The position numbers and the translations under genes were made by a program. A stretch of 64,000 bases of DNA. Origin: Bacillota bacterium. Its GTDB lineage: Bacteria; Bacillota; UBA4882; UBA10575. Numbering within the stretch: the first letter of the stretch is position 1; each line of letters begins with the position of its first letter. The DNA is taken from the NCBI GenBank assembly GCA_029782135.1, contig JAKOVI010000130.1:1-64000 (forward strand), written 5' to 3'. The notes under the pieces are model-generated. The model had not been told where the DNA came from. It worked only from the letters and a program-made list of their open reading frames with translations, and did no database searches. This document shows positions 1-64,000 of this stretch, in pieces.

Positions 1-1433
1 GAAGCTCCGATATCAAGGTGGAATTGGACCAGGAGACCGGGGAGTTTCATATTTATGCCTATAAAAAAGTAGTTATGGAAGTAAATGATGAAAACACCGA
101 GATAAACCTGGCGCAAGCGAAAACAATCGATCCCCGTTATAATGTCGGAGATAAGGTCCCTTTTGAAATATTCCCCAAAGATTTTGGCCGGATCGCCGCC
201 CAAACGGCAAAACAGGTTGTTGTCCAGAAGATTCGCGAAGCGGAGCGCGACCTGATTTTTAACGAATATTATACCCGCCGCGGAGAGATCATTACCGGAA
301 TTGTCAGGCGGTTCGAACAGAAGACCGTCTATGTCGATTTAGGAAGGACAGAAGCTTTCATCCCGCCCCAGGAACAGATTCCGGGCGAACATTTTGAGCC
401 GGGTAAAAGAATCAAGACTTATTTGGTCGACGTCAAAAGAGGGACGAAAAGTCCCCTGATTATCCTGTCGCGGACGAATAACGGGTTGCTGAAAAGGCTG
501 CTCGAACTGGAAGTCCCCGAGATTCAGGAGGGGATTGTCGAAATCATGAGTGTCGCCCGGGAACCGGGAGCCCGTTCCAAGGTCGCCGTTTACAGCCGGC
601 TGGAGAATGTTGATCCGGTGGGCGCATGTGTCGGCGCGAAAGGATCGCGGATCCAAATGATCGTCCGCGAACTAAAGGGAGAAAAGATCGATGTCATCTT
701 GTGGGATGAGGATCCGGAGAAGTTTATCACCAGGGCGCTCAGTCCGGCAAAGGTGACGGAGGTAATGCTCCTTCCCAGTAAGAAAAGTTCGATCGTGGTT
801 GTTCCGGATAACCAGTTATCCCTGGCGATTGGCAAAGAAGGTCAGAACGCGCGACTGGCGGCCCGTCTGACCGGCTGGCGGATCGATATAAAGAGTGAAA
901 CGCAGGCGGAAGAGGCGCGCGACGAAATTGAGGCCTTACTGGCCGAGGAAGAAAGCATCACTCCTCCGGCGATGGATTGGGAAGAGCTCATTTCTACCGA
1001 GGCCGGTGAAGGTGAAGAGTTTGTCGACGAGCCGTATTTGGAAGAGCAGGGCGATGAAGAGGATTACCTTGCCCTTCCGGAAGAAGATGAGGAGGCATAT
1101 GACGAACCTCTTCCCGAAGAGCTTGAAGAAGAGTACCTCGAAGATGAAGAGTATCTTGAAGAGGAGCCGAAGAAGAAAAAGACGAAGAAACGCAGTAAAA
1201 AGCGGGCGCAAGAACTATTTGACGAACTGGATGAAGAGATTGATCTTTTCCGGATGGAAGAACCGGAAGAAGAAGTCGGGGCCGAGGAGGCGGAGATCGT
1301 ATTTTCGGAAGAAGATACGGCCGGGTTTACGATTGGGCAACTCCTCTCCGAAGAGTTAAAGAAGAAGTTTGCTTTGAGTGAGCAAGGAAAAAACGAAGAA
1401 AAAGAGGGTAAGAAGAAAAGGGGGAAGAGTTAA
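1..1433 (+). CDS. nusA: Transcription termination/antitermination factor NusA (5' truncated by window)
   Basis: NusA binds RNA polymerase and nascent RNA and modulates pausing, termination and antitermination. The reading frame is open from base 3 with no start, so about 50 N-terminal residues lie outside the window. Visible in order are the end of the N-terminal domain ([15 protein letters not shown]), an S1 domain, and two KH domains with the [14 protein letters not shown] and [16 protein letters not shown] motifs. Bacillus NusA stops shortly after the second KH domain; here about 170 more residues follow, very rich in Glu and Asp and interrupted by a Lys/Arg patch ([17 protein letters not shown]). 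The stop overlaps the ylxR start by one base, so the two are probably translationally coupled. Confidence 0.97.
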
Positions 1434-1726
1434 TGGCAGCCCGCGTGCGGAAAATTCCCCAACGGACCTGTATTGGTTGTCAGACGGTCAAAAATAAAAA
1501 GGAGTTAATCCGGATTGTCCGCACCCCGGAACTTGAGGTCTTGATCGATGCAACCGGCAAAAAAGCGGGGCGTGGTTGTTATATCTGCCCGCAGACAAGT
1601 TGCCTGGAAAAAGCGTTTAAAGGGAATTATTTGGAGAATAAATTGGGAATCAGTATTACTCCTGAGTTAAAAGAGCAATTGAAAGCAGATTTGGGAGCGC
1701 AGATTGCTCATGAAGAATATTCTTAA
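1433..1726 (+). CDS. ylxR: YlxR/RnpM family RNA-binding protein
   Basis: Small (97 aa) YlxR-family protein encoded between nusA and ylxQ as in Bacillus. Family hallmarks are the N-terminal RTCIGC motif (about residues 11-16) and the GRGCYIC motif near residue 45. In Bacillus, YlxR (RnpM) has been reported to bind RNase P RNA; that role is from the family, not from this sequence. The ATG overlaps the nusA stop in an ATG/TAA arrangement. Confidence 0.93.
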   Translation: MAARVRKIPQRTCIGCQTVKNKKELIRIVRTPELEVLIDATGKKAGRGCYICPQTSCLEKAFKGNYLENKLGISITPELKEQLKADLGAQIAHEEYS

Positions 1727-2021
1727 TCTCCTCGGTCTTGCGCGGAGAGCCGGAAAAGTGGCCTTGGGATACACCGCTACGACCTTGGCGATTAAAAAAG
1801 GGCTGGTCCCGTTGGTATTAATGGCGACGGATACAGCTCCGCACACCCGGGAAAAAATGGAACGGCTTTGCCGGAAATATTGCGTTGATCTATATTATCT
1901 GGCTGACCAAGGCGAATTAGGGCGGGCGTTAGGCAAAAACGCGCAGAATGTGGTGGGGGTGACGTCAAAGGAAATGGCATCTGCCCTGAAAAAGCAGATA
2001 CTTTCCGCCCGGACGGAATAA
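1710..2021 (+). CDS. ylxQ: L7Ae/L30e-like RNA-binding protein YlxQ
   Basis: Ribosomal protein L7Ae-like protein (103 aa from ATG 1710). The N-terminus [20 protein letters not shown] is typical of YlxQ; L7Ae folds bind kink-turn RNA. The open frame could also begin at TTG 1704, but the ATG two codons later is preferred. It overlaps the ylxR 3' end and is followed after 14 bases by infB, so it is an internal cistron of the nusA-infB operon. Confidence 0.9.
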
Positions 2022-2035
2022 TCGGAGGTGGTTCA

Positions 2036-4597
2036 ATGGCTAAAATGCGTGTTTATGAACTTAGTAAAGAATTGGGGATCCAAAGTAAAGATCTGATGAT
2101 TATCCTTAATCAAATGGGTGCCGGGGTTAAAAACCATATGAGCACAGTGGATGAGGAATATATAACCCAAGTGCGCAACTCTTTCAGCACGGCTGGTGCG
2201 ACACCCCGGAAGCAAAGCGCCGCTGCTCCGGAGAGGAAGGCGCCCGTGGCCGGGAAAGGAGCGGTTGAAGAAAAACAGACCCCGCCAAAATCAGCGGCGC
2301 CGTCACCGCAAAAGCCAACCGGGACCAAACAGGTACCGGCGAAAGGGCCGGAGCGGGCGGCCGGGACAGGAACAGCGGCACCGCGCTCCCCTGAAGCAGC
2401 CAAGTCTCCGGTCCGGCCCGCCGTCTCCGGAAAAGTGGAAGGAAGGCCAGCCTCTCCGCAACCGGTCCAAGAAGCACGGCCGGCGGTTGCCCGTAAACAA
2501 TCTCCTGCTGCCAAGCCGGTTCGTCCCCCTGCCCAACCGCGGAGCGGAGCGACACCCTCCCAAACCGATCGTACCCGGCCGGCTAGGCCGGCACCGGGCG
2601 TCCCGCCCAAAACAGGAAAGCCTATGCCACGGCAGGCAATGACGCCCCCTGCAGGGCAAAAACCGATCCCTGGGGCGGGTGTCCGGGGAAAACAATCCCG
2701 TACCTTTAATGAAGAAGCAGATGAACGGAAAGCAGCGTCAGGGTTGAAAAAAGAGAAATTCAGCAAGAAGCCAAAGCAAGAATTGAAGCATAAACCGGCG
2801 GTGAAAAAGCCGGCGACGCCGACAACCAATGTTAAATCGGTGCAGATCCCGGAGAAGATCACGGTTAAAGAGTTTGCCCAAGCGATTGAGGTTTCGGCCG
2901 CCGAAGTGATTAAAAGGTTAATTGCGTTAGGGGTAATGGTATCGATTAACAATGAGATTGATGCCGACACGGCGACCCTGGTCGGGGCGGAATTTGGCGT
3001 TGAGGTCCAAACTGCGCCATCGGAAGAAGAAACCTTACAGGTTGAAGAGATCATTGACCAGCCGGAATCGTTAAAACCGCGTTGGCCAGTGGTAACGATC
3101 ATGGGCCATGTTGACCACGGGAAAACATCCTTGCTGGATGCAATCAGGGAAACGAACGTGATTGCCTCTGAAGCGGGAGGGATCACTCAGCATATTGGCG
3201 CCTATCAAGTAGATGTTAACGGGAAAAAGATTACCTTTTTGGATACTCCCGGCCACGAAGCTTTTACCGCCATGCGGGCCCGGGGGGCGCAAGTCACGGA
3301 TATTGCGATTTTGGTCGTTGCCGCCGATGACGGTGTGATGCCCCAAACGGTCGAAGCGATTAACCATGGGAAAGCCGCCAATGTTCCGATCATTGTCGCG
3401 ATTAATAAGATGGATAAACCGACCGCCAATCCGGACCGTGTTAAGCAAGAATTAACGCAGTATGGTTTAGTTCCGGAAGACTGGGGCGGGGACACCATCT
3501 GTGTCGAGGTATCCGCCAAGAAAAGGACCGGTCTTGACGAGCTGTTGGAGATGATTTTACTCGTTGCGGAGATGCGGGAATTAAAGGCCAATCCTGACCG
3601 GCCGGCGAAAGGAACAGTGATCGAAGCCAAGCTCGACAAGGGGCGGGGACCGGTGGCAACCGTCCTGGTCCAGAATGGTACCTTAAACGTTGGCGATTCG
3701 ATTATCGTTGGCGATGTGACTGGAAAAGTAAGGATGTTAGTTAATGATAAGGGTAAACCGGTGAAGAAAGCAGGCCCCTCGCAACCGGTGGAAGTTGTGG
3801 GCCTCGATGATGTACCGGAAGCCGGCGATACTTTTTATGTGACCGATGAAAAGATTGCCCGGCAATTGGCGGACAAACGGCAACAATTCAAGCGTGAACA
3901 GGAGTTGAAGAAGTATCAACGGCTAAAACTTGAAGATCTCTTTTCCCGGATCAAAGAAGGCGGGATGAAGGAGTTAAATATTGTCCTCAAAGCCGATGTG
4001 CATGGTTCGGTCGAGGCGATCCAGCAAGCATTAGAACAGCTTTCCAATGATGAAGTCCGCGTGCGGGTAATCCACGGGGCTGTGGGGGCGATCAGTGAAA
4101 GCGACGTGATGCTGGCAACGGCTTCGAATGCGATCATTATTGGGTTCAATGTGCGTCCCGATCCGATCGCCAAGCGGGTGGCGGAAAGGGAAGAGGTCGA
4201 CCTGCGGATGTACCGCATCATCTACAATATAATTAATGATGTGAAAAAAGCGATGGAAGGGATGCTCGAACCCGAGTACAAAGAGGTCGTTCTTGGGCGG
4301 GCGGAAGTCCGGGCGACCTTTAAGGTGCCGAAAGTGGGAACCGTTGCCGGCTGCCAGGTGATCGAGGGTAAAATAACAAGAAATAGTGATGTAAGGGTGC
4401 TCCGGGATCATGTCGTTATTTTTGAAGGAAAGATCGCCAGCCTCAAACGGTTTAAAGATGATGTGCGGGAAGTGTTAAGCGGGTTTGAATGCGGGATCGG
4501 GATCGAAAAATTCAATGATATCAAAGAAGGAGATATCATTGAAGCCTTTACCAATGAGGAGATTAAAAAGACCATAACGACCGGTGCAGATGCTTAG
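2036..4597 (+). CDS. infB: Translation initiation factor IF-2
   Basis: GTPase that brings initiator tRNA to the 30S subunit and promotes subunit joining. The start is ATG 2036 behind GGAGGTGG. The 853-residue protein has an IF2N-type helical segment at the extreme N-terminus, a long low-complexity linker of Pro, Ala and Lys/Arg (about residues 55-265), a second IF2N domain, then the G domain with [15 protein letters not shown] (G1), DTPGHEAF (G3) and NKMD (G4), followed by the beta-barrel and C-terminal domains that bind fMet-tRNA. The sequence is complete with no disruption. Confidence 0.98.
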
Positions 4598-4660
4598 CTT
4601 TCGCAAACCGTAAACAATCCCAGGATCAGTTAAATGACGTACCGCCTGCCTGTGCTAAAC

Positions 4661-4704
4661 GAGACGGCGAGGAGGGTATTCTGCGGAAGACCCGCCTCGT
4701 CGCT
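4661..4704 (+). other. Hairpin in the infB-rbfA spacer
   Basis: The 179-base infB-rbfA spacer contains an imperfect inverted repeat: GGCGAGGAGGGT (from 4666) can pair with ACCCGCCTCGTC (from 4690), with one A/G mismatch and a 12-base loop. No U tract follows, so it is not a normal intrinsic terminator. It could be an RNA processing site or a folding element between cistrons. I do not recognise it as a named RNA family. Confidence 0.45.
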
Positions 4705-4776
4705 CCGGCCCGTCACAGCGGCCAAAAGGTTTTCTGGATAATTAGGTGAGGATGTAAGGGATAGGGAGGTGCCGGA

Positions 4777-5133
4777 ATGTCGGAATTTCGGGCGGAACGC
4801 CTTGCCGTTTTGATCAAAGAGGAACTTGGGGATATTCTGCAGAGGGAACTGAAAGACCCGCGGATCGGATTTGCCTCAATCACAAATGTCAGAGTATCGA
4901 AAGATATAAGTCACGCGAAGATTTATGTCAGTGTTTTTGGGGATAGCGCGCAACAACAGGCAACGATGGAAGGTCTGGAGAGCGCGAAGGGGTTTATCCG
5001 TTCTGAGCTTGGAAAGAGAATTAGGTTACGGTCAATCCCGGAACTTCATTTTACCGTCGACACTTCATTGGAAGAAGGCTCGAGAGTTTTATCCCTGCTT
5101 AACCAGATTCAGAAGGAAGGAAGGGAAAGCTGA
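4777..5133 (+). CDS. rbfA: 30S ribosome-binding factor RbfA
   Basis: RbfA (118 aa) is a KH-fold protein that assists late 30S maturation and 16S 5' end processing. The family pattern is clear: RAERLAVLIKEELGDILQ at the N-terminus, LKDPRIGFASITNVRVSKD in the middle and LHFTVDTSLEEGSRV near the C-terminus. The start is ATG 4777 behind GGGAGG. The nrnA GTG follows two bases after the stop. Confidence 0.97.
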   Translation: MSEFRAERLAVLIKEELGDILQRELKDPRIGFASITNVRVSKDISHAKIYVSVFGDSAQQQATMEGLESAKGFIRSELGKRIRLRSIPELHFTVDTSLEEGSRVLSLLNQIQKEGRES

Positions 5134-5135
5134 CT

Positions 5136-6140
5136 GTGGATTCTTCTTCACTACAGCAGGTCATATCGATCCTAAATAAGCACCAGCGTTTCACGATCGG
5201 CTGTCATCTTCGCCCGGATGGTGATGCGATTGGTTCTTTATTGGCCTTGGGCTTGTCGTTGGAACTCGGTGGTAAGCAGGTCGAGATGGTTTTACCGGAA
5301 GGGGAACCGCAGACCTATAATTTCTTGCCGGGCTTTGAGCGGATCCGAAGCAAACCTACTTTCGAGCCGGAAGTTGTGATCAGTGTTGATTGTGCCGAAC
5401 AGACCCGTCTCATCTTACCACCGGAAGTGTTTACGACCAAACCATTATTTGTAAACATCGACCATCATATCTCCAATACATATTTCGGCGATGTCAACCT
5501 CGTCTTGCCGGAGGCGGCAGCGACCGGCGAGATCATCTATAAAATAATTTGTGCCGGGGGGTTCCCGCTTGATGACCGCATCGCGCTCGCCCTTTACACG
5601 GCAGTGTCGACCGATACCGGCTTTTTCCGGTTTTCCAATACGACGGCGGAGACCCTTTCCTTAGCGGCAAAATTGGTGGAAACTTACGGGATTTCACCGT
5701 CGCAAATCGCCGAACGGGTTTATGAAGAAAAGAGTTTTGAATCGTTACGGTTATTGACGGAAGTGCTTTCGACGCTCCAACTTTCCGAAGATCGGCGTTA
5801 TTCCTGGATGATTTTAACCCAGGAGATGCTCCAGCGTTATCCCGTCGAGTTGGAAGAGACCGAGAATTTTGTGAATTATGCCAGTTCAATCCGGGGCGTT
5901 GAAATCGGCTTATTTTTTAAGGAAGTTCAACCGCAGGACATCAAGGTGAGTTGGCGTTCGAAAGCGACGGTTGATGTGAGCCGTTTGGCGGCTCATTTTG
6001 GTGGCGGCGGGCATGCGCGGGCCGCCGGTTGTTCGCTCACCGGGCCAATGGAAGCGGTAACGAAAGAGGTTCTCTCCTTTGTCCAACAGTATTTCGAAGA
6101 AAAGGAAAAAGCCAAAGCGGTGAAGGATGTTTTTGTATGA
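5136..6140 (+). CDS. nrnA: DHH-family bifunctional oligoribonuclease/pAp phosphatase NrnA
   Basis: NrnA degrades short RNA oligonucleotides and dephosphorylates 3'-phosphoadenosine-5'-phosphate, using two metal ions. The 334-residue protein shows the DHH-family motifs CHLRPDGDAIGS (about residue 23), VISVDCAE, NIDHHISN (the DHH itself), STDTGFFRFSNT, and the DHHA1 signature GGGGHARAAG near the C-terminus. The start is GTG 5136, immediately behind rbfA; the stop overlaps the truB ATG (ATGA). Confidence 0.95.
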   Translation: MDSSSLQQVISILNKHQRFTIGCHLRPDGDAIGSLLALGLSLELGGKQVEMVLPEGEPQTYNFLPGFERIRSKPTFEPEVVISVDCAEQTRLILPPEVFTTKPLFVNIDHHISNTYFGDVNLVLPEAAATGEIIYKIICAGGFPLDDRIALALYTAVSTDTGFFRFSNTTAETLSLAAKLVETYGISPSQIAERVYEEKSFESLRLLTEVLSTLQLSEDRRYSWMILTQEMLQRYPVELEETENFVNYASSIRGVEIGLFFKEVQPQDIKVSWRSKATVDVSRLAAHFGGGGHARAAGCSLTGPMEAVTKEVLSFVQQYFEEKEKAKAVKDVFV

Positions 6141-7054
6141 GTTTCAATGGGTTTTTTGTGATCGATAAACCGGCGGGTTATTCTTCACATCAAGTCGTCG
6201 CCAAAGTCAGAAGAATCTTAAACGAACGCCGGGTCGGACACACCGGAACATTAGACCCGATGGCCACTGGGGTATTGGTTGTGGCCGTCGGTTTTTGCAC
6301 AAAATTGATTCCTTTTCTTGATGAGCAGAAAAAGGTCTACCATGCGCAATTGGTATTAGGATTAACCACGGATACGCAAGATTTAAGCGGCCGGGTCCTG
6401 TCAACCCAACCGGCGACCGCCGTAACCCAGGAGATGATCCGGGCGGCCTTGCGATATTTTACCGGAGAACTGGAACAAACACCACCGATGTATTCGGCGC
6501 TGAAGGTCCAAGGTGAACCTTTATATAAATTGGCCCGGGCTGGAAAGGAAATCCCCCGCCAAAACCGGAAAATTACTATTTTCCAACTTGAACTGGCCGG
6601 CAATTTACAGCCGGTTTACGGTTTTCAAGAAGGCCCCTACCTGCGGATTGAATGTTCACGCGGAACCTATATCCGGACCTTATGCCATGAACTCGGTGCT
6701 TATTTAGGGTGCGGGGGGTGCATGGGCGATCTGGTACGGCTTGCTTCCGGTCCTTTCCGTCTGGAAAAAGCCGCTCGCCTTGAAGAGCTGCAGAAGGCGA
6801 TGGAACGGGGCGAAGTGAATAATCTTCTTCTTTCCCCTGCCGAAGCCTTGGCGCATCTTCCGCCGGTCACGCTTGACCAACAAAGTGCCACGCTGGTAAG
6901 GCATGGGGGAAAAATCCATCTTCCGCCGGAAAATGAGGATCCGGAGGGGGAACTGGTCAGGGGAATGACAGTGGACGGGCGGTTCTTTGCCATCTTAAAA
7001 TATGTTGGCGGGGAGAAGCCTTACTGGCAACCGGTCCGTGTTTTCGACGATTGA
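6137..7054 (+). CDS. truB: tRNA pseudouridine(55) synthase TruB
   Basis: TruB makes pseudouridine 55 in the tRNA T loop. The start is ATG 6137 (MSFNGFFVIDKPAGYSSH), overlapping the nrnA stop by four bases; the frame is open further upstream but that part lies inside nrnA. The catalytic motif RVGHTGTLDPMATGVL carries the nucleophilic Asp, followed by YSALKVQGEPLYKLAR and CSRGTYIRTL. At 305 residues it has normal length with a short C-terminal PUA-like part. Confidence 0.97.
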   Translation: MSFNGFFVIDKPAGYSSHQVVAKVRRILNERRVGHTGTLDPMATGVLVVAVGFCTKLIPFLDEQKKVYHAQLVLGLTTDTQDLSGRVLSTQPATAVTQEMIRAALRYFTGELEQTPPMYSALKVQGEPLYKLARAGKEIPRQNRKITIFQLELAGNLQPVYGFQEGPYLRIECSRGTYIRTLCHELGAYLGCGGCMGDLVRLASGPFRLEKAARLEELQKAMERGEVNNLLLSPAEALAHLPPVTLDQQSATLVRHGGKIHLPPENEDPEGELVRGMTVDGRFFAILKYVGGEKPYWQPVRVFDD

Positions 7055-7098
7055 CTTCTTAGCTTGAGGAGCAGGAGTAGCAGGGATGTGAGCTTACA

Positions 7099-8043
7099 AT
7101 GCAAATTTGGACTTCATTTTCCATGCTTAAAGAAGAGATTTCCCGTAAAGAACCAGGCGGACTGGTCGTCACGGTTGGTAATTTTGACGGGGTGCATCGC
7201 GGCCACCAACAAATTCTCGAGCGGCTCAAAGCAGTTGGCAACGAAAATGCCTGGTTTTCCTTGGTTGTTACGTTTCAGGAACATACATCGCTTACCCTGA
7301 GGCGCCAATCACCCCCGCTCTTAATGTCTTTCCGGGAGAAATGTGAATACCTGGAGAAGATCGGAGTTGGTGGCTGTTTAGCCCTGGACTTTACCCCGGA
7401 GATCGCCAAAATACCGGCTGTGCAGTTTTTAGAGGAGTTACGCGCACTTGGGACCAAGGGATTGATCGTTGGTCACGATTTTACCTTCGGAGCCGGGGGG
7501 ACCGGTGATGCCCGCTTTCTCCTAGCGTATGCCCAAAAGTACGGCCTCTACGGCGAAGTGGTCCCGCCGGTCAAGTACGAAGGAAAAATTGTCTGCAGTT
7601 CAGCGATTCGTAACTTGCTGACCGCCGGCCGGTTAGCAGAGGCGAACGGGATGTTGAACCGCCCCTTCAGGATTAGCGGCCACGTGGAACGTGGCGAAGG
7701 GCGGGGAAAGCTGCTGGGGTTCCCGACCGCGAACATAAGTGTTCCCGCCTACCGTTTGTTACCCAAATACGGGGTCTATTTTGTCCGGGTTTTCTTGGAT
7801 GGAAAGAATTATTACGGGTTGGCGAATGTCGGCTGCAAACCGACTTTTAACCAGAGCAGCCCGCTGCTCGAGGTCTATATCTTTGACTTTTCCGCCGATC
7901 TCTACGGCCGTTTTTTGACGGTTGATTTTTTGGAGTTTCTCCGTGTTGAGCAAAAATTTACCTCACCCCAAGCCTTACAGGCACAAATGCTAAAGGATAA
8001 AAGGCGGGGTGAGGAGCTAATGGCGGTGTGGAGAGCGAAATAG
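7099..8043 (+). CDS. ribF: Bifunctional riboflavin kinase/FAD synthetase RibF
   Basis: RibF phosphorylates riboflavin to FMN and adenylylates FMN to FAD. The N-terminal nucleotidyltransferase half has VGNFDGVHRGHQQIL (the H..GH motif) and SSAIRNLLTAGRLAEAN. The C-terminal kinase half has GEGRGKLLGFPTANI and GLANVGCKPTFNQ, with EVYIFDF. Length (314 aa) and order are standard. The start is taken at ATG 7099; ATG 7123 is an alternative, although the sequence fits either. It is the last plus-strand gene of the nusA block. Confidence 0.96.
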   Translation: MQIWTSFSMLKEEISRKEPGGLVVTVGNFDGVHRGHQQILERLKAVGNENAWFSLVVTFQEHTSLTLRRQSPPLLMSFREKCEYLEKIGVGGCLALDFTPEIAKIPAVQFLEELRALGTKGLIVGHDFTFGAGGTGDARFLLAYAQKYGLYGEVVPPVKYEGKIVCSSAIRNLLTAGRLAEANGMLNRPFRISGHVERGEGRGKLLGFPTANISVPAYRLLPKYGVYFVRVFLDGKNYYGLANVGCKPTFNQSSPLLEVYIFDFSADLYGRFLTVDFLEFLRVEQKFTSPQALQAQMLKDKRRGEELMAVWRAK

Positions 8044-8205
8044 TCCTCAGGAAACTTCATGGTCTTTCAGGGCTAATGCGCGGACAAGCTCCGACAGGGC
8101 CGAATAGTGGTTCCTTCTTCCGGTGAATTTCTTGAAAGGCTTTATCATGAAATTCAAGTCAGCGGCGAACGCTGAAGAACCGCGGTTCGCGAATGCGGAC
8201 TGAGG

Positions 8206-9033
8206 CTATTCATTCCGGAGGGGACTGGCGGCGAGTGATGAGCGGGATGGATCTTCCAAGGAGGAAAGGTCCGCCAGCTTCAACCCGTATTTTTCCACGA
8301 GCGTAAGGGCCTGGGCAATCGCACCGACATCCTCCGGTTGGTGGGCGTCCGAGTTAACGACGACCGTCAAACCGTTGTATCCGGCGGCGATTTCCCAAAA
8401 AGGCAATAACGGGTAGGGATAACGGGTTCCCTGGGGATATTCTCTCGGTTTTTTTCTTAACCCGTGGGCATTAATCTCTAGGGGGATCTGTAACGCGGCA
8501 GCAGCTGCGCAGATCCGGTGGGAACAGGCGATCGCATGCTCATCCCAGAACGGGTAGGAACTCCCGAAGAGATCCGGATGGGCGATGAAAGTAAACACCC
8601 TGCTCATCATGGCTTCGAGCAAATAATCGGTGTAGGCGGTCAGCTCCTCCGGAGTTTTAATATACGAGTGAGCGCCGGTCCAACTACCGTTTGCCGGAAA
8701 ATAATGGATGCCGGCGATTAAGAAATCGTAGTTTCTTTTCCCCAGGAGTTCTTCCCGGTAGAAGGGGAGAAGGTCCCGATCGTAGTCACACTCCATCCCT
8801 TTCAGGATGGTCAGTCCAGGATAAGTTTGCCGGGCAAGGTCAATTGCCTGCTCATACTGGTTAAGCTCTTCGTACTGCATCCGGATATTGTGCCACCGGT
8901 TGTCGGGGAAAGGATTATGGTCGGTGACTCCTAGTACTTTCAACCCGCGCTGGACGGCGACGGCTGCATAGTTGCTGACATCGCCTACGGCATGTTGGCA
9001 GCGGAAGGTATGAGTGTGGTAATCTTTCAGCAT
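8206..9033 (-). CDS. PHP-domain histidinol-phosphatase-type phosphoesterase (HisJ-like)
   Basis: Metal-dependent PHP phosphoesterase, 275 aa. It has the metal-binding motifs [11 protein letters not shown] at the N-terminus, [27 protein letters not shown] and [12 protein letters not shown] near the C-terminus. This pattern fits HisJ-type histidinol phosphatase, the last phosphatase of histidine synthesis. No other his gene is in the window, so substrate assignment rests on family similarity. It is convergent with ribF and divergent from the ddh-like gene. Confidence 0.85.
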
Positions 9034-9193
9034 TGTTAACCTCCGTTTGTTGGTAAGTTTAATTCCTTATTTCTCTTCTTGTTTGGGGTCGCTTTTCCTC
9101 CCGGGTATCCCCCTGCCGGCTCTTCTTCCATTTGATCTTTTGGTAAACAGGATTTTTCTTTTTAATAAATTTAAGAAAGCTAGGAGGTCGAAG

Positions 9194-10096
9194 ATGGGTA
9201 AAATTCGCGCGGCGATTGTTGGTTATGGAAATATTGGGCGTCATTTACTCGAAGCGCTCCAGGCGGCGGATGATTATTCCCTGGCCGGGGTGGTCAGGCG
9301 GCCGGAGTCCCTTCAGCAGCTTCCCCTCGAGTTAAAAGAGCTTCCCGTGAAGGCGTCCCTTGCTGAACTGGGCCAGGTTGATGTGGCATTTTTATGCGTG
9401 CCAACCCGCTCGGTACCCCAGTATGCGCAGGAAATTCTGGCAATGGGGATTAATACGGTTGATAGTTATGATCTCCATGGCGAACTGGTCAATTACCGGC
9501 GCCAGTTGGACCCGGTAGCCAAAGCGCACCAGACGACTGCCGTCATCTCCGCCGGCTGGGATCCCGGAACCGATTCGATGATCCGGTCTATCCTGCAGTT
9601 CATGGCACCGCAGGGCATTACTTATACCAATTTCGGTCCGGGGATGTCGATGGGGCATACGGTCGCCGTAAAAAATATTCCGGGCGTCAAGAATGCGCTT
9701 TCGCTGACGATCCCCAAAGGGACCGGCTTGCACCGGCGGATGGTCTTTGTTGAGCTGGCGGAAGGTGCAGAATTTAGAGCCGTCGAAGCGGCGGTTAAAC
9801 AGGACCCCTATTTTTGTCACGACGAGACCATTGTCCAACAGGTTCCCGATGTGAACGCCCTGCTCGACTATGGGCATGGTGTCCACCTGGAAAGAAAAGG
9901 GGTCTCCGGGATGACCCACAACCAGCTCTTTGAGTTTAACATGCGCATCAACAACCCAGCCCTGACGGCGCAAGTGATGGTGGCGGCCGGACGGGCGGGC
10001 ATGAAACAACCGCCGGGTTGTTATACCATGATTGAGATTCCGATCATTGATTACCTGGAAGGCGACCGGGAAACAATCATCAAAAACCTGGTTTAG
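9194..10096 (+). CDS. ddh: meso-Diaminopimelate D-dehydrogenase
   Basis: NADPH-dependent enzyme that converts tetrahydrodipicolinate plus ammonia to meso-diaminopimelate in one step, for peptidoglycan and lysine. The start is ATG 9194 behind AGGAGG; the longer open frame upstream has no ribosome site. The 300-residue protein has a Rossmann motif [17 protein letters not shown], a DSYDLHGEL segment, [13 protein letters not shown] and [13 protein letters not shown], which match Ddh rather than the homologous dihydrodipicolinate reductases. It lies alone with its own ribosome site, divergent from the PHP gene. Confidence 0.88.
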
Positions 10097-10207
10097 AATT
10101 AAGCTTTTGCGCGGGTGGGGCGTTCATTCCTTTGACCGCCCTGCCTTTGTTTAACGAAGTTTTCCTCTAGAAAATGATTGTTTTGGCCGATAAATAGATT
10201 AGTTGCT

Positions 10208-10303
10208 CATCCATATATACCGCAATGGATGAATAAGTATTTACATAATAATACAATCGTTTAATATTAATCGAAGAACAACCTGCCGCCGGCAGGTTTG
10301 TTC
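10208..10303 (+). repeat. Two inverted repeats upstream of rnhB
   Basis: The 218-base gap between ddh and rnhB contains two hairpins. The first pairs CATCCAT (10208) with ATGGATG (10225). The second is strong: GAACAACCTGCC (10276) pairs with GGCAGGTTTGTTC (10291) around a three-base loop, with one bulge. It ends 12 bases before the rnhB ATG and has no U tract, so it would sit in the 5' UTR next to the ribosome site. It could be a protein-binding site or a translational control element; the role is unknown. Confidence 0.5.
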
Positions 10304-10314
10304 ATACCGGAAGG

Positions 10315-11043
10315 ATGCGTGAAATGTCGCTGGCGTCGAAGCGCGAGAAGGCCGCGAGGAAAGAAGAAGAGATTAAACGGCAGATGGTGATGTACAAGCT
10401 GGAAAGCCAATTGATCGCGGAAGGTTACAAGTACATTGCCGGGGTGGATGAAGCAGGAAGAGGTCCGCTGGCCGGGCCGGTTTTGGCTGCTGCCGCCATA
10501 ATCCCCCCAGGAATCTTTATCGATGGCCTCAACGATTCAAAACAACTGAGCGCCAAAAAGCGTGAGCAGATCTATGAAGAAATATTGGCTTTAAAGATCC
10601 CTTATGGATTGGGGGAGGCTTCGGTCGCGGAGATTGATCGTTATAACATCCTTAAAGCCTCCCGGCTGGCGATGATGCGTGCGGTACACAACCTGCCGGT
10701 GAAGCCGGATTATCTCTTGATTGACGGTTACGCCTGGCCGGGAATCCCCCTTGCCCACCAAGGGGTGGTTGGGGGAGATGCGTTAAGCCTTTCGATTGCC
10801 GCCGCCTCAATTTTGGCAAAGGTAACCCGGGACCGCATCATGCAAGAGTTGGACCGGGTCTATCCCGGTTATGGGTTTGCTCAGCATAAAGGCTATCCGA
10901 CAGCCGAACATTTCGCGGCGATTGCCCGCTTGGGTCCTTCCGCTGTCCACCGGCGCAGTTTTAATCTCCGGTATCCACCGGCTTTGCCGGAAAACGAGGA
11001 ACATAGGACGCAGCAAGCCATGGAAGGAAGGGAGTCCGGATGA
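10315..11043 (+). CDS. rnhB: Ribonuclease HII
   Basis: RNase HII removes ribonucleotides and RNA primers from DNA. The catalytic block YIAGVDEAGRGPLAGPV is present, with DSKQLS and the later acidic residues in YLLIDGYAW and ASILAKVTRD. The first about 40 residues are a charged helical extension (EKAARKEEEIKRQMV), as in other Firmicute RNase HII. ATG 10315 and ATG 10324 are both possible starts. Its stop overlaps the next gene by four bases. Confidence 0.96.
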   Translation: MREMSLASKREKAARKEEEIKRQMVMYKLESQLIAEGYKYIAGVDEAGRGPLAGPVLAAAAIIPPGIFIDGLNDSKQLSAKKREQIYEEILALKIPYGLGEASVAEIDRYNILKASRLAMMRAVHNLPVKPDYLLIDGYAWPGIPLAHQGVVGGDALSLSIAAASILAKVTRDRIMQELDRVYPGYGFAQHKGYPTAEHFAAIARLGPSAVHRRSFNLRYPPALPENEEHRTQQAMEGRESG

Positions 11044-12161
11044 ACGGGCCGCTGAATCTACCAACAATCTTCACTACTCATCGTTTCCTCAAAGGAATGC
11101 TGGTCGAGGGGAAAGACGGACAGGTTGTCTTAAAGACGGACAATGGTTTTATCCCGGTTCAACTCGAGGGTAGTATGCCGCCATTCGGCCGGGAAATAAT
11201 CTTTCAGGTAATCCGGGAAGAACCAGGAAAGATCGTGCTTTCGCCGTACCACATGGAGAGTATCACGGAAAAGCTTCCCTTCTTGCGAGATCTATTTGGC
11301 AATAACCTGCAGGCAGCTTTTGAACTCCTGCAAGCACTGACCAATGAAAATTTGCCACTCACGCGGGAAGTATTTGCGGACTTAAAAAAGTGGATGTTAA
11401 CAGCGGAAAAGGTTTGGGGGGTAAAAGTTGATCCCCGGGTTTTTGCTTTTTTAAGGGCAAAGGAGCTCCCGGTTACCCCGCAAACCGTTTTATGGGCATT
11501 GTATGCCCTTTTTCCTTCCGTTCAGCGGGAGCTGTGGTGGATGACAGAAAAGGGGCAAGAACTTGCGCAACATTGGCTGGCAGTTTGGCGGGGTACGAAA
11601 AAAACTGATTCTCCGCAGAGCGTTGGGGTGAGCCCAGATCCTGAAGCATTAACCGGCGATCTGGCCGAACGAGTATTTAACTTCTTGACCGGCCTCCGCG
11701 GACTCGTAAAGAAGCATTATGGGTTTTATTCTTCCTCCGGAAAAGTGGAGAAAGAGCAATTATTACGCCAGGCCGTCACCTTCCTGGAGGCGCTGGCGCG
11801 GAATGACTCAAGCCTGCCCCATTTCCTGTTTTACTTGTTTTCCGAAGACGGACAGCCGCAAGTCAGATGGGAAGGACGGGGGAGCAAGGCCGGAAAAGCC
11901 GGATCCTCCGGCGAATTTTCTTTCCGTTTAATCTACCAGTCAGCGAGCCTTGGTGAGGTTGAAATCACCGGCGTGCGGAACCAGGCCGGTTTGCAGTTGA
12001 AGGTGCGGACCGAGAATTCCCTCGCCTTAAAGCAGTTTCCGGCGCTCCGCTCATTCCTTGAGCAGAAAGGCTGGTTGATCAGTCGATTCCAGGTGGAGTC
12101 CGGAGCGGAAGATTGCCGGCAGGAACGTTTCATTCCCTTACAGGTTGAGGGGTGGTTGTAA
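11040..12161 (+). CDS. Uncharacterised protein at the ylqG position (FliK-like suspected)
   Basis: Soluble 373-residue protein without a signal peptide or membrane segment. Residues about 15-75 form a beta-rich stretch (VEGKDGQVVLKTDNGFIPV); the rest is helical, then beta-rich at the C-terminus. It overlaps rnhB by four bases and is followed directly by an FlhB-C-like gene. Bacillus has the same order rnhB-ylqG-ylqH, so this is the positional equivalent of YlqG. The pairing with an FlhB-like partner makes a FliK-like relation plausible, but I see no decisive motif. Confidence 0.6.
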   Translation: MNGPLNLPTIFTTHRFLKGMLVEGKDGQVVLKTDNGFIPVQLEGSMPPFGREIIFQVIREEPGKIVLSPYHMESITEKLPFLRDLFGNNLQAAFELLQALTNENLPLTREVFADLKKWMLTAEKVWGVKVDPRVFAFLRAKELPVTPQTVLWALYALFPSVQRELWWMTEKGQELAQHWLAVWRGTKKTDSPQSVGVSPDPEALTGDLAERVFNFLTGLRGLVKKHYGFYSSSGKVEKEQLLRQAVTFLEALARNDSSLPHFLFYLFSEDGQPQVRWEGRGSKAGKAGSSGEFSFRLIYQSASLGEVEITGVRNQAGLQLKVRTENSLALKQFPALRSFLEQKGWLISRFQVESGAEDCRQERFIPLQVEGWL

Positions 12162-12162
12162 G

Positions 12163-12444
12163 ATGCAAGAGAAAATAAACAAGGCAATTGCCCTGCGTTA
12201 TGACGAAAATAGGGATTTTGCCCCCGTGGTCTTGGCAAAAGGCCAGGGGACGCTGGCCGAGGCGATTTTACAACTGGCCAAGCAAGCGGAGGTTCCCACG
12301 GTTGCCGCGCCGGAGTTGGTCAAACTCCTGGATGGGGTAGAAGTGGGGGAGTATATTCCCCCGGAAGCCTACCGGTTGACCGCGGAGATTTTGGCTTTTA
12401 TCTGGCAGTTGGAAAACCGGCTGGAGCAAAAAAAAGAACAATAG
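12163..12444 (+). CDS. FlhB C-terminal-domain-like protein (YlqH family)
   Basis: A 93-residue protein from ATG 12163, two bases after the preceding stop. The sequence KAIALRYDENRDFAPVVLAK is typical of the cytoplasmic domain of FlhB-type export switch proteins. The usual NPTH autocleavage motif and all FlhB membrane segments are absent. The following VPTVAAPELVKLL, IPPEAYRLTAEILAFI also matches FlhB C-terminal helices. Stand-alone copies such as YlqH occur beside rnhB in Firmicutes, including non-flagellated ones; their function is unknown. Confidence 0.8.
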   Translation: MQEKINKAIALRYDENRDFAPVVLAKGQGTLAEAILQLAKQAEVPTVAAPELVKLLDGVEVGEYIPPEAYRLTAEILAFIWQLENRLEQKKEQ

Positions 12445-12460
12445 AAACGGAGCCTACAAA

Positions 12461-12900
12461 TTAAAAGCTAACTCCAACCCTCATCCCAAAGCTGGGATTG
12501 ATCAAACTTGCTTTTGCCTTTATACAATAGTCCCCATAAAATTCTGAACCGTAAGCCATCGCCAAGAGCGCTTCAATTTTGACCCGTGGTAATATTCTAT
12601 AGCCTGCTCCGAAAGCGTAATAAGGTCCCCAGGAAAGAGAATGATCATCGTCAGGACTGCCGCCTGAAAGGTCAGAAAAGATCTTTCTGTTGCGAAAATG
12701 CATCGTGACGATGCCCAAGCGGCCGGTGAGATAGATCTGATGATAGGAAAATGGATAATAGTTGGCCAAAAAGTAGAAGGGGTAAATAGTGGTATCCACG
12801 CCAGGATCATCCGGCGTATCCTGCTTATAAAGGCCAAAACCGGTTAACTAATCCGGTATGGCTCCAAGCGAAAGTTAAAGAGCGTATGGCTGACAAATAA
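12461..12900 (-). pseudogene. Decayed outer-membrane-like beta-barrel protein gene
   Basis: Read on the minus strand, two adjoining open pieces form one beta-barrel-like C-terminus. The first (12900-12847) gives LFVSHTLFNFRLEPYRIS and ends at TAA. The second, in another frame from 12847 to 12461, gives TGFGLYKQDTPDDPGVDTT and continues with alternating polar/aromatic strands (IYPFYFLANYY, GPYYAFGAGYRI). It ends in FGMRVGVSF, with a terminal Phe and hydrophobic residues at positions -3, -5, -7 and -9, as in BAM substrates. Removing two bases near 12847 would restore one frame. There is no start codon with a ribosome site and no signal peptide, so it is a frameshifted fragment lacking its 5' part. 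Confidence 0.6.
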
Positions 12901-12963
12901 GTTTTTGGGTGGTTTTTTGATTTGAGGAAACAAAATATAATTGCATAATAACTAAAAGTCAAA

Positions 12964-12993
12964 TGCCGGGAGTTATTTCCCGGCACTTTTATT
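12964..12993 (+). terminator. Intrinsic terminator, possibly bidirectional
   Basis: TGCCGGGA pairs perfectly with TCCCGGCA across a six-base loop and is followed by CTTTTATT. An A-rich stretch lies on the other side. It would end plus-strand read-through from the rnhB operon before the riboswitch unit. The region 13000-13139 after it is A+T rich and holds no gene; it should contain the promoter of the riboswitch transcript, but no convincing -35/-10 pair was found. Confidence 0.8.
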
Positions 12994-13139
12994 ATGTTGG
13001 GGCTTGAGTCCGGTTTGGGGCGATGTTGTGGGTTGGCAATCTTTGGTTTTAATCTGTTCTTAAAAGAATATTTACTGTGAATTAATTTAAGTAACGAAAA
13101 TATTTGGTAATATTTTATGTAATAACTTAATTATTTAAT

Positions 13140-13245
13140 ACCATGAAAAAGGCAAACTTACCGAAAGGTAAGGACGCAAAGCCAGAGGTCTAAAGCAGTT
13201 TATCTGCCAAGATAGCTCGGTTGCCATGATCGTTTGGTTGCCATG
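13140..13245 (+). promoter_or_regulatory. Cyclic-di-GMP-I riboswitch (GEMM-I)
   Basis: The sequence matches the GEMM-I aptamer closely: GGCAAAC at 13151-13157, a stem closed by the GAAA tetraloop (TTACC GAAA GGTAA), the joining segment GGACGCAAAGCC, and the second arm with GGTCTAAAG (tetraloop receptor side), ending GCCAAGATAGCTCGGTTGCC. By alignment to the Vibrio Vc2 aptamer, the ligand-discriminating position 20 is G, the c-di-GMP type, rather than the A of cGAMP riboswitches. The 3' strand GGTTGCCATG at 13219 is repeated exactly at 13236, immediately before the terminator, and may be a competing strand for the switch. Confidence 0.93.
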
Positions 13246-13248
13246 TAG

Positions 13249-13282
13249 AGAACCTCAATGCTTTGCGTTGAGGTTCTTTTTT
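13249..13282 (+). terminator. Riboswitch expression-platform terminator
   Basis: AGAACCTCAA pairs perfectly with TTGAGGTTCT over a nine-base loop and runs into six T residues. It starts four bases after the second GGTTGCCATG copy and ends 24 bases before the GTG of the small gene, so it is placed to act as the transcriptional off-switch of the c-di-GMP aptamer. The sequence does not show whether ligand turns it on or off. Confidence 0.9.
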
Positions 13283-13305
13283 CATCAAAGAGGGGAAATG
13301 TTTTA

Positions 13306-13488
13306 GTGGCTAAGGCCGACATCAAAGATTTATGCGCAGTTCTGAAAAGTATAGAAAAGCAACCACTAGACACATATAATGAACAAACCTATAATTATTC
13401 TTCCGGATATCGAAAATGTGCTAGAGATATTTTAAAACTGATCAATGACCAAGAAGAGTCCACCGACCAGGGAGAGTCCGCCGAATAA
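13306..13488 (+). CDS. 60-residue hypothetical protein under c-di-GMP riboswitch control
   Basis: The start is GTG 13306 behind AGAGGGG. A longer frame beginning at 13258 would start inside the terminator hairpin and is rejected. The protein (VAKADIKDLCAVLKSIEKQP...) is soluble and mostly helical, with a Tyr/Asn-rich middle (YNEQTYNYSSGYRKCARD) and an acidic tail; it has two cysteines and no signal peptide or membrane segment. I do not recognise the family. Its isolation between two terminators and its own riboswitch suggest a c-di-GMP-responsive effector or regulator, which is inference. Confidence 0.72.
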   Translation: MAKADIKDLCAVLKSIEKQPLDTYNEQTYNYSSGYRKCARDILKLINDQEESTDQGESAE

Positions 13489-13499
13489 CCCCTCCTTTA

Positions 13500-13540
13500 A
13501 AGCCCCCTCCTGTGTTGTTGCTTGGGGGTTTTTTGTTTTT
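13500..13540 (+). terminator. Intrinsic terminator after the riboswitch-controlled gene
   Basis: CCCCC at 13503 pairs with GGGGG at 13524 across a long loop, with flanking A-T and G-T pairs, and is followed by six T, G, then five T. It closes the riboswitch transcription unit as a single-gene operon. The rest of the gap to yraN (13541-13706) is A+T rich; a weak ATCAGA/TCTGAT hairpin is the only structure seen. Confidence 0.75.
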
Positions 13541-13706
13541 CCCATAAATAATATGTTGGATGACCCCTGTATGCGGTACGTCGGACGAATATCAGATGTC
13601 CTAATTTCTGATGATGACCTTTTTTGTTGTATTTAGAAAATAAAGGAAAAAGTACTGAAGGCTCGAACTAATACACAAAAGGTAAAACGGACTTAGGGTG
13701 GTTTCC

Positions 13707-14087
13707 ATGTTCCGTAAAACACTGGGGAGTTACGGTGAGTTTCTCGCCAGGAACATTCTTGAAGCACAAGGCTACCTAATCCTTGAAACGCGCTTCCAAA
13801 CACGCTACGGGGAGATCGATCTAATCGCCGAACACCAGGGGCAACTGGTCTTTATAGAAGTGAAAACCAGAATAGGAAACGCTTTCGGCTCCGGACTGGA
13901 GGCAATCACCTGGCGGAAAAGAAGAAGTTTAATCCGGGCGGCGCTCTGTTATCTCCAGCGCAAAAACTATCGCGACTGTCCCTGCCGTTTTGATATTCTG
14001 GCTTTGACCTTAAACCAGCAAGGAGAACACCTCAGCCATGAACTGATTACCAATGCCTTCGGCGTGGAAGGAGGTAATTACTATTAA
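13707..14087 (+). CDS. YraN/UPF0102 family putative endonuclease-like protein
   Basis: A 126-residue protein with a restriction-endonuclease-like core: GSYGEFLARNILEAQGY, then YGEIDLIA and VFIEVKTR, giving the D...ExK arrangement of the YraN family. The biological role of YraN is unsettled. GTG 13698 could start the same frame, but ATG 13707 has the better placed AGGGTGG. Its stop overlaps the comM ATG; yraN next to the comM/yifB gene is a common pairing. Confidence 0.92.
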   Translation: MFRKTLGSYGEFLARNILEAQGYLILETRFQTRYGEIDLIAEHQGQLVFIEVKTRIGNAFGSGLEAITWRKRRSLIRAALCYLQRKNYRDCPCRFDILALTLNQQGEHLSHELITNAFGVEGGNYY

Positions 14088-15619
14088 TGCTGGCGAAGGT
14101 TGCAACGGCGACGGTACTCGGGATCGACGGTTATCCGGTTGAAGTCGAGGTTGACCTCTCCAGTGGACTGCCCTCTTTTGACCTGGTCGGCCTGGGTGAT
14201 ACGGCCGTCAAAGAAGCAAAAGAGAGAGTAAGATCGGCGATTAAAAATTCCGGGTTTGAGTTTCCCGCCCACCGGATTGTGATTAATTTAGCCCCGGCGG
14301 CGCTCAAAAAAGAAGGAGGCGGGTTTGATCTCCCGATTGCGCTCGGGATCCTCTGTGCCCAGGGTTTGCTCGACCAGGAGGTTCTAAGCGGCGGTGTGGC
14401 GACAGGTGAATTGGCCCTCGATGGTGGAATCCGGCCTGTGCGCGGGGTTTTATCAATGGCGATGGCCGCCGCACAGCAGGGTAAGAAATACATGTTGATC
14501 CCCAGGAGTAATTATGCCGAAGCCTGTGTGGTCAAAGGGATTAAAATTATTCCGGTTCAAGATCTGAACGAAGCGGTGATCTTTTTGCAAACCGGGCGCG
14601 AGCCTGAACTTCCTCCCCCGGTGGAGGAGTGTGCGGCGGCAGTTTACAGCGAAGATTATGCCGATGTCCGCGGGCAGGAAACGGCCAAACGGGCTTTGGA
14701 GATTGCCGCGGCCGGGGGCCATAATGTCCTGTTGGTCGGCCCGCCCGGCTCCGGGAAAACGATGTTGGCGCGGAGATTACCGACGATTCTCCCGGAATTG
14801 AACTGGGAGGAAGCCCTGGAACTGACGAAGATCTACAGTATTGCCGGGCTGCTCCCGGCCGGGACAGCACTCCTCAGGAACAGGCCGTTCCGGAGTCCAC
14901 ATCATACTACAACACGCGTTGGATTAATCGGAGGGGGTAACTACCCGCGGCCGGGCGAGGTTACATTGGCCCATCATGGCGTGCTTTTTCTCGATGAGTT
15001 CCCGGAATTTAACCGCGAAGTCCTGGAGGTCTTGCGTCAACCGCTCGAGGACGGGGTGGTTACCATCTCGCGGGCGGCATTCACCCTGGTTTATCCCAGC
15101 CGCTTTATGTTGATTGCGGCGATGAACCCGTGTCTATGCGGATATTATCGCGATCCGGTCCAACCATGCCGTTGTACGCCGTTGGAAATCAAGCGCTACA
15201 CTTCCCGGATTTCCGGTCCGCTCCTCGACCGGATTGATTTAATGGTCGAAGTGCCGCGCCTGAAGTACGAAGAGATGGCGACGGCCGGTCAGGGGGAATC
15301 TTCAGCGATGATCCGCCAGCGGGTCGTCCGCGCCCGCCGGATACAGGAAGAAAGATATCAAGGCCGCGGGATCTTTTGTAATGCGCATATGCGGCCGGAT
15401 GAGAGCAAACGCTATTGCGCTCTTGATGCCGAGGGGAAGAAACTGATGGCGAAAGCGGTGCAGAATTTCCGGCTCTCGGCCCGGGGTTATGAACGGCTGC
15501 TGCGGGTAGCCCGGACCATTGCCGACCTCGAGGGGAAGGAGAAGATTGCCCCTTTCCATCTTGCGGAAGCGCTGCAATACCGCGGGCTCGAGAGTGAATA
15601 TTACCGCCAATGGCAATAA
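14087..15619 (+). CDS. comM: YifB/ComM family Mg chelatase-like AAA+ ATPase
   Basis: A 510-residue AAA+ protein. The N-terminal Lon-S5-like ChlI domain (VEVDLSSGLPSFDLVGLGD, VNLAPAALKKEG) is followed by the ATPase with Walker A GPPGSGKTMLAR, Walker B VLFLDEFPEF and a magnesium chelatase C-terminal domain. A CxCGYY...CRC cysteine group (CLCGYYRDPVQPCRC) lies in the ATPase. ComM in gamma-proteobacteria is a helicase that aids branch migration in natural transformation; in Firmicutes the role is less clear. Confidence 0.93.
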   Translation: MLAKVATATVLGIDGYPVEVEVDLSSGLPSFDLVGLGDTAVKEAKERVRSAIKNSGFEFPAHRIVINLAPAALKKEGGGFDLPIALGILCAQGLLDQEVLSGGVATGELALDGGIRPVRGVLSMAMAAAQQGKKYMLIPRSNYAEACVVKGIKIIPVQDLNEAVIFLQTGREPELPPPVEECAAAVYSEDYADVRGQETAKRALEIAAAGGHNVLLVGPPGSGKTMLARRLPTILPELNWEEALELTKIYSIAGLLPAGTALLRNRPFRSPHHTTTRVGLIGGGNYPRPGEVTLAHHGVLFLDEFPEFNREVLEVLRQPLEDGVVTISRAAFTLVYPSRFMLIAAMNPCLCGYYRDPVQPCRCTPLEIKRYTSRISGPLLDRIDLMVEVPRLKYEEMATAGQGESSAMIRQRVVRARRIQEERYQGRGIFCNAHMRPDESKRYCALDAEGKKLMAKAVQNFRLSARGYERLLRVARTIADLEGKEKIAPFHLAEALQYRGLESEYYRQWQ

Positions 15620-15629
15620 ATCTTTTTAG

Positions 15630-15658
15630 TTGCAAATAAAAGTGTATTTGGGTAATAT
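15630..15658 (+). promoter_or_regulatory. Possible promoter of argS
   Basis: TTGCAA, a 17-base spacer and TAATAT lie 38 bases before the argS ATG. Each box matches four of six consensus positions, and an overlapping TATAAT a few bases on is an alternative -10 with poorer spacing. The gap from comM is only 76 bases and no T-box was seen. Confidence 0.35.
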
Positions 15659-15695
15659 ATAATAAGATGCATATGCAATTTAGAAGGAGATCAAG

Positions 15696-17447
15696 ATGAG
15701 AGACATAGACATAAAGAACAGTAACTTACTACTAAAATACCTTGATTACCGGGGAATCGTTACTGATTTATTATGTACCAACCAAGATATAAACAAACTG
15801 GCAAGGGAAGAAATCTACAATTTACTGGAATATCCGCCCGATGAACAACTCGGCGATTTGGCATTGCCCTGCTTTAAACTGAGTAAAATCCTGCGGAAAG
15901 CTCCGCACGTGATTGCCCAGGAGTTGCAGGAGAGTCTGCCTGCCTCTCCATATCTCGAGCCGCCGAAAGCCACCGGCCCTTATTTGAATTTCCGTTTTAA
16001 CCCTGAACGATTAGCAAAAGAGGTATTAGTGTCGATTCTTGTGAACCGCGAAGGCTATGGTGCTCGCCCACCCAAAGGGCAGAAGATCGTGATTGATTTT
16101 TCCGCGCCCAATATTGCCAAACCTTTTCATGTCGGGCACCTCAGCAGTACGGTCATCGGGAACTCCCTCTATAAAATTTTTAGTTTCTTGGGTTATGACT
16201 GTGTCGGCATCAATCACCTCGGGGACTGGGGAACCCAATTCGGGAAGTTGATCACAGCCTATAAAAAATGGGGTTCCCAGTCGGCGGTCGAAGAGGGCTT
16301 AATCAAAGAACTGATGCGCTTATATGTTAAATTCCATGAGGAAGCGGAGAAGGAGCCGGCCTTAGAGGAAGAAGCACGTGAATGGTTCAACCGGATCGAG
16401 AATGGTGATCAGGAAGCGTTGGCCTTATGGAAATGGTTTAAAGAGATCAGCCTTGAGGAGTTTCAAAAGGTCTATGATCTTTTGGAGATTAAGTTCGATT
16501 CGATGGCCGGGGAAAGTTTCTATAACGACCAATTGCCGGCGGTGGTTGAAGAATTAAAGGCCAAGGGTCTCCTCAAAGAGAGCGAGGGGGCACTCATTGT
16601 TGATCTCGAGCAATACGAGATGCCTCCGTGTTTAATCCTGAAGAAAGACGGGAGCTCATTATATGCCACCCGTGATATTGCCGCCGCCCTTTACCGGAAA
16701 CGGACTTACGACTTTACGAAAGCGCTTTATGTCACCGGGATCGCACAAAGCCTCCATTTCCGGCAATGGTTTAAAGTTATTGAACTGATGGGTTATGAGT
16801 GGGCCAAGGATTTGGTCCATGTCCCCTTTGGGTGGGTCAACTTGGAGGGAGAAAAGCTATCCACCCGTAAAGGGAAAGTTGTTTTACTGGAGGAGTTGTT
16901 AAAGACCGCGATCCAAAAAACTCTGGAGATTATTAATGAAAAGAACCCCAACCTTGAAAATAAGGAAGAGGTGGCCCGGGTGGTCGGGGTGGGCGCGGTC
17001 GTGTTTGGCGCTTTGAGTGTTAACCGGATAAAAGATGTGACGTTTTCCTGGGAAGAGGCTTTGAATTTTGACGGCGAAACTGGACCCTATCTTCAATATA
17101 CGCATGCGCGTGCTTGCAGTATTTTGCGGAAGGTAGCTTTCGAACCGGAAGAGCATCTCGACTTCGACCCCAAGGTCTTGACGGACCAGGCTGCATTAAA
17201 GGTGATTAAGACTTTATACCTCTTCCCGGAAAGGATCATGGCGGCTGCTGCTGAGTATGAACCTTCGCTGATCAGCCGTTACCTGATCGATTTGGCACAA
17301 GAGTTTAACCGGTTTTATCATGACTGCCCGGTCCTGGTCGAAGAGCAAACTCTCCAAAAAGCCAGGCTGGTTTTGGTTTATGCCGTGAAAACAACTTTGG
17401 CGGTCGGTTTGAGCTTACTGGGTATTAAAGCCCCCGAACGCATGTAG
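15696..17447 (+). CDS. argS: Arginyl-tRNA synthetase
   Basis: Class I synthetase that charges tRNA-Arg, 583 aa. It shows the ArgRS N-terminal domain (QLGDLALPCFKLSKILRKAP), the HIGH-type signature in FSAPNIAKPFHVGHLSS, GINHLGDWGTQFG, the EKLSTRKGKVV segment (the class I KMSKS region, atypical in ArgRS) and the C-terminal helical DALR domain. The start is ATG 15696 behind AGAAGGAGA. Length is at the upper end of the normal range and there is no disruption. Confidence 0.97.
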   Translation: MRDIDIKNSNLLLKYLDYRGIVTDLLCTNQDINKLAREEIYNLLEYPPDEQLGDLALPCFKLSKILRKAPHVIAQELQESLPASPYLEPPKATGPYLNFRFNPERLAKEVLVSILVNREGYGARPPKGQKIVIDFSAPNIAKPFHVGHLSSTVIGNSLYKIFSFLGYDCVGINHLGDWGTQFGKLITAYKKWGSQSAVEEGLIKELMRLYVKFHEEAEKEPALEEEAREWFNRIENGDQEALALWKWFKEISLEEFQKVYDLLEIKFDSMAGESFYNDQLPAVVEELKAKGLLKESEGALIVDLEQYEMPPCLILKKDGSSLYATRDIAAALYRKRTYDFTKALYVTGIAQSLHFRQWFKVIELMGYEWAKDLVHVPFGWVNLEGEKLSTRKGKVVLLEELLKTAIQKTLEIINEKNPNLENKEEVARVVGVGAVVFGALSVNRIKDVTFSWEEALNFDGETGPYLQYTHARACSILRKVAFEPEEHLDFDPKVLTDQAALKVIKTLYLFPERIMAAAAEYEPSLISRYLIDLAQEFNRFYHDCPVLVEEQTLQKARLVLVYAVKTTLAVGLSLLGIKAPERM

Positions 17448-17503
17448 TAATTCGGTAGGAAGGAGCCTTCCGAAGGTTTAATCTGGTGGAAGGTTGTGGT
17501 GGA

Positions 17504-18385
17504 ATGAAGGGTTATCTACGGATTATTATCTTGGTCATTTCTATTACAGTCCTTTTTTCTGGTTGCCGGCAGGCGCGGGAGGTCTTCTCGTACCAAGGGA
17601 TTATCTTTGAAGGTTTTGATCCCGCGAAGCACCAACCTTCGGACGAGTTTCACCTGTATATTCGTCCGGAAAAAGTTGTGCTTTCGGCACAGGATATCAA
17701 AAGTCTCCGCCGTTGTGTGGATCTGATGAAACAAAAGAACTTAATGCATTTATTAAAATATCCGAACCGTTTCGTGATCGCCAATTCTTCCTATTCGTTT
17801 GCCGATAAACCGCAAATGGTCATTTATTTGGACAAGGAAAAAATCAATTTGGATTTTACAATCAGTGATGATTGGAAGAACAAGTTGTTAAATTCCAATC
17901 TTAGTCTGATGGAGAAGAGTAACCGGTTCGCTTTCCGCGGTACTCCCGAACTGCCAAATTTACTCCGGATCATGCTACATGAGATTGGTCATCTGGTGGA
18001 ATACGAGCAATTAAAGTTCAATTGGAAAGGAAAGTTCTACGAGAATGAGCTGAATAAAGACTTTGTCACGATCTCCTGGAACCGATCGGACAATTGGAAG
18101 GACCGGGAAGGGTTTAGGGGGAAAGTGCAAGGAATTCATTCTGTAGAAGGACTGGTCACCTTTTTTCAATGGTTCAAACAAGACTCTTCCTTCCTTAGTT
18201 TAAGCAGTAGTATGGGGATGAATGAGGATTTTGCCGAGGCCTTTGCCTATTATTATCTAATTCGCTATTACAATTACAAAAACAGTTTTCTCCTCGATGG
18301 GACGGTCTTAATCGATAATTTGCAAGCCAGCAACCCGTTGCGTGATCAGAAACTTGCTTTTATTGCCGGGGTTATGGGGGAATAA
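17504..18385 (+). CDS. Putative lipoprotein zinc metallopeptidase
   Basis: From ATG 17504 the protein is 293 aa. It starts with a signal segment YLRIIILVISITVLFSGC, where FSGC can serve as a lipobox, so the mature protein is probably membrane-anchored outside the cytoplasm. HEIGH (HExxH zinc site) follows LPNLLRIML, and NEDFAEAFAYYY further on could supply the third, glutamate ligand, as in gluzincins such as anthrax-toxin-like or ImmA-type peptidases. I do not recognise the exact family. It lies between argS and a TRAP-type binding protein; no partner is evident. Confidence 0.75.
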   Translation: MKGYLRIIILVISITVLFSGCRQAREVFSYQGIIFEGFDPAKHQPSDEFHLYIRPEKVVLSAQDIKSLRRCVDLMKQKNLMHLLKYPNRFVIANSSYSFADKPQMVIYLDKEKINLDFTISDDWKNKLLNSNLSLMEKSNRFAFRGTPELPNLLRIMLHEIGHLVEYEQLKFNWKGKFYENELNKDFVTISWNRSDNWKDREGFRGKVQGIHSVEGLVTFFQWFKQDSSFLSLSSSMGMNEDFAEAFAYYYLIRYYNYKNSFLLDGTVLIDNLQASNPLRDQKLAFIAGVMGE

Positions 18386-18487
18386 ACCAGAACCGGCAAT
18401 ATTTTTAGGAAAAACATCATTTGAGCAGGAGATTAAGAACAAGAGTAAAATTAATACAAAGATGGAATTGCTTCAGGAGGAGGCGAA

Positions 18488-19537
18488 ATGATGCCCCGAA
18501 AGATCTTTGTCCTTTGCTTGATGCTCCTATCGGTCCTTGTGCTTACCCGGACTGGTTTCGCAGATAATACTATTCTGTTAAGAGCGGCAACCCCGCGACC
18601 GGCTACTTCAACCGAGGCAGTCGTCCTCAATAATTTCAAAGAATTGGTGGAAAAACGCACGCGGGGTCAGATTAAGGTTGATGTTTATACAGACGGAGCT
18701 TTGGGGGATGATGAACAGCTCATCAAAGGATTGCAAAGAGGGACTGTCGATCTGGCGACCTGCGCCTCTTTTAAATATGCTGCCTATGTTCCCGATTTTA
18801 CGATGCTGGAAGTACCTTTTCTCTTCTACTCGGCCGACCATCTCCGGAAGATCTTAGGGGGAAAACTGGGTGGGGTCTTGGCCGAACAAGCCATGCTAAT
18901 CCGGAGAGATACCGTTTTGGGTTATGTCGTTGGCAGCCCGCAGAATGTGATCAGTGCCAAGGCAATTCCAAATTTAACCCGGGTGCAGAGTCTGCGCTTC
19001 CGGATGATGCTCCTGCCTACCCACCGGCAGGTCTGGGCAAGATTGGGCATGCTCCCGGTAACGATGGCTTATTCCGAATTACGAATCGGGTTACAAGTCA
19101 GCCTGGTTGATCTGGCCGAGGCGAGTTTCAGCGAATTTAAGCAGATGAGACTCTATGAGACAGCAAAATATATTCTCCAAACCGAACATTATTTTCCGGT
19201 CAGTCCATTATTGGTAAGCAAGATCGCGTGGGATAAAATACCCCGTTCTTACCAGGCACTTCTCCGCGAGTGCGCGCGGGAAGCGATTGATGCCGGGACA
19301 AGCTATACCAGTTTAACCAATAGTGAAGCGGCGCGCGAACTGACCAGTAAATACTGGGTGCGGATCTCCGAGTTCGGCTTTGCCGATAAAAAAGCATGCC
19401 GGACAAAGGTTGCGCCGGAACATAAGCGGATCTTTGCCAGCTTTGGGCTCGAAGCTGTTTTGGCGGAGATTGATCAGACCTTTGACCAGTATGAACCAAT
19501 TCCCGAAGATGAAGAGGGGAATCTCGTCGTCCGTTAA
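18488..19537 (+). CDS. TRAP transporter solute-binding protein (DctP family)
   Basis: A 349-residue secreted binding protein. The signal peptide is KIFVLCLMLLSVLVLTRTGFAD. The DctP pattern is clear: FKELVEKRTRGQIKVDVYTDGALGDDE, then LQRGTVDLATCASFKYAAYVPDF and PYLF-like VPFLFYSADHLRK, with SLRFRMMLLPTHRQVWARLG near the usual substrate-contact arginine. No DctQ or DctM membrane gene lies in this window, so it is an orphan here and the ligand (usually an organic acid) is unknown. The start is ATG 18488 behind GGAGGAGG. Confidence 0.88.
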   Translation: MMPRKIFVLCLMLLSVLVLTRTGFADNTILLRAATPRPATSTEAVVLNNFKELVEKRTRGQIKVDVYTDGALGDDEQLIKGLQRGTVDLATCASFKYAAYVPDFTMLEVPFLFYSADHLRKILGGKLGGVLAEQAMLIRRDTVLGYVVGSPQNVISAKAIPNLTRVQSLRFRMMLLPTHRQVWARLGMLPVTMAYSELRIGLQVSLVDLAEASFSEFKQMRLYETAKYILQTEHYFPVSPLLVSKIAWDKIPRSYQALLRECAREAIDAGTSYTSLTNSEAARELTSKYWVRISEFGFADKKACRTKVAPEHKRIFASFGLEAVLAEIDQTFDQYEPIPEDEEGNLVVR

Positions 19538-19545
19538 ATCGCGAA

Positions 19546-21318
19546 TTATTTAACGCCTAACTTCTGGAGTAAAAGCTCATCCGGATCGATAATCAAGGTT
19601 TGAAACCGGTCGTAAAGCACAAAGCCTGGTGGTGCGCCCGTCGGTTTCCGGACATACCGTTTTTCCGTATAATCAACCGGTACTTTAGTGGAACCGCGGG
19701 CTTTACTGAAATAGACGGCAAGGTTGGCCGCCGCCAACAAAACCTCTGGCGGAACTGTGCGGCCCTGGGAGCGGATCAGGACATGGCTCCCGGGGATTTT
19801 TTGTGTGTGGAGCCAAAGATCACCGGGTGAGGCCAGTTTCATTGTCAACCGGTCGTTTTGTTTGTTGTTCCGTCCGACGAGGATTTCCCAGCCTTCAACC
19901 TTAAAAACGGCCGGGTGTTGTGGTGATGGCGTGCGCGTATTCTGCAGCGGCTGTTTTTTTTCTTGCAGTAAACCGGCTTCAAGCATTTCCAGTTCGATCT
20001 CGTTGAGTTCGCCGGGGGAAGCAGTCTGTTGGAGGGCAGTTTCTAAAGAATCGTAGTAGGCCAGTTCCATTAGGGTATCTTTTAAACGCTTTTCAATTTG
20101 GGCCTGCCCTTTCTTCGCTTTGCTGTATTTTTTGTAGTAATACTGGGCGTTTTCCACCGGATCAAGGGCCGGATTCAGTGGGATTAGAACTTGCTCCCCT
20201 TCCTGATAGTAGTTCTCGGCGCATAACTCTTTCTGCCCCCGTTTGATCCGGCTCAGATGAACCGTGATTAATTCGCCGAAAAGGCGGAAGGTTTCGGCAT
20301 CTTCTGCTTCTTCCTGTTCCCGCTGTTGTTTGAGCAGTTTCTTCTGGGCTTTGCTTTTAGCTTTCGCCAGGACCTTGAGCAGCCGTTCGGCTTGCCGACG
20401 GAAATGTGCTTCTTCCTCTGAACGGTGAAGGCTGCCTTCAAGGGCGTCGCTGAGGCCAGGAGCAGGCAGAAGTTGAGTGGCCGGGAGGTGCGTAGGTTGG
20501 TAAGGAAAGCAATCAACCGGGTTTCCTTGGTCATTCAGGTATAGATAGGCCGGCGATGGCTCTGGATCCTTCCGCTTCATTTCCTCCAAAGCAGTTAAAG
20601 ATGTAAAAAGACGGTTAACCGCTTCCGCTTCCATCATATTGACGGTTGCCTCCGGGGAGACGTCCGCACGGTGCAAGATCTCCTGAAGCAGGGCAGGGGA
20701 GAGGCCGAAAAGTTCGCGGGTTAGTACCGTTGCGACTTTAGCGGTGGGTGGTGAGAGCTGCCAGATTCTTTCCCAGTCCGTAAAAGTAATGTTGCCAGGA
20801 TGATAGCGGGCAGGGGCAGGCGGGGGAAGGTAAGCGTTTCCGGGCATGAGAATACGCGGGTGATCGGGGCGTTCCGGTGCCCGTTTCAAAGCGTCGAGAA
20901 TGGTCCCCTGCTGATCAAGGAGGATGAGGTTACTGCTTGGGCCCATCGCTTCAAAGACTAAGGAAAAGGTTGTTAAACCGCGATCCGGTTGGTATGCCTC
21001 AATCCGGAAGATGATGATTCTTTCCCACTCCGGCTGCTCGAGGCCGGTGATCCTTCCTCCTTGTAAGTGTTTGCGGAGCAACATGCAAAAGGCCGGCGGT
21101 TGTGCCGGATTAACCGTTTTGCCGGTGAGCAAATGGGTGCGGTAAAAACGGGGGTGGACCGAGAATAAAAGTTTAAGCTCGCGCCGGGGAAAAGGATGAA
21201 AAACTTCGATGATTACTCTTTCTTTCTCCGGCTGAAAAATCTTTCCGATCCGGCTATTGACTAACTCTTTCTTCATTTCTTTGGCCAGAAAATGAATGGT
21301 TAAAGCATCAAACGGCAT
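19546..21318 (-). CDS. rqcH: Rqc2-type ribosome quality control factor RqcH (NFACT/FbpA family)
   Basis: RqcH binds stalled 50S subunits and recruits tRNA-Ala to add C-terminal alanine tails for proteolysis. The start ATG 21318 (MPFDALTIHFLAKEMKKEL) follows AAGGAGG; a TTG two codons upstream is rejected. Domains in order are NFACT-N with GRITGLEQPEWERII, helix-hairpin-helix, a long charged coiled coil (about residues 290-430), and NFACT-R with DLWLHTQKIPGSHVLIRS. Stops of this gene and the TRAP gene converge eight bases apart. Bacillus rqcH (yloA) is also next to the P-type ATPase yloB. Confidence 0.95.
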   Translation of the reverse strand: MPFDALTIHFLAKEMKKELVNSRIGKIFQPEKERVIIEVFHPFPRRELKLLFSVHPRFYRTHLLTGKTVNPAQPPAFCMLLRKHLQGGRITGLEQPEWERIIIFRIEAYQPDRGLTTFSLVFEAMGPSSNLILLDQQGTILDALKRAPERPDHPRILMPGNAYLPPPAPARYHPGNITFTDWERIWQLSPPTAKVATVLTRELFGLSPALLQEILHRADVSPEATVNMMEAEAVNRLFTSLTALEEMKRKDPEPSPAYLYLNDQGNPVDCFPYQPTHLPATQLLPAPGLSDALEGSLHRSEEEAHFRRQAERLLKVLAKAKSKAQKKLLKQQREQEEAEDAETFRLFGELITVHLSRIKRGQKELCAENYYQEGEQVLIPLNPALDPVENAQYYYKKYSKAKKGQAQIEKRLKDTLMELAYYDSLETALQQTASPGELNEIELEMLEAGLLQEKKQPLQNTRTPSPQHPAVFKVEGWEILVGRNNKQNDRLTMKLASPGDLWLHTQKIPGSHVLIRSQGRTVPPEVLLAAANLAVYFSKARGSTKVPVDYTEKRYVRKPTGAPPGFVLYDRFQTLIIDPDELLLQKLGVK

Positions 21319-21447
21319 GTTCAATCCTCCTTTTCCCGCTCCTTTAGTATAACATTGACCGTTTGTGGAGGCAATGTTGAAGCGGACATATTTTTCCTCC
21401 GCCCCGGCATAGGATGAAAGAGATCAACGGCAAGCGGGGTGAAAAGC

Positions 21448-24153
21448 TTGGCGAAAGCATGGTGGCAAATGACACCGGCGGAATTGGCGGCCCACTTTAA
21501 TACCTCCCTTTCTTCCGGTCTTAAACCAGAGGAAGCGCAAAAAAGACTGGAGAAGGTGGGAGAAAACCGGTTGGAAACGAAGGGGGAGATCTCTCCCTGG
21601 AAACTGTTTTTTTCGGAATTTGCCGATTTTATGGTAATGGTTCTCTTGGGCGCAGTTGTGATCTCAGTAGCGTTAGGAGAATGGGTGGATGCCATTACGA
21701 TTCTGGCGATTATCTTTCTAAACGCCTTGCTGGGTTTCATCCAAGAATACCGGGCGGAACGTTCTTTAGAAGCTCTGCGTGAGTTATCCGCTCCCCAAGC
21801 CAGGGTACTGCGGGCAGGTACTTTAGTCCAGCTTCCGGCTTGGCAGGTAGTACCGGGCGATATTATCCACTTGGAAACCGGCGATCGCGTCGCCGCTGAC
21901 CTGCGGCTGCTGGCCGTGAGCGGGTTGGAAGTCGATGAATCAACATTGACCGGGGAATCAATTCCGGTTGCAAAGACTGAACAGACGGCGGACGAAGGCC
22001 ATTTGGAACTGGCGGACCGGAAAAACATGCTCCATGCCGGGACAACGGTGACAAGAGGACGGGGGACCGGCCTGGTGGTGGCGACCGGGATGCAGACCGA
22101 GCTGGGGAAGATCGCCGGACTGCTGGCCGAGAGTGAAGCCGGACCAACCCCTCTCCAACAACGTTTGGATCAGTTGGGGAAAGTTCTGGTCTATATTTGT
22201 ATTGGCGTCTGTATCATGGTGGGGATGATCGGTCTATGGCGCGGGGAAAATTTCCGCCTGATGTTTTTGTCTGCGGTCAGTCTGGCCGTGGCTGCGATCC
22301 CGGAAGGCCTACCCGCGATTGTCACCATTGCGCTGGCCCTTGGTGTCCAACGGATGATCAAACGTTCAGTAATTATCCGTCGTCTCCCGGCGGTTGAAAC
22401 CTTGGGATGCGCGACGGTGATCTGTACGGATAAAACGGGAACATTAACCCAGAACCAAATGACGGTGACCGCTTGTTATTTTAACGGTGAAGAGTTAACC
22501 GTAACCGGTCACGGGTTTGATCCCACCGGCCACTTCATCCGCCACGGGAAAGTGGTTGATCCACTGTCGCCAATGGATGGAGCAGGCGATCCTGAAGGGA
22601 TGCGCCTCCTCCTTGCCTGTGGCTTCTATTGTAACAACTCCCAAGTGGTGAAAGACGAACAAATCGCCCACTGGCGGCTGATTGGGGATCCGACCGAGGG
22701 AGCCTTATACACTTTGGGATTAAAAGCCGGATTGAAGAAAAAAGAAGTAAAACGCCTTGCGGAAAATGAATTTACCCCTGAACGGAAACGGATGAGTGTT
22801 TTGGTTGAGGAAGACGGGCAGTACCTGCTCTATTTGAAAGGCGCGGCCGATCTGGTGGTCGAACTTGCTACCAAACTTCGCCGGGCGGGGCGAGAGGTCC
22901 CCCTTGATTTTATGGAGAAACAAAGAATCCTGAAGCACGTGGAGGGAATGGCCAACCGATCGCTTAGGGTCCTGGCGTTGGCCTACCGGCCGCTGCCGGC
23001 GCCCCGGCCCCTGTCCGACCAGGACGAACGGGATTTGATCTTTCTCGGGTTGGTCGGAATGACCGATCCGCCGCGCCCGGAAGTAAAGGCGGCGATTGCC
23101 AGTTGCTGCCGGGCCGGGATTCGGACCGTGATGATTACCGGTGATTATCCGGGGACAGCCCGGGCGATCGGCCGTGAGTTAGGTTTACTCCGTCCCGGCG
23201 GGCGCTTACTCACCGGGGCAGAACTTGATCGTTTGTCGCCCGGAGAATTGGAACGGATCATCGACCAAGTTGACATCTTTGCCCGTGTTAACCCTTACCA
23301 TAAATTGCTAATTGTTAAAGCTTTAAAACAACGCGGTGAGGTTGTCGCGATGACGGGGGACGGGGTGAATGACGCGCCGGCCGTGAAAGAGGCCGATATC
23401 GGGGTAGCGATGGGTTTGAGCGGCACAGATGTGACCAAAGAAGCTTCCGCAATGGTAATTACGGACGATAATTTTGCCAGTATTGTCGCGGCGATTGAGG
23501 AAGGAAGAGGGATTTACAGCAATATCCGGAAATTCATCCGCTATTTGCTGGGCTGTAATATTGGTGAGATTTTAACGATGTTCCTCGCCATCTTAGGGAA
23601 GATCCCTTTGCCTTTGCTGCCCATCCAGATTCTCTGGATCAATTTGGTGACCGACGGTTTACCGGCCGTCGCGCTCTGTGTTGAACCGGGCGAACCGGAA
23701 TTGATGCAGGAGAAACCCAGGCCGCCGCAGGAGGGAATCTTTAGCCGTGGTTTGGGTTATCGCATCTTGATTCAAGGCCTCACTATTGGTGCAATTACGA
23801 TTGGGGTTTTTATTCTGACCTTACGGATGGGGAATGGGTTGGTGACTGCACGGACAATGGCCTTTTGTACGCTCGTTTTTTCTCAACTTAGCTATGTGTT
23901 TGCTTGCCGCTCCGAAACACTTCCTTTATTTAAAATGAAGCCTTGGCATAACCCTTACTTGTTGGGGGCGGTCGCGCTCTCCAGCTTAATGCAGTACTTG
24001 GTGGTTTCGCATCCAGTGGGAATGCGGCTTTTTCATACAGCGCGTTTAACACCGCAGGCCTGGGGCATTGTCCTGCTTGGCGCCTTCTGCTCGGTTTTGG
24101 TGGCGGAGACTGTTTCCCTGACCGGGCGGTTGGTGAAAAGAAGGCTATCCTAA
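21448..24153 (+). CDS. Calcium-type cation-transporting P-type ATPase (YloB/PacL-like)
   Basis: P2A-type ATPase of about 900 aa in the cytoplasmic membrane. Actuator motif STLTGESIPV, phosphorylation motif CTDKTGTLTQN, MTGDGVNDAPAVKEADIGVAMG hinge motif, and the transport motifs AAIPEGLPAIVTI in M4 and NLVTDGLPAVAL in M6 are present; the last two match calcium pumps of the SERCA/PacL group. Ten membrane segments are expected. The start is TTG 21448, six bases from GGGGTG; GTG 21439 is the alternative. It is divergent from rqcH. Export of Ca2+ is the family inference. Confidence 0.93.
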   Translation: MAKAWWQMTPAELAAHFNTSLSSGLKPEEAQKRLEKVGENRLETKGEISPWKLFFSEFADFMVMVLLGAVVISVALGEWVDAITILAIIFLNALLGFIQEYRAERSLEALRELSAPQARVLRAGTLVQLPAWQVVPGDIIHLETGDRVAADLRLLAVSGLEVDESTLTGESIPVAKTEQTADEGHLELADRKNMLHAGTTVTRGRGTGLVVATGMQTELGKIAGLLAESEAGPTPLQQRLDQLGKVLVYICIGVCIMVGMIGLWRGENFRLMFLSAVSLAVAAIPEGLPAIVTIALALGVQRMIKRSVIIRRLPAVETLGCATVICTDKTGTLTQNQMTVTACYFNGEELTVTGHGFDPTGHFIRHGKVVDPLSPMDGAGDPEGMRLLLACGFYCNNSQVVKDEQIAHWRLIGDPTEGALYTLGLKAGLKKKEVKRLAENEFTPERKRMSVLVEEDGQYLLYLKGAADLVVELATKLRRAGREVPLDFMEKQRILKHVEGMANRSLRVLALAYRPLPAPRPLSDQDERDLIFLGLVGMTDPPRPEVKAAIASCCRAGIRTVMITGDYPGTARAIGRELGLLRPGGRLLTGAELDRLSPGELERIIDQVDIFARVNPYHKLLIVKALKQRGEVVAMTGDGVNDAPAVKEADIGVAMGLSGTDVTKEASAMVITDDNFASIVAAIEEGRGIYSNIRKFIRYLLGCNIGEILTMFLAILGKIPLPLLPIQILWINLVTDGLPAVALCVEPGEPELMQEKPRPPQEGIFSRGLGYRILIQGLTIGAITIGVFILTLRMGNGLVTARTMAFCTLVFSQLSYVFACRSETLPLFKMKPWHNPYLLGAVALSSLMQYLVVSHPVGMRLFHTARLTPQAWGIVLLGAFCSVLVAETVSLTGRLVKRRLS

Positions 24154-24214
24154 GGCATAGTTTGATTTGTATATGTGGCAAACTATTCCCAGGTTGCAAA
24201 GAGGTGGAATAGTT

Positions 24215-24904
24215 TTGCCCTCCCTGATCTATTTCTTACTTTTACCATTAACCTTCTTTTTCCCGGTTAGCTTTCATTTTCATTATCACCAGGTCGATGA
24301 AGTGCGATATTTCCTGTTGGAAATGAAATTTCTTGGTATCTATATCTGGCGCTACCAAATACCGGATTTGACCCGGGAAGCGCCGCCGGCTTCAACAATG
24401 GTCGCGGCCAAAACGGTAGAAGGTCCGGGTCTGGAGGAAAAAAGCCGGCAAAAAATGGCCTGGGATATTGATTATTTTCTGACCCGGATTATGGATACCG
24501 GGCAGGCTTTACAGAAATATGGACTGGGCGGTACATTGTTTTACTTGTTCCTGCCAAAGAAGTATCAACGTTTGGTAAGCGTGGTCGAACGAATGGAAGG
24601 GAAAGGACGGTTTACCCGCCTGGTCTGGCGGTCGGTCCTCGGGAGGAATGATGCCGCCGCGACCAGCACGCAAAGCGGAATCTTATGGAGTGGTAAAGGA
24701 CTGATCACCGGTTATCTGCAAAGAAAGTACACTTTTACCGCCCAACCACGGATTATGGTAATTCCGAGTTTCACCGGAACAACATGGGAAACCCTGCTTG
24801 ATAGTATATTCGAGATCAAGTTAGGACATATTATTTTTGCCGGGATGAAGGAATATATCATTGAAGCAGTAGGAGGAAGAAAAGATGCAGGGACACCCGA
24901 TTGA
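24215..24904 (+). CDS. DUF2953 family membrane protein (YtfI-like)
   Basis: A 229-residue protein from TTG 24215, which sits seven bases behind GAGGTGG; the ATG at 24173 has no ribosome site. A hydrophobic N-terminal segment (LIYFLLLPLTFFFPVSFHF) anchors it; the middle is charged with a basic patch. The C-terminal part (GILWSGKGLITGYLQRKYTF, FEIKLGHIIFAG) matches DUF2953 proteins encoded immediately before ytfJ in sporulating Firmicutes. It overlaps ytfJ by 20 bases. Its function is unknown; sporulation-linked expression is inferred from context. Confidence 0.82.
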   Translation: MPSLIYFLLLPLTFFFPVSFHFHYHQVDEVRYFLLEMKFLGIYIWRYQIPDLTREAPPASTMVAAKTVEGPGLEEKSRQKMAWDIDYFLTRIMDTGQALQKYGLGGTLFYLFLPKKYQRLVSVVERMEGKGRFTRLVWRSVLGRNDAAATSTQSGILWSGKGLITGYLQRKYTFTAQPRIMVIPSFTGTTWETLLDSIFEIKLGHIIFAGMKEYIIEAVGGRKDAGTPD

Positions 24905-25328
24905 GGGTTTGATGAAGACAGCAATGGAAAGTATAAAAGATATGGTTGATGTGAACACAATTTTAGGTGATCCGGTCGAAACACCTGACGGAAGTGTCAT
25001 CATTCCCGTTTCCAGAGTCTCATTCGGGTTTGCGGCCGGTGGTAGTGAATTTGCCCATGAGTCCAGAAAAGAGAAGAAAGGGTATGAAGCTGGTGAGAAT
25101 GCCGACCTGCCTTTTGGCGGGGGAAGTGGTGCGGGGATTACTTTAAACCCGGTAGCATTTTTGGTGGTGGGGAAAGAACAGACCCGTTTATTGGCGGTTG
25201 ATGGCAATGTCATCGTTGACCGGATTGTTGATGCGGTACCACAAATTATCGATAAGGTTCAAAATTTTGTCGGGAGTGTCAGTAAAAAGGAGCCCGAAGA
25301 AATTGTCACCACCAGGGTAACGCAATAA
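24885..25328 (+). CDS. ytfJ: GerW family sporulation protein YtfJ
   Basis: YtfJ/GerW (147 aa), a spore protein needed for normal germination in Bacillus. Typical features are the start PIEGLMKTAMESIKDMVDVN, the GDPVETPDGSVIIPVSRVSFGF block, and a Gly-rich middle with FGGGSGAGITLNPVAFLVV. The start is ATG 24885 behind GTAGGAGG. A terminator follows 17 bases after the stop, so ytfI-ytfJ ends here. Confidence 0.95.
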   Translation: MQGHPIEGLMKTAMESIKDMVDVNTILGDPVETPDGSVIIPVSRVSFGFAAGGSEFAHESRKEKKGYEAGENADLPFGGGSGAGITLNPVAFLVVGKEQTRLLAVDGNVIVDRIVDAVPQIIDKVQNFVGSVSKKEPEEIVTTRVTQ

Positions 25329-25344
25329 GGGGTATAAATTAAAC

Positions 25345-25367
25345 GCCGCAGATGCGGCCTTTTTTTG
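25345..25367 (+). terminator. Intrinsic terminator after ytfJ
   Basis: GCCGC and GCGGC form a short GC-rich stem around AGAT and are followed by C and seven T. It lies between convergent genes and may also slow minus-strand transcription, although the T tract on that side is weak. Confidence 0.8.
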
Positions 25368-25377
25368 CCCGATATCA

Positions 25378-25818
25378 CTAATCAAACATCAGGTAGCGCG
25401 GATATTGATGAATAAGCGTTTGCCCGGTCAGAAGCTTGCGAAGGAGGTTTCTGACAAGATCAGGACGGAACGGTTTTGTTAAAAAATCGACCGCTCCGCA
25501 CTTTAAGGCTTTCGTGATATAGAATTTTTGCTGGAGGGAAGAACAGACGACGACCTTTGCCTTCGGGTCAAGCCGTAACAACCGTTCCAAAGTCGTAAAA
25601 CCGTCCATCTCGGGCATTAAGAGATCAAGCAGGACGACCGCCGGGTGTAACTGCACATATAAATCAAGGGCTTCGCGGCCGTTGGTCGCCTGGCCGACAA
25701 TTGGAATCCCGGCATCTTTCAGAATCGAAGTTAAAATCAGCCGCATCATTAGGAGGTCATCAACGATCAATACCCCATTCCGGTTTTCTTGATTTTTGAA
25801 AGGGATAACAGGACCCAT
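25378..25818 (-). CDS. Stand-alone CheY-like response regulator receiver protein
   Basis: A 146-residue protein with one receiver domain: acidic pair VLIVDD near residue 20, phospho-acceptor in VVLLDLLMPEMDG, Ser in VVVCSS at the conserved Thr/Ser position, and Lys in DFLTKPF. No output domain follows, only a short C-terminal tail. No histidine kinase or chemotaxis gene is adjacent. It probably relays phosphoryl groups or controls a partner by direct contact; the partner is unknown. It is convergent with ytfJ and divergent from the ferredoxin. Confidence 0.92.
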   Translation of the reverse strand: MGPVIPFKNQENRNGVLIVDDLLMMRLILTSILKDAGIPIVGQATNGREALDLYVQLHPAVVLLDLLMPEMDGFTTLERLLRLDPKAKVVVCSSLQQKFYITKALKCGAVDFLTKPFRPDLVRNLLRKLLTGQTLIHQYPRYLMFD

Positions 25819-25929
25819 GCTCTCCCTCCTTAAGCCGCCGTGATTATCTTCTAATAATGTTATTCGGTTAATTAAGATGAATTAATAAGATGGATCCGAA
25901 AGAAATTTTACAATAATTCCGAGGTGAAC

Positions 25930-26121
25930 ATGATGAAAACGAGGGTCGATCCAGAGCTCTGTATTGCCTGCGGTTTATGCATCAGCACATGCCCGGATGT
26001 CTATGACTGGGACGATGATGGCAAAGCGGTCGCCATTAAAGAAGATGTGCCGGATGAGCACGAAGCATGTGCGCAAGAAGCGGCCGAGGGGTGCCCGACC
26101 GAGGCCATATGCACTGAGTAA
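25930..26121 (+). CDS. Single-cluster [4Fe-4S] ferredoxin
   Basis: A 63-residue acidic ferredoxin. CIACGLCISTCPDVY supplies the CxxCxxCxxxCP motif; a later EGCPTEAI and CAQEA carry the remaining cysteines, as in Thermotoga-type ferredoxins with one cluster and a possible disulfide. ATG 25930 and ATG 25933 are both possible behind GAGGTG. It is monocistronic, with no redox enzyme beside it. Its stop codon abuts the stop of the large convergent gene, with no gap and no visible terminator. Confidence 0.93.
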   Translation: MMKTRVDPELCIACGLCISTCPDVYDWDDDGKAVAIKEDVPDEHEACAQEAAEGCPTEAICTE

Positions 26122-29100
26122 TTAAGTACAATTGACCAAAAAGTAGGGATTGGCCTGTAACGGGTTGGGATAAAGGTAAACATCCGCATCCTTAAATAAA
26201 ATAATAAACCGGTATCTGAGCAGATGATCAGCAGGCAAGAGCGAACCGGGGATTATCCCCCGAAACTCTTCTGTTTGTGGATCCCTTTCCATCGACAGCT
26301 GCTGTTCTTTTTTATGCGCATCGGTGCAAACAAGGATAACTTTGTCGACAGCTTCCAGCGGCCGCGGTGAGATCTTTAGTGTTAAGTCTTGCCCTGCCGG
26401 CACCTCCGTTGGTGGGAAATGGAAGATTGCCGGGTTAAAGTCTTTGCTTTTCATCGTAATGGTAAACGGGAGGTGGTAACTGCCAACCCCGCTTTCGTTG
26501 CCGTATTTATCAGAAGCGGTGATATAATACTTCACATAACGGCTTTCTTTCAGGTAAGGCGCCGGGATGGTCGCGCTATAAAGACTGGTGGTTTGGGGTG
26601 CCATCGTGATCATATGGTACCCTTCTTCCCGATCGATCTGGTAATTAAGGATTACTTGACGGAGCGGATGGCTTCCGGTGACCGAAGCACTGATCGAGAG
26701 CGGTTCTTCACGGACGGCCGCCGAAAGGGGGGTATGGGCCACCAAGGGGCCGACCGGACTAATACTCAAGGCGGAGATGAACCAATCTTGATGCGGCGAG
26801 CAATCAAAACTAACCAGTAAACTTCCGTCCGTGACTGTCAATTCGTGTTGCAAGTCGACTCTTCGACCAGCCGGAATGCTCAGTTCATCCGCCAGGACGG
26901 TCTCATTGACCGCGATTTTCATTGGTCCATGCCGTCGCATCTCGCTGCTCCGGTCACAGAAAGTGAGATGCAGCCGGTAAGTCCCGGGGGTAAGATCGAC
27001 GCGGAAAGTTGCCGGTTTCCTGGACCACACGAAGTCCGTAATGAGTTGGTTCCCATAGGCAAGATAACCGTTTTTCCCGGTGGAGAGGAAATGCTCTTCC
27101 CGCAACCGGACCGGAGGGGAAGCGACGGCACGCAACGCGTCCGTCTCCAGCCAGCCGAAACCCTTCTCCGGATCATAAGCGGTTGTATGATCGACGGCAG
27201 TAAATCCATGTTCAGTATGATAATCGGGAAAGATAGCAGACAGTACGGCATCTTCGGCTGGTCCACACGGTCTGCCGCCGAAATCGAAGCCGATGATAAA
27301 ATGGCCACGAAGCTGATACTCATCTTTGAGGGCTTTTAACCTCTTTACATCTTCCAGTAACAGGAGGCGCTTTTGGGCAACGGTGGCCGGCAGACGGTAG
27401 CCCATCCTTGCTTCTTCAATCTGTTCAGCCTGGCGGATCATTTTCTCCCACGCACGGTTTGCCTTTGTCAGGATGGAAAGCGCCCGGTCCAAAGAGGTAA
27501 GATCGGCGGTTTCCGTAAAAAAGGAGAGTTCAATCGCTGCTTTTAACTTACCGCTATGATAAAAGGCGAAGTTTGCCAGATTTTGCGCTTCCGTCAAGGT
27601 TTCATACCATTCCTGCAGAAAGACCTCTTCCCTCCGGGGAGAATCTTCCCGCAGCGTAGCCACAAGACGACAAATTTCCTCACCTAGTTGTTGGAGAGAG
27701 ACGGCAATGGCCGCCGGGGAGATTTTATCCATGGTTGCACCGGCGGTAACCGCCCGGGTATACTCGGGAACCGAGCAGAAGAAGACGGGATCGCGCACCG
27801 GGATCCGCAGATAATAATCGAGCAGCCCGCCGGTATAATCATCCGGAATTGGTTCTTGGTGTTGGTGGATGATATTGAATAAGGGCACGATCTTGCTGGT
27901 TAATTGGTAGAGTTCAACCAGTGCATTCCCTTTTTCGCCAAAGCGGCGATGAAATTCGCGAATGAGGACATCCCCGGTTGTCCCGGGATTATAGCTGAGA
28001 CGTCCGAACAAATGGTAATAAAACCAGTAGCGTTCAAAGTTTTCCGATAAAGAAGCGGATGATCTTAAACCTACCGGGGCGCACCGTTCGAGTCCTTGCT
28101 CATTCACCCCGGGGGGAATAAGGTCAAGCCCGCTGATTTGTGCGGCGTTTAAAGCATGGACCAATTGCCGGACGTAATCCGGATCCCCCCAGCGCGTACG
28201 GGTCGCCGAGGATAATTGAAAATTGCCGGCCGCGTTGGGTGGAAGCTCGTCTGGGATCGCCGGTAAGTATGCCAACCCCAACTGTTTTCCCCAGCAATTG
28301 TTGTTCAGAATCAACTTTATTTCCCTCTCGCCGAGCAGACTGAGGAGTTCCGGCGTGGTTTGCCCTGAATCAAGTTTCAGGGTAAGGCTGTTGCCGGTTT
28401 CGGCAATGGCCCGCCCGAGTGTGTTGCTGAAAAAGTCCGGAGCAAGAGGGCTTCCGGTAAATTTAACTTCCAGACCTTTCAGTTCCGGGCAAGAAAAAAT
28501 GATCTGTTTGAAGGCCAGGTAAAGGTAAGATTCCAAATTATCCTGATTTAGTCCGCAGTTTGTCTCCGCCAAAGCAGGATTTCCGGGGAAGTTCCAGAAA
28601 CCGAGATAAAGGTCGATGCCGGCTTCCGTTGCCCGTTCGACCCATTGCTGAAGCGTTTCGAGGTTTTTCCGGGAAGGAGTAGAGAAGAGCGAGGGGTGCA
28701 CCTCAGGATGTTCCGGAAGATCAACCAGGTAAAGCAGGGTTGAGATGAGAGAGGGGGCGTCGAAAACCAGCGTTAAAGTATTAAAGCGTTTCCGGATCAG
28801 TTGATCAAAATAACTCTGCCATGAAGTTGGAGAAAAACTCCAACCTTTTTTTAACTCTTCGTGCGGGAGAAAATGGACTACCCCCCGCCGTTTCAGCAAG
28901 GGCCGTTCTTGGCAGGGCTGATAAAGGGCAGGGAGTGATTGAGCGTTGATGCGCTCCGCCAACTCATAAAGGGCGAAATTTAAACCTCTGGTATCATAGG
29001 CGCAGACCAAGAGGGTTGTTTTATCTTGAATTGTTATTTCTGAAATCAACATTGCCTCTGGTTCCAACGCCAGCTTCAGCTGGCCGCTGTCGACCAGTTC

Positions 29101-29283
29101 GCGAAGGACTCTGCTTTTTTCGTAAGTGCCAACCATCAGATCGGCCGCCGGGATTTGGTCCGTATATAAGCAGCAGGTAACAGAGATATTCAGTTCGGCA
29201 AAGCTTTTGCTCAGATAATCCATTGCGCGTTGGGTGCTTAGTTCCAAACCGTTCGGATTTAGAATTGCTATTCGAATCGCCAA
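26122..29283 (-). CDS. Large cytosolic multi-domain glycoside-hydrolase-like protein
   Basis: From TTG 29283 (six bases behind GAGGTG) the protein has 1053 residues. The first about 110 (IRIAILNPNGLELSTQRAMD) resemble the alpha/beta domain preceding the barrel in GH20- and GH67-like enzymes. A likely TIM barrel follows from KRRGVVHFLPHEELKKGWSF, then a helical region (about 480-680), a malectin-like beta-sandwich (KPATFRVDLTPGTYRLHLTFCD), and two Ig/Fn3-like domains at the C-terminus. No signal peptide, anchor or lipobox was found, which is odd for this build. I cannot assign a family, a catalytic pair or a substrate. No sugar transport or metabolism genes adjoin it. Confidence 0.7.
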   Translation of the reverse strand: MAIRIAILNPNGLELSTQRAMDYLSKSFAELNISVTCCLYTDQIPAADLMVGTYEKSRVLRELVDSGQLKLALEPEAMLISEITIQDKTTLLVCAYDTRGLNFALYELAERINAQSLPALYQPCQERPLLKRRGVVHFLPHEELKKGWSFSPTSWQSYFDQLIRKRFNTLTLVFDAPSLISTLLYLVDLPEHPEVHPSLFSTPSRKNLETLQQWVERATEAGIDLYLGFWNFPGNPALAETNCGLNQDNLESYLYLAFKQIIFSCPELKGLEVKFTGSPLAPDFFSNTLGRAIAETGNSLTLKLDSGQTTPELLSLLGEREIKLILNNNCWGKQLGLAYLPAIPDELPPNAAGNFQLSSATRTRWGDPDYVRQLVHALNAAQISGLDLIPPGVNEQGLERCAPVGLRSSASLSENFERYWFYYHLFGRLSYNPGTTGDVLIREFHRRFGEKGNALVELYQLTSKIVPLFNIIHQHQEPIPDDYTGGLLDYYLRIPVRDPVFFCSVPEYTRAVTAGATMDKISPAAIAVSLQQLGEEICRLVATLREDSPRREEVFLQEWYETLTEAQNLANFAFYHSGKLKAAIELSFFTETADLTSLDRALSILTKANRAWEKMIRQAEQIEEARMGYRLPATVAQKRLLLLEDVKRLKALKDEYQLRGHFIIGFDFGGRPCGPAEDAVLSAIFPDYHTEHGFTAVDHTTAYDPEKGFGWLETDALRAVASPPVRLREEHFLSTGKNGYLAYGNQLITDFVWSRKPATFRVDLTPGTYRLHLTFCDRSSEMRRHGPMKIAVNETVLADELSIPAGRRVDLQHELTVTDGSLLVSFDCSPHQDWFISALSISPVGPLVAHTPLSAAVREEPLSISASVTGSHPLRQVILNYQIDREEGYHMITMAPQTTSLYSATIPAPYLKESRYVKYYITASDKYGNESGVGSYHLPFTITMKSKDFNPAIFHFPPTEVPAGQDLTLKISPRPLEAVDKVILVCTDAHKKEQQLSMERDPQTEEFRGIIPGSLLPADHLLRYRFIILFKDADVYLYPNPLQANPYFLVNCT

Positions 29284-29462
29284 GCTGTGCACCTCGCAAA
29301 CTAAAGATTAAGTCACAACCTATTTCTCTTTTAAACTTTTTTTTCCTCTTTAATTAGTACTTTTTAGCAAAAACATTAATAATAAAGGGGATGCTCATGG
29401 CTTGTTCTAGATTCTGAGAAAATCCCATATAACTTTGGTAGAGGGAAAAAAAGGAGAGAGCC

Positions 29463-30188
29463 ATGGTGCACTGTGCAAAAGAGGAATTGAACCAAAATAC
29501 GGTGGAGACGGAGGACACGGTAGAGTTGAGGGAAGTTGCGGACGCCGAACTGGCTCCTCCGGCGCTGGAAGAGGAGCCCGGTCTCCGCTGGGATTTGGTG
29601 ATTCTGCGCCAGATTATCATCTGTATTTTAATCATCCTCTTGTTGGGCCTCCTGGAAAGAATACCCAAGATCGGTTCCGTGCTGGTTGACCGCTTCCGGT
29701 ATGTTTTAACCTATGGCGAGGGGCATCATTCGCAAGAAAAACTTTTTTCGCTGGCCCAACAACAATGGGAAAAGGTTAAAGACGAAGTATCGTCCTGGTT
29801 TGTGATCGAGGTGAAGGAAGCGCTCGCCCCGCCGGGTAGTACCGTGCGGTTTGTTTCGCCGATTTATTACTTTGAACGCCGTGACTTTCTTCCGGAGCGT
29901 GTGCGTTTTATCCTCCCGGTCAATTCGCGGGTCTACGCTTCCGCTCCGGGTACTGTTGTCCAGATCAGTCCGGGTACGGAAGGCTGGCGGCTGGTCCTCG
30001 AGCATGGAACCGGGTGGAACAGTATTTATTATCCCTGCCCGGAGGTTTTTGTGACCAGAGGACAATGGGTTAATGCCTATCAGGAACTGGGAAGCTCCGG
30101 CCGGGTCTTTTTTTGGGAAGTCACACATTATTCCCGGCCGGTTAATCCCCGCCCGCTTTTAGAACACGAGCAGGGTTTGTGGCGCTGA
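29463..30188 (+). CDS. spoIVFA: SpoIVFA-like regulator of the sigma-K processing protease
   Basis: A 241-residue protein with an acidic N-terminus, one membrane segment (about 45-63, LRQIIICILIILLLGLLERI) and an extracytoplasmic LytM/M23-like domain (FILPVNSRVYASAPGTVVQI...GWRLVLEHGTGW) lacking the zinc ligands. It is directly followed, with stop/start overlap, by the SpoIVFB-type protease, which is the Bacillus arrangement. In Bacillus SpoIVFA holds SpoIVFB inactive until cleaved by SpoIVB; SpoIVB is also encoded in this window. A CATATAACT sequence upstream could be a sporulation-sigma -10, but this is weak. Confidence 0.85.
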   Translation: MVHCAKEELNQNTVETEDTVELREVADAELAPPALEEEPGLRWDLVILRQIIICILIILLLGLLERIPKIGSVLVDRFRYVLTYGEGHHSQEKLFSLAQQQWEKVKDEVSSWFVIEVKEALAPPGSTVRFVSPIYYFERRDFLPERVRFILPVNSRVYASAPGTVVQISPGTEGWRLVLEHGTGWNSIYYPCPEVFVTRGQWVNAYQELGSSGRVFFWEVTHYSRPVNPRPLLEHEQGLWR

Positions 30189-31087
30189 TGCTCAAGCTCA
30201 AACTAAATCCCTGGTTTTTTATCTTGCTCTTTTTTTCTGGAGTGACCGGTCAGTTCCCCCGTCTGGTGGTGGGATTCCTCTCGGTTTTACTCCATGAAAC
30301 CGCGCACATTTTGACAGCTTCGGGTTTTGGTTATCATTCGCTGGCAATTGAGCTTTTTCCCTTCGGCGGTGTCGCTAAGATGGACTATGCGTTGTTTAAC
30401 GATCCGGCCGCTGAAGGGATTACTGCGTTGGCCGGGCCGCTCGAAAGCATCGTCTTAGCGCTGCTGGGCAAGGCCTTTGCTCCCTACTTACAAATCCCGG
30501 CGCTTACCGAAGCATTGATTACGATCAATTGCGGCTTGGCCCTTTTTAACCTTTTACCGCTTTTCCCTCTCGACGGTGGAAGAATGCTCCGTGCCCTGTT
30601 AGCCAAGAAAATGGGGTATAAAAAAGCTACCGTTTTTGTAACTGCTTTAACCAGGCAAGTCATCATAATTTCCGGACTGCCAATCATCTTTTTGACTTTA
30701 CGGGGAGTGGTCCCCTTCCACTTCCCGTTTTTACTTTTCTTTCTTTGGGTGGCCGCCCGCCAGGATAATTTCTTCTATGCTTATCTCACCCAAAAGGATC
30801 ATAAAACCAGACTACTGAAGGAGAGAGGAATCCTTGCCGCCAAAGTTTGGGTGGTGGAGCCGGGTCGCAAGATCGGGGAGATCGTCACTTTCTTATCCGG
30901 GAAAAACTATCACCTCTTCATTTTGACCGATAAAAATGGTAAGATTGTGGGAGAGGTAACCGAAGAACAATTATTTATGTTGATGAAGGAAGAAAATGCT
31001 TTCCAGTCCAGCTTCGCGGAGATCGGAGCCCAGCAAATCCCTTCGTACCGGGGCAGCAATAACGATCTTACCGGTTATAAAGTTTGA
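30188..31087 (+). CDS. spoIVFB: Site-2 intramembrane metalloprotease SpoIVFB (M50B)
   Basis: Membrane protease that in Bacillus cleaves pro-sigma-K. The start is ATG 30188, overlapping the spoIVFA stop as TGATG. The 299-residue protein shows HETAH (H36-H40) in the second hydrophobic segment and the third ligand in NLLPLFPLDGGRML (about residue 132). Several further membrane segments are followed by a cytoplasmic CBS-like domain (FLSGKNYHLFILTDKNGKIV), which in Bacillus senses ATP. Confidence 0.93.
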   Translation: MLKLKLNPWFFILLFFSGVTGQFPRLVVGFLSVLLHETAHILTASGFGYHSLAIELFPFGGVAKMDYALFNDPAAEGITALAGPLESIVLALLGKAFAPYLQIPALTEALITINCGLALFNLLPLFPLDGGRMLRALLAKKMGYKKATVFVTALTRQVIIISGLPIIFLTLRGVVPFHFPFLLFFLWVAARQDNFFYAYLTQKDHKTRLLKERGILAAKVWVVEPGRKIGEIVTFLSGKNYHLFILTDKNGKIVGEVTEEQLFMLMKEENAFQSSFAEIGAQQIPSYRGSNNDLTGYKV

Positions 31088-31212
31088 CGGTTTATCCGGA
31101 ATCAGACAGTTGCGGCATGATTAATAATAGAAAAGCCGGGAAACGGAAGGACTATGGAATAAGTGATGCCAAAGCAATTGTAATTAATCTGAAAAAGAGG
31201 TAGATCGCGAAG

Positions 31213-33063
31213 ATGAAGGATCAATACGAACAACTGCTGGTAAAGGTGGAGAAGCCTGCCCGTTATGCAGGGGGAGAGTTAAACACTACGGTTAAACCAT
31301 GGGATAAAGTACGTCTCCGGGTTGTCCTTGCTTTCCCTGATTTATACGAGATTGGCCTTTCCCATCTCGGACTACGCCTCTTATACCAGCGTATTAATGA
31401 AGTCGATGGTTATCTGGCGGAACGGGTCTATGCCCCGGCCCCGGATATGGAGGAGGAATTAAAAAAAGCAAACCTGCCCCTTTTTTCCCTGGAGAGCAGG
31501 CATGGTTTGGGCGAATTTGACCTTCTCGGCTTCACCCTTCAATATGAATTAAGTTACACGAATATCTTGAATATGATGCGTTTAGCAGGAATACCTTTAA
31601 GAAGGGAGCACCGGGGCGAAGCGCATCCCTTGATCATCGGGGGAGGGCCTGGCTGTTTTAACCCCGAACCACTGGCCGATTTTTTTGATCTCTTTCTCCT
31701 GGGGGAGGGGGAAGAGGCGATTCTCGATATTTTGGACTGCATTGCCGCCGGGAAGGAGCGGGGCGACGACCGGGCGACGATCAAACGCAATCTGCTTCGG
31801 ATTCCCGGGGTCTACCTCCCTGAGTTTTACCAGGTTGACTATGCTCCGGAGGGAAGGATTACGGCGATTCATCCGCATCCGCCGGCGCCGCCGGTTGTCC
31901 AAAAGCGGATCGTCAACGACTTTAATCAGTACCTACCCGCACAGGAATTGGTCCCGTGGATGGAACCGGTTCATGACCGGTTGATGGTTGAACTCTTCCG
32001 CGGCTGCACGCGCGGCTGCCGTTTTTGCCAAGCCGGGATGATTTACCGGCCGGTCCGGGAGCGTTCACCGGCTTTCATTAAAGAGCGGCTTACCGATCTA
32101 ATCAAAAAGACCGGTTATGAAGAGGTTTCCCTTACGTCGCTCAGTAGTGCCGATTATAGCAAGATTGAAGAATTGACCGGAATGCTGACGGATTGTTTTG
32201 GGCCGCAAGGGGTAAGAATTTCCTTGCCTTCTTTACGGATCGATTCTTTCTCGCCGGAACTGGCGGCCAAGTTTGTCAGCGGCCGGAAAGGAAGTTTAAC
32301 ATTTGCCCCGGAAGCCGGAACGGAGCGGCTCCGCCGCGTGATCAACAAAAACCTTTCCGATCAGCAGATCTTCGAAACCCTCGAAGCGGCCTTTACCGGA
32401 GGGTGGCAGCGGATTAAACTGTACTTTATGATTGGCCTCCCGACCGAGACTGAGGAAGATTTAGCCGGCATCGTGCATTTGGCGAAAGAAAGCTTAAAGC
32501 TTGGGCGGCGGATCCATGCCCGTGCCGCGAACCGTGTCCAGATTAGCGTCAGTGTTTCGACTTTCGTCCCGAAGCCGCACACCCCGTTTCAGTGGCGTGC
32601 GCAGCTTTCCAGTGAAGAGACACTCCGGAAACAACAATACTTACAAGAGGAACTAAGAGGTAATGGGTTAAAATTATCCTGGCACGAGGTAACTTTAAGT
32701 CAATTGGAAGGGATTTTATCCCGTGGTGATCGCCGCTTGGCACTTAGCTTGGAAAAGGCAGTGGAACTTGGTTGTAAATTTGATGCCTGGGCGGATCATT
32801 TCCGGTGGGATTTATGGCAGGAAGCGCTACGCTTTGCCGGCTTAAAACCGGAGGATTATACCAGAGGACGTTCCTATGAAGAAATTCTCCCCTGGGAGCA
32901 CCTGAGTGCCGGGGTGAGTAAAGAGTACTTAATTACTGAAGACCGGCGCGCCGACGAAGGGAAGCCGACGCCGGATTGCCGTGAACGCATTGATTGTAAG
33001 GCCTGCGGAGTATGTCCCGTCCTCCGGACCAGACCGACGCTCGCTGGGGGTGAAAAAGATTAA
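31213..33063 (+). CDS. B12-binding-type radical SAM protein (TIGR03960 family)
   Basis: A 616-residue radical SAM protein. An N-terminal cobalamin-binding-like domain (VVLAFPDLYEIGLSHLGLRLL) is followed by the SAM cluster motif RGCTRGCRFCQAG (CxxxCxxC, about residues 265-272) and a C-terminal segment with CREIDCKACGVC-like cysteines (C..C..C) that could bind another cluster or metal. The substrate is unknown. The gene is conserved next to the DUF2344 gene and rng near rplU in Firmicutes; it overlaps the DUF2344 gene by 14 bases. Confidence 0.92.
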   Translation: MKDQYEQLLVKVEKPARYAGGELNTTVKPWDKVRLRVVLAFPDLYEIGLSHLGLRLLYQRINEVDGYLAERVYAPAPDMEEELKKANLPLFSLESRHGLGEFDLLGFTLQYELSYTNILNMMRLAGIPLRREHRGEAHPLIIGGGPGCFNPEPLADFFDLFLLGEGEEAILDILDCIAAGKERGDDRATIKRNLLRIPGVYLPEFYQVDYAPEGRITAIHPHPPAPPVVQKRIVNDFNQYLPAQELVPWMEPVHDRLMVELFRGCTRGCRFCQAGMIYRPVRERSPAFIKERLTDLIKKTGYEEVSLTSLSSADYSKIEELTGMLTDCFGPQGVRISLPSLRIDSFSPELAAKFVSGRKGSLTFAPEAGTERLRRVINKNLSDQQIFETLEAAFTGGWQRIKLYFMIGLPTETEEDLAGIVHLAKESLKLGRRIHARAANRVQISVSVSTFVPKPHTPFQWRAQLSSEETLRKQQYLQEELRGNGLKLSWHEVTLSQLEGILSRGDRRLALSLEKAVELGCKFDAWADHFRWDLWQEALRFAGLKPEDYTRGRSYEEILPWEHLSAGVSKEYLITEDRRADEGKPTPDCRERIDCKACGVCPVLRTRPTLAGGEKD

Positions 33064-33715
33064 ATACAGGATTCAATACAGCAAGACCGGAGCCGCCCGC
33101 TTTACTTCCCATTTGGATGTGTTAAGGGCAATCAGTCGAACCCTGCGACGTGCGGGTTTGCCGGTGGCGTTTTCATCAGGGTTCAATCCAATGCCGCGCC
33201 TTTCCTTTGGCCCGCCCCTTCCCTTGGGGCTCGAAAGTGAAGCGGAGTTTTTTGATCTCGAATTAACCGTCGATTTAAAGGAAGAGGCGGTTTTTAATGC
33301 CTTACAGGAGGCTTTACCCCCCGGGCTGACGGTGCTGAAAGTCCAAAGATTGGTTGGGAAGACCCCCTCCTTGATGGCCGGGATTAAAGCGCTTTCTTAT
33401 CAGTTTTTCCTTGAACCCCGGGTGGAACTCGACCAGACACAGGTTCAATCCTTACTCGGGCGGTTATGGGCAAAAAATGAATTACCGGTCGTTAAAGGCG
33501 CGAAGAATGGAGAAAAAGTAGTAAATATCCGGCCGTTATGGCTGGATTACCACTTGGACTGCGGGCTGGAAGGCTTGGTTTTATTAACCATCAAGGTGGA
33601 GTTCGGCCCCCGCGGGACCATTCGCCCGGACGATTTTTGTACCTTTTTGCAGAACGACTTTCAGGTTAAGCGGGTGATTAGGAAGGAAGCTTTCTTCGGC
33701 GAGAAGGTCATTTAG
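33050..33715 (+). CDS. TIGR03936/DUF2344 family protein
   Basis: A 221-residue protein from GTG 33050. The family signature is KYRIQYSKTGAARFTSHLDV followed by RAGLPVAFSSGFNPMPRLSF and LGLESEAEFFDLEL. The longer frame from 32981 lies inside the upstream radical SAM gene and is rejected. The family is nearly always fused to, or encoded next to, the preceding radical SAM protein, so the two probably act together; their reaction is not known. Confidence 0.92.
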   Translation: MKKIKYRIQYSKTGAARFTSHLDVLRAISRTLRRAGLPVAFSSGFNPMPRLSFGPPLPLGLESEAEFFDLELTVDLKEEAVFNALQEALPPGLTVLKVQRLVGKTPSLMAGIKALSYQFFLEPRVELDQTQVQSLLGRLWAKNELPVVKGAKNGEKVVNIRPLWLDYHLDCGLEGLVLLTIKVEFGPRGTIRPDDFCTFLQNDFQVKRVIRKEAFFGEKVI

Positions 33716-33728
33716 GAAGTGTTGTGGG

Positions 33729-35411
33729 ATGGGAAAAGAGTTCTTAATCAATGTGAGTCCCAGTGAGACCCGGATGGCGGTCTTAGAAGACGGGAAATTG
33801 GTGGAGTTATCAATCGAGAGTTTCTCCACCCAAAGGCAGATTGGCAATATTTACCGGGGGAAGGTGGAAAATGTACTCCCCGGGATGCAAGCGGCTTTTA
33901 TCGATATCGGGATGGAAAAGAACGCCTTTTTGTATATTGATGATCTCCAAACCGACCGGAGCGGGGAGGGAGACGGCGGTAAGCCACAAGCCTCGATCAG
34001 CGAATTACTCCGCGAGGGACAAGAGATCATCGTCCAGATGGTGAAAGAGCCGATGGGCAATAAAGGCGCGCGGGTGGTAACCAATCTGACCATTCCAGGC
34101 CGTTATTTGGTTTTGATGCCGACTGTTGATTATATAGGGATTTCACGACGGATTGAAGATGAGAAAGAGCGGGAAAGACTGAAAAAGCTGGCCGCCGGGT
34201 TAAAGCCAAAGGGGATGGGATTGATTATCCGGACGGCCGCTGAAGGGATTGCGGAAGAGGAGTTACTGGCGGATCGTGAGTTTGTGCTCAACCTGTGGCA
34301 GAAAATATTAAAGAAGGCGAAGAAAGGTCCGGTCCCTTCCTTACTCTTTCATGACCATGATCTGCTCTACCGGATCCTTCGTGATCTGTTCACCGATGAG
34401 ATCGACGGCTTGATCATTGACGATCTGGCGACTTATGAGAAGGCTTTGGAATTATTGAATATTTTCGGACCCCATCTGCGGCGGCGGGTCAAGTTGTTCA
34501 ACGGGAAGTCCCTTTTTACCGTTTACGGGGTAGAACAGCAGATTGAAGAAGCTTTACAACGGAAGATCTGGTTGGAAACCGGAGCTTACCTAGTTTTTGA
34601 CCAGACGGAAGCAATGACGGTCATTGATGTCAATACCGGAAAATTTACCGGTACAACTTGTTTGGAAGACACAGTCCTCAACACGAATTTAACAGCGGCC
34701 AAGGAGATTGCCCGGCAATTGAGGTTAAGAAACATCGGCGGTATTATCATTATTGATTTTATCGATATGGCGGATGAGGATAGTCGAAGGCAAGTCCTGG
34801 AAAGTTTTGCAGCCGAGTTGCAAAAAGACAAGGTAAAAACCAATATTCTCGGTTTTACCGCTCTGGGCCTTTTGGAACTGACCCGTAAAAAGACCAGGCC
34901 CAGCCTTCGCGAGCAGTTGCAACAGGCCTGTTCGTGTTGTAACGGGACGGGTTATAAGTATTCCCTCGATACCCAAGCCGCCCGGGCCGAACGGCGGATT
35001 ATTGAACTGGGAGAGGAACACGCCAGGGATGAAGCGCTCCTCTTGGGCGTGAACCCGGCGCTGGCTGCTCTCCTCATCGGACCCGGCGGGAACCGTCTGG
35101 CTTTGTTGGAGAAAGCCTGTAAAAAGATGCTGTTTATCCGCGGGAAGGAAGAAATTCCCCTGCCTGAAGTCAGAATCCTGGCGGCGGGCGACAAAGAAAC
35201 GGTTCGCATGGCAGCCCTTCCAGTGAAAGAAGGGGATGAACTGCAGGTCGAAGTGGTCGAAACGCATGCGAACAATCCGGCTGACGGGATCGCCCGCATT
35301 GAGGGGTATATTATTGATATTGAAGGCGCCGGCCGGCTGGTCGGGCAGAAAGTCAAGGTAAAAATCGAAAAAATGTTTAAGACCTACGCGAAAGGGGTTT
35401 TATGTGATTGA
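33729..35411 (+). CDS. rng: Ribonuclease G/E family endoribonuclease
   Basis: RNase G-type enzyme (560 aa) for rRNA and mRNA processing. It has the N-terminal S1 domain interrupted by an RNase H-like part (QIGNIYRGKVENVLPGMQAAFID), the catalytic DNase I-like domain with MTVIDVNTGKF and IIIIDFIDM (the two metal-binding aspartates), and the Zn-link CSCCNGTGY. The C-terminus is short and lacks the degradosome scaffold of RNase E. The -35 of the rplU promoter lies in its last codons. Confidence 0.95.
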   Translation: MGKEFLINVSPSETRMAVLEDGKLVELSIESFSTQRQIGNIYRGKVENVLPGMQAAFIDIGMEKNAFLYIDDLQTDRSGEGDGGKPQASISELLREGQEIIVQMVKEPMGNKGARVVTNLTIPGRYLVLMPTVDYIGISRRIEDEKERERLKKLAAGLKPKGMGLIIRTAAEGIAEEELLADREFVLNLWQKILKKAKKGPVPSLLFHDHDLLYRILRDLFTDEIDGLIIDDLATYEKALELLNIFGPHLRRRVKLFNGKSLFTVYGVEQQIEEALQRKIWLETGAYLVFDQTEAMTVIDVNTGKFTGTTCLEDTVLNTNLTAAKEIARQLRLRNIGGIIIIDFIDMADEDSRRQVLESFAAELQKDKVKTNILGFTALGLLELTRKKTRPSLREQLQQACSCCNGTGYKYSLDTQAARAERRIIELGEEHARDEALLLGVNPALAALLIGPGGNRLALLEKACKKMLFIRGKEEIPLPEVRILAAGDKETVRMAALPVKEGDELQVEVVETHANNPADGIARIEGYIIDIEGAGRLVGQKVKVKIEKMFKTYAKGVLCD

Positions 35412-35436
35412 CATTAAACCCTTTGGGTGTTATTAT
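35408..35436 (+). promoter_or_regulatory. Sigma-A-type promoter of rplU-prp-rpmA
   Basis: TTGACA, a 17-base spacer and TATTAT. The -35 matches consensus perfectly and overlaps the rng stop codon. Transcription should begin near 35443, leaving a leader of about 95 bases before rplU. Confidence 0.85.
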
Positions 35437-35442
35437 AAGATG

Positions 35443-35536
35443 TGTGGTTTTTGGACCTGTTTCAACCGCACGGTTTTGGTTTTTAAATCCGTTCTGGTAC
35501 CAACACCGGCGAGTCTAAGCGGGGGAGGTGGAAAGC
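35443..35536 (+). promoter_or_regulatory. Probable ribosomal protein L21 leader
   Basis: The leader between the promoter and rplU contains pairable segments, including ACCGCACGGT and the GGTACCAACACC region. It ends with GGCGAGTCTAAGCGGGGGAGG. The GCGAGTCTAAG segment just before the ribosome site fits my recollection of the Firmicute L21 leader, thought to mediate autoregulation of rplU. I could not fold it rigorously, so assignment rests on position and this motif. Confidence 0.5.
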
Positions 35537-35845
35537 ATGTATGCTATCGTGGAAACCGGCGGGAAACAATACCGGGTTGCTGTTGGTGACGAGTTGAATG
35601 TCGAGAAGATCCCCGGTGAGGTCGGAACAGAAGTTGAACTGGACCGGGTCTTGCTGATCGGCGGGGAAGAGATTAAAATCGGTAACCCTCTGGTTGAAGG
35701 TGCCAAGGTGAAAGCGGAAATCGTTAAACAAGACAAAGCCCGTAAAATTATGATTTTCCGTTATAAACCGAAGAAAAACATCCGGAAGCGTAAGGGGCAC
35801 CGCCAACCGTTTACACGCCTTCGTGTGCTGGCCATTGAATGCTAA
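35537..35845 (+). CDS. rplU: 50S ribosomal protein L21
   Basis: L21 (102 aa) from ATG 35537 behind GGGGGAGG: MYAIVETGGKQYRVAVGDE at the start, and the C-terminal basic region KPKKNIRKRKGHRQPFT with [11 protein letters not shown] at the end. GTG 35528 is in frame but less well placed. First gene of the rplU-prp-rpmA operon; its 3' end overlaps prp. Confidence 0.98.
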   Translation: MYAIVETGGKQYRVAVGDELNVEKIPGEVGTEVELDRVLLIGGEEIKIGNPLVEGAKVKAEIVKQDKARKIMIFRYKPKKNIRKRKGHRQPFTRLRVLAIEC

Positions 35846-36198
35846 CGATGACCAAAGTGCAGATGATCAAGGCGAACGGCCGTTTTGTTGGTTTTAAGGC
35901 CTCGGGGCATACCGGTTATGCCGCAGCCGGGAAGGATATTGTCTGTGCCGGGGTTTCGACTCTGGTACAAACGACTGCCCTTGGTTTAGAAAGAATTGTG
36001 GGGATCAACCCCCACCTCGAGCAGGAAAAGAAGAGTGGTTATTTTGCCTGCAGTTTGCCCTCCGTCTTAGAACAGGAACAACTTATAAAGGCCGATCTCC
36101 TTTTCAACCTTATGTATCTGGGATTACAACAAATCGCAGCGGAATTCCCAAAATATGTCGGTATATCCATCAAGGAGGTGGAGAAGAATGAGGTTTGA
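35839..36198 (+). CDS. prp: Ribosomal-processing cysteine protease Prp
   Basis: Prp (YsxB family, 119 aa) removes the N-terminal extension of L27. The catalytic pair lies in [21 protein letters not shown]: the His of SGH and the Cys of VCAG. It is encoded between rplU and rpmA as in Bacillus and Staphylococcus. ATG 35839 overlaps the rplU stop; ATG 35848 is an alternative start. The substrate rpmA in this window carries the matching cleavage site. Confidence 0.93.
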
Positions 36199-36481
36199 TT
36201 TACAATTTTTTGCCCATAAAAAGGGTGTCTCCAGTACCCGGAACGGCCGTGACAGTGAGGCCAAACGCCTTGGAGTGAAACGGTTTGCCGGACAACAGGT
36301 GCGGGCCGGCAGTATCCTGGTGCGCCAGCGCGGGACGAAGTTTCATCCGGGAAATAATGTTGGCATCGGTAAAGACGATACTCTCTTCGCATTGATCGAT
36401 GGCTATGTTGTTTTTGAACGCAAAGGAAAGAATGATAAAAAGGTCAGCGTTTATTCTGAACCGGTTTCGGTTGCTCGTTAA
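36188..36481 (+). CDS. rpmA: 50S ribosomal protein L27 precursor
   Basis: L27 (97 aa) from ATG 36188 behind AAGGAGGTGG. The N-terminus [16 protein letters not shown] has the LQFFA motif of Firmicute L27, where Prp cuts after Phe/before Ala to expose the mature end near the peptidyl transferase centre. The core [17 protein letters not shown] and [14 protein letters not shown] is standard. A strong terminator follows six bases after the stop. Confidence 0.98.
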
Positions 36482-36487
36482 GTACAC

Positions 36488-36518
36488 AAAAAAAACCGCC
36501 ATGGGGCGGTTTTTTTTT
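36488..36518 (+). terminator. Intrinsic terminator after rpmA
   Basis: AAAAACCGCC pairs with GGCGGTTTTT around ATGG and is followed by further T residues. It ends the rplU operon and separates it from obg. Confidence 0.93.
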
Positions 36519-36616
36519 AAATTCCTTTTTACCTGATCAATTTAACAACTGGTATCGGGGATGAAAGGATATTTTCTGATCCCAGTAGAATAATATTAGG
36601 ACTGAAAGCAAGGAGC

Positions 36617-36667
36617 ATGAACAGAAATTTTGTCCAAGCTTTAACTTGGTTGAAGAATCAAAGGTGA
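36617..36667 (+). pseudogene. Possible 16-codon relic of spo0B
   Basis: A short frame behind AAGGAG reads MNRNFVQALTWLKNQR and stops at TGA, ten bases before the obg ribosome-site region. In Bacillus and many Firmicutes spo0B lies exactly here, between rpmA and obg. Its homologues often begin with a helix ending in an xxQRHDF motif that holds the phosphorylated His. The relic stops just where the His would be. This would fit an internal deletion that left only the first codons, but 16 residues is little evidence; it may be chance or a small leader peptide. Confidence 0.3.
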
Positions 36668-36673
36668 ACAGTG

Positions 36674-37927
36674 ATGTTTATTGATGAAGTTACGATTAAG
36701 GTGATTGCCGGCCGGGGCGGAGACGGGGTGGTGAGCTTTCGCCGGGAGAAATACGTGCCATTTGGTGGCCCCGACGGCGGTGACGGCGGCGACGGCGGAA
36801 GTATCTACTTAGAAGCGGACGAAGGATATAACACACTCAGTCATCTCCGTTATAATAAACTGTATAAGGCCCCTTCCGGAGAGCCTGGCCGGGGGAATAA
36901 CTGTTATGGGAAAACTGGACAGGACCTCATTATTAAAGTGCCGGTCGGGACCATTGTCCGGAAGAATGGCAAAATAATTGGCGATCTCACTTCCCATCAG
37001 GAAAGATGCCTGGTGGCGAAGGGGGGCCGGGGCGGACGTGGTAACGCCAAGTTCGCCGGGCCTCGCAATCAAACCCCGCGCTTTGCAGAGCGGGGCGAGA
37101 GCGGCGAGGAAGCGATCTTGGAATTGGAATTAAAAGTACTGGCGGATGTTGGATTAGTTGGTTTTCCGAATGCCGGGAAATCTACTTTCCTCTCGAAAAT
37201 TTCTGCCGCCCGGCCAAAAGTGGCCGATTACCCCTTTACGACTTTGAATCCGGTCCTTGGTGTAGTGGATCTTGACGAACACAGTTTTGTCGTTGCCGAT
37301 CTGCCGGGTTTGATCAGCGGTGCGCATCAGGGAGCAGGTTTAGGGATTGCCTTCCTGAAGCATGTAGAAAGGACGCGTCTCCTTCTTCACCTGGTTGATT
37401 TATCAGCTGATCAGCCATGGGAAGACTTTACCACGATCAATAAAGAACTCGCCGGTTACAGTCAGGAATTGACCGGAAAGCCCCAGATTGTCGTGGGGAC
37501 GAAAATTGATCTGCCGGAGGCGGCGGCGAAACAAAAGGAATTTACGGAAAGGATCGCGAATCAAGGTTATGAAGTGATTTGCATTTCCGCGGTAACCGGG
37601 GAAAATGTTAAGCAATTACTCTATTTGATTGCTGACCGGTTGAAAAAATTGCCGCGGATCTCCAAAATAGAAATCAATTACGAGCAAACGCTTCCCGGCG
37701 CCGAACCTGTATTTACGATCGAACGCGAGGAAGATGGCGCTTTCCGGATTACCGGCGAGCAATTATTGAAAAAGATCGCACGCTTTAATCCGGATCAGGA
37801 TGAAGCATTGTTGCGTTTGGACCAATTACTTAAACGCCACGGTGTATTGACAGCCCTGGAGAATGAGGGGGTAAAGGAGGGTGATTTGATCCGGATCGGT
37901 CATTACGAATTTATCTACCGGCTTTGA
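36674..37927 (+). CDS. obg: GTPase Obg/CgtA
   Basis: Obg GTPase acts in 50S assembly, stringent response and, in Bacillus, sporulation. ATG 36674 (MFIDEVTIKVIAGRGGDG) sits behind AAAGGTG. The glycine-rich Obg fold (FGGPDGGDGGDGGSIYL, residues 1-157) is followed by the G domain with GFPNAGKSTFLS and VADLPGLISGAHQG, then a C-terminal OCT domain (FTIEREEDGAFRITGEQLLK). The 417-residue length is standard. Confidence 0.97.
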   Translation: MFIDEVTIKVIAGRGGDGVVSFRREKYVPFGGPDGGDGGDGGSIYLEADEGYNTLSHLRYNKLYKAPSGEPGRGNNCYGKTGQDLIIKVPVGTIVRKNGKIIGDLTSHQERCLVAKGGRGGRGNAKFAGPRNQTPRFAERGESGEEAILELELKVLADVGLVGFPNAGKSTFLSKISAARPKVADYPFTTLNPVLGVVDLDEHSFVVADLPGLISGAHQGAGLGIAFLKHVERTRLLLHLVDLSADQPWEDFTTINKELAGYSQELTGKPQIVVGTKIDLPEAAAKQKEFTERIANQGYEVICISAVTGENVKQLLYLIADRLKKLPRISKIEINYEQTLPGAEPVFTIEREEDGAFRITGEQLLKKIARFNPDQDEALLRLDQLLKRHGVLTALENEGVKEGDLIRIGHYEFIYRL

Positions 37928-38054
37928 TTCCCGGCTTGGTTTTTGGTATGAATTCTGTAATACCGGGAGGAGTTAGTTCAAAGAGCTATGCGGTACTGAT
38001 CTCATTCCCCTGAAGGACTGGTTGTTTTATATTTTATTTAGGAGGTTTAAAGGG

Positions 38055-38246
38055 ATGTCCTGCTTGGATTGCGGGAATTGCAAAGGGGATACCGACCTTT
38101 ATTTCTGCCCAGCCCAAAACGAATTCATCATTCGGGAAAAAACAGTGGTTCGGGAACGCGCCACGCGTTGGAAAAAAGGAGATCCTCGCTATGAATTCCA
38201 CCGCCGTCAACAGCGGAAAGACCGAGACGAACAAAAAATTAGCTAA
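38055..38246 (+). CDS. Small cysteine-rich hypothetical protein
   Basis: A 63-residue protein from ATG 38055 behind TTTAGGAGG; an upstream in-frame ATG at 38022 has no ribosome site. It starts MSCLDCGNCKGDTDLYFCPA, giving CxxCxxC plus a fourth Cys nine residues on, a likely zinc or Fe-S site, then a strongly basic tail (RRQQRKDRDEQK). I do not recognise the family. It lies between obg and proB; the ribosome site and codon use look real. Confidence 0.75.
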   Translation: MSCLDCGNCKGDTDLYFCPAQNEFIIREKTVVRERATRWKKGDPRYEFHRRQQRKDRDEQKIS

Positions 38247-38256
38247 GAACGACGTT

Positions 38257-38276
38257 GACACTGTGTATACAGTGTC
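38257..38276 (+). repeat. 20-base palindrome after the small cysteine protein gene
   Basis: GACACTGT and ACAGTGTC are perfect inverted repeats around GTAT, starting ten bases after the stop. No U tract follows, so it looks more like a protein-binding site than an intrinsic terminator. Confidence 0.5.
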
Positions 38277-38507
38277 ATTATTATTGCCCTGGCACGCGAC
38301 CTGCTTACAAACTCCGCTTCGCTAAGAATACTAGGCCAAGAAATTCAACTCGTGTGGGCACCATTCTGCCCTGCGCGGTAAAGGCTTATGAAGTTTTTGG
38401 GTTACAAATTCAACTCGGGTGGCGAGAAGTCAACGGCTTGAAAAACGCAAGAAGTGAGCAATTAGTTATTAAGAAATTAAAATAAAACAGGCGCTTTGTT
38501 CTGAGAG
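38277..38507. repeat. Gene-free spacer before proB with a direct repeat
   Basis: No supportable gene is seen here; an open frame at 38255-38485 has no ribosome site and odd composition. The unit AAATTCAACTCG occurs at 38341 and 38406, each followed by a similar G-rich segment (TGTGGG and GGTGG), 65 bases apart. The repeats could be binding sites or a short duplicated element. The region is otherwise unlike the compact spacers in the rest of the window. Confidence 0.4.
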
Positions 38508-38536
38508 TTAGCAACGATGGGAAGGTATGGTATAAT
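38508..38536 (+). promoter_or_regulatory. Promoter of proB-proA
   Basis: TTAGCA, 17 bases, then a perfect TATAAT preceded by TGG, which makes an extended -10. Transcription would start near 38543, about 60 bases upstream of proB. Confidence 0.7.
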
Positions 38537-38603
38537 ATGATCACAAATTGATTGGGAAATAACGTTTTTCTGGTAACGTAGAGATTAACCGGGAGGTATG
38601 GGG

Positions 38604-39743
38604 TTGTTAGACAATCGGGCCAAGCTGAAAGAAGCAAGCAGAATCGTTGTGAAAGTGGGGACTAGTACTTTAACTTATTCTTCAGGACGGTTAAACCTTA
38701 AGCAGATGGAGAAACTGGTCCGGCAATTGGCCGATCTTTATAATGCCGGAAAGGAAGTGATCCTGGTAACCTCCGGAGCGGTCGGGGCCGGGGTCGGGCG
38801 CTTAGGACTGAAAGCCAGGCCGCGGACGATCCCCGAACGGCAAGCGGTGGCTGCCGTGGGGCAGGGTCTGCTGATGCAGGTTTATACGAAATTGTTCTCC
38901 GAATACGGCATTAACACGGCGCAGATTTTATTAACGCGGGAGGATATGAGTAACCGCCGGCGCTATTTAAACGCGCGGAATACCCTTCTGATGCTGGTCG
39001 ATGAATATCGCGTCCTTCCGGTGATTAACGAAAATGATACGGTTGCCACCGAAGAACTGCAGTTAAGGTTTGGTGATAATGATACTTTGGCGGCTCTGGT
39101 GGCCGGACTGGTCGGCGCCGATCTTTTAATCTTACTCTCCGATATTGAAGGTTTGTTTACCGGTGATCCGCACAAAGACGACCAGGCGACTTTAATTCCG
39201 GAAGTAAAAGAGATTTCTCCCTCAATCTGGGCTGTTGCCGGGGAGGCCGGTACGGAACGCGGGACAGGGGGGATGATTACCAAGCTTGAAGCCGCCCGGA
39301 TTGCCACCCGTTCCGGTATTATGATGGTTTTGGCCTCCGGAGAAGAACCGAACTCGATCACCAGGATTATGGAAGGAGAACCGCTTGGTACAGTCTTTCT
39401 TCCCAATCAAGAAGCTCTAGTTCAACGGGAACAATGGATTGCCTTTGCCGGGCAGCCCCATGGGGCCGTTGTGATCGATCCGGGTGCGGTGGCCGCTTTG
39501 CTTCAGGGAAAGAAAAGCTTACTGCCCTCCGGTGTGAGCGCGGTACAGGGTGAATTCGGAGTCGGTGATATCATCAGAGTCCTTGATCAGGCCGGAAAGG
39601 AAATAGCCCGGGGCTTAAGCAATTTCAGTTCCGAGGAGATCAACAAGATCAAGGGGGTCAATACCGCCCGTCTACCGGAGGTCTTAGGGTATAAGACCTA
39701 TGAAGAAGTAATCCACCGGAATAATCTGGTCTGCCGGGAGTGA
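38604..39743 (+). CDS. proB: Glutamate 5-kinase
   Basis: First enzyme of proline synthesis: ATP-dependent phosphorylation of glutamate. TTG 38604 is seven bases behind GGGAGG, whereas ATG 38598 is only one base from it, so TTG is preferred. The kinase domain has RIVVKVGTSTLTY, LVTSGAVGAGVGRL, NENDTVAT and RGTGGMITKLEAA; the C-terminal PUA domain runs from about residue 275 (GAVVIDPGAVAALLQGKKSLL). The stop overlaps the first possible start of proA. Confidence 0.96.
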   Translation: MLDNRAKLKEASRIVVKVGTSTLTYSSGRLNLKQMEKLVRQLADLYNAGKEVILVTSGAVGAGVGRLGLKARPRTIPERQAVAAVGQGLLMQVYTKLFSEYGINTAQILLTREDMSNRRRYLNARNTLLMLVDEYRVLPVINENDTVATEELQLRFGDNDTLAALVAGLVGADLLILLSDIEGLFTGDPHKDDQATLIPEVKEISPSIWAVAGEAGTERGTGGMITKLEAARIATRSGIMMVLASGEEPNSITRIMEGEPLGTVFLPNQEALVQREQWIAFAGQPHGAVVIDPGAVAALLQGKKSLLPSGVSAVQGEFGVGDIIRVLDQAGKEIARGLSNFSSEEINKIKGVNTARLPEVLGYKTYEEVIHRNNLVCRE

Positions 39744-39757
39744 AAGGAGTGGGTCGA

Positions 39758-41014
39758 TTGGCGAATGATGCATATATCCGGGAGTTAGGGGAAAAGGCCA
39801 GGAAGGTGGCGAGCACCTTGGCCGGCCTGAACAGTACCTGTAAAAACCAGGCTTTACTGTCGATCGCCGAGGAATTATCGGCTAATTCCGCAAAATTGTT
39901 GGCAGCGAATCAGGAAGATGTGACCGCCGGCCGGGCGCAAGGGCTCTCCGACCACTTTTTGGACCGGTTGACCCTGAATGAGCAGCGGATTGAAAATATG
40001 GTGATTAGCCTGCGGGAACTGGTTAACCTGAAAGATCCGGTTGGTAATGTGGAAAAAATGTGGCGGCGTCCCAACGGCTTGGAGATCGGGCAGATGCGTG
40101 TCCCCTTGGGGGTTGTTGCCATTATTTATGAATCCCGCCCCAATGTCACCGTTGATGCGGCTGCGTTATGCCTTAAAACCGGAAACGCCGTGATCCTGCG
40201 GGGCGGAACGGAAGCGCTCCGGACAAACCAGTTCCTGGTCGACCAGATCAGAGCGGCACTGACACGGGCGGGCGTACCGGCAGATGCCGTCCAGTTGGTC
40301 ACCACTCCGGACCGGGAGGCTGTCCGCTCCCTCATGCGGATGAATGATTATATTGATGTCCTTATTCCCCGCGGCGGTGCCGGCTTAATCAAAACCGTCG
40401 TGGAGAACGCTACTGTACCGGTGATCGAGACCGGCGTCGGCAACTGTCATATCTATGTTGATGCCTCGGCGGAGATCGAAATGGCCCGCCAGATTGTACT
40501 AAACGCGAAAACCCAACGCCCCTCGGTCTGCAATGCCGTTGAAACTTTACTGGTGCACCGGGCCATTGCTCCGGAATTTCTTCCGCTCTGCGGCGCAGAC
40601 CTCAAAGCAGCCGGGGTGGAGATCCGTGGCTGCGCCGTCACGCGGGAATATCTTCCCTGGGCAGAAGCGGCGACGGAGGAAGACTGGGGCACCGAATATC
40701 TCAACTTAATCTTGGCCGTGAAAGTCGTTGCTGATGCGGAGGAGGCATTAGCCCACATCGCAACGTATGGGACGCGTCATTCGGAAGCGATTATCACCTC
40801 CGACTATAAGCTAGCCCGGTATTTTTTACAAACGGTTGATGCCGCCGCCGTTTATGTGAATGCGTCGACCCGCTTTACCGACGGTTTTGAGTTCGGGTTT
40901 GGCGCGGAATTGGGAATTTCGACGCAAAAGCTCCACGCGCGCGGGCCAATGGGCTTGGAGGCGCTTACGACCCTGAAATATATCATCTATGGCAATGGAC
41001 AGATCCGGTCATGA
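39758..41014 (+). CDS. proA: Gamma-glutamyl phosphate reductase
   Basis: Second enzyme of proline synthesis: NADPH-dependent reduction of glutamyl phosphate to the semialdehyde. TTG 39758 lies eight bases behind AAAGGAG; GTG 39740, overlapping the proB stop, is the alternative. The aldehyde-dehydrogenase fold shows PLGVVAIIYESRPNVTVDAA, GNAVILRGG, and the catalytic Cys in KTQRPSVCNAVETLLVH. The stop overlaps the nadD ATG by four bases. Confidence 0.96.
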   Translation: MANDAYIRELGEKARKVASTLAGLNSTCKNQALLSIAEELSANSAKLLAANQEDVTAGRAQGLSDHFLDRLTLNEQRIENMVISLRELVNLKDPVGNVEKMWRRPNGLEIGQMRVPLGVVAIIYESRPNVTVDAAALCLKTGNAVILRGGTEALRTNQFLVDQIRAALTRAGVPADAVQLVTTPDREAVRSLMRMNDYIDVLIPRGGAGLIKTVVENATVPVIETGVGNCHIYVDASAEIEMARQIVLNAKTQRPSVCNAVETLLVHRAIAPEFLPLCGADLKAAGVEIRGCAVTREYLPWAEAATEEDWGTEYLNLILAVKVVADAEEALAHIATYGTRHSEAIITSDYKLARYFLQTVDAAAVYVNASTRFTDGFEFGFGAELGISTQKLHARGPMGLEALTTLKYIIYGNGQIRS

Positions 41015-41619
41015 AAAGGATCGGAATTTATGGTGGAAGCTTCGATCCCATTCATCTCGGCCACCTTCTCCTGGCCGAATCAGCACGGGAAGAACTAGGC
41101 CTTGACCAGGTGATTTTTGTGCCGGCGAAACAATCGCCGCTCAAACACAATTCCCCTTTGGTTGCGGGTGATGAGCGCTTAAAGCTAATAGAACTGTCCA
41201 TCCAGGATCATCCCTTTTTCAGCCTCTCCACGGTTGAGCTAGAGCGGAAACCGCCTTCCTACACCGTTGATACGCTTCGCTACTTCCGTGTGCGCTATCC
41301 GGATGATGAACTGTACTTGTTACTCGGGCAGGATGCACTCTGTGACCTTGAGCAGTGGCATTGCTTTCATGACCTCTTTTTGTTGGCCAGGATTGCCGTC
41401 GGGGCACGGCCGGGCTTTCCTCCGGCGATTCCGGCGGCGCTCCGTCAATATGAACGCCCATCTGCGCACAGCCGGGGTATTGTTTTTTTTGCCAACCCGC
41501 TGATTGAGATCTCTTCCCGCCAAATCCGGGAACGGCTGCGGGAAGGGAAATCTGTCCGTTACCAACTGCCAGAACCGGTTTTCTCCTATATTACCGGAAA
41601 AAAACTCTACCAGAACTAA
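41011..41619 (+). CDS. nadD: Nicotinate-nucleotide adenylyltransferase
   Basis: NadD (202 aa) adenylylates nicotinate mononucleotide in NAD synthesis. It has the nucleotidyltransferase motif GIYGGSFDPIHLGHLLLAE, the middle motif LLGQDALCDLEQW and the C-terminal ISSRQIRERLREG. The start is ATG 41011, overlapping proA. In Bacillus nadD is followed directly by yqeK and rsfS; here an RRM gene with its own terminator has come between. Confidence 0.96.
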   Translation: MKRIGIYGGSFDPIHLGHLLLAESAREELGLDQVIFVPAKQSPLKHNSPLVAGDERLKLIELSIQDHPFFSLSTVELERKPPSYTVDTLRYFRVRYPDDELYLLLGQDALCDLEQWHCFHDLFLLARIAVGARPGFPPAIPAALRQYERPSAHSRGIVFFANPLIEISSRQIRERLREGKSVRYQLPEPVFSYITGKKLYQN

Positions 41620-41737
41620 TAGTCAGCGAACCTGTTCTTCACTCTCGCTCCGATTATATTTTTCATCTGCGGGTAAAATAGGATAAGGAGCCGACAAGGA
41701 TGCTCAGACTCATGGCCGGAAACGAGGTGATGCGAGA

Positions 41738-41995
41738 GTGAGTAAAACCCTTTATGTTGGCAATTTACCCTGGGCTACTACTGATAAAGACTTGGCAGAA
41801 TTTTTCTCCAGTTCGACGGAGGTATTGGCGAGCAGGGTAATCATAGACCGGGCAACCGGACGCTCGAAGGGTTTTGGGTTTGTCGAAGTTCCTGATGAAG
41901 CCGCGGCACAAGTGATTGCGGATATGAACGGGAAGGAGCTGGGTGGAAGAGAAATCATTGTCAATGAGGCCAAGCCGCTTAATACGACAAGTTAA
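41738..41995 (+). CDS. Small RRM-domain RNA-binding protein
   Basis: An 85-residue protein that is a single RNA recognition motif: RNP2 LYVGNL at the N-terminus and RNP1 RSKGFGFVEV near residue 50, then a short tail. It resembles the cyanobacterial and plant-type glycine-rich RNA-binding proteins without the Gly-rich tail. The start is GTG 41738. It forms its own unit between nadD and yqeK, closed by a perfect terminator. The RNA targets are unknown. Confidence 0.9.
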   Translation: MSKTLYVGNLPWATTDKDLAEFFSSSTEVLASRVIIDRATGRSKGFGFVEVPDEAAAQVIADMNGKELGGREIIVNEAKPLNTTS

Positions 41996-42027
41996 AAACA
42001 GGGTGCAGGCCTGCACCCTGTTTTATT
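41996..42027 (+). terminator. Intrinsic terminator after the RRM gene
   Basis: AACAGGGTGCAGG pairs perfectly with CCTGCACCCTGTT; the two arms are contiguous at the centre so a few bases must open to form a loop. TTTTATTG follows. It separates the RRM gene from yqeK. Confidence 0.92.
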
Positions 42028-42129
42028 GTAACGTAACTGCTTGTTTGCAATCTTTCAAAGATCGCGGCAGGAAAAGGAGCGGAAATATGGAAAAAGATTA
42101 AAAGAAGAAGCAAAGCTTGGGGGTAGAAG

Positions 42130-42696
42130 ATGGATCTTGAACGGTTTGCGCAACGGTTAAAAGCAACGCTATCCCCGGACCGTTTTCAGCATTCGCTCAG
42201 CGTAATGGAGTTATCCAGGAAACTGGCGACCCTCTACCAAATCCCGGAGATACCGGTCGCCGTCGCCGGGCTCCTGCATGATGTGGCCAGGGAAGTTCCG
42301 CCTCAGGAACTCCTCAAACTGGCTGGCCACTATAAACTGCCATTGTCGGATGTGGAAAAACGGGTTCCCGTGATGATCCATGGACGGGTCGGGGCACTGC
42401 TGCTCAAAAGAGAATGGGGAATCGAGGACGAAACGATTCTGGAAGCAGTTGCGCTTCATGTCACCGGCGCCCCCGAAATGAATAAGATAAGTCAGGTTAT
42501 TATGATTGCCGACTTTGCCGAACCGGGAAGAAGGCACTTTTCTGCCCGGATTGCGCGGGAACTGGCCTTGGTTAACCGGTTAACCGCCTTACGGTATATT
42601 TATGACCAGAAAATAAAGTATATTATTGACTCCGGGTTTTTACTCCATCCGTTGACGGCGGAAGCACGCAATTGGTTTTTACTTGACGAGGTTTAG
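42130..42696 (+). CDS. yqeK: HD-domain protein YqeK (Ap4A hydrolase type)
   Basis: A 188-residue HD-domain phosphohydrolase. RFQHSLSVMELSRKLA gives the first His, GLLHDVAREVP the HD pair, IHGRVGALLL and VALHVTGA further ligands. YqeK proteins of Firmicutes hydrolyse diadenosine tetraphosphate symmetrically. The start is ATG 42130 behind GGGGGTAG. The stop is directly followed by the rsfS reading frame. Confidence 0.93.
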   Translation: MDLERFAQRLKATLSPDRFQHSLSVMELSRKLATLYQIPEIPVAVAGLLHDVAREVPPQELLKLAGHYKLPLSDVEKRVPVMIHGRVGALLLKREWGIEDETILEAVALHVTGAPEMNKISQVIMIADFAEPGRRHFSARIARELALVNRLTALRYIYDQKIKYIIDSGFLLHPLTAEARNWFLLDEV

Positions 42697-42765
42697 ATGG
42701 TTCAGTACAGTTTTCAGTCAGGAAGTTCAGGGAAGAAAGAGATACCATGTACGGAGGTTTGGTTG

Positions 42766-43113
42766 ATGGATGAAACTCAGATGTTGTTAACTGCTTGGGC
42801 GGCGGTGACCGAAACAAAAGGAGAAAAACCCCTGCTTTTGGATCTGCGGGAATTGACCGTCATTACAGATTATTTTCTGATCGCCAGCGGCCGGAATGCC
42901 GTTCACCTGCAAGCTTTAGCCGACGCCGTCCTTGAAAAACTGGAAGAGCAGGGGGTAACGCCCAAGCGGATCGAAGGTTACCGTGAAGGACGGTGGATCC
43001 TTCTGGACTACGGTTTTCTGGTTGTTCACCTGATGACACCGGAGGACCGCGAGTTTTACCGGTTGGAGCAATTATGGCACGGGGCAAAAAGCACCACCCC
43101 AACCCTCGCTTGA
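42766..43113 (+). CDS. rsfS: Ribosomal silencing factor RsfS
   Basis: RsfS binds L14 and prevents 50S-30S joining when nutrients are low. ATG 42766 lies eight bases behind ACGGAGG and gives 115 residues, the usual length; an open frame from 42697 would add 23 residues without a ribosome site. The family pattern is LLLDLRELTVITDYFLIASG, then KRIEGYREGRWILLDYGFLVVHLM. The leuS promoter -35 begins at its stop codon. Confidence 0.96.
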   Translation: MDETQMLLTAWAAVTETKGEKPLLLDLRELTVITDYFLIASGRNAVHLQALADAVLEKLEEQGVTPKRIEGYREGRWILLDYGFLVVHLMTPEDREFYRLEQLWHGAKSTTPTLA

Positions 43114-43138
43114 CAATTTTTAGCCCCTAGTTTATACT
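43110..43138 (+). promoter_or_regulatory. Promoter of the leuS T-box transcript
   Basis: TTGACA, a 17-base spacer and TATACT, starting in the last codons of rsfS. The -35 is perfect and the -10 matches five of six. The transcript would begin near 43145. Confidence 0.85.
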
Positions 43139-43149
43139 CATTAGAAGGA

Positions 43150-43410
43150 ATTATTTAAAAATTTAATTTAGCTGAGTACTGATGATGGGGAGTAGTAGAT
43201 TGGCCGCGGGATGAAGAGAGCCGGTAGTTGGTGCGAACCGGACCTGGCAGGCAGTCGAACTCACCCCTGAAGTTTAGGGATGATTCTAACGTAGTCCCTA
43301 ACCCCCCTTTGGGTTAAAAAGGAAATGAGGGTTTTCGATGGATGAAAACCGAAACAGGGTGGTACCGCGACTGTTCATCGCCCCTGGTCATTTTTGACCA
43401 GGGGTATCAT
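43150..43410 (+). promoter_or_regulatory. T-box leader (tRNA-Leu sensing) of leuS
   Basis: Stem I carries the conserved distal segment AGAGAGCCGGTAGTTGGTGC with GAACCGG, then the specifier loop GAA-CTC-ACC with Leu codon CUC at 43260-43262. The T-box proper, AACAGGGTGGTACCGCGA, is at 43353-43370. A stem follows, CCCCTGGTC with GACCAGGGG (43381-43404), at the normal terminator position, but the next bases are TATCATATTG, not a U tract. Uncharged tRNA-Leu should stabilise the antiterminator and allow leuS expression. Confidence 0.95.
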
Positions 43411-43428
43411 ATTGAAGGAGGGATCTTC

Positions 43429-45879
43429 TTGACCAAGTATGAGCGATATCAACCACATAAAATTGAACCCTTCTGGCGCCAGAAATGGGAGGAAACAGCT
43501 CTTTACCGTTCGGTGATCGATCACAGCAGGCCAAAGCACTATGCTTTAACGATGCTTCCGTATCCCAGCGGCGATCTGCATATCGGCCATTGGTATGCGA
43601 TGGTACCGTCCGATGCCCGTGCCCGGTTTATGCGGATGCAAGGCTACAATGTCCTATTCCCCATGGGGTTCGACGCTTTCGGACTACCGGCAGAAAACGC
43701 TGCCCTCAAGCGGAAAATCCACCCCCAAACCTGGACGATGTCAAATATTGAAAAGATGCGCGGCCAGTTAAAAACGATGGGCGCGATGTTCGATTGGGAG
43801 CGCGAGATCATCTCGTGTCTGCCTGAATACTATAAGTGGACCCAGTGGTTGTTCTTGCAGTTTTATAAAAAGGGGTTGGCCTATAAGAAATTATCCCCGG
43901 TCGACTTTTGCCCGAACTGTAATACCACCTTGGCCCGGGAGCAAGTCTGGGGCGAAGACCGCCACTGTGAGCGTTGTGAAACACCGGTGATCAAAAAAGA
44001 ACTCGAACAGTGGTTTCTAAAAATTACGGACTACGCGGAAGAATTGCTGGATTTCTCCAAGATCGACTGGCCGGAGAAAGTAATTACGATGCAGCAAAAC
44101 TGGATCGGGAAGAGTGAAGGGGCGGAAGTAACCTTCAAACTTGAACACGGCGAGGAACTGAAGGTCTTCACCACCCGTCCGGATACTTTATGGGGAGTCA
44201 CATTCATGGTGCTCGCCCCTGAACATCCGTTGGTCGAGACGATCACAACCCCCGAACAGCGCGCGGCGGTCCAAGAGTATCAATACCAGGCTTCCCGCCA
44301 AAGCGAGATAGAACGGCTGGCTGTTGATAAGGAAAAAACCGGTGTCTTTACCGGTAGTTACGCTATTAACCCGGCGAACGGCGAGCGGATTCCGGTCTGG
44401 ATTGCCGATTACGTCATGATGGGCTATGGGACCGGCGCGATCATGGCGGTTCCTGCTCATGATGAGCGCGATTTTGCCTTTGCCCGGAAATTTGATCTTC
44501 CGGTCAAAGTCGTCATCACTCCGGCCGGACAGGATATTGGGGAGTTGATCCCTCCCTATACGGAAATTGATGATGGCGTTATGGTTAATTCCGGACCGTT
44601 CACCAATACACCAGCCAGGGAGGGCCAGCAAAAGGTGATCGCCTGGCTAGAAGAACGTGGCTTAGGGAAAAAAGCAGTGAACTACAGGCTGCGGGATTGG
44701 TTGATTAGCCGTCAACGTTACTGGGGAGCGCCGATTCCCATCATTTATTGTGAAAAATGCGGTGTCGTCCCCGTTCCCGAAAAGGATCTCCCGGTGCTTT
44801 TACCGGAGGATGCCGAGTTCTTGCCGACCGGGGAATCGCCTTTGAAGCATAATGAAAAGTTCCTCAATACGACCTGTCCTAAGTGCGGCGGCGCCGCGCA
44901 GCGGGAGACCGATACCATGGATACCTTTATCTGTTCTTCCTGGTATCAGTATGCCTACCTGAGCCCTTATTACGAAGGTCCGACTCCCTTTGATCCGGAA
45001 GAAGGTGCGTACTGGCTGCCGGTTGACCAGTATACCGGCGGAATTGAACATGCCTGTATGCATCTGATTTATACCCGCTTTTTCACCAAAGTAATGAGAG
45101 ATTTGGGCCTGGTCAATTTTGATGAACCAATGCTCTCCTTACGTAACCAAGGGATCATCCTTGGCGAAGACAGTGAAAAGATGAGTAAGTCACGGGGGAA
45201 CGTGATCGCTCCTGATGATTTGGTTGGGGCTTACGGGACCGATACCGTCCGGCTTTACTTGATGTTCGGCTGGCGTTGGGAGCTCGGCGGCCCCTGGGAC
45301 AGTCACGGGATTGAAGGGTGTTACCGTTTCCTTAACCGTGTCTGGGAATTGCTGTTGACTCCGGTGGAGGCCGCACCGCAACCGACGGCGGAAAAGATCA
45401 AGGCCTTGAAGCGGAAAGTCCATCAGACGATTAAAAAAGCGACCAACGATTTACTGGAATTCTCATTTAACACCTACATTGCTTCGCTGATGGAACTCTC
45501 AAATGTGATGGCAAAGTTAAAACCGGATCTCTGGGGGAGTAAAGAATGGAGCGAAAGCAGCAAACTCTTTTCCTTGCTCCTCGCGCCGGCCTGCCCGCAT
45601 CTCGCAGAGGAGCTCTGGTCAAGATTGGGCGGGGAGTATTCCGTCCATAATCAACGGTGGCCGCAGTGGGATGAGAACCTGGTCATTGAGGAGAATGTCG
45701 AGATCGTGGTGCAGATCAACGGGAAAATAAAAGAACGTCTCGTCATTCCTGTTGACGCGGAAGAAGCATTCGTCCAGGAACAAGCATTGGCGCTCCACGG
45801 GATTCAAGCGGCACTCCAGGGGAAAACCCCGCGCAAAGTCATCTACGTCAAGGGCCGGTTAGTGAATATTGTTCTTTAA
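43429..45879 (+). CDS. leuS: Leucyl-tRNA synthetase
   Basis: Class I synthetase with editing domain, 816 aa from TTG 43429, which lies six to seven bases behind AAGGAGGG. The frame is open upstream through the T-box, which is not coding. Motifs: PYPSGDLHIGHWYAMVPSD (HIGH), zinc-type FCPNCNTTLA, the CP1 editing domain with TTRPDTLWGVTFMV, the SSWYQYAYLSPYY region and EKMSKSRGNVIAPD (KMSKS), then the anticodon-binding domain. A terminator lies about 55 bases after the stop. Confidence 0.97.
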   Translation: MTKYERYQPHKIEPFWRQKWEETALYRSVIDHSRPKHYALTMLPYPSGDLHIGHWYAMVPSDARARFMRMQGYNVLFPMGFDAFGLPAENAALKRKIHPQTWTMSNIEKMRGQLKTMGAMFDWEREIISCLPEYYKWTQWLFLQFYKKGLAYKKLSPVDFCPNCNTTLAREQVWGEDRHCERCETPVIKKELEQWFLKITDYAEELLDFSKIDWPEKVITMQQNWIGKSEGAEVTFKLEHGEELKVFTTRPDTLWGVTFMVLAPEHPLVETITTPEQRAAVQEYQYQASRQSEIERLAVDKEKTGVFTGSYAINPANGERIPVWIADYVMMGYGTGAIMAVPAHDERDFAFARKFDLPVKVVITPAGQDIGELIPPYTEIDDGVMVNSGPFTNTPAREGQQKVIAWLEERGLGKKAVNYRLRDWLISRQRYWGAPIPIIYCEKCGVVPVPEKDLPVLLPEDAEFLPTGESPLKHNEKFLNTTCPKCGGAAQRETDTMDTFICSSWYQYAYLSPYYEGPTPFDPEEGAYWLPVDQYTGGIEHACMHLIYTRFFTKVMRDLGLVNFDEPMLSLRNQGIILGEDSEKMSKSRGNVIAPDDLVGAYGTDTVRLYLMFGWRWELGGPWDSHGIEGCYRFLNRVWELLLTPVEAAPQPTAEKIKALKRKVHQTIKKATNDLLEFSFNTYIASLMELSNVMAKLKPDLWGSKEWSESSKLFSLLLAPACPHLAEELWSRLGGEYSVHNQRWPQWDENLVIEENVEIVVQINGKIKERLVIPVDAEEAFVQEQALALHGIQAALQGKTPRKVIYVKGRLVNIVL

Positions 45880-45933
45880 CTTACTTTAAAGAAGATTGAA
45901 GAAGTAGAAACCGGGAAAAAGTATCAAGGAGGG

Positions 45934-45966
45934 AAATAGCCGCGTCGAACGCGGCTATTTTCTTTC
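45934..45966 (+). terminator. Intrinsic terminator after leuS
   Basis: AAATAGCCGCG pairs with CGCGGCTATTT around TCGAA and is followed by TCTTTCC. Strong stem, fair U tract. Confidence 0.9.
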
Positions 45967-46062
45967 CAAAGTCCCTTGTTTTTTCATCGTATAATCGCCA
46001 TTTTTAACGGGGAATTTATCATTAAAAGCAATTTAGCTGCGGTTTTAATGGAGGAAGATACG

Positions 46063-47400
46063 ATGCCACCCCGTTATAAAAAGACTTTTACCTGGTTTTT
46101 CCTTCTTGTGCTCGGGCTGTTTATCCTGTTGATTCTTCCCCAAATGATTAAGGTCCAGCTTTTCCCCGCCAGCGTAAGACTGGTCCCCGGACAAAAGCTC
46201 CATTTTTCACTCAAAAAACCCTTCAGTATTTATCTTACAGCCGACCGGCCCGACGGGATTATCGGGACCAACGGCCGGACGAAAATCGAAAAAGGGCAGA
46301 GCGGCCATTGCTCGGAAGTAATGGTCTCGCCGGAAAGGGAGGGCAACGGCTATATTGAGATCCGGTTATTAGGATTGCCGGTCCGGAGGGTGAACTTTGA
46401 GATCGTCAAGATGCCGGAGATTATTCCCGGCGGTCACGCAATTGGGGTTTTGGTTGCCCCAAAAGGAGTAATTGTCTCCGGACATCTTCCGGTCCGTGAT
46501 GACGAAGGCCGGGAGTTTTACCCGGCGAAAGAGGCCGGGATCCGCATCGGCGATTTGATTATCGCGATTAACGGGCAGACAGTCCGCCGTTTGAGCGATC
46601 TTGATTTCTTGATCAAAAACGCAGCGGAGAAGAATCCGACCTTGGTTTTGACCGTAGTGCGCGGAGAAAAAACCCTGGATTTGGAGATCAAACCGGTGAA
46701 AAAAGTGGACGGTGAGCACGGGACGATCAATTATGTCTTGGGATTGTATGTCGAGGATCCGGCTGCCGGTGTTGGCACCCTTACTTACTATAACCCGGAA
46801 ACCCGCCAGTACGGAGCTTTAGGCCATAAAATTATGGGCTTTGGTCAACGGGAAGTTTCGCTGGTCAACGGGAAAATTGTCGCGGCCCGCATTACCGGGA
46901 TCACCCACGGCAACCGGGGTGAACCGGGCGAGAAAATCGGAATCTTCTCCGGTCATTCGGACATTATTGGGGATATTTTCGCGAATACGGAAATTGGCAT
47001 TTTTGGGACTTTGTTCACCAATCTCACCAATCTCTATTACCCGCAACCGATTCCTGTCTCCACGATCAGCGAAGTCAAAACCGGCCCGGCGGAGATGTTG
47101 ACCGTCCTTTCCGGGGATGAGATTCGCCGTTTTTCGATCGAGATCCAGAAAGTTTACCACCAGAGTAATATGCGGGATAAAGGAATGGTGATTAAAGTGA
47201 CCGATCCGGAACTGTTGATGCAGACCGGCGGGATTATCCAAGGGATGAGCGGAAGCCCGATCATTCAAAACGGAAAACTGGTCGGCGCGGTGACCCATGT
47301 CTTTGTCAATGATCCAACCCGGGGATATGGCGTGTTTGCTGAATGGATGCTGCAGATGGAGAAGAATCTGCGGCAGCAAAAATTGCGAAATGCTTCTTGA
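46063..47400 (+). CDS. spoIVB: SpoIVB serine peptidase (S55, PDZ)
   Basis: Forespore-secreted signalling protease that in Bacillus cleaves SpoIVFA and so releases pro-sigma-K processing. ATG 46063 behind TGGAGGAAG gives 445 aa. It has an N-terminal membrane anchor (TFTWFFLLVLGLFILLILPQ), a PDZ domain (EAGIRIGDLIIAINGQTVRR, about residues 155-225) and the S55 peptidase domain with the catalytic His in GALGHKIMG and Ser in GMSGSPIIQNGKLVGAVTH. It is placed immediately before spo0A, as in Bacillus. Confidence 0.96.
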   Translation: MPPRYKKTFTWFFLLVLGLFILLILPQMIKVQLFPASVRLVPGQKLHFSLKKPFSIYLTADRPDGIIGTNGRTKIEKGQSGHCSEVMVSPEREGNGYIEIRLLGLPVRRVNFEIVKMPEIIPGGHAIGVLVAPKGVIVSGHLPVRDDEGREFYPAKEAGIRIGDLIIAINGQTVRRLSDLDFLIKNAAEKNPTLVLTVVRGEKTLDLEIKPVKKVDGEHGTINYVLGLYVEDPAAGVGTLTYYNPETRQYGALGHKIMGFGQREVSLVNGKIVAARITGITHGNRGEPGEKIGIFSGHSDIIGDIFANTEIGIFGTLFTNLTNLYYPQPIPVSTISEVKTGPAEMLTVLSGDEIRRFSIEIQKVYHQSNMRDKGMVIKVTDPELLMQTGGIIQGMSGSPIIQNGKLVGAVTHVFVNDPTRGYGVFAEWMLQMEKNLRQQKLRNAS

Positions 47401-47481
47401 AGATTTCCCCAAAAAGAGGAGGGTTTTTTCCTTTTTTAACGAATTTTAAACAATAATGACGGACGAACGGAGGCGGACTGG

Positions 47482-48267
47482 GTGACGACATCAGGGAAGA
47501 TTAGAATCGGGATTGGCGAAGATAACCTGGAATTTTGTCAAATTCTCAAAAATTTTCTGGACTCAAATCATGATTTTCAAGTGGTGGCGGTCGCCAACGA
47601 CGGACTTCAGACCTTGGAAATGGTGAGAACGACCAGTATCGATATCCTGCTCTTAGATATGATCATGCCAAAATTAGATGGAATTGCTGTGCTAGAACAG
47701 ATCAAAAAGATGAATAATAAACCTAGGGTCATCATTATCTCCGCCTTTGGACACGAAGAATTGACGAGGATGACCGTTGACTTAGGCGCCGATTACTTCA
47801 TCATTAAACCATTTGATTTCCAGATTTTAGCCAAACGGATCCGCGAAATCTGCGGGACAAGAAGACCACCGACAGTTAATGTTTTCACCGCCGATTCTTC
47901 ACGGCAAGAGGTTGAGATCGAAAAGGAGATTACCGATATTCTACAAAGGCTGAAAATTCCCCCGCATTTTAAAGGCTACAACTATTTGCGCCGGGCGATT
48001 TTAATGTGCATCAAGGAACCGTCTTTGGTTAATGAGGTAACGAAGAAGCTTTATCCCCGGATCGCCGCCGAGTTTAACTCGACGCCGAACCGTGTGGAAC
48101 GTTCAATGCGCTTTGCGATCGAAACCGCCTGGAACCGGGGGGAGATTGAGTACCTTCATGAGCTGATGGGTTATTTGGTCGATGAGAAAAAAGGGAAACC
48201 GACCAATGTCAGTTTTATCGCAAAAATTTCCGACAAAATCCGCTTGAACTATAAATTGCGAAGTTGA
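47482..48267 (+). CDS. spo0A: Sporulation master regulator Spo0A
   Basis: Response regulator that starts sporulation. The receiver domain (residues 1-125) has GEDN for the acidic pair, phospho-acceptor Asp in ILLLDMIMPKLDG and Lys in FIIKPFDF. The C-terminal sigma-A-interacting DNA-binding domain ends with NRVERSMRFAIETAWNRG and KPTNVSFIAKISDKIRLNYK, diagnostic of Spo0A. The start is GTG 47482. I found no convincing 0A box (TGNCGAA) in the short upstream gap. Confidence 0.97.
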   Translation: MTTSGKIRIGIGEDNLEFCQILKNFLDSNHDFQVVAVANDGLQTLEMVRTTSIDILLLDMIMPKLDGIAVLEQIKKMNNKPRVIIISAFGHEELTRMTVDLGADYFIIKPFDFQILAKRIREICGTRRPPTVNVFTADSSRQEVEIEKEITDILQRLKIPPHFKGYNYLRRAILMCIKEPSLVNEVTKKLYPRIAAEFNSTPNRVERSMRFAIETAWNRGEIEYLHELMGYLVDEKKGKPTNVSFIAKISDKIRLNYKLRS

Positions 48268-48311
48268 AGAAGATGAAGGAAGCAAGCGCCAGGATGTAAA
48301 GAGGAGATAAG

Positions 48312-49433
48312 GTGACGATTCGCGGGACAGCAAGAAAGGACGTAAAAACCAAAGATCTAGTCAAGCGCCTGCAGCCCGGGGAGATTGCGGTGATTGACCA
48401 TCCTGATCTCGATCAAGTGGCTGCTGAGTCGCTCATCCAGGCGAAAGTCCGGCTGGTGATCAATGCCAGTCCCTCCATCTCCGGGCGCTATCCCAATTTA
48501 GGCCCGGAACTCCTGACCAAAGCCGGGATCCCGATTTTGGATCAGGTCGGTCGAGAGTGTTTTGAGGCCATACCGGAGGGCGCCGTTCTTGTCGTCAAGG
48601 AGAATCAGATCCTGCTCGATGAGTCTGTCCTGGGAAGCGGTACCCTCCTAACACCGCAAGCCATTCAAGCCCGTTTTAACCAGGCAAAGGAGAACTTACA
48701 TCTTGAGCTTGATAAATTTATCCAAAACACCCTTGAATATGTAAGGCTTGAGAAAGATTTAATCATCGGCGAATTGCCGATCCCGAAAATTAAAACCAAC
48801 CTCAAGAAACGCCATGTCCTGGTCGTCGTCCGTGGCCAAAATTACCGCGAAGACTTAAAAACGATCTATTCCTATATCCGCGAGGTCAAGCCGGTACTGA
48901 TCGGCGTGGACGGTGGTGCCGATGCGCTCCTGGAGTTTGGACTGAAGCCCGATCTGATCATCGGGGATATGGATAGCGTCTCCGACCGGGCCCTTTTATC
49001 CGGTGCGGAGTTGGTCGTCCATGCTTACCAGGATGGTCGTGCTCCTGGGCTCGAGCGGCTTGAAAAGCTTAATTTACCGGCGATTCTCTTTCCGGCCCCC
49101 GGCACCAGTGAGGATATTGCTCTGATCCTGGCTTATGAACACGGGGCCGATTTAATTGTTGCGGTGGGTACCCATTCCAATATGATTGATTTTCTGGAAA
49201 AAGGACGGAAAGGAATGGGGAGCACCTTTTTGGTTAGGCTAAAAGTAGGTTCGATTCTGGTCGATGCCAGAGGAGTTAGTCGCTTATACCGTAGTAAAGG
49301 ACAGACCGGGCAGATCATTTTGATCTGCTTAGCTGCTTTTATCCCCCTGATTTTGGTTCTCTCGCTTAACCGGGTGACCTGGGATTGGCTCCGTCTTTTC
49401 TGGTTACGCTTGCGTCTCTTGATCAAGCTGTAG
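48312..49433 (+). CDS. steA: SteA-like cytokinetic ring protein
   Basis: A 373-residue protein of the SteA family, described in Corynebacterium as a cell-division factor acting with SteB. It has an N-terminal part with AVIDHPDLDQVAAESLI and INASPSISGRYPN, a thiamine pyrophosphokinase-like middle domain (GVDGGADALLEFGLKPDLIIGDMDS), and a C-terminal membrane segment (IILICLAAFIPLILVLSL). The start is GTG 48312 behind AAGAGGAG. It is followed after 12 bases by steB. Confidence 0.88.
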   Translation: MTIRGTARKDVKTKDLVKRLQPGEIAVIDHPDLDQVAAESLIQAKVRLVINASPSISGRYPNLGPELLTKAGIPILDQVGRECFEAIPEGAVLVVKENQILLDESVLGSGTLLTPQAIQARFNQAKENLHLELDKFIQNTLEYVRLEKDLIIGELPIPKIKTNLKKRHVLVVVRGQNYREDLKTIYSYIREVKPVLIGVDGGADALLEFGLKPDLIIGDMDSVSDRALLSGAELVVHAYQDGRAPGLERLEKLNLPAILFPAPGTSEDIALILAYEHGADLIVAVGTHSNMIDFLEKGRKGMGSTFLVRLKVGSILVDARGVSRLYRSKGQTGQIILICLAAFIPLILVLSLNRVTWDWLRLFWLRLRLLIKL

Positions 49434-49445
49434 GAGCGACGAAAA

Positions 49446-50345
49446 ATGATGGTCGACTATCGTTATTATATATCTTCCCTGGCGGCGGTTTTTTTGGCCC
49501 TGGGGATCGGGATCGTCATCGGCGGCGCCTTAATAGGGGATGAGGAGATCGTCAAGGGGCAGGAGATGTTGATCTTAAGTTTAGAACAGGAGTTTGAGCA
49601 GTTACGCGCCGAGAAAAAGTACTTGCAGGACAGTTTAAAAGCAAGTGCGGTCGAACTGGAAGTCCTGCGCCAGTTTAACCGGGAACTCCTGCCGTTAGTC
49701 GTCCATGATCTCCTGCGCGAACGGAAAGTCGGGATCATTAAGACGAACCATACGATTGAACCTGACCTGACCGGGGAAATTATCAAAGTCTTGACTCAGG
49801 CCGGCGCCCAGGTCCCGGTGACGATTAATTTCGGGGAATGGCCGGAGCTTGCTTTGCAAGGCCCGGCACTCGCCGCCCAGTTGGGCGTGGAAGCGGGCAA
49901 TACCTGGCTCGCGCAATTCTTTACCGCGCTCTGCGGCGAGTTGGCCCGTGGAGAAGCGGCGCTTCTTTCTGCCTTACAGACCAACAATTTGGCCCAGATC
50001 GATGGGCAGGCGGAAGCAGCTATCGACACGGTCATCTTGCTCGGTGGCAGCTATGAAGAGCGCCAAACCAAAGTGGGCGAGCTTGACACCCACCTCATTA
50101 AAGCGGCCAAAGAGCACGGATTAACCGTTGTCGGGGTGGAACCGCTCTCCGCTCCTTACTCATACGTCAAACAATACAAAAACCTTGACGTGGTTACAAT
50201 TGACAATATTGATACCCTTCCCGGACAGGTCGCCCTGATCTTAGCCTTGGCTTCCGGCGAAAAAGGCGATTACGGGGTGAAAGAATCGGCCCGCGCTTTA
50301 CTTCCCAAATTCCCGCTCAAACCGGTATTACGAAGTGGACAGTAG
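49446..50345 (+). CDS. steB: SteB/MctB-family (copper transporter-like) membrane-anchored protein
   Basis: A 299-residue protein of the family often named copper transporter (MctB), which includes SteB. The N-terminus has one membrane segment (YYISSLAAVFLALGIGIVIGG), then a coiled coil (about residues 35-75, LEQEFEQLRAEKKYLQ), then an extracytoplasmic alpha/beta domain. It pairs with SteA in the preceding gene. The metal-transport name is historical; a septation role with SteA is more likely here. Confidence 0.88.
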   Translation: MMVDYRYYISSLAAVFLALGIGIVIGGALIGDEEIVKGQEMLILSLEQEFEQLRAEKKYLQDSLKASAVELEVLRQFNRELLPLVVHDLLRERKVGIIKTNHTIEPDLTGEIIKVLTQAGAQVPVTINFGEWPELALQGPALAAQLGVEAGNTWLAQFFTALCGELARGEAALLSALQTNNLAQIDGQAEAAIDTVILLGGSYEERQTKVGELDTHLIKAAKEHGLTVVGVEPLSAPYSYVKQYKNLDVVTIDNIDTLPGQVALILALASGEKGDYGVKESARALLPKFPLKPVLRSGQ

Positions 50346-50363
50346 ATTGAGGAGGCGTCAACT

Positions 50364-51038
50364 TTGGCAGAAGGAGCGGCGACAGTCCTGATTCCGGCTT
50401 ACAATGAAGAAAAAAAAATTGCCGAAACGGTACGCGCCGTGCAAAAGATTCCCGGCGTCGTCCGGATTGTGGTGATCGATGATGGGTCCCACGACCAGAC
50501 GGCACAGCGGGCAGAAAAAGCAGGGGCGCTTGTCCTTAAAACACCCAAAAACTTGGGGAAGGGCGGCGCTTTAAATCTCGGGCTGACGAAGATAACCGGG
50601 GATTATTTGCTGTTGCTCGATGCCGATCTGGGGCAGACCGCGCGGGAAGGGAGAAAACTCCTGGAAGCGGTGGTGAAAGGCCAAGCCGATTTGGTGATCG
50701 GCCGCTTTCCGGAGCGGAAACGGAAAAGCGGGTTTGGCCTGGTTTTGTGGTTTGCCCGCCGTTTGATCAGGAGTTATACGGGTTTGCACTTGGAGGCGCC
50801 CCTCTCCGGACAACGGGCTTTAAACAAAAAAGCGCTAACTGCTTTAGAAGGTAAATTTGCCGAAGGGTTCGGGGTCGAAGTGGCGATGATCATCGATCTG
50901 GCAAAGCAGGGCTTGATCATTAAAGAAATTCCGGTCGAGATGAAGCACCGGCAGACGAAAAGAGATCTAGCCGGGTTTCTTCACCGCGGGAAACAGTTGA
51001 TCGACATTCTTGGGGTTGTTTTAAAGCGCTTGCGGTAG
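50364..51038 (+). CDS. Family 2 glycosyltransferase
   Basis: GT2 enzyme, 224 aa, from TTG 50364 about nine bases behind GAGGAGG. It begins TVLIPAYNEEKKIAETVRAV, with VIDDGSHDQT, LGKGGALNLGL and LLLDADLG (the DxD metal site), followed by GFGVEVAMIIDLAKQG typical of dolichyl-phosphate-sugar or UgtP-independent lipid-linked transferases. No membrane segments are evident, so it is probably peripheral. The next gene is a prenyl-phosphate sugar transferase. Confidence 0.9.
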   Translation: MAEGAATVLIPAYNEEKKIAETVRAVQKIPGVVRIVVIDDGSHDQTAQRAEKAGALVLKTPKNLGKGGALNLGLTKITGDYLLLLDADLGQTAREGRKLLEAVVKGQADLVIGRFPERKRKSGFGLVLWFARRLIRSYTGLHLEAPLSGQRALNKKALTALEGKFAEGFGVEVAMIIDLAKQGLIIKEIPVEMKHRQTKRDLAGFLHRGKQLIDILGVVLKRLR

Positions 51039-51047
51039 GTGAAAACT

Positions 51048-51902
51048 TTGGCTATTGGATTTGTCTTCCTCGGTTACCTACTGACAAGGGTAGTCGTCAA
51101 GTTCATCGCTGCCTTGCTGGTCAAAGCGGGGATGGTCAAAGAGAATTACCGGGCGGAAACTGTCCCGGCTGCCTTGGGGTTAATCTTTCCGTTGGTCTTT
51201 CCGCTGCTGGCAATGGTTCCCCAGTTTCTAAGGCTCATCGGCCTTGAAGCCGGTTTTCCTGCCGGGGAATTCTTTGCTTTTCTTTTTTATACAACAGGGT
51301 TCGGACTCTTGGGCTTGGCCGACGATCTGCTGAAGAATGACGAGGCAAAGGGCTTACGTGGGCATCTAACGTTGCTCCTCAAAAAGGGGGAATTAACCTC
51401 GGGCGGGCTAAAAGCCCTCTTCGGTCTCCTCTTCAGCGTTATTTTTGTCCTGGGAATCGGTATTCCAACGGGAAAAGACCGGTGGCTGCTAATTCCCCGG
51501 GTTTTTCTAGCCGCCTTAGCGCCCAATATTTTAAATCTCTTCGATTTACGGCCCGGCCGTGCGGTGAAAGCATTTCTTGGTGGACTAATCCTGATTTTAC
51601 CGGCGTTTCTTTTTATGAACGGCAAATCGCCGATCCTTGGCTTGATCTTCCTCCTCCTGGGCGCGCTGGCGGCTTATTTTCCCTTTGATTTACAGGCCCG
51701 TGGAATGCTGGGGGATACCGGCGCCAATTACCTGGGAGCGGTCTTCGCCGGTCTCGTGATCTTGGAACGAAACAGCATAATGCTCTTGCTTCTTCTCTTA
51801 CTTTTTATTACACTACAATTAATTGCGGAAAAAATTTCTTTTACGCAAGTGATCGAAAAAAATGCGCTTTTAAAATTCATTGATGATTTGGGGCGAGAAT
51901 AA
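51048..51902 (+). CDS. MraY/WecA-like polyprenyl-phosphate glycosyl-1-phosphate transferase
   Basis: Polytopic membrane protein of about 284 aa in the GT4 (MraY/WecA/TagO) superfamily. It shows GLLGLADDLLKN (the DD motif), NILNLFDLRPGRAVK in place of the usual N-x-x-N-x-x-DG motif, and MLGDTGANYLGA, with about nine hydrophobic segments. The usual HxxH cytoplasmic loop of true MraY is not evident, so the sugar may differ. TTG 51048 is six bases behind AGGTG; GTG 51039 is the alternative. It is coupled to nfo downstream (TAATG). Confidence 0.85.
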   Translation: MAIGFVFLGYLLTRVVVKFIAALLVKAGMVKENYRAETVPAALGLIFPLVFPLLAMVPQFLRLIGLEAGFPAGEFFAFLFYTTGFGLLGLADDLLKNDEAKGLRGHLTLLLKKGELTSGGLKALFGLLFSVIFVLGIGIPTGKDRWLLIPRVFLAALAPNILNLFDLRPGRAVKAFLGGLILILPAFLFMNGKSPILGLIFLLLGALAAYFPFDLQARGMLGDTGANYLGAVFAGLVILERNSIMLLLLLLLFITLQLIAEKISFTQVIEKNALLKFIDDLGRE

Positions 51903-52753
51903 TGCGGATCGGTTTGCATCTGTCGATCGGGAAAGGGTTGCCAACGGTTGTGACGGAAGCGCAGGAATTGGGCTGCGAAGCTGTGCAAATATTTGCCGGT
52001 AATCCCCGGGGTTGGGCGAAAAAACCTTTCGACCCGAAGGAAGTGGCAGCCTTTAAAGAAAAAGTGAAGATCGCCGGTTTGGGCCCAATCGTCGTGCATC
52101 TTTCCTACCTGCCTAATCCGGCGGCGCCGACAGGCGAATTATACGAAAAGTCAATCAGTTCGCTCATGGAAGAGTATCGCCGGGCCGTCGAACTCGGCGC
52201 TGATTTCCTCGTCGTCCATCCGGGAAAAGCCGGCGAACAAAGTCGGGATGCTGCCATTACCCAAGCGGCAAAGGGAATCCGGACGGTCCTGGAGGAGGTG
52301 CCGGGTGAGACACTCTTGCTCCTGGAAAACCAGGCCGGTGCGGGGAGCGAAATCGCCGGCCGGATCAAGGAACTGGGCCTGATCCTCAAAGCAATTGCGC
52401 AGCCAAAACGGACGGGGATTTGTTTTGATACCTGCCATGGTCATGCGGCCGGTTATGATCTCCGTAGCCCGCAAGGAATCCAAAAACTCCTCGCGGAAAT
52501 CGACCAGGAGATTGGCCTTGAGTGCCTGCGCCTTTTACATCTCAATGATACGTACGGGGAATGTGGTAGTCACTTGGACCGGCATGCCCATATCGGGCAA
52601 GGGAAGATCGGGGAGGATGGATTCCGCACCTTCCTGGCCGAGCCCCGTCTTAACCGGCTGGCCGGCATCCTGGAAACACCACGGACCAGCGCGGATGATG
52701 ACCGGATCAATCTAGCCGCCATCCGCCGCTTACTGCCGGGAGGAGAGGAATGA
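51902..52753 (+). CDS. nfo: Endonuclease IV (AP endonuclease)
   Basis: Zinc-dependent AP endonuclease of base excision repair, 283 aa. It has GLHLSIGKGL at the start, VHLSYLPNPAAP, FLVVHPGKAGE, LLLENQAGAG, GICFDTCHGHAAGYD, HLNDTYGECGSHLDRHAHIGQG, and ILETP near the end; these hold the His, Glu and Asp zinc ligands. The start overlaps the upstream stop and its own stop overlaps the dinG-like start. Confidence 0.96.
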   Translation: MRIGLHLSIGKGLPTVVTEAQELGCEAVQIFAGNPRGWAKKPFDPKEVAAFKEKVKIAGLGPIVVHLSYLPNPAAPTGELYEKSISSLMEEYRRAVELGADFLVVHPGKAGEQSRDAAITQAAKGIRTVLEEVPGETLLLLENQAGAGSEIAGRIKELGLILKAIAQPKRTGICFDTCHGHAAGYDLRSPQGIQKLLAEIDQEIGLECLRLLHLNDTYGECGSHLDRHAHIGQGKIGEDGFRTFLAEPRLNRLAGILETPRTSADDDRINLAAIRRLLPGGEE

Positions 52754-54879
52754 TGGACACGGAACGCCATCCGCATAGGGCTTTCTCCCCGGACGGGCTC
52801 TTTGCCCAATGGCCGGAATTCGAATACCGCCCTGCGCAGCAGGAGATGTCCGCGCTGGTCTGGTGGGTGTTGGAACGCGGGGGGACAGCTTTAATCGAAG
52901 CCGGGACCGGGACGGGAAAATCCCTGGCCTACCTTTATCCGGTCTTTGCGCAAGAACGGACGGAGAAAAGCACCGTCATTATTGCGACCTATACGATCAA
53001 TCTTCAACAGCAGCTAATGGAGAAAGAAGTACCCTTTCTCACCAAAATATTAGCTACGGAGAAAAAGGTGGCTTTGCTGTTGGGGCGGGGAAATTATCTT
53101 TGCCGGCGCAAACTGAATTATTACCGGAAACATCCGGAGTTGCTAACCGGGCAGGAGCTTGATCTTCTGCAAAGGATTGGGCAAGCGGTGGCCCAAAACC
53201 GGGGCTGTCTTGAGGAATTAGGGTATGAACTGCCAGCGGTGTTCAAAGAAAAACTGGTCTCGGAGGCGGAAACCTGCCTCCGCAAAAGGTGCCCCGAGCA
53301 ATCGGCATGTTTTTGGGCGCTTGCCCGAAAAAAGGCTTTTGAAGCGGAAATCGTCATCGTTAACCACCATCTCTTCTTTACCGACTTGGGAATGCGTTTG
53401 GACCGAAGCCTTGATGAAGAGGGAATAGTCCTCCCGGCGTATCAATATGTGATCTTTGATGAAGCTCAACATTTGGAAGAGGTGGCCGGCGAGTATCTCG
53501 GTTTGCACCTTGACGAACAAGAGATTGAGCGTTTATGCAACCGCTTATTACATAAAGACGGCCGGTGGGGGAAAGGGTGGTTGCTTTCATTACGCCAGCG
53601 GCTGGCGGAAAAATGTCCTGATCTGGCGGTAATGCAAAGATGCATCGCGCTTCTGGAAATGCAGATTCTCCCGGAACTGCTGGTCCTGGCGGACCTCTTC
53701 CGGAATTTTTTTCAATTGCTGGCGGCCGATCATCTACCCCGCTTAACGGCCGAGGAGTCCGTCAACCACCGCTTTACCGGCAACTTAGTGGCCGATCAGG
53801 CGGTCAACACCCTGGTGCAACGGATTCAAACGCAGATCGGAAGCTGGACGAAGAATCTCTCTTTTCTTGTCGATGAGATGCAGAGCATCGAGGAGATGAG
53901 CGAAGATACGGTCTTTCTGGCGGAAGCCGGCCGTATTTTCCAGTCGGCAGGTTGGAACCTTCCGCTCCTTCTCAACGGGACGGATGAGGAGTATGTGCAC
54001 TGGGTGACGGTGGAGAGGGAGCGGGGCGGGGGAGGGAAAACCAGGACGGTTTTGCACCGTGTTCCGCTCCGGCTCGGCGAGTTGCTGGCGAAAGAGTTGT
54101 TCACGAAAGTGACCGGTGCCGTTCTCACCTCGGCAACATTGGCGGTCGGCAAAGATTTTTCTTACGTGAAAGAACGTTTGGGGCTCAACTACCTTCATCC
54201 GGCGGAACGTCGAGAGTTGATTCTGGAATCCCCCTTCGATTATCAACGCAATGTCCTGATCTTGATTGGTCAGGATTTGCCGTCCCCGGAAACCCCGGCG
54301 TATCTCGTTGAGGTTAATAAATGGCTGCCGGCAATTATCCGCGCCTCCGTAGGCCGGTGTTTGGTATTGTTTACAAACAGACTGCAGATGCTCCAAGTTT
54401 ATGACCGGATTTACCCGGAATTGGAAGCCGAGGGCTTTCAGCTTTTACGGCAAGGAATGAAACCACGCCATCAATTGCTTGATACTTTCCGGCAGGGTAA
54501 GAAAGCGGTGCTCATGGGGATGGACAGTTTTTGGGAGGGGGTTGATCTTCCCGGACCGCAACTTTCTAATGTCGTCATAATGCGTTTACCGTTCCGCGTC
54601 CCGACGGAACCATTATTCCAAGCGAAGTGGGAAGCCCTTCAAAAGGAAGGGAAAGATCCGTTTACCCATCTAAGCCTACCGGAAGCAGTGATCAAATTTA
54701 AACAAGGCTACGGCCGCTTAATCCGCTCCCAAAACGACCGCGGGGTGGTCGTGATCTTCGACCAGCGGATCTGTACACGGGGTTATGGACAGGTCTTTCT
54801 CCAGGCACTGCCGGGCGGGCAAATTATCCGCGCGCCGGTTGCGCAGATTCCTTCCTTAATCGAAGAATGGCTGGCGTAA
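52750..54879 (+). CDS. dinG: DinG/XPD-like ATP-dependent helicase
   Basis: Superfamily 2 helicase, 709 aa, without the N-terminal exonuclease domain of Bacillus DinG. Walker A is IEAGTGTGKSLAYLYP, motif II is VIFDEAQHLEEVAG. Four cysteines between them (LCRRK, and TCLRKRCPEQSAC) form the XPD-type 4Fe-4S site. C-terminal motifs include ALVLF-like CLVLFTNRLQM, MGMDSFWEGVDLPG and KFKQGYGRLIRSQNDRG. Probable roles are R-loop or damaged-DNA unwinding. Coupled to nfo, suggesting a repair pair. Confidence 0.92.
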   Translation: MMDTERHPHRAFSPDGLFAQWPEFEYRPAQQEMSALVWWVLERGGTALIEAGTGTGKSLAYLYPVFAQERTEKSTVIIATYTINLQQQLMEKEVPFLTKILATEKKVALLLGRGNYLCRRKLNYYRKHPELLTGQELDLLQRIGQAVAQNRGCLEELGYELPAVFKEKLVSEAETCLRKRCPEQSACFWALARKKAFEAEIVIVNHHLFFTDLGMRLDRSLDEEGIVLPAYQYVIFDEAQHLEEVAGEYLGLHLDEQEIERLCNRLLHKDGRWGKGWLLSLRQRLAEKCPDLAVMQRCIALLEMQILPELLVLADLFRNFFQLLAADHLPRLTAEESVNHRFTGNLVADQAVNTLVQRIQTQIGSWTKNLSFLVDEMQSIEEMSEDTVFLAEAGRIFQSAGWNLPLLLNGTDEEYVHWVTVERERGGGGKTRTVLHRVPLRLGELLAKELFTKVTGAVLTSATLAVGKDFSYVKERLGLNYLHPAERRELILESPFDYQRNVLILIGQDLPSPETPAYLVEVNKWLPAIIRASVGRCLVLFTNRLQMLQVYDRIYPELEAEGFQLLRQGMKPRHQLLDTFRQGKKAVLMGMDSFWEGVDLPGPQLSNVVIMRLPFRVPTEPLFQAKWEALQKEGKDPFTHLSLPEAVIKFKQGYGRLIRSQNDRGVVVIFDQRICTRGYGQVFLQALPGGQIIRAPVAQIPSLIEEWLA

Positions 54880-54910
54880 GCCAATCCGGTATTTGGTTTG
54901 TTTTGAAGCG

Positions 54911-54938
54911 AAAAAAGGCTGGGTGAAGACCCCAGCCT
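54911..54938 (-). terminator. Intrinsic terminator of the polyamine transport operon
   Basis: Read on the minus strand, GGCTGGG pairs with CCCAGCC around seven bases and is followed by six T. It lies about 70 bases beyond the potD stop. The plus-strand side lacks a T tract, so it does not clearly end the dinG transcript. Confidence 0.85.
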
Positions 54939-55007
54939 TCGGCTTGCTGTGGCAATGACGCCGGCATGCCAAGATAAAAAGGGGAGCGACCGCTTCCCTT
55001 TCCGCAC

Positions 55008-56051
55008 TTACCTTGCTTTTACTTCCGTCCAGATCCGGTCGTACTCTTTTAAGAAATCACCCAGATCGAGGAAGACTTCACACCTGGCCAACTCTTTTGC
55101 CCCGGGATAAGCCGCCGAATTACTTAAAAGTTCCGGATCCAACAGCTTTTTCGCTTCGCGGTGCGGAGTTGAGTACCCGATATAGTCCGTATTTTTATAG
55201 GCAATCTCAGTCCGGCAGAGGAAGTTGATGAATTTCTCCGCTGCCTCTTTGTTCTTACTGGTAGTGGGGATGACCATCGCGTCGAACCAAAGGTTGCTGC
55301 CTTCTTCCGGGATGACGTAGGCCAGATCGGGGTTTTCCCGCATCATGTAGACGGCGTCACCGGACCAGACGACCGCCAGGGCCGCTTCGCCGGCGATCAT
55401 CTTATCTTTTACATCATCGCCGACATAAGCCAAGACCAGCGGTTTTTGCTTGATTAAAGCTTCTTTGGCGGCTTCAAGTTCCTTGAGATTTCTGGTATTC
55501 AACGAATAACCAAGCATTTTAAGGGTAATGCCGATGGAATCGCGCTGGCTGTCGAGCATCAGGATCTGTTTGGCATAATCCTGGTCCCAGAGAATCTGCC
55601 AACTGGTGACCGGTTTGGTGACCTTCTTTTTATTATAAATGATCCCGACCGTTCCCCACATATAAGGGACAGAGTATGCGTTTTGCGGGTCGTAGTCCAG
55701 ATTTTTAAACTGCTCTTCAATATACTGGTAGTTCGGGATATTGTTAAAATCCAGTTTCTGCAGCATTCCTTCTTTGATCATCCGTTCAATGGTGTAGTCG
55801 GAAGGGAACAGAACATCATAGTTGCCGCCACCCGATTTAACCTTCACATACATGTCCTCATTTGTACTGAAGGTGTCGTAATTGACGCGAATGTTGAATT
55901 CCTTCTCGAACTCGGCGATGACAGATTCATCGATGTAGTCTCCCCAGTTGTAGACGTTCAGGACCGGCCGCTGGTCTTTGAAGCACGCCGAAAAGCTGAG
56001 AACGGCCACGATTAACAAGAGGGCGAGACACAAAATTCTGATTTTCCCCAT
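55008..56051 (-). CDS. potD: Spermidine/putrescine-binding lipoprotein PotD
   Basis: Substrate-binding lipoprotein of the polyamine ABC importer, about 347 aa. ATG 56051 is eight bases from AAGGAG; the ATG two codons upstream is too close to it. The signal peptide ends in VLSFSACFKD with Cys as lipid site. Mature start VLNVYNWGDYIDESVI and YDVLFPSDYTIERM are typical of PotD; the IP-NYQY and PYMWGTVGIIYN segments line the ligand site. Last gene of potABCD. Confidence 0.95.
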   Translation of the reverse strand: MGKIRILCLALLLIVAVLSFSACFKDQRPVLNVYNWGDYIDESVIAEFEKEFNIRVNYDTFSTNEDMYVKVKSGGGNYDVLFPSDYTIERMIKEGMLQKLDFNNIPNYQYIEEQFKNLDYDPQNAYSVPYMWGTVGIIYNKKKVTKPVTSWQILWDQDYAKQILMLDSQRDSIGITLKMLGYSLNTRNLKELEAAKEALIKQKPLVLAYVGDDVKDKMIAGEAALAVVWSGDAVYMMRENPDLAYVIPEEGSNLWFDAMVIPTTSKNKEAAEKFINFLCRTEIAYKNTDYIGYSTPHREAKKLLDPELLSNSAAYPGAKELARCEVFLDLGDFLKEYDRIWTEVKAR

Positions 56052-56053
56052 CT

Positions 56054-56839
56054 TCATCTCTCCTTTTTGTTATGGTTCCCGGACATCCTTATATTCACAA
56101 TGATTAACAACAAAAGCACGGTGACGAAGAGGATTGTTGAGATGGCATTAATCTTCGGGTTGATTCCCCGGCGGGCCATCGAATAAACAGTGATCGAAAG
56201 GGTCGAGACCCCCGAACCGGTTGTAAAAAAGCTGATCACAAAATCATCAAGGGAGAGTGTAAAAGCGAGGAGCATCCCAGTTACGACCCCCGGCATAATC
56301 TCCGGGAGGATAACTTTCCGGTACGCTTCAAGCGGTGTCGCTCCCAAATCCAAGGCTGCTTCGTAAAGGTGTTTATCCAACTGTTTTAACTTCGGCAGCA
56401 CCGATAAAATTACATAAGGAATATTAAAGGTAATATGGGCCAGCAAGAGCGAGAGAAAGCCCAACTGTAGTTTGACAAAGACAAAAAGGATCATCAACGA
56501 TAAGCCGGTGACGATATCCGGACTGACCACCGGCAGATAGGTGAGGTTCATGATCACTTTTTTCTTCAGTTTTTTCATGTTATGGATCCCAATCGCGGCA
56601 GCCGTTCCAATCAGCGTCGCGATGAGCGCAGAAAGAACAGCGATTAAGATTGTGTTGTATAAAGCGCTCAGGATCTGCCGGTCCTTTAACAGTTCCGAGT
56701 ACCAGTGAAGAGTAAACCCGCTCCAAACTCCTCTCGATTTGGAGGCATTAAAGGAAAAGACAATCAAGATCAGGATGGGCGCATACAAGAAGAGGTAGAT
56801 GAGCATGGCATAGATTCTTTTTAAATATTCTTTCACCAC
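56054..56839 (-). CDS. potC: Polyamine ABC transporter permease PotC
   Basis: Membrane permease (261 aa) with six hydrophobic segments, first YAMLIYLFLYAPILILIVFS, and the EAA loop YEAALDLGATPLEAYRKVILP that contacts the ATPase. LSLDDFVISFFTTG is characteristic of PotC-type permeases. It starts at GTG 56839, overlapping potB, and its TGA overlaps the start region of potD. Confidence 0.95.
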   Translation of the reverse strand: MVKEYLKRIYAMLIYLFLYAPILILIVFSFNASKSRGVWSGFTLHWYSELLKDRQILSALYNTILIAVLSALIATLIGTAAAIGIHNMKKLKKKVIMNLTYLPVVSPDIVTGLSLMILFVFVKLQLGFLSLLLAHITFNIPYVILSVLPKLKQLDKHLYEAALDLGATPLEAYRKVILPEIMPGVVTGMLLAFTLSLDDFVISFFTTGSGVSTLSITVYSMARRGINPKINAISTILFVTVLLLLIIVNIRMSGNHNKKER

Positions 56840-57657
56840 AACCCACCCCCTTCGTGTTCTTTATCATACCGCGACAGCACACCCATACTCAAAAGAATGA
56901 TCACCATCATCACCATCGAAATGGCGGAGCCGAAGTGCCAGTCGCCGACGAACAGGAATTGCTGTTCAATTAAGTTGCCGATTAAGGTAAACTGTCCGCC
57001 TCCCAGTAAGCGGGAGATCACAAAAGTCGTGACCGCCGGCATAAAGACCATGGTAATTCCGGACATTACCCCCGGCAAACTCAACGGAAAGATCACCCGG
57101 CGAAAAATTGTCATCTGGTCGGCGCCCAGATCGGCGGCTGCCTCAATCAACTGCCGGTCGATCTTCCGGAGGACCGAATAAATTGGGAGAACCATGAATG
57201 GTAAAAAATTATAGACCATCCCGAGAACAACGGCTTCCTGGGTATAAAGCAGGTTTAAAGGCGGTAAGCCGAGAAAGGTGAGGAAGGTATTCAGGAGTCC
57301 CTGTCTTTCCAGAAGGGTCATCCAGGCGTAAGTGCGCAGGAGAAAATTCATCCACATCGGGACAACAAAGAGAAAAACCATGACGTTTTTCCGTTTAAAA
57401 TTATTCCCCGCTAAAATCATCGCCATTGGATAACCCAGCGCCAAACAGATTACCGTGCTGATCAGCGCCAGGTAAACAGAGCGTAAAAAGACTTTTAGAT
57501 AGATTGGTTCAAAGAACCGGCGGAAATTGTCGAAAGAAAAAACCAACCCGTCCGGGGTGCGGATCGTTAAGCTGAAATACAGCACCAAAAGGAGCGGGAT
57601 GAAAATAAAGATTAACATCCAGACCAGGTAGGGAAAGGAGAGCCACTTACTCTTCAT
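56833..57657 (-). CDS. potB: Polyamine ABC transporter permease PotB
   Basis: Second permease (274 aa). First membrane segment [23 protein letters not shown] loop [41 protein letters not shown] near the end fits PotB. It starts at ATG 57657 inside the potA stop (ATGA), so the two are translationally coupled. Confidence 0.95.
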
Positions 57658-58700
57658 TTTGCTGTCACCCTTTTCATGATATGGATGGCATCGGGGAGAA
57701 TCTGTAGTCCGACTTTGGAACCGACCGGTGCCATGGATGTACTCTGAATTTTCCAGCGCGTCGAGTTGTTCTGGACGATCATCTCATAATGGACACCTTT
57801 GAAAGTGACGGCAATTACTTCCCCTTGGAGTTTGCTCTCCGCCGGCGAGACCACCTGAATATCTTCCGGCCGGATGACGACATCTACCGGCTCGTTCTCT
57901 TCAAAACCGCGGTCAACACAGTCAAAGGTGGCTCCGGCAAATTGAACAAAGTAATCCCGGAGCATAATCCCGCTGACGATATTGCTTTCACCGATAAAAT
58001 CCGCTACAAAGGGATTTTTAGGCTCATTATAGATGTCGGTTGGGGTGCCGATCTGTTGGATGGTCCCTTCCTTCATAACCACGATCGTATCCGACATTGA
58101 GAGGGCTTCCTCTTGGTCATGGGTGACATAGACAAAAGTGATCCCCAACCGCTGTTGCATATTCTTCAGTTCGATCTGCATTTCTTGACGGAGTTTGAGA
58201 TCGAGCGCACCCAGCGGTTCATCGAGGAGAAGGACTTCCGGTTCGTTGACCAAAGCACGGGCGATTGCCACCCGCTGTTGCTGGCCGCCGCTTAATGAAT
58301 CAATCTCCCGCCGCTCGTAACCGGAGAGGTTAACCAACTCCAGGATATTATGGACCTTCTCGGCAATGAGCTTTTTATCCATTTTCTTGATTTTTAAGCC
58401 AAAAGCAATATTCTCAAAGACATCAAGATGGGGAAAGAGCGCGTACTTTTGGAAGACCGTATTTACTTTACGCTTATACGGGGGCACGGAAGTGATGTTT
58501 ACACCATTAAAGAGAACTTCCCCGCTGTCCGGCTCTTCAAACCCGCCAATTATTCTTAAAGTGGTAGTTTTTCCACACCCACTGGGGCCAAGGAGAGTTA
58601 AAAACTCGTTTTTGCGGATATAGAGGTTGATATTACGCAGAGCTTCCGTCCCGTTATAGTTTTTCGAAACATTAACTAAATGGATGATGTTTTGCGCCAT
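57654..58700 (-). CDS. potA: Polyamine ABC transporter ATP-binding protein PotA
   Basis: Cytoplasmic ATPase of the importer, 348 aa. Walker [15 protein letters not shown], signature [15 protein letters not shown], Walker [13 protein letters not shown] and H-loop VTHDQEEAL are intact; a C-terminal TOBE domain follows ([13 protein letters not shown]). The start is ATG 58700. It follows the regulator gene after 32 bases, so regulator and potABCD form one operon. Confidence 0.96.
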
Positions 58701-58732
58701 TTAACTTCCCCCATTTTTGTTATTCTTGCAGG

Positions 58733-59272
58733 CTAGAAATTAGGCGGTGTGGAGATCCAAAGCAGTTTTGCTTTTGTTTTCCCGGGATTGGAGATAAAGT
58801 GACTGGTAACCGGTTTAAAGTAAAAACGGTCGTTCTTGCGGGCCTTAAAAATCTGATTTCCCAGATGAATACTGACGCTACCAGCCAAGATATAACCGAA
58901 TTCTTCCCCTTCGTGCGGATCTTCAAGTTTGGTCGTCCCGCCGGGTTCGAGGTAAACAATGATCGGTTCCATCCGGTTTTTCTGGGAATTGGGGACAATC
59001 CAATGAATTTTGTATTTTAACTCTTCATTCTCTTCGATAAAAATATCATCGTTTTTGAAGACGATTTTTTCTTCCATCGTTTCATTAAAAAAGTCTTTGA
59101 TATTCGTCCCCAAGGTTTCCAAAATGTCCAGGAGGGTGGCGATCGAAGGAGAAGTTAAATCCCGTTCTACCTGGGAAATGAAGCCTTTCGACAATTCGCA
59201 GCGATTGGCCAATTCTTCCTGGGTTAGCTGGTTTTTGATCCTTAAAGCCCGAATTTTTTCTCCAATCTTCAT
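58733..59272 (-). CDS. XRE-cupin transcriptional regulator of the polyamine operon
   Basis: A 179-residue regulator. The N-terminal helix-turn-helix (IRALRIKNQLTQEELANRC..SKGFISQVERDL) is followed by a cupin domain (PHEGEEFGYILAGSVSIHLG) of the PuuR type. Such proteins usually repress polyamine or amino-acid genes and sense a small ligand in the cupin. It is the first gene of the potABCD operon, so autoregulation is likely. A palindrome in its leader is a candidate operator. Confidence 0.92.
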   Translation of the reverse strand: MKIGEKIRALRIKNQLTQEELANRCELSKGFISQVERDLTSPSIATLLDILETLGTNIKDFFNETMEEKIVFKNDDIFIEENEELKYKIHWIVPNSQKNRMEPIIVYLEPGGTTKLEDPHEGEEFGYILAGSVSIHLGNQIFKARKNDRFYFKPVTSHFISNPGKTKAKLLWISTPPNF

Positions 59273-59305
59273 GGGTAAACATCCTATCCTAATTTTAATT
59301 AAATT

Positions 59306-59320
59306 AAACTTAAAGTTTAC
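59306..59320 (-). promoter_or_regulatory. Candidate operator of the pot regulator
   Basis: TAAACTTAAAGTTTA is a near-perfect 15-base palindrome between the promoter and the regulator start, about 28 bases downstream of the -10. An adjacent A+T-rich imperfect palindrome (around 59292-59306) extends the symmetry. Its position fits a repressor roadblock; the binding protein is inferred. Confidence 0.5.
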
Positions 59321-59347
59321 TAATGCTAAACCAAGACAACGAGATTA

Positions 59348-59376
59348 TTATAAGCAGTTCATCTCCCCCTGTCAAG
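59348..59376 (-). promoter_or_regulatory. Consensus promoter of the regulator-potABCD operon
   Basis: On the minus strand, TTGACA (59376-59371), a 17-base spacer and TATAAT (59353-59348) match the sigma-A consensus perfectly. Such a strong promoter needs a repressor, which fits the adjacent XRE-cupin gene. Confidence 0.92.
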
Positions 59377-59540
59377 GACTATTTTCCACCATTTCGGCGG
59401 TCTAGCGTAATTTTTGGGGGAAAAGGTGGGTTTTTTGTGTTAATTTGCCGGGGGACATTTTTTGTACGCGCTGAAAAAAGGTATATTTTCGAATTTGGAG
59501 AATTAAATATTACTAAATAAATTGAAATGGAGGATTACAG

Positions 59541-59972
59541 ATGAAGATAACACGCGCCGGTATAAGCAACATCGTCTTTAGCGGTTTTTCGATAATTGCA
59601 CTCTTTATGTTACTCGATCCTTTGCTTGGGGAATCGTCCAAGACGCTTACGGTAAACGCCGGTAAACTCAACCTGAGTCTACATATGAATTTCGGCTGGG
59701 TCTGGGCTTATCTCCTGACTCTGGCAGTCACCCTTCTTTTAATCCTTTTTCTCATGGAGAAGGGTAGCCCCTGGGTTTTTGGCTTGGGGACTTTGTTGGG
59801 GTCGGTTGTCGTCATTCTTGAGTACTACCGGGTACCGGGTCTCGGCCAAATTGCCAACCTTTTTGGGAAGAAGGGGAGCGAATTAAATACAATCTTTCCT
59901 TATTTTGTCGCTGTTGTCGGAACCTTGGTGCTGGTGGGCTTATTAAAAATCTTCAAAAAGAGCTCTAAGTGA
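59541..59972 (+). CDS. Four-helix membrane protein of unknown function
   Basis: A 143-residue protein behind ATGGAGG with four predicted membrane segments: about residues 10-28, 52-71, 75-93 and 117-137. Between the first two is a short polar loop (GESSKTLTVNAGKLNLSLHM) likely outside, and the C-terminus is basic (KIFKKSSK). I do not recognise the family. It is a single-gene unit, divergent from the pot operon and closed by a strong terminator. Confidence 0.8.
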   Translation: MKITRAGISNIVFSGFSIIALFMLLDPLLGESSKTLTVNAGKLNLSLHMNFGWVWAYLLTLAVTLLLILFLMEKGSPWVFGLGTLLGSVVVILEYYRVPGLGQIANLFGKKGSELNTIFPYFVAVVGTLVLVGLLKIFKKSSK

Positions 59973-60006
59973 AACGACGGCGACGGGCAGAGCGCTTTGA
60001 AAAAGC

Positions 60007-60047
60007 AGAGAGCTTATTCCCTGTGCGGGGATAAGCTCTCTTTCTTG
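60007..60047 (+). terminator. Strong bidirectional terminator
   Basis: AGAGAGCTTAT pairs perfectly with ATAAGCTCTCT, extended by CC/GG pairs, around a short loop; TTCTT follows. On the minus strand a run of five T follows CTCTCTGC, so it can also end the convergent GH18 gene. Confidence 0.88.
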
Positions 60048-60081
60048 AATCGGGGAAGCACTGGCTCAGGGCTGGTGATGC

Positions 60082-61377
60082 TCAGAGAACATTCCAGATC
60101 CCCGGATCTTCATAGCCTAAGCGCCAGATCGCTACGCCGCGCAGGTTATACTGATCGATCAACTCCAGTTTGGCGGCGGTGCTTTGACGGTTTTCATACC
60201 ATACTTCGTGTTTTACCCCTGATTTTGTATAGGTAAAATACGGTGTTTGGTATTGTTCATGCCATTTGGGGGCAATTTTGTACTGGTTAATCAAGGACTG
60301 AATCGCGGCATAGTTTAATGCCCGGCCGGAGTTTCCGCTCCAGTCATACCCGTAGGCGGCGAGCCCCATAATCAACTTCTGCGGGGAAAAATGACGAAGC
60401 GCATAGCTGATCACCCGTTCAACCCAGGGTTTAGCCGCAACCGGACCGGGGGGCCCGTTGACATAGTGCTGGTCATAACTCATGATCACTGCTAAATCAA
60501 GGTAAGGGGCAATCGCCTGATAATCATAGGCACCGGACCAAGCCGACCATTCTTCCGCCGCCGTTTTGGCCGGGAGGGCAGCCGTGACCAGATAATTATT
60601 CGCCCGCAAACTGTTGGAAAGTTCGCGGAAGAAGGCGGTTAGATAGGGGCGGTCGGCAACCGGAACACCTTCAAAATCGATGTTTACTCCGGAATAACCG
60701 TTGCTCTTCAACAAGTTTAAAATCTCACTGATCGCCTTGCTGCGGGCGGTTTTACTGCGCAGAAGGGCATGGATCGTGTCTTTACTAAAACTGGAGTTTG
60801 CGGAACTAATATTGGTGACGACCGCAAGCACCTTGGTTCCGGTGGCGCTTGCCGTGCGGATGAGCTCGGGGTTGGTTTGGCCGGAAAGGTTTCCTTCTTT
60901 ATCCAGCCGATAAAAAAATGGTGCAAGCGTGGTGATCTTATCCGTGTTCCCGGCAAAAGATTGCAAAGCGCGGGAGTCGCCACGGTAACTTTCGGCATAG
61001 TAACCGATAATCTCCTGTTGTTCAAAAGCGGAAGCACCGATTAACCGGGTCGGTTTGGCCGCCCATTTAACAATCCAACCGGAGGTTCCGTTCTGATCGG
61101 TAACCTCATACCACCCGTCTTTTTCCTGTTTGATCTTAACGGTTGCCCCTTTGCTCAATTGTCTGGTGATTTCCGCTTTGCTCTCCGGTCCGGTCCGCAT
61201 GCTGACGACATCGGTAGCGATCACGGCGGTGGAAGGGGTAATCTTCTGCTCTTGGGACTGGGTAATCCCATTGGTTGAGGGAAGGGACGGGCTTTGCGTT
61301 GTGCCTCCGCCGCCGAACAAGGCGGTGGAAAAGTAGACAATCAGTGATAGAATCGTTGTTACCACACTCTGCTCCAT
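60082..61377 (-). CDS. GH18-domain protein with SH3 domain (spore/wall glycosidase type)
   Basis: From ATG 61377 about 431 aa. An N-terminal hydrophobic segment (VVTTILSLIVYFSTALFGGG) acts as signal or anchor. A bacterial SH3 domain follows (VSMRTGPESKAEITRQL...GWYEVTDQNGTSGWI), then a GH18 barrel with GVNIDFEGV, which keeps the catalytic Asp-x-Glu, and VIMSYDQHY. It resembles the YaaH/YvbX-type cortical or wall glycosidases of spore formers. The frame is open to 61461, but those residues have no ribosome site; ATG 61392 is another option. Confidence 0.88.
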   Translation of the reverse strand: MEQSVVTTILSLIVYFSTALFGGGGTTQSPSLPSTNGITQSQEQKITPSTAVIATDVVSMRTGPESKAEITRQLSKGATVKIKQEKDGWYEVTDQNGTSGWIVKWAAKPTRLIGASAFEQQEIIGYYAESYRGDSRALQSFAGNTDKITTLAPFFYRLDKEGNLSGQTNPELIRTASATGTKVLAVVTNISSANSSFSKDTIHALLRSKTARSKAISEILNLLKSNGYSGVNIDFEGVPVADRPYLTAFFRELSNSLRANNYLVTAALPAKTAAEEWSAWSGAYDYQAIAPYLDLAVIMSYDQHYVNGPPGPVAAKPWVERVISYALRHFSPQKLIMGLAAYGYDWSGNSGRALNYAAIQSLINQYKIAPKWHEQYQTPYFTYTKSGVKHEVWYENRQSTAAKLELIDQYNLRGVAIWRLGYEDPGIWNVL

Positions 61378-61673
61378 CTGCTCATACCTCATGTTAACAT
61401 AAATTAAGTTAATAACAGTTTCGCGCCGGGCGCAGTTAATCCTTTTTGTAGTTCTCACCATTATAGTATATAATTACAACTAAACGGTTTTGGGCGGGTC
61501 GGAATTACTTTAAGATTCTGGAACGGAAAAAGGAGTTTCGGCCTTGATCACGAAGTAACCTTAATTCTGTGAAAATATTAATTAAGCAGGAGTTTACAAT
61601 ACATATAATCCGCCTAACACGGGCAATTGTCTATTGAATGTAGCAAGAGAAGAAGAATAACAGAGGTGTTGAA

Positions 61674-62945
61674 ATGATTAAACGTACGACTTTGGATAAT
61701 GGATTGCCGGTAGTTTGTGAACATATACCATATGTGCGTTCGGTTTCGATCGGATTTTGGGTCGCCTGCGGCTCAAGAAACGAAACCGAACAGGAACAAG
61801 GAATTTCTCATCTGATTGAACATATGGCCTTCAAAGGGACGAAAAGCCGTTCGGCCCGGGAAATTGCCGAGATGATCGATGCGGTCGGTGGACACTTAAA
61901 TGCTTTCACCACGAAGGAATACACCTGTTTTTACGTTAAACTTCTTGACCAGCATTTCCGCTTAGGATTGGATTTATTGGCCGACCTGATTATCAATCCG
62001 GTCTTCTCCCCGGAAGAATTGGAGAAGGAGAAGAATGTGGTCCTTGAGGAGATCAAAATGTACGAGGATTCACCGGATGAACTGGTCTTTGAACTTTTTA
62101 CCCAAGCTCTCTTAAAAGATCACCCCTTAGGCCATTCCATCCTGGGGACGCCGGAAAGCATCAAGCACCTTGACCGTGAAGCGCTGTTTAAGTATAAAGA
62201 ACGTTATTACACTCCGGATAATTCCTGTCTGGCGATCGCAGGTAACTTTGATTTTGATGGGATAATTGAAGAAAGCAACCACTTCTGGCATAAATTGACC
62301 GGCCGATGCCAAACCGCGCAAGAGCAGCCCTTAAAAATGCAGGACGAAGATTATCTGCGTTATAAAAAAACCGAACAGGTTCATTTGTGTTTGGGGACGC
62401 CCGGTTTTTCGCGGCATGATCCCAACCGGTATGCGCTGGTGGTCTTAAATAACATTCTGGGTGGCAGTTCTTCGTCGCGTTTGTTTCAGAGCTTGAGGGA
62501 AGAACGGGGTTTGGTTTACGTCACCAACTCTTATTACTCCGCTTTTCGTGATCTTGGTTTGTTTTCGATTTACGCCGGGACAAGCTTGCGCCATTACGAA
62601 GAAGTACTGACTTTAATCCGGAAGGAGCTCTTTTCTTTACAGGAGAATCCGGTTCCGGCGGAGGAACTGAACCGGGTGAAAGAGCAGATCAAAGGAAATA
62701 TGTGGCTCGGTTTGGAGAATACCAACAACCGGATGAGCCGGTTGGCCAAATGCGAATTATTTTACGGGCGTTATATCAGTCCGGAGGAAGAACTGGCCCA
62801 GATCGAACAAGTTTCCAGTGAAGATTTACAACGCATTGCCCGTATGCTCTTTACCCCCGACCAGCTGACCTTGGCGGCGATTGGCCCCTTCAAAAAAGCG
62901 GAAACAGCTTCCGGTCCATTGGCCGGACAGGTAAAACCGGTTTGA
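61674..62945 (+). CDS. M16 family zinc peptidase (MlpA/YmxG-like)
   Basis: Insulinase-type peptidase, 423 aa. The inverted zinc motif HLIEH (H46-H50) lies in GISHLIEHMAFKGT, with the distal Glu in VVLEEIKMYEDSPDE; the C-terminal non-catalytic half has LGGSSSSRLFQSLREERGLVY. It resembles mitochondrial processing peptidase beta subunits and Bacillus MlpA, encoded upstream of dut-like or dipicolinate genes. No signal peptide. The start is ATG 61674 behind AGAGGTG. Confidence 0.94.
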   Translation: MIKRTTLDNGLPVVCEHIPYVRSVSIGFWVACGSRNETEQEQGISHLIEHMAFKGTKSRSAREIAEMIDAVGGHLNAFTTKEYTCFYVKLLDQHFRLGLDLLADLIINPVFSPEELEKEKNVVLEEIKMYEDSPDELVFELFTQALLKDHPLGHSILGTPESIKHLDREALFKYKERYYTPDNSCLAIAGNFDFDGIIEESNHFWHKLTGRCQTAQEQPLKMQDEDYLRYKKTEQVHLCLGTPGFSRHDPNRYALVVLNNILGGSSSSRLFQSLREERGLVYVTNSYYSAFRDLGLFSIYAGTSLRHYEEVLTLIRKELFSLQENPVPAEELNRVKEQIKGNMWLGLENTNNRMSRLAKCELFYGRYISPEEELAQIEQVSSEDLQRIARMLFTPDQLTLAAIGPFKKAETASGPLAGQVKPV

Positions 62946-62958
62946 GGAGGTCTGAGCG

Positions 62959-63405
62959 GTGGTCCAAGTAAAAATGAAACAACTGCCTCATGCCAAAGGT
63001 TTACCGTTACCTGAATATGGCACGGAGGGATCGGCGGGGGTTGATTTGCGGGCGGCCGTGGAAGCAGAGGTTACGATTCCGGCCGGCGGTTTTATCATGG
63101 TGCCGACCGGTTTGGTGATTGCGCTTCCGGAAGGTTATGAGGGACAGGTCCGGCCACGAAGCGGCTTGGCGGCCAAATACGGGGTCACGCTCTTAAACGC
63201 CCCGGGAACCATCGATTCTGATTACCGGGGAGAGATTCAAGTCATCTTGGTCAATCACGGTCCGGAACCTTTCCGGATCCAGCGGGGTGACCGCATAGCC
63301 CAGTTAGTCGTTGCTCCCGTGACGAAGATTGAATGGGTTGCATGTGAAGCGCTTGACCACACCACCAGGGGAAGTGGCGGCTTTGGGCATACCGGAACCA
63401 AGTGA
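62959..63405 (+). CDS. dut: Deoxyuridine 5'-triphosphate nucleotidohydrolase
   Basis: Trimeric dUTPase (148 aa) that keeps uracil out of DNA and supplies dUMP. All five motifs are seen: AGVDLRAA, RPRSGLAAKYG, NAPGTIDSDYRGE, RGDRIAQLVVAP and TTRGSGGFGHTG. The start is GTG 62959, eight bases behind GAGGAGG; it follows the M16 peptidase after 13 bases. Confidence 0.97.
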   Translation: MVQVKMKQLPHAKGLPLPEYGTEGSAGVDLRAAVEAEVTIPAGGFIMVPTGLVIALPEGYEGQVRPRSGLAAKYGVTLLNAPGTIDSDYRGEIQVILVNHGPEPFRIQRGDRIAQLVVAPVTKIEWVACEALDHTTRGSGGFGHTGTK

Positions 63406-63417
63406 GGAAAGCCCATT

Positions 63418-63768
63418 TCATTCCGTTAGTCTCTTCTTGAGGGTTGAGGGGAAAATGAGATCAATCAGGCCAATGATTACGGAAGTCAGGAGCAAACCCA
63501 ACCAGGAGATATGCAGATTATACAGTCTTAATTTTAAAACGGTTAGGCCGCTTAATGTAACGATAAATCCGATTAAGCCGTAAGTAAAGGGGAAAGCCTC
63601 CTTTTTTAATGCCAGCTTTTCAACGAAATAACCCAGCCCGGCAATGAAAAATCCGGCCAGGACCGCGCTGGGAAAGGGAATAAGGGCTAAATTGGGAAGC
63701 AAAGAGCCAAGGAAGAAGACGACCAAGGAAACAGAAGTAAACCTCGTGATCATTCGTACCCAAGACAA
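63418..63768 (-). CDS. Small four-helix membrane protein (DUF2512- or holin-IV-like)
   Basis: A 116-residue protein starting at TTG 63768, eight bases behind AAGGAGG. It has four hydrophobic segments (about 10-30, 32-50, 60-80 and 88-107). The overall plan is close to the YndM/DUF2512 or phage-holin family IV proteins found in Firmicute chromosomes, but I cannot choose between them. No lysin or phage genes are near. Convergent with dut, 12 bases apart. Confidence 0.7.
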   Translation of the reverse strand: MSWVRMITRFTSVSLVVFFLGSLLPNLALIPFPSAVLAGFFIAGLGYFVEKLALKKEAFPFTYGLIGFIVTLSGLTVLKLRLYNLHISWLGLLLTSVIIGLIDLIFPSTLKKRLTE

Positions 63769-63938
63769 AGCTGTTCCCTCCTTGCCATCTATTCTATCCG
63801 ATTTTTCGTGCTTCTAATTTAACCGTCTTTCAGCGGTTTATGACCAAAAGACAATTCTTTTAGGTAAAATTGGGGTGAATTTTGGAAAAAAGGAAACTAA
63901 TCTCCCGCAATTTCGTCTAAAATTGGAGAGGATCAATA

Positions 63939-64000
63939 GTGTGCAGGAATACTCCGGCGGCGATCATCGCCTCCGTTGCGCCGGGCAGTCTGGCGGCTGA
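63939..64000 (+). CDS. Start of a probable DUF512 family protein (cut by window end)
   Basis: GTG 63939 lies seven bases behind GGAGAGG and opens a frame reading MCRNTPAAIIASVAPGSLAA to the last base. This matches the N-terminal PDZ segment (AxVxPGSxAxEL) of DUF512 proteins, which continue as radical-SAM-like proteins often encoded near der and plsY. Only 20 residues are visible, so the call is tentative. Confidence 0.5.
   Translation, partial: MCRNTPAAIIASVAPGSLAA

Follow-up and report, generated by a model that had tools for sequence, protein, structure and literature searches.

Does a broken outer membrane barrel gene in a spore-forming Firmicute record an outer membrane that the lineage has lost, or turnover of surface proteins in a bacterium that still has one? 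This question is raised by a locus in a stretch of 64,000 nucleotides (hereafter, the window), which comes from contig 37 in a draft assembly (2.38 Mb in 163 contigs, 96.6% complete). An initial annotation of the locus described the relic of a barrel gene in a Firmicute that has spo0A; it proposed either a diderm lineage or decay that followed the loss of an outer membrane. The description of the host as spo0A bearing was borne out by the presence of this gene in the window, which also encodes a YtfJ-type spore protein. The following features of the window are relevant to the question.

12145-12444, plus strand: left-flank open reading frame (ORF) similar to the C-terminal part of FlhB (PF01312, E 5.6e-19, profile positions 262-335 of 335)
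12438-13619, no strand assigned: segment of 1182 bases, in place of which G001, a genome of the same genus, has 47 (blastn of the flanks)
12461-12799, minus strand: 3' half of a small outer membrane barrel gene, about the last five strands (reading frame, pairwise and profile matches, and strands mapped on the model of a relative)
12961-12988, pattern on both strands: terminator-like hairpin just upstream of the fragment's side (consensus scan: 4 found compared with 1.4 +/- 1.3 in shuffles)
13141-13228, plus strand: c-di-GMP-I riboswitch inside the segment (Rfam RF01051, 89.4 bits)
13258-13488, plus strand: small ORF after the riboswitch, inside the segment, without a Pfam match but with relatives in other genomes
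13698-14087, plus strand: right-flank ORF, which we take to be yraN-like and used as a synteny marker (present in 28 of the 29 genomes of the class)
47482-48267, plus strand: spo0A, sporulation regulator (Spo0A_C, E 1.7e-36; Response_reg, E 2.2e-24)

The minus-strand frame at 12464-12799 is open over 112 codons and is closed by a stop codon at 12461-12463. Outer membrane barrels, as a rule, carry a C-terminal beta-signal that ends in an aromatic residue; the C-terminal Phe and beta-signal noticed previously (FGMRVGVSF) are indeed found at the end of this frame, directly before the stop. When the fragment was used as a protein query against 61 genomes, matches with E <= 1 were detected in 18, its own genome included. 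The best foreign match came from G005 (E 9.3e-10, 38% identity), G011, G014, and G001 followed with E values of 2.9e-4 to 0.0016, and 13 further genomes matched weakly (E from 0.0086 upward). A profile, denoted A2, was constructed from the four intact relatives in G001, G005, G011, and G014, with the fragment left out; these relatives had originally been found with the fragment as the query, which makes A2 partly dependent on it, but the margin is wide. In the genome search, A2 matched the fragment with 53.5 bits (E 2.5e-14). When all six frames of the window were scanned, the fragment scored 56.1 bits and the runner-up frame 3.7; among 1000 shuffles, the highest score was 7.3, and the reversed sequence scored 0. 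Thus, the assignment of a minus-strand relic to barrel genes stands, whereas its proposed length of about 145 residues shrinks to the 112 codons that are supported. The fragment is present in one copy only in the host genome. A second match on the same contig (37682-37882, E 0.09) contains two stops, lies antisense to an Obg-type gene, and was dismissed as a chance hit.

The match between A2 and the fragment starts near profile position 89-97 and runs to position 200 of 200, and neither profile scanning nor frame joining detected a homologous N-terminal part upstream of the fragment in any frame. The fragment, accordingly, covers less than a full eight-strand barrel: the signal peptide and the first strands are missing. 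The initial annotation had extended the gene by some 33 upstream residues, joined through a two-base frameshift. The extension finds no counterpart in A2, to which homology begins only at the position given above, and the frameshift was not corroborated either, given that the best joined frame scored 56.8 bits, compared with 56.1 for the unjoined one, and that joins to shuffled heads reached up to 58.5. The same was observed with the G005 barrel alone as the query (44.7 bits for the best joined frame, 43.8 unjoined, and 45.9 with shuffled heads). These joins were made at in-frame points between 12800 and 12880 with an open tail, with the frame shifted by 1 or 2 bases in either direction. Lacking the 5' half, and with it the signal peptide and the first strands, the fragment can be neither exported nor folded into a barrel, and we infer that it has no function.

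The intact relatives, all from other genomes of the host's family, are 200-205 residues long; their N-termini are hydrophobic, and each ends in an aromatic residue. AlphaFold2 modeling of the G005 barrel (input of four rows, the fragment among them; mean pLDDT 68.6, with no residue at 90 or more) yielded a signal helix (residues 2-20) and nine strand elements, or eight if the first two are counted as one bent strand. The model showed similarity to the transmembrane domain of OmpA (1qjp; Z 16.4, rmsd 2.0, 134 aligned) and to NspA (1p4t; Z 17.5, rmsd 2.7, 154 aligned), and a Foldseek search retrieved 1p4t with E 2.1e-6 and an OmpA model with E 1.4e-7. The relatives are predicted to be OmpA/NspA-like barrels, with the differences that identity to these proteins is 13%, that the shared fold shows no function, and that the fragment would span only about five of the strands.

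The initial annotation had proposed a search of outer membrane protein families and a search of the rest of the genome for intact paralogs and for bamA, lptD, and lpx genes. The family search gave a divided result: barrel relatives were matched, but the Pfam family OMP_b-brl (PF13505) scored only 14 bits with the fragment, below the curated cut-off of 28.7. The four closest relatives scored none, 21.2, 22.2, and 25.6 bits, all likewise under the cut-off. An intact paralog was found, namely, a 185-residue barrel encoded on contig 117 of the host genome that passes the cut-off with 42.8 bits. The resemblance to OMP_b-brl, therefore, comprises the C-terminal beta-signal of the fragment, the sub-threshold profile matches of the fragment and three of the four relatives, and the paralog above the cut-off; the differences are that the fragment is devoid of the N-terminal half and that the fragment and its four closest relatives all fall short of the cut-off.

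Matches to A2 at E <= 0.01 are present in 16 of the 29 genomes of the class. A profile that included the fragment was searched against 398 genomes sampled from a larger group in the phylum and, at E <= 1e-5, matched 13, eight in the class and five outside it. No relatives were found among viral contigs in 139 pattern-matching stretches. The fragment is 31-35% identical to the four relatives in the alignment. In a phylogenetic tree (LG+G4) of 24 rows, which covered 23 of the 25 A2 places, with the fragment taken from the window and G012:C36 (internal stops) left out, the fragment grouped with G005 with a bootstrap of 100. Its branch is long (1.23 compared with 0.44), and the grouping may represent long-branch attraction. 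Four of the five loci outside the class come from other families and have a G+C content of 29.5-32.6%, and one of these barrels adjoins a protein with an SLH-like start, as judged by eye; Halanaerobiales would fit as the source of these low-G+C genomes.

In G001, G005, G011, and G014, the barrel gene is preceded by a gene whose open frame spans 584-600 residues and which was found in 9 of the 29 genomes of the class. No Pfam match was obtained for the two copies of this partner that were scanned. Its structural model is beta-rich but of low confidence (mean pLDDT 60.6), and the best PDB matches were WD-type propeller proteins with TM ~0.2, which we regard as local resemblance only, so that a propeller assignment was rejected. 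On the other side of the partner, G001 and G005 have a gene for a protein of 262-270 residues and two more genes, which Pfam assigns to the M16 type in G005. A separate operon type for G005 was considered and discarded because the neighbor order (two M16-type genes, 262-residue gene, partner) is the same as in G001. The combination of a beta-rich protein of about 600 residues, a small barrel, and two M16-type peptidase genes may form an envelope system that merits attention. The host's own copy of the partner is located on contig 53, is 78% identical to the G001 partner over 414 columns, and runs off the contig end; the true ortholog of the barrel, therefore, is probably in an assembly gap, and the fragment is probably a second, divergent copy.

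We consider it highly probable that the fragment represents the 3' half of an OMP_b-brl-type barrel gene, that this gene was a divergent copy of the partner-linked one, and that recombination left the fragment behind or moved it in a diderm host, in the course of turnover of surface paralogs. Under this scenario, which is the simplest one, recombination would have cut a paralog of a fast-evolving surface barrel at a permissive site, with the 5' half gone, and the remainder would have been left at, or moved to, a variable site flanked by the FlhB-like and yraN-like genes. The fragment, then, looks like ordinary gene turnover and not like a trace of a lost membrane. The points against this reading are the long open frame, the sub-cut-off OMP_b-brl scores, the low pLDDT of the model, and the finding of LptD in 0 of the 29 genomes of the class (see below).

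The open frame would be explained if the fragment were still used, either as a silent 3' cassette that recombines with a full-length barrel gene or as a short expressed product. The frame contains no stop in 111 codons, an openness equaled by 0.3% of nucleotide shuffles; in simulations of neutral substitution, it was still open in 25% of the cases after 40 substitutions and in about 7% after 100. Hence, either the cut is recent or the fragment has some residual use. A promoter-like match upstream of the fragment (minus strand, 12962-12934, 10 of 12 in a consensus scan) also speaks for use, but it is one of 7 sites found by the scan, compared with 3.1 +/- 1.8 in shuffles, and no convincing ribosome site was seen by eye for starts at 12799 and below. 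A cassette, furthermore, would need to recombine with the gene linked to contig 53, for which its identity to the relatives is too low to make this easy, and the genome holds a single copy. Altogether, continued use appears unlikely. The more specific version, in which a silent 3' cassette or an expressed half barrel would be part of a surface protein variation scheme of diderm Firmicutes at the FlhB-like/yraN-like site, we consider highly unlikely.

In blastn alignments to G001, identity is 80.1% for the left flank of the segment (12000-12437) and 80.9% for the right flank (13620-14100). We infer gain of the segment in the host rather than loss in G001, although two genomes cannot separate the two. 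The gap between the FlhB-like and yraN-like genes ranges from 107 to 2592 bases in 11 of the 15 genomes compared; the fetched stretch of the remaining four lacked an FlhB-like match. This variation in other genomes, along with the position of the segment well inside an 80,530-base contig, argues against an assembly or binning artefact in which the segment was wrongly joined at this site, an explanation that could appeal to the draft state of the assembly with its 163 contigs and to the absence of the segment in G001, and that we regard as very unlikely.

The two parts of the segment differ in their DNA matches: the riboswitch part matches DNA elsewhere in the host genome, in G001, and in others, whereas the barrel part has a single 28-base match in G005 (E 0.0099). 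Relatives of the small ORF behind the riboswitch were found in G010 (E 8.4e-15), G006 (9.6e-11), and, more weakly, G008. Three ORFs, taken from those of at least 50 residues in the segment, showed no mobile-element match, and we abandoned the possibility that the segment is such an element. In the host genome (on contig 5), as in G001 and G010, a similar riboswitch is located close to a tmRNA gene and is followed by other small ORFs. Ahead of the variable gap, the window (11040-12444) encodes a FliK-like ORF (weak, E 0.15) followed by the FlhB C-terminal-like ORF.

The genome searches for bamA and lpx genes were positive. The host genome contains three Omp85 matches, the best one cut by a contig end, and LpxA, LpxC, LpxD, and LpxI. 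On one contig, the gene order is Omp85 (cut), two OmpH, a gene of no family, LpxD, LptF/G, a 755-residue LptD_N protein, LptC, and an LptD_N/LptA-type gene; on a second, it is LptF/G, ABC ATPase, LptD_N/LptA-type, a gene of no family, LpxI, LpxA-type, FabA-like, LpxC, and ABC ATPase. Omp85 was detected in all 29 genomes of the class and LpxC in 28, G017 being the exception. The search for lptD was negative, with PF04453 matching 0 of the 29 genomes. In the parts of PMC5007114 that deal with diderm Firmicutes, no clear LptD/E is reported for Negativicutes and Halanaerobiales, so the absence of PF04453 was not counted against a diderm placement; for both lineages, the same parts describe lpxI, fabZ among the lpx genes, lpt genes, and BamA with Skp. 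As far as that account goes, the host shares with the described cluster Omp85 together with OmpH/Skp copies, LpxI, a FabZ-type gene among the lpx genes, lpt genes nearby, and no clear LptD, but differs in that its genes are on two contigs.

Judged by gene content alone, the host is a diderm (LPS-type) Firmicute with a complete-looking set of genes for an LPS outer membrane. Of the two alternatives in the initial annotation, the diderm lineage is thus upheld, and the second, decay once the outer membrane had gone, is contradicted. However suggestive a broken barrel gene in a Firmicute might seem, a relic of a lost outer membrane is extremely improbable given the Omp85, OmpH, LpxA/C/D/I, and Lpt genes of the host, the presence of Omp85 and LpxC across the class, and the intact paralog above the Pfam cut-off; where the assembly genes are intact, such a fragment is no sign of outer membrane loss. 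A chance frame that merely resembles a barrel deserves next to no credence, easily as barrel-like alternation is seen by eye, in view of the A2 score relative to the best shuffle.

Spore-forming diderm Firmicutes exist and have already been described, and the host is confirmed in a Firmicute group that combines sporulation genes with a gene set for an LPS-type outer membrane. In the relevant portions of PMC10665443 and PMC10628300, Limnochordia are counted as a third diderm lineage, and according to passages of PMC11456536, two Limnochordia isolates have an outer membrane and 46 Limnochordia MAGs, most of them from anaerobic mud and digesters, carry outer membrane marker genes. Our guess is that the host's class is Limnochordia. 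Separately, the 755-residue LptD_N-domain protein (L085 7153-9420) is a candidate divergent LptD in this class without PF04453 LptD.
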